The notes under the pieces: generated by a model | What the model was told of the DNA's origin: nothing | Seen by the model: the letters and a program-made list of their open reading frames with translations, nothing else | Databases searched by the model: none | In this document: positions 1 through 21,511 of the stretch, one piece after another | How positions within the stretch are numbered: the first letter of the stretch is position 1 | Layout: every line of letters starts with the position of its first letter | Program-made: the position numbers and the translations under genes | Origin: a virus | Virus record (IMG/VR): IMGVR_UViG_3300021963_000753 | Coordinates: 1-21,511 of that record | DNA: 21,511 nucleotides | Direction: 5' to 3' (one strand)

Positions 1-6
1 AACTGA

Positions 7-22
7 ATATTTATACACATAA
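7..22 (+). promoter_or_regulatory. Putative late promoter motif, copy 1
   Basis: The core ATATTTATA is followed by CACATAA, and 18 bases separate the core from the ATG of the membrane protein gene. This is one of seven copies, all on the + strand and all upstream of the first gene of a block. Promoter function is inferred from position and recurrence; the core resembles the T4 late element TATAAATA only when read on the opposite strand. Confidence 0.55.
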
Positions 23-33
23 AAACTAGTCTT

Positions 34-684
34 ATGAAAAAATTTGTTAATTTTAAAAATATTGCCATAGCAGCTTTGGTAATTTACATCCTTTTACAAT
101 GGTTTAACCCAGGTGGAGTTATGCCAGGTGGAAGAACTATCCGTATTGAGGGTAAAAAATATGAAGTAATTAAGCACGAAATCGATACTGTTGATATTGT
201 TAAAACAAAGGTAGTAACTAAAAAAGGAGATGACATTTATCACGAAACAATCGTTGAAAAAGAAGTTCTAATTCCAGCGGTAATTGATACAGCTGCATTA
301 CTTAAAGATTATTATTCAAAAGTATTATATAAGGATGTATTAGTACTGCCTGATTCATTAGGAACTGTGGCTGTAACTGATACAATCTCACAAAACAAAA
401 TCTTAGGTAGAACATTCAACGCAAGTGTTAAACAAAGAACTATCAAAGAAACTATGATTGTTAAAGAGCCTGCAAGAAATCAATTATATTATGGTTTGAA
501 TGCCGGATTTAACAAAGAAGATTATGTTTCAGCTGTTGGTGCTGGTTTGATTCTTAAAACTAAAAAAGATAAAATCTATAACTTAAACATTGGAGTAAAT
601 AATAGAACTGTTGATGGAACTAATGGTTCATTCTCACCTTATGTTGGATTTGGTACATATTGGAAAATTAAAGTAAAGAAATAA
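34..684 (+). CDS. Membrane-anchored protein with beta-rich C-terminus, spanin-like
   Basis: 216 residues. Residues 1-8 are basic, residues 9-23 form one hydrophobic segment ending in LLQWF, and no signal-peptidase or lipobox site is obvious, so the protein is probably an N-in inner-membrane anchor. Residues 40-145 are charged and probably periplasmic. Residues 150-216 alternate polar and hydrophobic positions with glycines (LYYGLNAGF, SPYVGFGTYW) and end in aromatic and basic residues, like strands of a small outer-membrane barrel. An inner-membrane anchor plus an outer-membrane-like end would suit a one-protein spanin that joins the two membranes at lysis; similar small proteins occur in phages of Bacteroidota. 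No homology search was possible, so a virion or superinfection role remains open. It follows promoter motif copy 1 and ends one base before the next gene. Confidence 0.5.
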   Translation: MKKFVNFKNIAIAALVIYILLQWFNPGGVMPGGRTIRIEGKKYEVIKHEIDTVDIVKTKVVTKKGDDIYHETIVEKEVLIPAVIDTAALLKDYYSKVLYKDVLVLPDSLGTVAVTDTISQNKILGRTFNASVKQRTIKETMIVKEPARNQLYYGLNAGFNKEDYVSAVGAGLILKTKKDKIYNLNIGVNNRTVDGTNGSFSPYVGFGTYWKIKVKK

Positions 685-685
685 G

Positions 686-1000
686 ATGATAAAATTAATG
701 GGTATTGTAACCGGAAAACCTAAAGTAAACGAAGTAAAGGATACTACGCAAATTATAGAGAAGGTAGCTAAATTAACTGATAGAAACGACCATACTGGTG
801 CTGTAATCGAATTAGCAACATTTTTAAATAATACAAAGGCTCTTAAATTATTACAAGCAATTGAAACAATACATGACATTGAAGGTTCTATGCCATCCGA
901 AGTTTCTAAATATAGAAGTAGTATCTTAAAAGATTTGACAGATAAATTCAAATCAAAGTACGGAGATGATGCGGCTAAAGAATTAAATAAAGCGTTTTAA
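686..1000 (+). CDS. Small protein of unknown function
   Basis: 104 residues, not recognised. It appears soluble and mostly helical, with Lys and Asp/Glu throughout, no membrane segment and no cysteine. The start used is the first ATG, one base after the preceding stop; a second in-frame ATG four codons later (MGIVTGK) is also possible. It lies between the spanin-like gene and the putative capsid-targeted protein with one-base gaps on both sides, so it is probably co-translated with them. A virion-internal or assembly role is possible, but nothing in the sequence shows it. Confidence 0.7.
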   Translation: MIKLMGIVTGKPKVNEVKDTTQIIEKVAKLTDRNDHTGAVIELATFLNNTKALKLLQAIETIHDIEGSMPSEVSKYRSSILKDLTDKFKSKYGDDAAKELNKAF

Positions 1001-1001
1001 T

Positions 1002-1034
1002 ATGATAAAGCTAAAAGATTTACTAAACGAAGGA
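1002..1034 (+). other. Putative prohead-protease targeting peptide and cleavage site
   Basis: Codes MIKLKDLLNE followed by G. T4 prohead protease sites have the form (L/I)xE before Ala, Gly or Ser, and targeting peptides of T4 internal proteins are about ten residues long; L8-N9-E10/G11 fits both. The protease gene is not in this window, so the assignment rests on the motif alone. Confidence 0.4.
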
Positions 1035-1739
1035 TTGTATCATGTAGGCTACAATAAAGGCAGAGGACAAGGTACGGGAGTTTTTAAAGATTCTTATTCA
1101 TCATATAAAGATGCTAAGAAAGCAGTAGAAAAGCTTGAAAAGGAAAGAGGTGGTTCATATAATATGGTTGCTTACTATGTAGCCGATAAAGATGGTAAAT
1201 TTGTAAGAGAATCGGTAAAAGAATCCGAACTTAAAGGATACCTAGCTGCAGATGTTGTGGATGATATTGTTAAATCAATTGGTTCAAAATTTGTAAGTGG
1301 ACAAATCAAAAACACACCTAATAGAAATTACATTTATCTCAAACTTACTGATATAAAGTTTGGAAATGATGTTGTAAAGATGTTAAAATCAAAATTTGGA
1401 ATTGATTCTAAAATAGATAAAACATTTGGTAACATACCATCCGTATCTTTTGCAAGTAAGAAAGTAGTTAGTGAAGCAAAAGCACCTTACGAAGTATATC
1501 ATAAATCATACACATCGGCAATTGAAGCAGCTAGAGAATATGCGGAAAAGAAAGGATTTGAAATAGATAATGATGATTCTTTTACAAAAATAGGAATGGG
1601 ACCTCGTAAACCATCGGAAGGTAAAACAAATAGATTTAGCATACAACTAACTAAAGATGGTAAGTTACAAAGAAAGCAACTTCATATCCAAGTATACGGT
1701 ATGAGGAATTCTTACGAACTAAACGCCTACATCGCATAA
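1002..1739 (+). CDS. Putative capsid-targeted internal protein with C-terminal conserved module
   Basis: 245 residues. The N-terminus MIKLKDLLNEG looks like the capsid-targeting peptide of T4 internal proteins: a short amphipathic leader ending in (L/I)xE, cut by the gp21-type prohead protease before a small residue. Here the cut would fall between E10 and G11. Residues 11-150 are basic and mixed alpha/beta. A break at VVSEAKAP (155-162) then leads into a separate module (163-245) with motifs GPRKPSEGKTNRFSI and LHIQVYGM; I believe similar ends occur on other phage proteins but cannot verify this here. It begins one base after the preceding stop (TAATATG). If targeted, it would be packaged in the head and delivered with the DNA. 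Function of the mature protein is unknown. Confidence 0.6.
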   Translation: MIKLKDLLNEGLYHVGYNKGRGQGTGVFKDSYSSYKDAKKAVEKLEKERGGSYNMVAYYVADKDGKFVRESVKESELKGYLAADVVDDIVKSIGSKFVSGQIKNTPNRNYIYLKLTDIKFGNDVVKMLKSKFGIDSKIDKTFGNIPSVSFASKKVVSEAKAPYEVYHKSYTSAIEAAREYAEKKGFEIDNDDSFTKIGMGPRKPSEGKTNRFSIQLTKDGKLQRKQLHIQVYGMRNSYELNAYIA

Positions 1740-1742
1740 TAA

Positions 1743-2558
1743 ATGAAACTTAAAGAGTGTATTATTGTATCTAAAGAAATAAATGATAAGTTCATTCTTG
1801 CTAAAAATAGAGATAGAGCTTACAACCCATCTTTGGAAATTGTACACACTATCATTGATGGTGTGGAAGTTGCATATCTACACGATTTAACAACCGATTG
1901 GAGTGAAGGTTTAAATGAAAATGGTATAGGCGTTGTAAACTCAGCACTATTGGTAGGGCACGATGAAGCAGAACATAAAATTGTAAAGAAAGGTGGAAAA
2001 CCTGGACCTGATGGTGATAAAATGAGAAATATCATCAAACAACCTACTTTAATGAAGGCGGTAAGAGCAGCATTACAGTATAAAGGTAAGAGTGGATTAT
2101 CTTTAAAAGGACATACGTTTGTATCATCACCCAAACATTTGATAAGTATTGAAACTACATCAAAGCATAAGCCTGATGTTAAACTACAAAACTCCGAATC
2201 ACCGGTTGTTCGTACCAACCACGGACACATGTTTACTGATGCGGGATATACACATGGTGAAAAGTATCTATCATCAAAATTAAGAAAAATATCAGCAGAA
2301 AAATCGGTTGATAAAGTAGAAGATTGGAAAGGAATAGCACAAGCTATGAGAAAGGAATACTTTCCAAATAAACCTATGTTAAATATGAAAAGGGACACTA
2401 AAGAGATGTCTACTTCTTCACAAACGGTAATGAATCTGACAGACCGTATATTACAAATTACTTATTTTAAGAATAAAGTAAACGAATTCAAGGGTATTAA
2501 TCGACAACTACCTGAAGGATACCAACCTAAGATTACAATTGAAGTAATCCCAGTTTAA
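1743..2558 (+). CDS. Ntn-hydrolase, C45/penicillin V acylase-like amidohydrolase
   Basis: 271 residues. After a five-residue leader (MKLKE) comes Cys6, which would become the N-terminal nucleophile by self-cleavage. The following block CIIVSKEI and then LAKNRDRAY matches the family pattern of a strand from the nucleophile to a (G/A)RNxDW-like motif; Lys21 stands where most members have Arg, and Asp24 is kept. Further family-like landmarks are GLNENGIGVVNSA (56-68), FVSSPKHLISIET (126-138), TNHGH (158-162) and a late strand STSSQTVMNLTDRI (223-236). Members of this superfamily hydrolyse linear amide bonds (penicillin V, bile salts, acyl-homoserine lactones, N-acyl ethanolamines) or transfer acyl groups. 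No signal peptide is seen, so it would act in the cytoplasm, at lysis or inside the virion. The substrate is unknown. It is the last gene of the first block. Confidence 0.7.
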   Translation: MKLKECIIVSKEINDKFILAKNRDRAYNPSLEIVHTIIDGVEVAYLHDLTTDWSEGLNENGIGVVNSALLVGHDEAEHKIVKKGGKPGPDGDKMRNIIKQPTLMKAVRAALQYKGKSGLSLKGHTFVSSPKHLISIETTSKHKPDVKLQNSESPVVRTNHGHMFTDAGYTHGEKYLSSKLRKISAEKSVDKVEDWKGIAQAMRKEYFPNKPMLNMKRDTKEMSTSSQTVMNLTDRILQITYFKNKVNEFKGINRQLPEGYQPKITIEVIPV

Positions 2559-2579
2559 TTTCAACATTTTAATAGAATC

Positions 2580-2595
2580 ATATTTATATACATAC
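2580..2595 (+). promoter_or_regulatory. Putative late promoter motif, copy 2
   Basis: Core ATATTTATA followed by TACATAC, 26 bases between core and ATG. It lies in the 56-base gap after the Ntn-hydrolase gene and before the spike block; nothing else is seen in that gap. Confidence 0.55.
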
Positions 2596-2614
2596 AAAAT
2601 GTAAATATATCAAT

Positions 2615-3007
2615 ATGTCAACAGAATTCGAATTATTTAAAGGAAAGAATCTAAGTTCTCTTTTCGAAGACATCTATAACAACCAAACTTCAAAGAAGGC
2701 GAAGATAAGTAGTTTAATAGAAGAACTTAAAAAGATGATTAAGCATGCAGGAGATGTGGCAAGCGTAGGACCTATCCTATCCTCACTAATTGATAGTTCT
2801 GTAAAGAACGATGACCAATTGGTTAAACTTGCAACAATTGCAACTAAAATTATAGCATCCGAAAAGAAAACGGAAGGACAAGATGGATTCCTAACTGAAT
2901 TTGAAAAAAATCAACTACTCAGAGAATTAGAAGAAACTAAGCAAGAGGTAGAAAGGGTAGATGATTTGGAGTTTGAATTAGAAGATTTAAAAAAGAAAAT
3001 GAAATAA
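2615..3007 (+). CDS. Small acidic helical protein, unknown, precedes spike gene
   Basis: 130 residues, not recognised by function. Predicted mostly helical: residues 1-20 hold FELFKGKNLSSLFEDIY, 28-95 appear to be a helical bundle with repeated hydrophobic spacing, and residues 100-130 form a highly charged coiled coil (LLRELEETKQEVERVDDLE). No membrane segment and no cysteine. It opens the second block after a promoter motif and ends one base before the spike gene (TAATATG), so it is probably made together with the spike and the two peptidases. A chaperone or baseplate-hub accessory role is possible from position only. Confidence 0.7.
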   Translation: MSTEFELFKGKNLSSLFEDIYNNQTSKKAKISSLIEELKKMIKHAGDVASVGPILSSLIDSSVKNDDQLVKLATIATKIIASEKKTEGQDGFLTEFEKNQLLRELEETKQEVERVDDLEFELEDLKKKMK

Positions 3008-3008
3008 T

Positions 3009-4256
3009 ATGGCTTTCGATAATTCACAAAGTTCTGTCAGTTCAGTACAAACTCCCGGTACCAAACAACCAATGGGGTTTGGAATTGTATATTCCGTTAT
3101 TTTGGATGAAAATCATCCGTATTTAAAAGCAAGTGTTGGTGAGAGGCAGATAGAAAAGCAAGGAGAGGCAGCCTATATGGGCGCAATACAATATAGAATT
3201 ACAGGACAACCAAGTACAGACGATGCATCATTGCCTGTAGCGTTTCCCTATGATAAAAATTTTAAAACAATACCATTAGTAAACGAATCGGTTGAAATAC
3301 TTCAAAATAATGGTGTATCATATTATAGAAGAATTGGTTTGGAAAAAACACCAAACATAGATAGTAAAAAAACATTAATATCGGAAACATTCCCACCAGA
3401 ACAACAAATTGATGATGTAAAGAAAAATTATAAGACGGTTCAGCAAACAGGAACCACAATGAGTAATGTTAATGAATCATCTAAATATGATAAGTTTGGT
3501 GAATATTTTCAAGAAGAACCTGGAGTACATAAATTAAAATTATATGAGGGAGATAGTTTGATAGAAACTAGATTTGGACAATCCCTTAGATTTTCTGGAT
3601 TTAATAATTCCGAAAAAGTATTTTCACCAACAATTATATTAAGAAATAATGAAAATGCAGAATCTAAAAAGAAATTAATAAAACTACCAACCGAAGAAGA
3701 TATAAATAGAGATGGTAGTGTAATTGTTTTAGGTTCTAATCAGTATCAATTACCATTTCAACCTGGCACAGTATCGGATAAAGGTTCATCTGATTTTGAA
3801 ACAAAACCAAACACATTTAAAGCATACCCATCAAAATTAATAGGAGACCAAATTTTAATAAATTCTGGCAGAGTTATAATATCTGCAAAAAATGCTGAAA
3901 TGATATTCTATTCAAAAAAGAATTATGGATTTATTTCAGATGGTGCTATGTCAATTGATAATAAATTGGGTATCGATGTTACTGTTGGGGATAATATAAA
4001 TGTAACGGCAACGGATAGGGATATAAATTTTAATACGGGAAATGGTAAAATAAATTTAGGTAATACTAAATTAGAACCATTGGTTAAGGGTGATAGTTGG
4101 GTTTCATTAATGGAAGAATTAATAGATGCCATAGTGGCACAACAATTCTTAACACCATCAGGACCATCAGCAACAGGACCTGTAAATAAGCCAACATTCA
4201 ATACTATAAAATCAAAATTAAAATCAGTATTGAGTGAGTTAAATAAAACATCTTAA
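3009..4256 (+). CDS. Baseplate central spike protein, gp5/gpV-like
   Basis: 415 residues. Residues about 20-105 (GFGIVYSVILDENHPYLK to LVNESVEIL) look like the OB-fold at the head of gp5/gpV spikes that docks onto the hub. Residues about 275-355 are short repeating strands (QILINSGRVIIS, AEMIFYSKK, INVTATDRDINFNTGNGKI), consistent with a trimeric beta-helix or prism. They are followed by LGNTKLEPLVKGDSWV, a pattern common near the end of such spikes, and a helical tail. T4 gp5 is 575 residues and carries a lysozyme between these parts; here no lysozyme domain is present, and two peptidases are encoded just downstream instead. No PAAR tip is seen. The protein would pierce the outer membrane as the sheath contracts. 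Confidence 0.75.
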   Translation: MAFDNSQSSVSSVQTPGTKQPMGFGIVYSVILDENHPYLKASVGERQIEKQGEAAYMGAIQYRITGQPSTDDASLPVAFPYDKNFKTIPLVNESVEILQNNGVSYYRRIGLEKTPNIDSKKTLISETFPPEQQIDDVKKNYKTVQQTGTTMSNVNESSKYDKFGEYFQEEPGVHKLKLYEGDSLIETRFGQSLRFSGFNNSEKVFSPTIILRNNENAESKKKLIKLPTEEDINRDGSVIVLGSNQYQLPFQPGTVSDKGSSDFETKPNTFKAYPSKLIGDQILINSGRVIISAKNAEMIFYSKKNYGFISDGAMSIDNKLGIDVTVGDNINVTATDRDINFNTGNGKINLGNTKLEPLVKGDSWVSLMEELIDAIVAQQFLTPSGPSATGPVNKPTFNTIKSKLKSVLSELNKTS

Positions 4257-4258
4257 AA

Positions 4259-5536
4259 ATGTCTTGGGATATATTCAAACAAAATATATTAAACGTTGTA
4301 ACAAACCCAGAATCTATAAATTCAACCGATAGTGTTGCTGATTTATATGCAAAAGAATATGATGCAGCTATAAAAAGAGGTAGTGATAATTTATTTCAAT
4401 CTAAAATGAAAGTTGGAAATGTTGAAATTTTAAAATTATTTATCAAATCCGCTTTAGATACGGGAGTATCTCAAAAAGAACCATACGATTTAGTTGGTGA
4501 AATGGGAAAGGGAGTTTTAGCGTATTGGGCAGGTGCACAATTAGACCCATCATCCGTACCATCACCACCAACAACACCACCTGCTACTGGAGCGGTTCAA
4601 AATATTCAAATTGTAACTATTACATGTACCAATAGCGGTCAATGGCAACAACCAACTTTAGGGGGTGGTAGTGAGCCTGATTTAAGAGAAGGTGAAACGG
4701 AAAACGATGATATGCCTGATACTGAACTTGGTGAAACTCAAGAAATATTAGGAGAAGTTCCGGAAGATGAGGAGGTTAGTGAACCACAAGAAGTAGTAGA
4801 AGAAGAATCATCATTTTTTAATTCACAGGCCGAAGAAGTTGAAATTAGTGGAGTAGACCCAATAGATGACCCTCAAGTAGTACCACCACAACCTGCACCA
4901 ATTCCAATTGATACTTCTACTCCCGTTGATTTGCAAAATCCAACAGACCCAAACAATGCACCTATTGCTGATGTAAATAGTCCAAGAATAACAACAAATG
5001 TAGGAAAAACAGCACCACCACCTCCACCTGGTTTAGCAAGTTTTGGAAATGGTAAAATACCAAAAGATAAATTAGGAAGTATAGATGCATCTTATGGTGG
5101 TGGTATATTGCACATCGAAGCTGCTAAAATGTATAACAAACTGATAGCACAAGCCAAAAGAGAAGGAGTTAAGTGGAGAGTATCATCTACATATAGAGAT
5201 TATGCCGGACAAGTAGCGTGTTTTGAAAAATATGGGTCTGGTAGCGCAGCTAAACCAGGGTTTTCTCCACATGGGTGGGGATTATCTTTAGATTTTGGAG
5301 AAATTGCAGGTATGCAGCAAGCTAGAGCTTCTGCATTAGGTGTTGGTAGGGCAACACCATCTCCTGCTAGATATACAAGAGAAAACTCAAAAATTTATCA
5401 ATGGCTAGCAATAAATGGACCTAAATATGGTTGGTATAACCCATATAGATTAGGTGATGGGGCTGGTATGGATGAGGCTTGGCATTGGGAATATTGGGGA
5501 TTTTATACATTAACAAAAGAGCAAAGACAAGCGTAA
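4259..5536 (+). CDS. Baseplate-associated M15 zinc peptidase (VanY-like D,D-carboxypeptidase type)
   Basis: 425 residues. Residues 1-95 form a helical domain starting MSWDIFKQNIL and ending near YWAGAQLDP. Residues 100-275 are a long acidic then proline-rich linker. Residues about 275-420 are a peptidase M15 domain: SSTYR (309-313), H338 and D345 in HGWGLSLD, and E406 with H409 in EAWHWEYW. The zinc ligands H338, D345 and H409 and the general base E406 are therefore all present. M15 enzymes cut peptide cross-bridges or stem peptides of peptidoglycan. The position directly after the spike suggests tail-borne wall digestion during entry rather than lysis, but an endolysin role cannot be excluded. 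Part of the linker is shared with the next gene. There is a two-base gap after the spike stop and no Shine-Dalgarno motif. Confidence 0.85.
   Translation: MSWDIFKQNILNVVTNPESINSTDSVADLYAKEYDAAIKRGSDNLFQSKMKVGNVEILKLFIKSALDTGVSQKEPYDLVGEMGKGVLAYWAGAQLDPSSVPSPPTTPPATGAVQNIQIVTITCTNSGQWQQPTLGGGSEPDLREGETENDDMPDTELGETQEILGEVPEDEEVSEPQEVVEEESSFFNSQAEEVEISGVDPIDDPQVVPPQPAPIPIDTSTPVDLQNPTDPNNAPIADVNSPRITTNVGKTAPPPPPGLASFGNGKIPKDKLGSIDASYGGGILHIEAAKMYNKLIAQAKREGVKWRVSSTYRDYAGQVACFEKYGSGSAAKPGFSPHGWGLSLDFGEIAGMQQARASALGVGRATPSPARYTRENSKIYQWLAINGPKYGWYNPYRLGDGAGMDEAWHWEYWGFYTLTKEQRQA
4799..4906 (+). repeat. Linker block shared with the next peptidase, copy A
   Basis: Codes residues 181-216: EEESSFF, 12 variable residues, then DPIDDPQVVPPQPAPIP. 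The same arrangement occurs in the neighbouring peptidase although the catalytic domains belong to different M15 subgroups. It may be a docking peptide or assembly signal. Confidence 0.75.
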
Positions 5537-5537
5537 T

Positions 5538-6566
5538 ATGAGTGCTATACAACCAACCAAAAATCATAAATTAATAATCGATGAGTTCATACGATATGCT
5601 CAGCAACATTTAAGTACAGTTAGTGGTATTGTGGCTACTATATCTACATATCCTCCATTAAACACTCCTGGACCCGGAATAGCAAATTGGTCTGGATATA
5701 GTGTACAACCTGCAAATTTATCAGGACTAACATCAGAGGATTTTGAAGAAGCAGAAGCAATTGAGCGTGACATTAACGAAGAATATCCCGCAAATCAGCA
5801 ATTATATGAGGAGCAATTTGAAAGTGAAGAAGCTGCTATGGAAAATAATAGTGATGTTACCGAAGAATCGGCATTTTTCCGCGTAAACCAATATAATAAT
5901 GAAAAAGAATTCGGTTTAGACCCGATAACTGACCCACAAATAATACAACCGCAACCAGCACCAATTCCATTAGAACCAACACCAACTGGAGATTTACCGG
6001 AAAGAACAATAACAGGGCCTGTTGGTAGAGGAGATGAGGCGTTATTTAGAAAATGTGGTAATGGAGTATGGCCGGCATTAGGTACTGCTCCTAGTTTCCA
6101 AGTAAGTTCTACACAACCAGGCAAATGTACAAGATATTGGTATAAAGTAAATACAGAATATATGACAAAAAATTGTACACAAATAATGTTTCCAACTTCG
6201 AGTGGAGATAAAAAAATAACTGTACATAAAGATTTAGCGGCTATTGTTAAACCGGCAATTGTAAAGATAAAAGCATTGGGTTTGCAAAAATATATTGAAA
6301 ATTGTGGTGGTGGTTTAGCAGTAAGAAACGTAACTTGTGGAAGCAGATTATCAAATCATAGTTGGGGAACTGCTATTGATATGAATACTACAAAATATCC
6401 GTATGGGTATAAATTTAAGCCAGATGGGATTTATGCTGGTAATGCAAAGATAAGAGATTTGAATGAGTTTGATAGAGGATTTCAACAAGTAGCAGCTATA
6501 TTTAAATCGCAAGGAATGACATGGTTAAGTAATAATGACCCAATGCACGTTTCAATATATGAGTAA
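5538..6566 (+). CDS. Second baseplate-associated M15 zinc peptidase (L-Ala-D-Glu endopeptidase type)
   Basis: 342 residues. The N-terminal region (1-65) has a helix (HKLIIDEFIRYAQQ) and a GPGIANWSGYSVQP stretch that faintly resembles the end of the N-terminal domain of the preceding peptidase. An acidic region and the shared linker block (109-144) follow. The C-terminal 190 residues hold the catalytic domain: CGSRLSNHSWGTAIDMN with H274 and D281, and NNDPMHVSI with D334 and H337. This H-D ... DxxH layout matches the T5 endolysin/M15C-M15_4 type, in which Asp rather than Glu acts as base. Five cysteines lie in residues 170-268. It would cut peptidoglycan stem peptides, complementing the preceding enzyme. 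It starts one base after the preceding stop (TAATATG) and ends the second block. Confidence 0.85.
   Translation: MSAIQPTKNHKLIIDEFIRYAQQHLSTVSGIVATISTYPPLNTPGPGIANWSGYSVQPANLSGLTSEDFEEAEAIERDINEEYPANQQLYEEQFESEEAAMENNSDVTEESAFFRVNQYNNEKEFGLDPITDPQIIQPQPAPIPLEPTPTGDLPERTITGPVGRGDEALFRKCGNGVWPALGTAPSFQVSSTQPGKCTRYWYKVNTEYMTKNCTQIMFPTSSGDKKITVHKDLAAIVKPAIVKIKALGLQKYIENCGGGLAVRNVTCGSRLSNHSWGTAIDMNTTKYPYGYKFKPDGIYAGNAKIRDLNEFDRGFQQVAAIFKSQGMTWLSNNDPMHVSIYE
5862..5969 (+). repeat. Linker block shared with the preceding peptidase, copy B
   Basis: Codes residues 109-144: EESAFF, 13 variable residues, then DPITDPQIIQPQPAPIP. Twelve of the last 17 positions match copy A, with a one-residue difference in spacing. 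Confidence 0.75.
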
Positions 6567-6599
6567 CAATCATAATAATTCCCAAAAATAACAATTCAA

Positions 6600-6615
6600 A
6601 TATTTATAAACATAA
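6600..6615 (+). promoter_or_regulatory. Putative late promoter motif, copy 3
   Basis: Core ATATTTATA followed by AACATAA, 20 bases between core and ATG. It lies in the 62-base gap that ends the peptidase block. AAGGAAG, 3 bases before the ATG at 6629, is the closest thing to a Shine-Dalgarno site in the window. Confidence 0.55.
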
Positions 6616-6628
6616 CAAATAAGGAAGT

Positions 6629-7129
6629 ATGAATACTGATAAACTATTAAAAGCCATACAAATCCTAATAAAAGAGGAATTGAAAGAACAATTACCGGCA
6701 TTAATTAAGGAAACTGTAAGGACTGAAATGAAAAAAATGATAGCAGAAGGAAAACAACCTGCTAAACCAAAAAGTACTGGATTATCTATGGCCAAGGCTA
6801 TGATGGAAGATGAAACTTTGGTAGAATCTATTGAAAATAAAATAATAGGAGGAAAGCAATTTAGTAAAAACCCAATGATTAATCAAATTCTAAATGAAAC
6901 AGCAATGGCACCTACAACTGGTGATGGTGGATTCAGAACAATGAATTTTGGACAAGGTGATATGGGTTCAATCGTAGGTAGAACGGCAATAGCTGAAAAA
7001 ATGGGTTATGGTGATTTAGCAAAAGGACCTTCACCAACTGGTTTAGGTGTAAACACTGGAGTGCCTGAATTAGATAAAGCATTGAATAGAGATTATTCTG
7101 AACTTGTAAAAAGATTTAATAAAAAGTAA
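6629..7129 (+). CDS. Small protein preceding gp25, unknown
   Basis: 166 residues, function not recognised. Residues 1-40 are a charged amphipathic helix (KLLKAIQILIKEELKEQL, then TVRTEMKKMI). A basic Lys/Pro linker follows (EGKQPAKPKS), and the rest is glycine-rich and low in predicted structure (NPMINQILNETAMAP, TGDGGFRTMNFGQGD). The final A of its TAA stop is the first base of the gp25 ATG (TAATG), so translation is probably coupled to gp25. This suggests a baseplate or tail-assembly partner needed in similar amounts, for example a wedge accessory protein. Confidence 0.75.
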   Translation: MNTDKLLKAIQILIKEELKEQLPALIKETVRTEMKKMIAEGKQPAKPKSTGLSMAKAMMEDETLVESIENKIIGGKQFSKNPMINQILNETAMAPTTGDGGFRTMNFGQGDMGSIVGRTAIAEKMGYGDLAKGPSPTGLGVNTGVPELDKALNRDYSELVKRFNKK

Positions 7130-7557
7130 TGGCAATTGTATTAGGACAAAAGTTAGTACAAGATACGAAAAAATTTGATGATTTTGCGATAGGTATAACT
7201 TTGCCAATTCGAATTGGTAATACTGCTTTTAATCAAAGTTTTAAAACTGCGGAGCAAGCTAGTTCTAATATAAAAAATTTATTACTAACAAAAAGAGGTG
7301 AACGAATAATGCAACCTAATTTTGGTAGTGGTCTTCAAGAATTATTATTTGATTTTAATGATGATTCATTGGCTGAAAAAATAGAAGATACTATTACATT
7401 GGCATTAGAAAATTGGTTACCATATATAAGTGTTGATACGATTGATATAGGAGCATCTGATTTGGATAAAGATAATAACACAGTAAATGTATCACTTAAA
7501 TTTAGAGTTTTAGGAAACCCAGACTTAAATACAGTCACCTTTAATGTAGGTGTATAA
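7129..7557 (+). CDS. gp25: Baseplate wedge / sheath initiator protein gp25
   Basis: 142 residues, close to the 132 of T4 gp25. The diagnostic block is RGERIMQPNFGSGLQELLFD (residues 56-75), which matches the GPW/gp25 family pattern of an R-GER-MxPxFG motif followed by a helix. The C-terminal part is alternating strands (NTVNVSLKFRVLG). In T4 and related contractile machines this protein sits at the junction of wedge and sheath and nucleates sheath assembly. The next gene is the gp6-like wedge protein, as expected. It overlaps the preceding gene by one base, and an 11-base spacer leads to gp6. Confidence 0.92.
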   Translation: MAIVLGQKLVQDTKKFDDFAIGITLPIRIGNTAFNQSFKTAEQASSNIKNLLLTKRGERIMQPNFGSGLQELLFDFNDDSLAEKIEDTITLALENWLPYISVDTIDIGASDLDKDNNTVNVSLKFRVLGNPDLNTVTFNVGV

Positions 7558-7568
7558 TATAATAGAAT

Positions 7569-9605
7569 ATGTCAGTAACAATTACAAATAGAAATTTTAA
7601 AAATAAAGGAAAAGATATAAAATATCTTAATAAAGATTTTGCTTCATTTAGAAATAATTTAATTGAATTTGCAAAAACTTATTTCCCAAAAACATATTCT
7701 GATTTTAACGAATCATCTCCTGGTATGATGTTTATTGAAATGGCATCTTATATAGGGGATTCATTATCGTATTATATTGATGATACATTGAAAGAGTCAT
7801 TAATGACTTACGCTGAAGACCCTCAAAGTGTTTTAGCATTATCTCAATATTTAGGGTATAGACCTAAAGTAACCTCACCAGCAATAACAACATTAAGTGT
7901 GTATCAATTAGTACCATCTATTGGAATTGGTATTAATAATAAACCTGATGAAAAATTTTATTTAAGAATAAAAGAAGGTATGTTGAGTAAATCAACAACA
8001 GCTGGTATAATTTTCAGAACAACTGATGTAGTTGATTTTTCCGATGAAACTAATAGAGAAATAACAATATATCAAAGAGATGCTAATACAGGAGAACCTT
8101 TATTCTATTTAGTTAAAAAGTATGTACAAGCTTTATCCGGTGAATTGGTAGAATCACAAGTAGCATTTGATGCATATTCTCCTTTTCAAAAAATAGATTT
8201 GCCTGAAAATAATGTAATTCAAATATATGATGTAAGAGATTCAAATGGAAATAAGTGGTATGAAGTTCCATATTTGGCACAGGAAATGATATATTTAGAT
8301 ACACCAAATACAGAAACAAATGACCCAGATTTATATCAATTTAAATCAACTGTACCATTTGTATTAAAAACAATTAAAACAGCAAGACGATTTGTAACTA
8401 AAGTAAATCAAAACAATACTACATCGATACAATTTGGAGCAGGTGATTCATCTGCATCAGATGAGCAACTTATCCCAAATCTTAAAAATGTTGGACTGGG
8501 ATTGCCAAACTCTATTAGTAGATTGGAAGAATCATTTGACCCAACCAATTTCTTAAAAACTAAAACATACGGAACATCTCCATCCAATACAACTATGACT
8601 GTTAAGTATATGATTGGTGGTGGTGTTGCTTCGAATATACCTGTTGGTGAATTAGTGAGAGTTAATACAATTGAATTTGATGAAGATATTGAATCACTCA
8701 ATGCATCAGAATTAGCAATTTATAATACAGTAAAAAATTCAATTGCAATTGATAATGAAGTACCAGCAACGGGTGGTAGAGGTCCTGAAAGTTTGGAAGA
8801 AATAAGACAAAATTCATTAGCAAATTTTGGTTCTCAAAATAGAGCAGTAACGGCAAATGATTATCAAGTCAGAGCATTATCAATGCCACCAAAATTTGGG
8901 GCAGTTGCAAAAGCATTTGCAATTGCAGATGGTACATTAGATAATAATTCACCAGCATCAATATTAGCATCGCCAAATAATTTACAAGAGTTTACGGATT
9001 TGGTTATGAGTTTTGTAACTAAACCAGATGATGAAGAACCAACACAACAATCGATAAAAGAAGAAATAACTAGATTTTTAATTGGAAAAACTTCAAATGA
9101 AAATGAAAAAAATAATCCATTTGCAATAAATTTATATTTGTTGGGATATGATAATAACGGTCATTTAACAAATCTTAATAGAGGTGTTAAAGAAAATTTA
9201 AAAACTTATATGAATGAATACCGATTATTAACAGATGGCATTAATGTGTTAGATGGATTTGTTATTAATATTGGAATTGAGTTTGAACTAATTGTATTTA
9301 GTAGTTATAATAAAAGTGAAGTTCTTACAAAATGCATAAATGAACTAAAACAATATTTTAGTATAGATAATTGGACATTCAATCAAACAATTAACTTGAG
9401 CGAAGTTGAATTATTAATAGCGAATGTTGAGGGGGTTTCTTCAGTTCCTATGGTAAAGATAACAAATAAGTGTGGTGGTAGATATTCACCAAACTCATAT
9501 AATATAGATGCGGCCACTAAAGATAAGATTATATATCCATCGTTAGACCCAACAGTTTTTGAAATTAAATTTCCGGATTCGGATATAAAAGGTAGAGTAA
9601 GATAA
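7569..9605 (+). CDS. gp6: Baseplate wedge protein gp6 / gpJ-like
   Basis: 678 residues, close to T4 gp6 (660). The N-terminus has the gpJ/gp6 signature: KDIKYLNKDFASFRNNL, then FPKTYSDFNESSPGMMFIEM and YIGDSLSYYIDDTLKES (residues about 16-80), followed by ALSQYLGYRPK. The core holds GGRGPESLEEIRQNS and NRAVTANDYQVRALS (about 400-440), the conserved baseplate J block. The C-terminal part ends in alternating strands. Dimers of this protein form the iris-like ring that links the six wedges and triggers sheath contraction. It follows gp25 directly. Its stop overlaps the next start (TAATG), which couples it to the DNRLRE-like gene. Confidence 0.92.
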   Translation: MSVTITNRNFKNKGKDIKYLNKDFASFRNNLIEFAKTYFPKTYSDFNESSPGMMFIEMASYIGDSLSYYIDDTLKESLMTYAEDPQSVLALSQYLGYRPKVTSPAITTLSVYQLVPSIGIGINNKPDEKFYLRIKEGMLSKSTTAGIIFRTTDVVDFSDETNREITIYQRDANTGEPLFYLVKKYVQALSGELVESQVAFDAYSPFQKIDLPENNVIQIYDVRDSNGNKWYEVPYLAQEMIYLDTPNTETNDPDLYQFKSTVPFVLKTIKTARRFVTKVNQNNTTSIQFGAGDSSASDEQLIPNLKNVGLGLPNSISRLEESFDPTNFLKTKTYGTSPSNTTMTVKYMIGGGVASNIPVGELVRVNTIEFDEDIESLNASELAIYNTVKNSIAIDNEVPATGGRGPESLEEIRQNSLANFGSQNRAVTANDYQVRALSMPPKFGAVAKAFAIADGTLDNNSPASILASPNNLQEFTDLVMSFVTKPDDEEPTQQSIKEEITRFLIGKTSNENEKNNPFAINLYLLGYDNNGHLTNLNRGVKENLKTYMNEYRLLTDGINVLDGFVINIGIEFELIVFSSYNKSEVLTKCINELKQYFSIDNWTFNQTINLSEVELLIANVEGVSSVPMVKITNKCGGRYSPNSYNIDAATKDKIIYPSLDPTVFEIKFPDSDIKGRVR

Positions 9606-10675
9606 TGGCATACTATTTCCTAACAGCATCAAAAGATGCAACAATTTATTTACAACAGCCAAACCAAAATACTGGTTTGGATGAGATATTAGAAATCAGT
9701 AAACTTTACTATGGAAATATCAAAGATGTATCACGTACTCTTTTAAAATTTGAAGTTGGATTTTTATCATCATCTTTAGTAGATAATACTATTAAAATGC
9801 AAGAAGCTACTTTAATTTTAAAAGAAACTAAAAGTGAAGAAGTTCCATTGAATTTTACCTTATACGCATATCCAATCTCACAAAGTTGGCAAATGGGTAA
9901 AGGTACTAGATTTGATAATGTATCAACTCAAGGTGTGACATGGAATTATAGAGAAGGCGATACTAAATTAGATTGGTTGCAAAACACTTTGGCAGCTGGT
10001 AGTGATTCTAATCCAAATAATGGTACTGGTGGAACTTGGTATTTAGTAAGTGGTTCAAGTCAATCATTCGAATATAAATCGACAGATATTACAATGGATT
10101 TAAAACCAATGTTAAGAGTTTGGATGAGTGGTTCTATTCCAAATGATGGATTAGTAATTAAATTTAGTGATAGTTTAGAAAACGATACCGAAGATTATGG
10201 TGTATTAAAACTATTTAGTAAAGAAACAAATACAATATATCAGCCAAAAATTAGAATAGGGTGGGATTCTCAAAATTATGTAACGGCATCTTTAACAGCT
10301 TTAACATCGGAAGATATAAAAATTGGAATTGTAAATCTAAAAAAAGAATATAAAGTTGGTACAAATCCAACGATGAGGATTTTTGCTAGAGAATTATATC
10401 CACTAAAAACTTTTACAAATAAATTTGAATACAATAATATAAAGTATCTTCCACAAACTACATATTATCAAATTAGAGATTTTGCATCAAATGATATTAT
10501 AATTCCATTTAGTGATTATTCTAAAATAGATTGTGATGCTAATGGTAACTATATAAAATTAAATCTTTCTAATTGGGAAGCTGGTAGAGTTTATAAAATA
10601 GAATTCAAAGTTGATAATAGTGGTAATATACAATATTTTGATAATGAATTAACTTTCAATACTGTAAAAGATTAA
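9605..10675 (+). CDS. Structural protein with DNRLRE-like (CBM96-type) domain
   Basis: 356 residues. Residues 1-205 resemble the DNRLRE/CBM96 beta-sandwich: an opening ATIYLQQPNQNTG strand pair, SRTLLKFEV (the family's conserved R-LLKF), ATLILKE, then LYAYPISQSWQMGKG and VTWNYREGD. Residues 205-356 are further beta-rich sequence with no family I recognise (VGTNPTMRIFARELYP, YYQIRDFASNDIIIPF). DNRLRE domains occur on surface proteins that bind carbohydrate. Placed in a baseplate operon, this could be an outer wedge or fibre-attachment protein that touches host glycans. It overlaps gp6 by one base. No cysteine-rich or catalytic motif is visible. Confidence 0.65.
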   Translation: MAYYFLTASKDATIYLQQPNQNTGLDEILEISKLYYGNIKDVSRTLLKFEVGFLSSSLVDNTIKMQEATLILKETKSEEVPLNFTLYAYPISQSWQMGKGTRFDNVSTQGVTWNYREGDTKLDWLQNTLAAGSDSNPNNGTGGTWYLVSGSSQSFEYKSTDITMDLKPMLRVWMSGSIPNDGLVIKFSDSLENDTEDYGVLKLFSKETNTIYQPKIRIGWDSQNYVTASLTALTSEDIKIGIVNLKKEYKVGTNPTMRIFARELYPLKTFTNKFEYNNIKYLPQTTYYQIRDFASNDIIIPFSDYSKIDCDANGNYIKLNLSNWEAGRVYKIEFKVDNSGNIQYFDNELTFNTVKD

Positions 10676-10676
10676 A

Positions 10677-11690
10677 ATGTTAAAAACAGGATTAAAAAAC
10701 GAACAAAAAGTTGGACAGATTTTAGTTAGTGGTTCATTGGCAATTACAACTAAAAATTCTTTTGGTGTCCATGTATTTAGTGGTTCTGTTGCTGATGATG
10801 GTATTGTTTCTGGAAAATTATCAAGACCAAAATACAAAGAATCAGAATTACTAAAATCAATAGATACCACAATTATAGAATTAATTCCAGTGGAAGCTCC
10901 TGTTCTTCCTGAAATGGTTTTAAAAACAATCTATGATGCGGCATTAGTAGAAATAGCTAATAGAGATATTATAATAACACAACTAAATTCTGATATATTG
11001 GATTTGAGAGCTAAAGTTACTGAATTGGAAATAACAACTCAAAGTTTATTAGTTCAAATTGATGGAAAAGATTTAGTTGTTGCAACATCCGAAAACCAGA
11101 CACAACAGGCAAATTCTAAAGTTACTAGTACAATAGTTGAACTTCAAAACTCAATACAAAAGGCAACAGCGGAATCAATTCAAAGAGTTTCTCTATTTGC
11201 TAGAAATCAAACATTAGAGAAGCAAGTAGAGCAATTAAGAGAAGAATTATTTGGTAAAGCTGCTAAAGTACAAGAAGGTTTCAAAGTATCAGATGATTTT
11301 GCAGTTAAGGTGGTAAATATTTCAGAAAAGCAATATCCTGATATAACATTTAGAGGTAGAGCAAAAGATGATGGTAGAGGAAGATTTATAAATGGTCCTG
11401 AAATTAGAGTTAATAACTTTACAAAGAAACCGGTAACTTTATCGTTTACACAAGATGGTGCAATTGCTGGTATATTTAAACCAATACCGTCAATTACATT
11501 AAAACCGGGTGAAAATAAAGGACTTAAAATTGAAACAATCGATGGAAAGGTTGATGGATATAAACCTAGTGCTGGTTTTGGATTTACTGGAGATACGGAG
11601 TATAATGGTAATATTATTATAAAATCAGCAGCTGGTTCACTTAATTTACCTGTTGCTTTACAAAAACAAAGAGGAGACCAATGGGGTTAA
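10677..11690 (+). CDS. Coiled-coil structural protein, baseplate or fibre
   Basis: 337 residues, function not recognised. Residues 1-75 are beta-rich. Residues about 95-195 have a heptad-like pattern (ITQLNSDILDLRAKVTELE, LEKQVEQLREELF), suggesting a long coiled coil. Residues 200-337 look like a beta-sandwich (DFAVKVVNISEKQYP, KKPVTLSFTQDGA, LKPGENKGLKIETIDG). A trimeric fibre with N-terminal attachment, coiled-coil shaft and C-terminal head is a reasonable reading, as is a wedge connector. The ATG lies one base after the preceding stop in an A-rich context with no Shine-Dalgarno motif. Confidence 0.7.
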   Translation: MLKTGLKNEQKVGQILVSGSLAITTKNSFGVHVFSGSVADDGIVSGKLSRPKYKESELLKSIDTTIIELIPVEAPVLPEMVLKTIYDAALVEIANRDIIITQLNSDILDLRAKVTELEITTQSLLVQIDGKDLVVATSENQTQQANSKVTSTIVELQNSIQKATAESIQRVSLFARNQTLEKQVEQLREELFGKAAKVQEGFKVSDDFAVKVVNISEKQYPDITFRGRAKDDGRGRFINGPEIRVNNFTKKPVTLSFTQDGAIAGIFKPIPSITLKPGENKGLKIETIDGKVDGYKPSAGFGFTGDTEYNGNIIIKSAAGSLNLPVALQKQRGDQWG

Positions 11691-11702
11691 TAAAAATATA
11701 AA

Positions 11703-12980
11703 ATGGCAGTAAAAAAGTTTAAAGATATAATCGATAATAAAGGATACCGAATAAACTCAAAAGATAGAAAAATATTTGAGGAGGGAAACTTACAATCTTT
11801 TTTTGGATTTGGAGATAAAGATGCTATTGAATTTATTGTATATGATATAAATGATAATCAGTTACCACAAATAGATGATAAGTTAATTAGATATGTAACA
11901 CTATCTACTGAAAATATAAAAGATTATTTTTTAATAGCTGAAGGTACTTTATTTGAAAAAAATCAATTTCCATCTGAATACTTTATAGATGTGGAGAGAT
12001 TATTGAGAGAGGCTGGATATAATAATGGTATATTCAAAACACAAATTACTTTATTAAATAAAAGAGTTGGTAGTGAACAACCACAGGACAAATTGTGGAT
12101 TTCAGAAATATCACCATCAAGAACAGAAGTTAGATTATTTCCTATAAAAAACTCTGGATATGTAAATACGGAATTAGAAAAAAGATATAGCATGTTTATT
12201 GCAAATCAGCAATTTAGAGATGATATAATAAATTCCGCATTTGTATTTTTAGATAAAATAACGCCAACAACTATATCTGAATTTATAAGAAGAAAATATA
12301 CAAATGAATGGTTTGAAAAATTTAGAGCAGAGTATAAAATATCCGATTTTGAAACACTAGTAACAAAAATACATAGTAAATTTATAGAATCTGCTGGATA
12401 TTATTTTACAAATAGAAATTCTGATATGAGAAGTAATAGTTATGGTAAACCATTAACTACAAGACCTAAACTTGATTTATCTAAAAATGAAATAAAAGAA
12501 AATTGTAAATTATTATTAGCAAAATCGATAGATTTTTATTTAACTCAATTAGATGTAAAGAGAGATGTTACACAAAAAGTTGGTCTTGAAGAAAGTTTGG
12601 ATGATGTAGGTAAAGTTATGCAGAGATATGAATCTGATATTCAAATTAATACTTCATCTCCTGAAAAGAAAGTTGTTACAATAGAAAAGATGCAAATAGA
12701 TGAAAAATTGTTGGAATTCAAAAGACAATTGGAAAAAGAAAGACCAATTGGAATATTACCTCCAAAAGATGAACCCATTGTTGCATTACCAATAGAAACG
12801 CCAATAGATTACCCACCATACAAAGAACCAGAACCACCAACTTACGAACCTGTTATAATTGGTGGTGGTGGTAGCTTCGGTGGAGGTGGTGGTGGAATGA
12901 GAGAAGTTAATCCAAACGATTTCAGAGGAGCTGGATTTGGATTGGCTGATGATACAACACAAAGAGAAAACATACGATAG
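11703..12980 (+). CDS. Baseplate/tail structural protein with Pro- and Gly-rich tail
   Basis: 425 residues. Residues 1-180 are beta-rich and contain SEISPSRTEVRLFP (134-147); I associate this EISPSRTE motif with baseplate or tail proteins of other phages, but I could not check this. Residues 180-340 are mainly helical. Residues 350-386 are proline-rich with many acidic residues, then come 12 residues GGGGSFGGGGGG (387-398) and a short tail. The next gene also carries a Gly-rich SFGGG stretch near its N-terminus, so the two may share a flexible contact. It ends in TAG, one of only two in the window; the in-frame continuation is seven codons to TAA and overlaps promoter motif copy 4, so it is unlikely to be meaningful. 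Confidence 0.65.
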   Translation: MAVKKFKDIIDNKGYRINSKDRKIFEEGNLQSFFGFGDKDAIEFIVYDINDNQLPQIDDKLIRYVTLSTENIKDYFLIAEGTLFEKNQFPSEYFIDVERLLREAGYNNGIFKTQITLLNKRVGSEQPQDKLWISEISPSRTEVRLFPIKNSGYVNTELEKRYSMFIANQQFRDDIINSAFVFLDKITPTTISEFIRRKYTNEWFEKFRAEYKISDFETLVTKIHSKFIESAGYYFTNRNSDMRSNSYGKPLTTRPKLDLSKNEIKENCKLLLAKSIDFYLTQLDVKRDVTQKVGLEESLDDVGKVMQRYESDIQINTSSPEKKVVTIEKMQIDEKLLEFKRQLEKERPIGILPPKDEPIVALPIETPIDYPPYKEPEPPTYEPVIIGGGGSFGGGGGGMREVNPNDFRGAGFGLADDTTQRENIR

Positions 12981-12981
12981 G

Positions 12982-12990
12982 ATATTTATA
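12982..12990 (+). promoter_or_regulatory. Putative late promoter motif, copy 4
   Basis: Core ATATTTATA with an AT-rich but divergent extension (ATTTAAT), 28 bases between core and ATG. It starts one base after the preceding stop codon, in a 38-base gap. Confidence 0.45.
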
Positions 12991-13018
12991 ATTTAATAGG
13001 ATAATATAAAGTAAAAAA

Positions 13019-16000
13019 ATGGCAGAAAGAAACGATGAGCAAAATTTTAATTCCGAATACAATAGTTATTTGGTAAGCGATTCAGAATCTGTATCCGGCG
13101 TATCATTTGGTGGTGGCGCTGGTGCGGGGGGTTCATCTAATGTCCAAGGTGCAGTTGATTATGGATTTTCTGGGATAGCTATTTCCGTACAACCGGATAT
13201 AATTTCTAATTTAGATACTTCTAAACTTCCATTGGGTGAAACATTTACACCAGTTATACCAATAACATCTGAACCTGGTAGAGCAAACAGCGATTCATCC
13301 TATACATTTAGAATATCATCAAATGTTGCAAACGCATCTATTTTTATTAACAATGAAAATATTTACAAAACAACACCACACACATTTAGAAAATCCGTAA
13401 GTGAGTTGGCATTATCGCCTAATACCATTACCTTACAAAAAGAAGGATATTTATCAAACGAAAAATACATTATAAGTGTTGTTCAGAACCCTAATTATAA
13501 TTTTGGGATAAATATAAATCCGTATGATAGTTTGGTAAACTATTCTACTAGAGGATTGCTTGATTTATCCAATGCATCTTTGGTTTATTCAACTACTCCA
13601 TTATTTACGATTAAAATAGAATACTTAAAGGGTGATGCAATTCAAGAATTTAATTATAATATAGATGATAAAATACAAGTATTAGATTTTAATGAGTTTG
13701 TAATAAAAAAAGAAGAACCTGTATTAGAAGAACCAACAATTCAAGAAGATAAAATAACAATAAGCTTAGTTGGGGCTGATAATAGTGTGGATGTAATTTC
13801 ATCAAATCCATTAGGATTGGGTGCAAATATTTCACAAAGAATTTCTTCTGGAAATACTGAAATTAAAATTTCAAAAAGAAACACATTAATAAAGAGTGCC
13901 GATGTATCATTATATCGAATTGTATCATTACAATTACTGCAAAATAATGAGATACTACAAAACCTAACAGCGTCTGCAAATGAAAGTTTATCTTTTAATT
14001 TTAACGCTAAAGCTGGTGATATTATAAACATTACAACAGAAGAAGTTGTACAACAAGTTTTAGAAGAATTACCTAGACTTAGATTATCTAATCCGGAAAC
14101 AAAAAGATTATATAATTTAAATTCTGAATCAGCTGTACCAATTTCATTAATAAAAGAAAATAATGTTATTGGTATAAGAGTTTATGTAAACGAAAAAGAA
14201 TTTATTTATAATGTACCAACTGAAACGGAATTTGTAATATCAATTCCAGCAAATGCATTTTCTGACATTGGCGTATATAAAGTAATTATTGTTCCATCTA
14301 ATACAAGAGGTGATGGTGATTTCGTAGAATTAAGTATTAATGCAACAAAAGATGTTTGGGTTGGTGTACCTGATATTAGAAATATTAGATTTCCATCCGA
14401 ACTATTTGGACCTGATTATGTTGGTACTAATGTAAATTTTAATATATCATACGAAACAGTAAGTACTGATTATGTAAAAATATATAAAGTAGGTAGTGAT
14501 AAATTCATAAAAGCATCGGCAAATGGTGTTGTTACTTTAAATTTTCAACAACTTTTAGATTTAGATGCATCTCAAACATTTGAAGATGTAGATAAAATAT
14601 CAATCATATTAAAATTAGTACCATACAACGAAAGTGGTAAAGAAGTTGTAATTGGAAAGGAAGAATTAATTACTATTAATTTTGATAAAGGTGATTTAAC
14701 AATACCAAGAGATGTTGCTATAAGTAGAATTGCAGAAGCGTTTATTAATCAATTTGATGATAAACCATTTGAAATAGATTCATCCAAATATCTTACACAT
14801 TTATTACACATAGGAAATGGTGATAATAAGGTAATTACAACTTGGACAGGAAGTCAAGGTTCATTAATATTAAAATTATATGAACCAATACCAACAACAA
14901 TTCAACCAAACCAACAGGTTTGGATTTCAAAATTACAAGCAAATCCAATAGTTGAAACAATAACAATAAGTGGAGTTGATGCAGCATTTTGTCCACCACT
15001 AAAAGGTCCTAATTTTTCATTAGAGCCAGATAATGGTATTGGGTTTAAAGTTTATAATGAACTTATAGCAAGTGGTTCTTACACATCCACCGATTTAATA
15101 AATAAGTTTGCGGAACAAAATTCAATTGATACTGAAAAACTTAATATACAATATGTAAGTGGGTCTTCATATAGTTGGAACAATTTTGTACATTTTGGTT
15201 CTGCCGAAGAAAGGGTTAATAACTTTTACTACAAAATAAAAATATTAGAGGATTTAAGAAAAAAATATCAAGGATTAATAGCTGATACATTTATTAATCC
15301 ATATCAATCTTTAGATTCAGCATTACTAACAGAATTATCTGAAGAAATAGTTACAGAAGATTCTTTATATACATTAAACTGGGAAGTTTATGTGGAAAAG
15401 GGTTTTAACCAAGGTGAAGAAATTCAAAGATTAGCAACTAAAATAAATAATTTAATAAGAGGATTTGATGGATTTGAAAAGTGGCTTTATAAAACAGAAG
15501 ATACACTTGCATTTCCTAAAGAAAATTATTTAGCACCAACTGGTATAACGTATAGAGTTTTAAAAAATTGGGATAGTATTGATTCGGTTAGTTGGTTTGA
15601 ATATGCAATTCAATCTGGCGGAACTTACGATGTGTACAACATAAATTCTATGAAAAATAATATGCCTGAATATTTGGTAGAAGACTACGAAAATTCAGAT
15701 TTCTTATTATTTTTAGATATGATAGGGCAGCACTTTGATATATTATGGTGTTATATAAATGCATTAAAAGCAAATAAAAATTTAGAACATAAGCAAGATA
15801 TTGGTATAACAAACTCAATGGTATATAATATGCTTGATTCTATGGGATGGAAAGGAAAGAGAGCATTTGATTCACAATTCCTTTGGGAATATGCATTTGG
15901 TACAAATGAAGCTGGTGTACCAAAATATAGTAGAAGCTTGGAGGATGCAAATAACGAAGTTTGGAGAAGAATATTAAATAACTTACCATACCTATTAAAA

Positions 16001-18265
16001 CATAAAGGAACGGGTAGAGCAATGAAAGCTATTATGGCTTGTTATGGTGTACCACAATCTATGTTGACTATAATGGAATTTGGTGGCCCTCAAGATCCAA
16101 CTAAAGGCGGTACTACTCAATTTACTTTTGATGATAGGACAGCAGCAATTTATTTGAAAGAAAATTCTAATGTAAAAATACCTTGGAAAGAAATATCTGG
16201 GTTTGGTGATTATCCAAATGGAGTTGAATTTAGAATACAACCAACATACAAACCAACATCACAATATACATTAATATCTGGAACAGAATGGACTTTGGAT
16301 TTGGTAAAAACAACTGGTTCATTTGCTAAATTAGAATTGAATTTTGGTGGTGACCAATCAACAAGTACATATTTTTCTGAAAGTATAGGTATCCCCGCAT
16401 CATATTATATTTCATATATAGATGATGAACCATACGCTTATGGTCCTGATTTAAAAACAGGAAGTTTAGATTTCCCTATATCAACAGAATATTATACGAA
16501 TGTATTAATTAATAGACATAATAGTCCTGATTCATCGTCTTGGTTTGAAGTTTGGCTAGCTACATCAAATGGAAGTAGGATAACTACCTTTGTTAGTATG
16601 TCATTGGCAACGGATGATGCACAATGGGAAACTGGTTCTTATTTACAAATTGGTGGTAATGGGTTTGATGGAAATTTAGATGAATTCCGTTTATGGAAAA
16701 CACCATTACAATTAAGTAAATTCCAAAATCATACACTATTTCCAGATGCGATTAATGGTAATGATTTTGATTCATCAACAAAAGATTTAGTATTCCGTTT
16801 AGATTTTGAATATCCAAAGGATAGAAATATAGACCCTAATATTAAAAACGTAGCTATTAATGAAAGTTATGGTGAACAATTCGCATCAGCAAGTAATATG
16901 TGGGTTAATACAACATATCCATATCAATACGTTCCGTATGATAGAACTGTAACTGCAAATGTACCATCGTTAGGTTTAACATATTCTAATAAAATAAGAT
17001 TTGAATCAGCATCTCTTGTTACGGATTTATCATACAAAACAAGAGCAACTAAAAAAGCATTTGACCAAGCACCAATAGATACGAATCGTTTGGGATTATT
17101 TTTATCCCCAACTAAAGAGTTAAATATGGATATATTAAAAGCATTTGGTGATTTTAATATTGATAATTATATTGGAGACCCATCGGATGAATATAGAGAT
17201 AGTTATAAATCTTTAGCTGATTTACGAGAATATTACTTTGAAAGACTTGGCAATAGAGATATATACGAATACATACGATTAGTAAAATATATTGATAAAT
17301 CTTTGTTTGATGTATTATCGGATTTAGCACCTGCTAGAACAAATATATCAAAAGGATTATTAATTGAACCGCATTATTTAGAGAGAAGTAAAACTAAATG
17401 GACTAAGCCGGAATCTTTAAGAAACGATTATGATACTATAATAGATACTAAAGATAATACTAACATTGATTTAGAATATGCAGTTAAGAATTCAATTATA
17501 GATTTGAAAGATTTGACAGAATTTGATGTAAATTTACCAAACTATAATACAATAGTAGAAGCAAACGATAGTATAATTTTAGAAGGTACAAACCCTACAT
17601 ATCATACGAATATAACATATAATTTGAGTGAAAATCTAATTACAGAATTCCCAACATATCCAAATACAGGTTCAGCAAATATTTTCTGTCCAACTGGAGA
17701 AACTTTACTTGGTAGTGTGGATGTATTTTCATCTACACAAATAGGAATGGAAAGAGATTCGTTAGCAAATGCTGGATTTGGGTTATATGCTAAAAGAGGT
17801 AATGGATTGGTTAGAAATTGGGAGGGTGTGTTTGGAAATTCGGAAACAACTGGTAGTAGAAAATCAATATTTTTAGTAAAAGAACAATATACTGAATTTG
17901 AACAAGTTCAAATATCTGGATACCCTGTTGTTGGATACCAACCAGGTGACCAAATAAAATATAGAAAACAACCTGTAATAAAAAACAAATATAGAGTTTC
18001 AGTCTTACCTTTTAGTGGTAGTATTGAAATTGGAAACGATATTGTAGAAGTGAAATCAGTAAATGGTTATCTTCCAACCCACTATCGTTTTAAAAATAAT
18101 TTAACTGAAGGTATGCAACGTTCCTACTTCAAAGGTTCTCAGCAAACGATAGCAACCACACCTGATGGATTGGAGCCCGTAGAAACATTCTCAACCAATC
18201 CTAACATTCTTAGAGTGGCTAAGACAGGTAGAGGAAGTGGTGAACCAATACTTGAAGTGGATTAA
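13019..18265 (+). CDS. Giant baseplate/tail protein with PEGA-like, gp7/gpI-like and LamG-like parts
   Basis: 1748 residues, against 1032 for T4 gp7. The N-terminus has a flexible GVSFGGGAGAGGSS stretch. Residues about 95-157 resemble a PEGA domain (ASIFINNENIYKTTPHTF, then LQKEGYLSN). Residues 160-620 contain several beta-rich, Ig-like segments. Residues about 720-1020 are the tail-protein part, with EVWRRILNNLPYLLKHKGTG (980-999) and CYGVPQSML near 1009. This is the P2 gpI-like pattern also found where T4-like phages carry gp7. Residues about 1034-1270 form a concanavalin-A/LamG-like fold (GSYLQIGG 1206-1213, DEFRLWK near 1221). The remainder is mixed. Its place downstream of gp25 and gp6 fits the T4 order. 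It probably forms the outer wedge arm and may bind host surface sugars. It has its own promoter motif and no partner gene in the unit. Confidence 0.75.
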   Translation: MAERNDEQNFNSEYNSYLVSDSESVSGVSFGGGAGAGGSSNVQGAVDYGFSGIAISVQPDIISNLDTSKLPLGETFTPVIPITSEPGRANSDSSYTFRISSNVANASIFINNENIYKTTPHTFRKSVSELALSPNTITLQKEGYLSNEKYIISVVQNPNYNFGININPYDSLVNYSTRGLLDLSNASLVYSTTPLFTIKIEYLKGDAIQEFNYNIDDKIQVLDFNEFVIKKEEPVLEEPTIQEDKITISLVGADNSVDVISSNPLGLGANISQRISSGNTEIKISKRNTLIKSADVSLYRIVSLQLLQNNEILQNLTASANESLSFNFNAKAGDIINITTEEVVQQVLEELPRLRLSNPETKRLYNLNSESAVPISLIKENNVIGIRVYVNEKEFIYNVPTETEFVISIPANAFSDIGVYKVIIVPSNTRGDGDFVELSINATKDVWVGVPDIRNIRFPSELFGPDYVGTNVNFNISYETVSTDYVKIYKVGSDKFIKASANGVVTLNFQQLLDLDASQTFEDVDKISIILKLVPYNESGKEVVIGKEELITINFDKGDLTIPRDVAISRIAEAFINQFDDKPFEIDSSKYLTHLLHIGNGDNKVITTWTGSQGSLILKLYEPIPTTIQPNQQVWISKLQANPIVETITISGVDAAFCPPLKGPNFSLEPDNGIGFKVYNELIASGSYTSTDLINKFAEQNSIDTEKLNIQYVSGSSYSWNNFVHFGSAEERVNNFYYKIKILEDLRKKYQGLIADTFINPYQSLDSALLTELSEEIVTEDSLYTLNWEVYVEKGFNQGEEIQRLATKINNLIRGFDGFEKWLYKTEDTLAFPKENYLAPTGITYRVLKNWDSIDSVSWFEYAIQSGGTYDVYNINSMKNNMPEYLVEDYENSDFLLFLDMIGQHFDILWCYINALKANKNLEHKQDIGITNSMVYNMLDSMGWKGKRAFDSQFLWEYAFGTNEAGVPKYSRSLEDANNEVWRRILNNLPYLLKHKGTGRAMKAIMACYGVPQSMLTIMEFGGPQDPTKGGTTQFTFDDRTAAIYLKENSNVKIPWKEISGFGDYPNGVEFRIQPTYKPTSQYTLISGTEWTLDLVKTTGSFAKLELNFGGDQSTSTYFSESIGIPASYYISYIDDEPYAYGPDLKTGSLDFPISTEYYTNVLINRHNSPDSSSWFEVWLATSNGSRITTFVSMSLATDDAQWETGSYLQIGGNGFDGNLDEFRLWKTPLQLSKFQNHTLFPDAINGNDFDSSTKDLVFRLDFEYPKDRNIDPNIKNVAINESYGEQFASASNMWVNTTYPYQYVPYDRTVTANVPSLGLTYSNKIRFESASLVTDLSYKTRATKKAFDQAPIDTNRLGLFLSPTKELNMDILKAFGDFNIDNYIGDPSDEYRDSYKSLADLREYYFERLGNRDIYEYIRLVKYIDKSLFDVLSDLAPARTNISKGLLIEPHYLERSKTKWTKPESLRNDYDTIIDTKDNTNIDLEYAVKNSIIDLKDLTEFDVNLPNYNTIVEANDSIILEGTNPTYHTNITYNLSENLITEFPTYPNTGSANIFCPTGETLLGSVDVFSSTQIGMERDSLANAGFGLYAKRGNGLVRNWEGVFGNSETTGSRKSIFLVKEQYTEFEQVQISGYPVVGYQPGDQIKYRKQPVIKNKYRVSVLPFSGSIEIGNDIVEVKSVNGYLPTHYRFKNNLTEGMQRSYFKGSQQTIATTPDGLEPVETFSTNPNILRVAKTGRGSGEPILEVD

Positions 18266-18286
18266 GATTGAAAATATTAATTGGTT

Positions 18287-18295
18287 ATATTTATT
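18287..18295 (+). promoter_or_regulatory. Putative late promoter motif, copy 5 (degenerate)
   Basis: The core is ATATTTATT, one mismatch from the other copies, with 31 bases between core and ATG. It lies in the 61-base gap after the giant gene, the place where a new unit would be expected to start. Confidence 0.35.
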
Positions 18296-18326
18296 TTAGA
18301 AATAAAGCATTAAAAAACAATATCAA

Positions 18327-18950
18327 ATGGCATATTTAGATAATACCGAAATTACCGTAGATGCAATCCTTACAAAAAAAGGTAGACAAAAATTAGCATC
18401 CGGTCAATCGTTAAACATTACGAAGTTTTCGTTGGGTGATGATGAAATTGATTACACCTTATACGAACCAGCACATCCAAAAGGTTCGGCATACTATGAT
18501 TCAGCAATTAGAGCTATTCCTATTACGGAAGCTTCACCTGATGAAACTCAAGTATTGAGATATAAGTTAGTTACTTTACCAAAAGGAACAACTCAAATTC
18601 CTGTTGTTAGATTTGGAGTACCATCTATCGCAGTTAATCAAACTGAAGGTGGTGTGGGATTAACTCCAACAACATCTCCATCTGGAAATACAAACGCTGG
18701 ATACACTGTGGTATTAACCGACCAAAGAGCTGGTACTATCACTGTGACTAGAGGAGCTACGAATGTAGGAAGTGTTCCTGTATTCTTGGGTGAAGAAATT
18801 ACAACAACTGCACAAGTAGTAAGTGGTTTAGAATTTAGATTCACACCAAATCCAAACTTGACAATTGATATTTCAACAACAATAACAGTATACGGAAATG
18901 AAACAGGTGGTTCAGAAACAATTCCAGTGGCTGTAACTTATAAAGCATAA
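18327..18950 (+). CDS. Virion structural protein with conserved N-terminal domain
   Basis: 207 residues. Residues 1-75 have a pattern I associate with structural proteins of aquatic myoviruses: AILTKKGRQKLASGQ, ITKFSLGDDEIDYTLYEPA, then GSAYYDSAIRAIPITEA. Residues 85-207 are beta-rich, Thr/Gly-rich and Ig-like, with strands such as YTVVLTDQRAGTITV and FRFTPNPNLTI. The exact role is unknown; the setting suggests an outer baseplate or fibre-base component. It opens a unit after promoter motif copy 5, and a 15-base A-rich spacer leads to the next gene. Confidence 0.75.
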   Translation: MAYLDNTEITVDAILTKKGRQKLASGQSLNITKFSLGDDEIDYTLYEPAHPKGSAYYDSAIRAIPITEASPDETQVLRYKLVTLPKGTTQIPVVRFGVPSIAVNQTEGGVGLTPTTSPSGNTNAGYTVVLTDQRAGTITVTRGATNVGSVPVFLGEEITTTAQVVSGLEFRFTPNPNLTIDISTTITVYGNETGGSETIPVAVTYKA

Positions 18951-18965
18951 AAATAGATATATAAA

Positions 18966-20201
18966 ATGGCACTAATTAATGACCCGAATATAACCGCCCA
19001 AATTAGAGATTTGGCAAATACAGGTACGATTGATTCAAATCAGTTAGTAACCTTGCTTAACTCTGTATTACCAGCGGGACAGCAAATTTCAACCGGTACT
19101 GGTGTAGCTACTGGTATTTATAAAAGATTTGGTGATTTTGATAAAGTAAACGCTAAAGTAGAAGTAGTAACCACAGGTCTATGGACTGGTGATTCTGGTT
19201 CTTTGGCACAATTTTACACAGCATCATCACAAACAACGGCAACTAGCGGATACTATTACGCTAATGTATATGATTACAATCCAATTGCATTCTCTGATTC
19301 GGCTGAAGTACAATTCGCCGTAGCGTATGGACATGTTAATGGTAGTGGTTCTATGAATTTAGCAACTAATGATTCTGCATTGCTTGCAACAAAAGCAACA
19401 TACGCACAATATCGTTCTATGTTATTAGACCCAACTGATAGTAAATTTTCTTTTGAAAACTCATCTGGTATTGAAGTTGATGCAAATGGTATCTATATAA
19501 TCAATATATCTAGAAGTAGATTTAGAGAAAAAATGGATGCTGGTAACTGGTCATTAACATTGACAGGTGGTAATGGTACATTTACTTTTATCGATAATAG
19601 CGGTAAAAAGTTTGGAGATGATTTAGGATTAAGCGGTAGGGTATTCAAAGTTGTTTCTGGTTCTTTAAATTTAGGAACTGAAAATGAAGCAACAATCAAT
19701 ACAACAACTGCTGCAAACGGACAAGGATATGGATTATTCTATCCTGATAGAGGTATTATTGTTCTTAACGCCGATGCAATTGGTAATACATTAGGTACTA
19801 TTGCACCACAAACAATTTATACAAAAGATGGTACATTTATACAAAGTGGTAGTGTATCACCTTCGCATTTACAAACATCGGAGCAATTTAATCAATATAG
19901 ATTACTTCAGGCAATTCAAAGAGGTGGTGATTTTGAAGCACGTAGAACTGAAAACATTTCTACACAGCATTTCTTTGTAAGAGCAACAAATAGAGAATTT
20001 AACTATTCTAATAATCCTACTTATATTGATGCAGATGGTTTCTTTGTAGAATCTACATTTGAAACTGACCCTCAGACGTATATAACAACAATAGGATTGT
20101 ATAACGATTCAAATGAATTAATAGCAGTAGCTAAAACATCGCAACCTGTTGTTAAATCCTTTGATAAGGAAGTACTAATTAAAGTTAAATTATCATTCTA
20201 A
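18966..20201 (+). CDS. Virion structural protein, paralogue of the gene at 20277
   Basis: 411 residues. Residues 1-30 are helical (ITAQIRDLANTGTIDSNQL). Residues 55-170 are beta-rich with small residues. Residues about 175-411 form a module that is repeated in the gene at 20277: GIYIINISRSRF, FYPDRGIIVLNAD, REFNYSNNPTYIDADG and a late YITTIGLYNDSNELIAVAK. The C-terminus ends in alternating basic and hydrophobic residues (VLIKVKLSF). A baseplate or fibre-anchor component is likely; the exact function is unknown. The gene ends just before the terminator. Confidence 0.75.
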   Translation: MALINDPNITAQIRDLANTGTIDSNQLVTLLNSVLPAGQQISTGTGVATGIYKRFGDFDKVNAKVEVVTTGLWTGDSGSLAQFYTASSQTTATSGYYYANVYDYNPIAFSDSAEVQFAVAYGHVNGSGSMNLATNDSALLATKATYAQYRSMLLDPTDSKFSFENSSGIEVDANGIYIINISRSRFREKMDAGNWSLTLTGGNGTFTFIDNSGKKFGDDLGLSGRVFKVVSGSLNLGTENEATINTTTAANGQGYGLFYPDRGIIVLNADAIGNTLGTIAPQTIYTKDGTFIQSGSVSPSHLQTSEQFNQYRLLQAIQRGGDFEARRTENISTQHFFVRATNREFNYSNNPTYIDADGFFVESTFETDPQTYITTIGLYNDSNELIAVAKTSQPVVKSFDKEVLIKVKLSF

Positions 20202-20205
20202 TAAA

Positions 20206-20251
20206 TTAAACTAAAATTATAGAAACCCCCGAAAGGGGGTTTTTAGTTTAA
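20206..20251 (+). terminator. Rho-independent terminator with GAAA loop
   Basis: AAACCCCC (20223-20230), loop GAAA, GGGGGTTT (20235-20242), with the run of T from 20240. An outer 9-bp arm TTAAACTAA (20206-20214) pairs with TTAGTTTAA (20243-20251), leaving an 8-base bulge on the 5' side. The A-run before the stem could make it work on both strands. It starts five bases after the stop codon at 20201. Confidence 0.93.
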
Positions 20252-20254
20252 GAA

Positions 20255-20263
20255 ATATTTATA
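20255..20263 (+). promoter_or_regulatory. Putative late promoter motif, copy 6
   Basis: Core ATATTTATA then TAAAAAA, 13 bases between core and ATG. It begins four bases after the terminator, so transcription stops and restarts here within about 50 bases. Confidence 0.55.
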
Positions 20264-20276
20264 TAAAAAATAATAG

Positions 20277-21092
20277 ATGATTAAAGAAATTCCTAAATCC
20301 GATATAATTACAAGACCAATCAAAGTTTATAAAGAGTGGCCATTGGATGAAACTGATGTATATCCATTATTTGGAGAAGCACCTGGTAATACATTAATAG
20401 ATGTGAACTCCGATGAAAAAACTCACGGATTTATTAGAAAAGTTTTATATGAATCGGTGAAATCACAATTTTATAGAAACGCAGATACTGCATCAATAAT
20501 AACCGAAGTTGGTTTACGAAAATCATATACATCTACAAATGAAAGAAACTTAAGTAATGAGTTCGCTGTAATATCTATCCCACAAATATATTATGGTGAG
20601 GGTATTAAAGTTGGTAGTGTAAGATTAGAAGATGAGCAGTCTGGAAAAATTTATACAGACGATGGTTATTCAAATTTAATTGATTCTGGTAGTAATATTG
20701 CTGGTAATATATTTTACGATAGGGGACTTGTTATATTAACTAGAGATATTGTTAGTGGTTCTGTATTATCCGAATATACTTTGGATTTTCGTTCTACCAA
20801 AACAATATATGAAAACGAAATTTTATTAACTGTATTAGAATCGGAGTTTAATGTTTCACAAAATCCAACAGCGGTTGATTATGATGCTGATGGAACTTTT
20901 GGAAAAATTAAATTACATAATATTCAATCTCAAGTAGACCCAACTGTGTTTAGTGGTTTTGGCGAATATGATTATAGTAGTTCATTAGATACAACTGGTT
21001 CTTATTTAGCACCTTATATTACAACAATTGCTTTATATGATGATGATTTAAATATGGTAGCCGTTGCAAAATTACCACAACCATTAGAATAG
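20277..21092 (+). CDS. Virion structural protein, paralogue of the gene at 18966, ends in amber codon
   Basis: 271 residues. Residues 1-90 are unlike the paralogue (MIKEIPKSDIITRPIKVYKEW). From about residue 96 it follows the module of the gene at 18966: FAVISIPQIYYG, IFYDRGLVILTRD, ESEFNVSQNPTAVDYDADG, then YITTIALYDDDLNMVAVAK. It stops at QPLE followed by TAG, 15 positions short of the paralogue's end. The bases after the TAG stay open for 14 codons and then reach TAA, which gives exactly the paralogue's length. The protein is probably an outer baseplate or fibre-base component. Only a short form is certain; a readthrough form is possible. It is alone in its transcription unit. Confidence 0.75.
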   Translation: MIKEIPKSDIITRPIKVYKEWPLDETDVYPLFGEAPGNTLIDVNSDEKTHGFIRKVLYESVKSQFYRNADTASIITEVGLRKSYTSTNERNLSNEFAVISIPQIYYGEGIKVGSVRLEDEQSGKIYTDDGYSNLIDSGSNIAGNIFYDRGLVILTRDIVSGSVLSEYTLDFRSTKTIYENEILLTVLESEFNVSQNPTAVDYDADGTFGKIKLHNIQSQVDPTVFSGFGEYDYSSSLDTTGSYLAPYITTIALYDDDLNMVAVAKLPQPLE

Positions 21093-21137
21093 ATGCCTGA
21101 TTATCCATTGAATTTTATTGTTCGTTTTGATACATAA
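21090..21137 (+). other. Amber codon and in-frame C-terminal extension of the 20277 gene
   Basis: TAG (21090-21092) is followed by codons for MPDYPLNFIVRFDT and then TAA (21135-21137). From the shared residues AK..QP, the extension aligns without gaps to the C-terminus of the paralogue, with TAG opposite a Lys codon (AAA), and both end in alternating hydrophobic and basic positions before TAA. This suggests a lost or suppressed codon rather than chance. Recent nonsense mutation, leaky stop or a base-call error are all possible. Confidence 0.6.
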
Positions 21138-21141
21138 TGTT

Positions 21142-21157
21142 ATATTTATACACATAA
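21142..21157 (+). promoter_or_regulatory. Putative late promoter motif, copy 7
   Basis: Core ATATTTATA followed by CACATAA, 16 bases identical to copy 1, with 23 bases between core and ATG. It begins four bases after the TAA that ends the amber extension. Confidence 0.55.
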
Positions 21158-21173
21158 ACAAATACTAAAAAAA

Positions 21174-21374
21174 ATGGCAAGTATAATTGATATTTATAAA
21201 AAAGCAACACCCACAACTGGAAAAGCTAACCTTAAAGGTGGTGATATTGAGCCCGTTGGCGCTGATAATGCATTTAAACCATCCAAAGACTTATCTAAAG
21301 ATGAAAAAGCACTTAAAAGAGCAAGGGGTGGTGACTTGAATACAAAAAAGTATTCAGATAGCGTAAACCGATAA
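21174..21374 (+). CDS. Small basic protein, unknown
   Basis: 66 residues, not recognised by function. It is rich in Lys, Asp and Gly with little hydrophobic content after the N-terminal helix (ASIIDIYKKA), so it is probably mostly disordered, with a Lys-rich patch (DEKALKRARGG). No membrane segment and no cysteine. It begins after promoter motif copy 7 in an AAAAAAATGG context and ends one base before the nuclease gene (TAATATG). It might be a small virion protein or a regulator of the following genes; nothing in the sequence decides this. Confidence 0.65.
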   Translation: MASIIDIYKKATPTTGKANLKGGDIEPVGADNAFKPSKDLSKDEKALKRARGGDLNTKKYSDSVNR

Positions 21375-21375
21375 T

Positions 21376-21511
21376 ATGTCTTGGAAATTTAATGGAAATA
21401 TTGTTACGGAGGAAAACACACCGGAAGGTGCAGTTGGGTTTGTCTATAAAATGATACACATACCAACTGGTAGATTTTATATAGGGAAGAAATCCCTAAA
21501 TCAGGTTCGAA
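21376..21511 (+). CDS. GIY-YIG family endonuclease, 5' part only
   Basis: The first 45 residues are in the window and the gene runs off the end. After MSWKFNGNIVTEENT the reading frame shows GFVYKMIHIPTGRFYIGKKS. This is the GIY-YIG core: a first strand (GFVY in the place of GIY), a turn with TG, and a second strand (FYIGKKS, the YIG element). Such nucleases in phages are often free-standing homing enzymes, although some belong to DNA repair or packaging-linked functions. It follows the 66-residue gene by one base, so it is co-transcribed with it. The catalytic Arg and Glu lie beyond the window, so activity cannot be judged. Confidence 0.75.
   Translation, partial: MSWKFNGNIVTEENTPEGAVGFVYKMIHIPTGRFYIGKKSLNQVR

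What the first reader, a model, noticed from the sequence alone, without database searches (positions are those of the whole stretch)
1743..2558. Ntn-hydrolase of the C45/penicillin V acylase type inside a phage late region
The Cys6 nucleophile after a five-residue leader, the LAKNRD motif, GLNENGIGVVN, TNHGH and the late strand all fit the superfamily. These enzymes act on N-acyl amides such as acyl-homoserine lactones, penicillin V, conjugated bile salts or N-acyl lipids; none is a usual phage substrate. Lying between a spanin-like/capsid-protein group and the spike block, it could alter host signalling, attack lipids or lipoproteins at lysis, or process a phage protein. Lys replaces the usual Arg in the RNxD-like motif, so specificity may be unusual.
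Basis: partly seen in the sequence, partly recalled or inferred. Interest (0 to 1): 0.7.

Follow-up and report, generated by a model that had tools for sequence, protein, structure and literature searches.

The report
Phage-packaged enzyme unmasked by head protease
A family of large phages carries an amide-cutting enzyme whose active site seems to stay masked by a short tag until the phage's own head-building protease trims it, which suggests the enzyme is loaded into the virus head and injected into the host; the fold is well supported, the packaging is inferred from sequence.

Summary
ORF 1743-2558 encodes 271 aa; an AlphaFold2 model (pLDDT 86, pTM 0.87) has the Ntn-hydrolase fold, nearest CV2077, NAAA and isopenicillin-N acyltransferase, and Cys6 aligns with their mature N-terminal cysteines. 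Substrate unknown. The new point is the leader. Of 134 distinct relatives, 7 start Met-Cys; all 123 ATG-started leaders (4-12 aa) end in Glu before the Cys, with Leu/Ile three residues back in 121. L/I-x-E is the cleavage rule of T4 prohead protease gp21 (PMC9026906). A gp21-family protease (Pfam S77) is in 4 of 25 window-clade records, the four longest, and in 10 of 12 searched [LI]xE records of 100 kb or more. Long leaders carry extra L/I-x-E sites; unrelated neighbouring proteins share MIKLKDLLNE-like leaders. A sister clade without detected S77 has another rule, [KR]-x-[AG] before Cys. Best reading: a head-packaged Ntn hydrolase whose nucleophile is exposed by the prohead protease. Self-cleavage is the main rival. 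No experiment was available.

The parts
1743..2558 (+). Ntn-hydrolase precursor, 271 aa
1743..1757 (+). leader MKLKE, ends in L-K-E directly before Cys6; candidate prohead-protease site
   Evidence: rule in 123 of 123 (Glu) and 121 of 123 (Leu/Ile) ATG-started leaders; cleavage itself inferred
1758..1760 (+). codon of Cys6, the expected N-terminal nucleophile
   Evidence: invariant; aligned ranges begin at model residue 6 and at the mature first residue of the solved enzymes
1803..1814 (+). K21-N22-R23-D24, place of the usual R-x-x-D motif
   Evidence: invariant in 37 of 37; the equivalence to R-x-x-D is recalled
2211..2225 (+). R157-T158-N159-H160-G161, with the Asn expected at the oxyanion hole
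   Evidence: invariant in 37 of 37; role recalled
1002..1739 (+). upstream gene, 245 aa, candidate co-packaged cargo; leader MIKLKDLLNE at 1002-1031 and an internal V-S-E/A at residues 156-158
   Evidence: best family hit only E 0.0092; cargo role inferred
2615..3007 (+). next gene downstream, 130 aa; its LFxDIYxNQ type follows the Ntn gene in 94 of 128 usable contexts
   Evidence: no family hit
4259..5536 (+). VanY-type peptidase gene in the baseplate block (context)
   Evidence: PF02557, E 2.1e-17
5538..6566 (+). M15-type peptidase gene (context)
   Evidence: PF13539, E 1e-7
7129..7557 (+). gp25 baseplate wedge gene (context)
   Evidence: PF04965, E 4.9e-15; phrog_261, E 1.8e-25

Best explanation
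The gene encodes an Ntn hydrolase of the NAAA / isopenicillin-N acyltransferase-like fold, made as an inactive precursor. Its leader ends in the cleavage site of the phage's own gp21-type (S77) prohead protease, directly before the nucleophile. The precursor enters the prohead, the protease removes the leader and so creates the N-terminal Cys, and the active enzyme is ejected with the DNA into the host, where it cleaves an amide bond in an unknown host substrate (N-acyl lipids are the first guess). Shown here by sequence or model: fold, Cys position, the leader rule and its spread, the protease in the same phages, like leaders on other proteins. Inferred: packaging, cleavage, ejection, activity, substrate.
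For: Fold and Cys position. Leader rule: Glu at P1 in 123 of 123, Leu/Ile at P3 in 121 and Val in 2, P2 free among ten residues; kept over at least 14 changes of leader length on a 41-row tree. Published gp21 rule L/I-X-E and N-terminal targeting propeptides (PMC9026906, passages and one section). S77 protease in 13 of 18, 7 of 40 and 4 of 25 records searched, including 10 of 12 [LI]xE records of at least 100 kb. The gp23-type capsid proteins of 11 related records carry conserved [LI]xE sites in the N-terminal region. Long leaders hold extra sites in 9 of 12, 17 overlapping matches against 2.3 expected. 43 non-redundant other ORFs share the leader type, with the same P2 preference, and such ORFs often stand just upstream (31 of 106 usable contexts by a strict pattern). 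In one clade the gene stands in the head operon. The sister clade in which no S77 was found has a different rule, [KR]x[AG].
Against: No virion proteomics or cleavage data; the MA9V-1 paper reports gel bands only (PMC10537231, passages). Many leaders (4-5 aa) are shorter than the 10-19 residues of T4 propeptides, so targeting may need other signals. In 94 of 128 contexts the gene stands before a baseplate-block gene, not head genes. Met-Cys members exist in phages that have S77 (G008, G014; G047, G053, G058). [LI]xE is common in these proteomes, and its N-terminal enrichment is only 1.5-fold (2.3- and 3.2-fold for the stricter form). The second rule is one clade, hence one event, and its protease was not found. 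Neighbouring relatives are not independent counts. Cleavage at E|C by S77 has no tested precedent here.
Confidence: 0.62

Rival explanations
1. The leader is removed by the enzyme itself, as in other Ntn precursors. Glu before Cys and the hydrophobic residue at -3 serve that reaction; the enzyme may act anywhere in the infected cell.
For: Self-cleavage of a short propeptide to expose a catalytic Cys is known in glutamine PRPP amidotransferase, another Ntn enzyme, and some of its members have no propeptide (PMC7056826, passages), the same two states as here. Recalled, from no call: leaders of that enzyme often end in Glu-Glu before Cys with Leu/Ile close by. IAT, NAAA and acid ceramidase are recalled to self-process.
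Against: The rule at P3 and P1 with P2 free is that of a protease; the rule changes to [KR]x[AG] in a clade with a different head lineage; long leaders carry extra, non-adjacent sites; unrelated proteins without a catalytic Cys after the site share the leader.
Confidence: 0.23
2. The enzyme is a tail or baseplate component that acts on the cell envelope at entry, next to the VanY and M15 peptidases; the leader has another reason.
For: Position before the baseplate block in 94 of 128 contexts and beside two peptidase genes in the window.
Against: Other clades have the gene in the head operon or elsewhere with the same leader rule; L/I-x-E cutting is described for head proteins (PMC9026906).
Confidence: 0.1
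3. A cytoplasmic enzyme of late infection; leaders are relics or are never removed in a way that matters, and Met-Cys forms are the working state.
For: 24 of 67 clusters are Met-Cys, 18 of them in one remote clade; some of these genes lie outside structural blocks (L165, L201, L216).
Against: A relic would not keep Glu and Leu/Ile through many changes of leader length.
Confidence: 0.05

Closest known systems
Peptidase family C45 / PF03417 (isopenicillin-N acyltransferase), NAAA and acid ceramidase
   Same: Ntn fold, Cys nucleophile opened by loss of a preceding peptide, compact single domain; Z 19-20; weak PF03417 hits in remote members
   Different: 11-17% identity in the structural alignments, Lys for Arg, no PF03417 hit for the window protein, viral setting, leader rule [LI]xE
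CV2077 of Chromobacterium violaceum (3gvz), uncharacterised
   Same: best structural score, Z 21.3 over 223 residues
   Different: 16% identity; function unknown to me
Penicillin V acylase / bile salt hydrolase (C59 by recall) and TANGO2
   Same: Ntn fold with Cys first; Z about 17-18, TANGO2 16.9
   Different: lower scores, larger rmsd for many, no sequence match
T4 internal head proteins and Alt with gp21-processed propeptides
   Same: N-terminal leader ending in L/I-x-E, gp21-type protease, apparent swapping of bodies behind one leader
   Different: unrelated bodies; here the cut would also create the catalytic residue; many leaders shorter; packaging not shown
Glutamine PRPP amidotransferase
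   Same: Ntn Cys exposed by loss of a short propeptide, with propeptide-free members (PMC7056826)
   Different: described as autocatalytic; other fold branch and function

Membership tests
Ntn-hydrolase superfamily | four-layer Ntn fold | tested here: met
   AF2 model; the 35 Foldseek chains at E <= 0.001 are Ntn-fold enzymes by title or recalled fold; Z up to 21.3. A predicted, not solved, structure.
Ntn-hydrolase superfamily | catalytic residue at the mature N terminus | tested here: inconclusive
   Cys6 invariant and aligned to the mature first residues; Met-Cys members exist; cleavage of the leader not observed
C45 / PF03417 | profile match over the curated cut-off | tested here: not met
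   window protein: no hit; remote relatives: three of ten over the cut-off. Filed as related, not as a member.
C45 / NAAA type | Arg-x-x-Asp after the nucleophile | tested here: not met
   Lys21 in place of Arg, 37 of 37; Asp24 kept
gp21-processed head protein (T4 type) | L/I-x-E before the cut | tested here: met
   rule from PMC9026906
gp21-processed head protein (T4 type) | gp21-family protease encoded by the same phage | tested here: met
   in the clade: 4 of 25 records, the longest four; the window fragment itself was not searched for S77
gp21-processed head protein (T4 type) | present in the head, cleaved, ejected | not testable with these tools
   needs virion proteomics

The most novel reading that the evidence does not exclude
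Prohead proteases act as activating proteases: by cutting a leader exactly before a cysteine they switch on a packaged Ntn hydrolase only inside the maturing head, so that the producing cell is spared and the next host receives active enzyme. Two phage lineages do this with different cleavage rules ([LI]xE and [KR]x[AG]), and the enzyme belongs to a swappable set of injected enzymes, in one lineage fused to lipid-, DNA- or RNA-acting domains.
Probability: 0.5. Interest if true: 0.85.

Novelty: new variant of a known kind. Interest (0 to 1): 0.7.

Why it matters
If true, capsid maturation doubles as enzyme activation: an Ntn enzyme is born by the same cut that matures the head. It would give a readable leader for predicting which of the many unknown proteins of large phages are packaged and injected, and a tractable model exists, since the isolated Chryseobacterium phages MA9V-1 and MA9V-2 encode a homologue (about 44% identity) and an S77-type protease.

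Tried and rejected
Single-sequence searches of Pfam, PHROGs, NCBIfam and PDB sequences gave nothing usable for the window protein; a profile of 12 members found no PDB sequence. Two scans of species genomes matched 175 and 27 stretches, none confirmed; with these patterns distant cellular relatives could be missed. The Chryseobacterium phage protein alone found no viral relative and no meaningful PDB sequence. PF04586 and phrog_3014 were tried as the protease of the [KR]x[AG] clade: 0 of 9 and 0 of 10 of its records; of the other records searched with them, PF04586 was in 0 of 2 and phrog_3014 in 1 of 1. The idea that every protein with [LI]xE near its start is cargo was rejected: the tripeptide is common and the enrichment modest.

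Results against the reading: G011 (126 kb) and G037 (115 kb) have [LI]xE leaders but no S77 hit; S77 absence came with no ringing control, although the same model rang; MA9V-1 and MA9V-2 have S77 but no match to the G006 capsid protein, so capsid type and leader do not go together strictly. Met-Cys members occur in S77-bearing phages.

Papers: PMC9026906, passages and one section; PMC10537231, PMC13414440 and PMC7056826, passages; all others in search listings only. Print searches: prohead protease + N-terminal nucleophile + phage, 0 papers; acyl-transferase + Ntn + bacteriophage + capsid, 0; phage + penicillin V acylase + Ntn hydrolase, 5, none on a phage enzyme of this kind by title or abstract start; prohead protease + zymogen, 4, not opened for this; phage + choloylglycine hydrolase + auxiliary metabolic, 1, not on this. 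The library holds open-licence PMC papers only.

Rows dropped or biased: 1 of 289 loci without a found ORF; 8 of 404, two of them (L344, L316) printed as cut before the Cys; L427 left out of the long-leader count, which counts overlapping matches; L463 had no readable leader. Loci repeat contigs between scans, so distinct contexts or clusters are counted. Leader lengths use the nearest ATG; 11 of 134 contexts have more than one ATG, and lengths of long leaders depend on the start chosen. Neighbour identities were read by eye from N termini.

Full report
Observation. The window is a virus record of 21,511 bases. Three partly overlapping IMG/VR scans confirmed 180, 371 and 440 stretches encoding relatives, 80 loci kept each time; among annotated phages only Chryseobacterium phages MA9V-1 and MA9V-2 matched, at 44.2% and 43.8% identity. 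Two scans of species genomes confirmed none.

Fold. An alignment of 37 members (50-94% identical to the window protein) gave an AlphaFold2 model with mean pLDDT 86.3 and pTM 0.87; residues 1-3 of the leader are under pLDDT 50. Foldseek found 35 PDB chains at E up to 0.001, all Ntn-fold by title or recalled fold, led by isopenicillin-N acyltransferase (E 1.8e-9, TMq 0.62). The re-alignment ranks CV2077 (Z 21.3), NAAA (20.2), isopenicillin-N acyltransferase (20.1) and acid ceramidase (19.1) above bile salt hydrolases and penicillin V acylases (about 17-18); scores within 1 are ties. Most aligned ranges start at model residue 6 and at the first residue of the mature chain (for example 103 in the mature acyltransferase, 143 in acid ceramidase, 1 in penicillin V acylase), so Cys6 sits where their nucleophile sits. 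By sequence the link is weak: PF03417 is just missed by the Chryseobacterium phage proteins, exceeded by three of ten more distant proteins, and not hit by the window protein. K21 stands for the usual Arg and is invariant in 37 of 37.

The leader. In 134 distinct nucleotide contexts (289 loci, 288 with a found ORF), 7 start Met-Cys, 4 have no ATG before the Cys (these also end L-x-E), and 123 have an ATG-started leader of 4-12 residues, taking the nearest ATG. Glu precedes Cys in 123 of 123; Leu or Ile is three residues before the Cys in 121 and Val in 2; the residue between is one of ten. On a 41-row tree the leader length changes at least 14 times and the leader/Met switch at least 4 times (2 forced by well-supported branches), while the rule stays. 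The T4 prohead protease gp21 cuts after Glu in L/I-X-E, and the first 10 residues of IPIII suffice to bring a protein into the head (PMC9026906).

The protease is there. The gp21 family (Pfam S77, PF03420) was found in 13 of 18 records of relatives, 7 of 40 more distant, mostly short ones, and 4 of 25 of the window's own clade, the four longest at 47-63 kb. Of the searched records of at least 100 kb with an [LI]xE leader, 10 of 12 have it; two Met-Cys records of that size have it too. MA9V-1's authors list a prohead core protease (PMC10537231). The capsid protein of G006 is of gp23 type (phrog_138, E 5.8e-74); its homologues were found in 11 of 16 records, and these 11 share [LI]xE sites in the N-terminal region, among them LDE or LSE (9 of 11) or VSE (2 of 11) followed by Ala near residue 62. 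T4 gp23 is recalled to be cut at a like place, Glu65-Ala66.

Shared leaders. Just upstream of the window gene an ORF starts MIKLKDLLNE|G. In relatives that place is held by unrelated bodies with nearly the same leader; a strict pattern fits 31 of 106 usable upstream genes. Among 1262 non-redundant ORFs of the loci held by then, 43 others begin this way; Asn before Glu has frequency 0.35 in these and 0.36 in distinct Ntn leaders, against 0.10 in the same motif elsewhere. Enrichment by position in two large records is real but modest. Downstream, 94 of 128 usable contexts have the same baseplate-block gene as the window. In the clade of L292 and L295 the gene stands in the head operon instead: in G015 it lies about 7 kb from the S77 gene and upstream of the capsid gene on the same strand.

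The wider family. All together form 67 clusters at 80% identity: 24 Met-Cys, 38 [LI]xE and 5 others: FNE, LND, RLA, KEA, KQA. Eighteen of the Met-Cys clusters are one remote clade. If the first ATG is the start, leaders reach 334 residues (L363). Of 12 leaders of 17-60 residues, 9 carry extra [LI]xE sites, 17 overlapping matches against 2.3 expected. Redundant sites are described for phiKZ propeptides (PMC9026906).

A second rule. A sister clade has [KR]-x-[AG] before Cys in 16 of 16 rows that are not Met-Cys (15 distinct; of 21 loci, 4 are Met-Cys and 1 unread). S77 was found in 0 of 13 of its records, up to 288 kb, 11 of them with a read [KR]x[AG] leader, and the gp23-type phrog_138 in 0 of 6, with the control record G006 ringing. 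So the leader rule goes with the head lineage, though this is one clade and its protease remains unknown. Here the Ntn domain is found in long proteins: with PAP2 and a type IB topoisomerase domain in L438 (its Ntn part is recognised through 40-43% identity to L376 and L346), with topoisomerase and a pyrophosphatase-family domain in L460, with phosphatidylserine decarboxylase and a poly(A) polymerase head domain in L464. The pyrophosphatase-family region of L460 also matches PHROGs named minor head protein, DarB-like antirestriction and endolysin.

Reading. The economical account is a head-packaged enzyme precursor that the prohead protease both trims and activates, then ejected with the DNA. 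Met-Cys members would be opened by methionine aminopeptidase (recalled) and may act in the cytoplasm. Self-cleavage cannot be excluded: a Cys Ntn enzyme with an autocatalytic propeptide in some members and none in others is known (PMC7056826). The substrate is open; the NAAA- and ceramidase-like fold and the company of PAP2 and phosphatidylserine decarboxylase hint at lipids, no more.

Novelty. The fold and the T4 targeting principle are known; a prohead protease that exposes a catalytic N-terminal residue was not found in the searches made, which cover open-licence papers only.

Noticed in passing
window 1002-1739 and the matching place in relatives (e.g. L001, L010, L029, L042): A variable slot just upstream of the Ntn gene: unrelated bodies behind nearly the same MIKLKDLLNE-like leader; the window's version has an internal V-S-E/A before a part that resembles a separate cargo ORF elsewhere (by eye).
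   Followed up: partly
L438 4854-7727 (+): 958-aa phage protein with a PAP2 phosphatase domain, an Ntn-hydrolase-like domain and a eukaryote-type DNA topoisomerase I core.
   Followed up: partly
L464 ORF ending 6720; L466 4053-6947; L465 2995-6861; L460 2989-8511: Related phage proteins with phosphatidylserine decarboxylase, poly(A) polymerase head, topoisomerase and pyrophosphatase-family domains, in or next to the Ntn ORF.
   Followed up: no
L438, L466, L462, L459: Recurrent short motif like RVASRY/RIASRF/RIAAKY at protein ends or between domains in the [KR]x[AG] clade; could be a packaging tag.
   Followed up: no
G006 123643-128151 (L253 3643-8148); L295 5881-8424: Large proteins (1502 and 847 aa) with a cytidyltransferase-like N-terminal domain behind a leader of the same type (STFLAE, TKFLME), beside terminase genes.
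   Followed up: partly
OR050627.1 around 126606-126944 and OR513085.1 around 167084-167422: In MA9V-1 and MA9V-2 the S77 match lies in a very long open frame (1349 and 1213 aa), unlike the about 200-aa frames elsewhere.
   Followed up: no
window 4259-6566: Two adjacent peptidase genes, VanY and M15_4 type, in the baseplate block.
   Followed up: no
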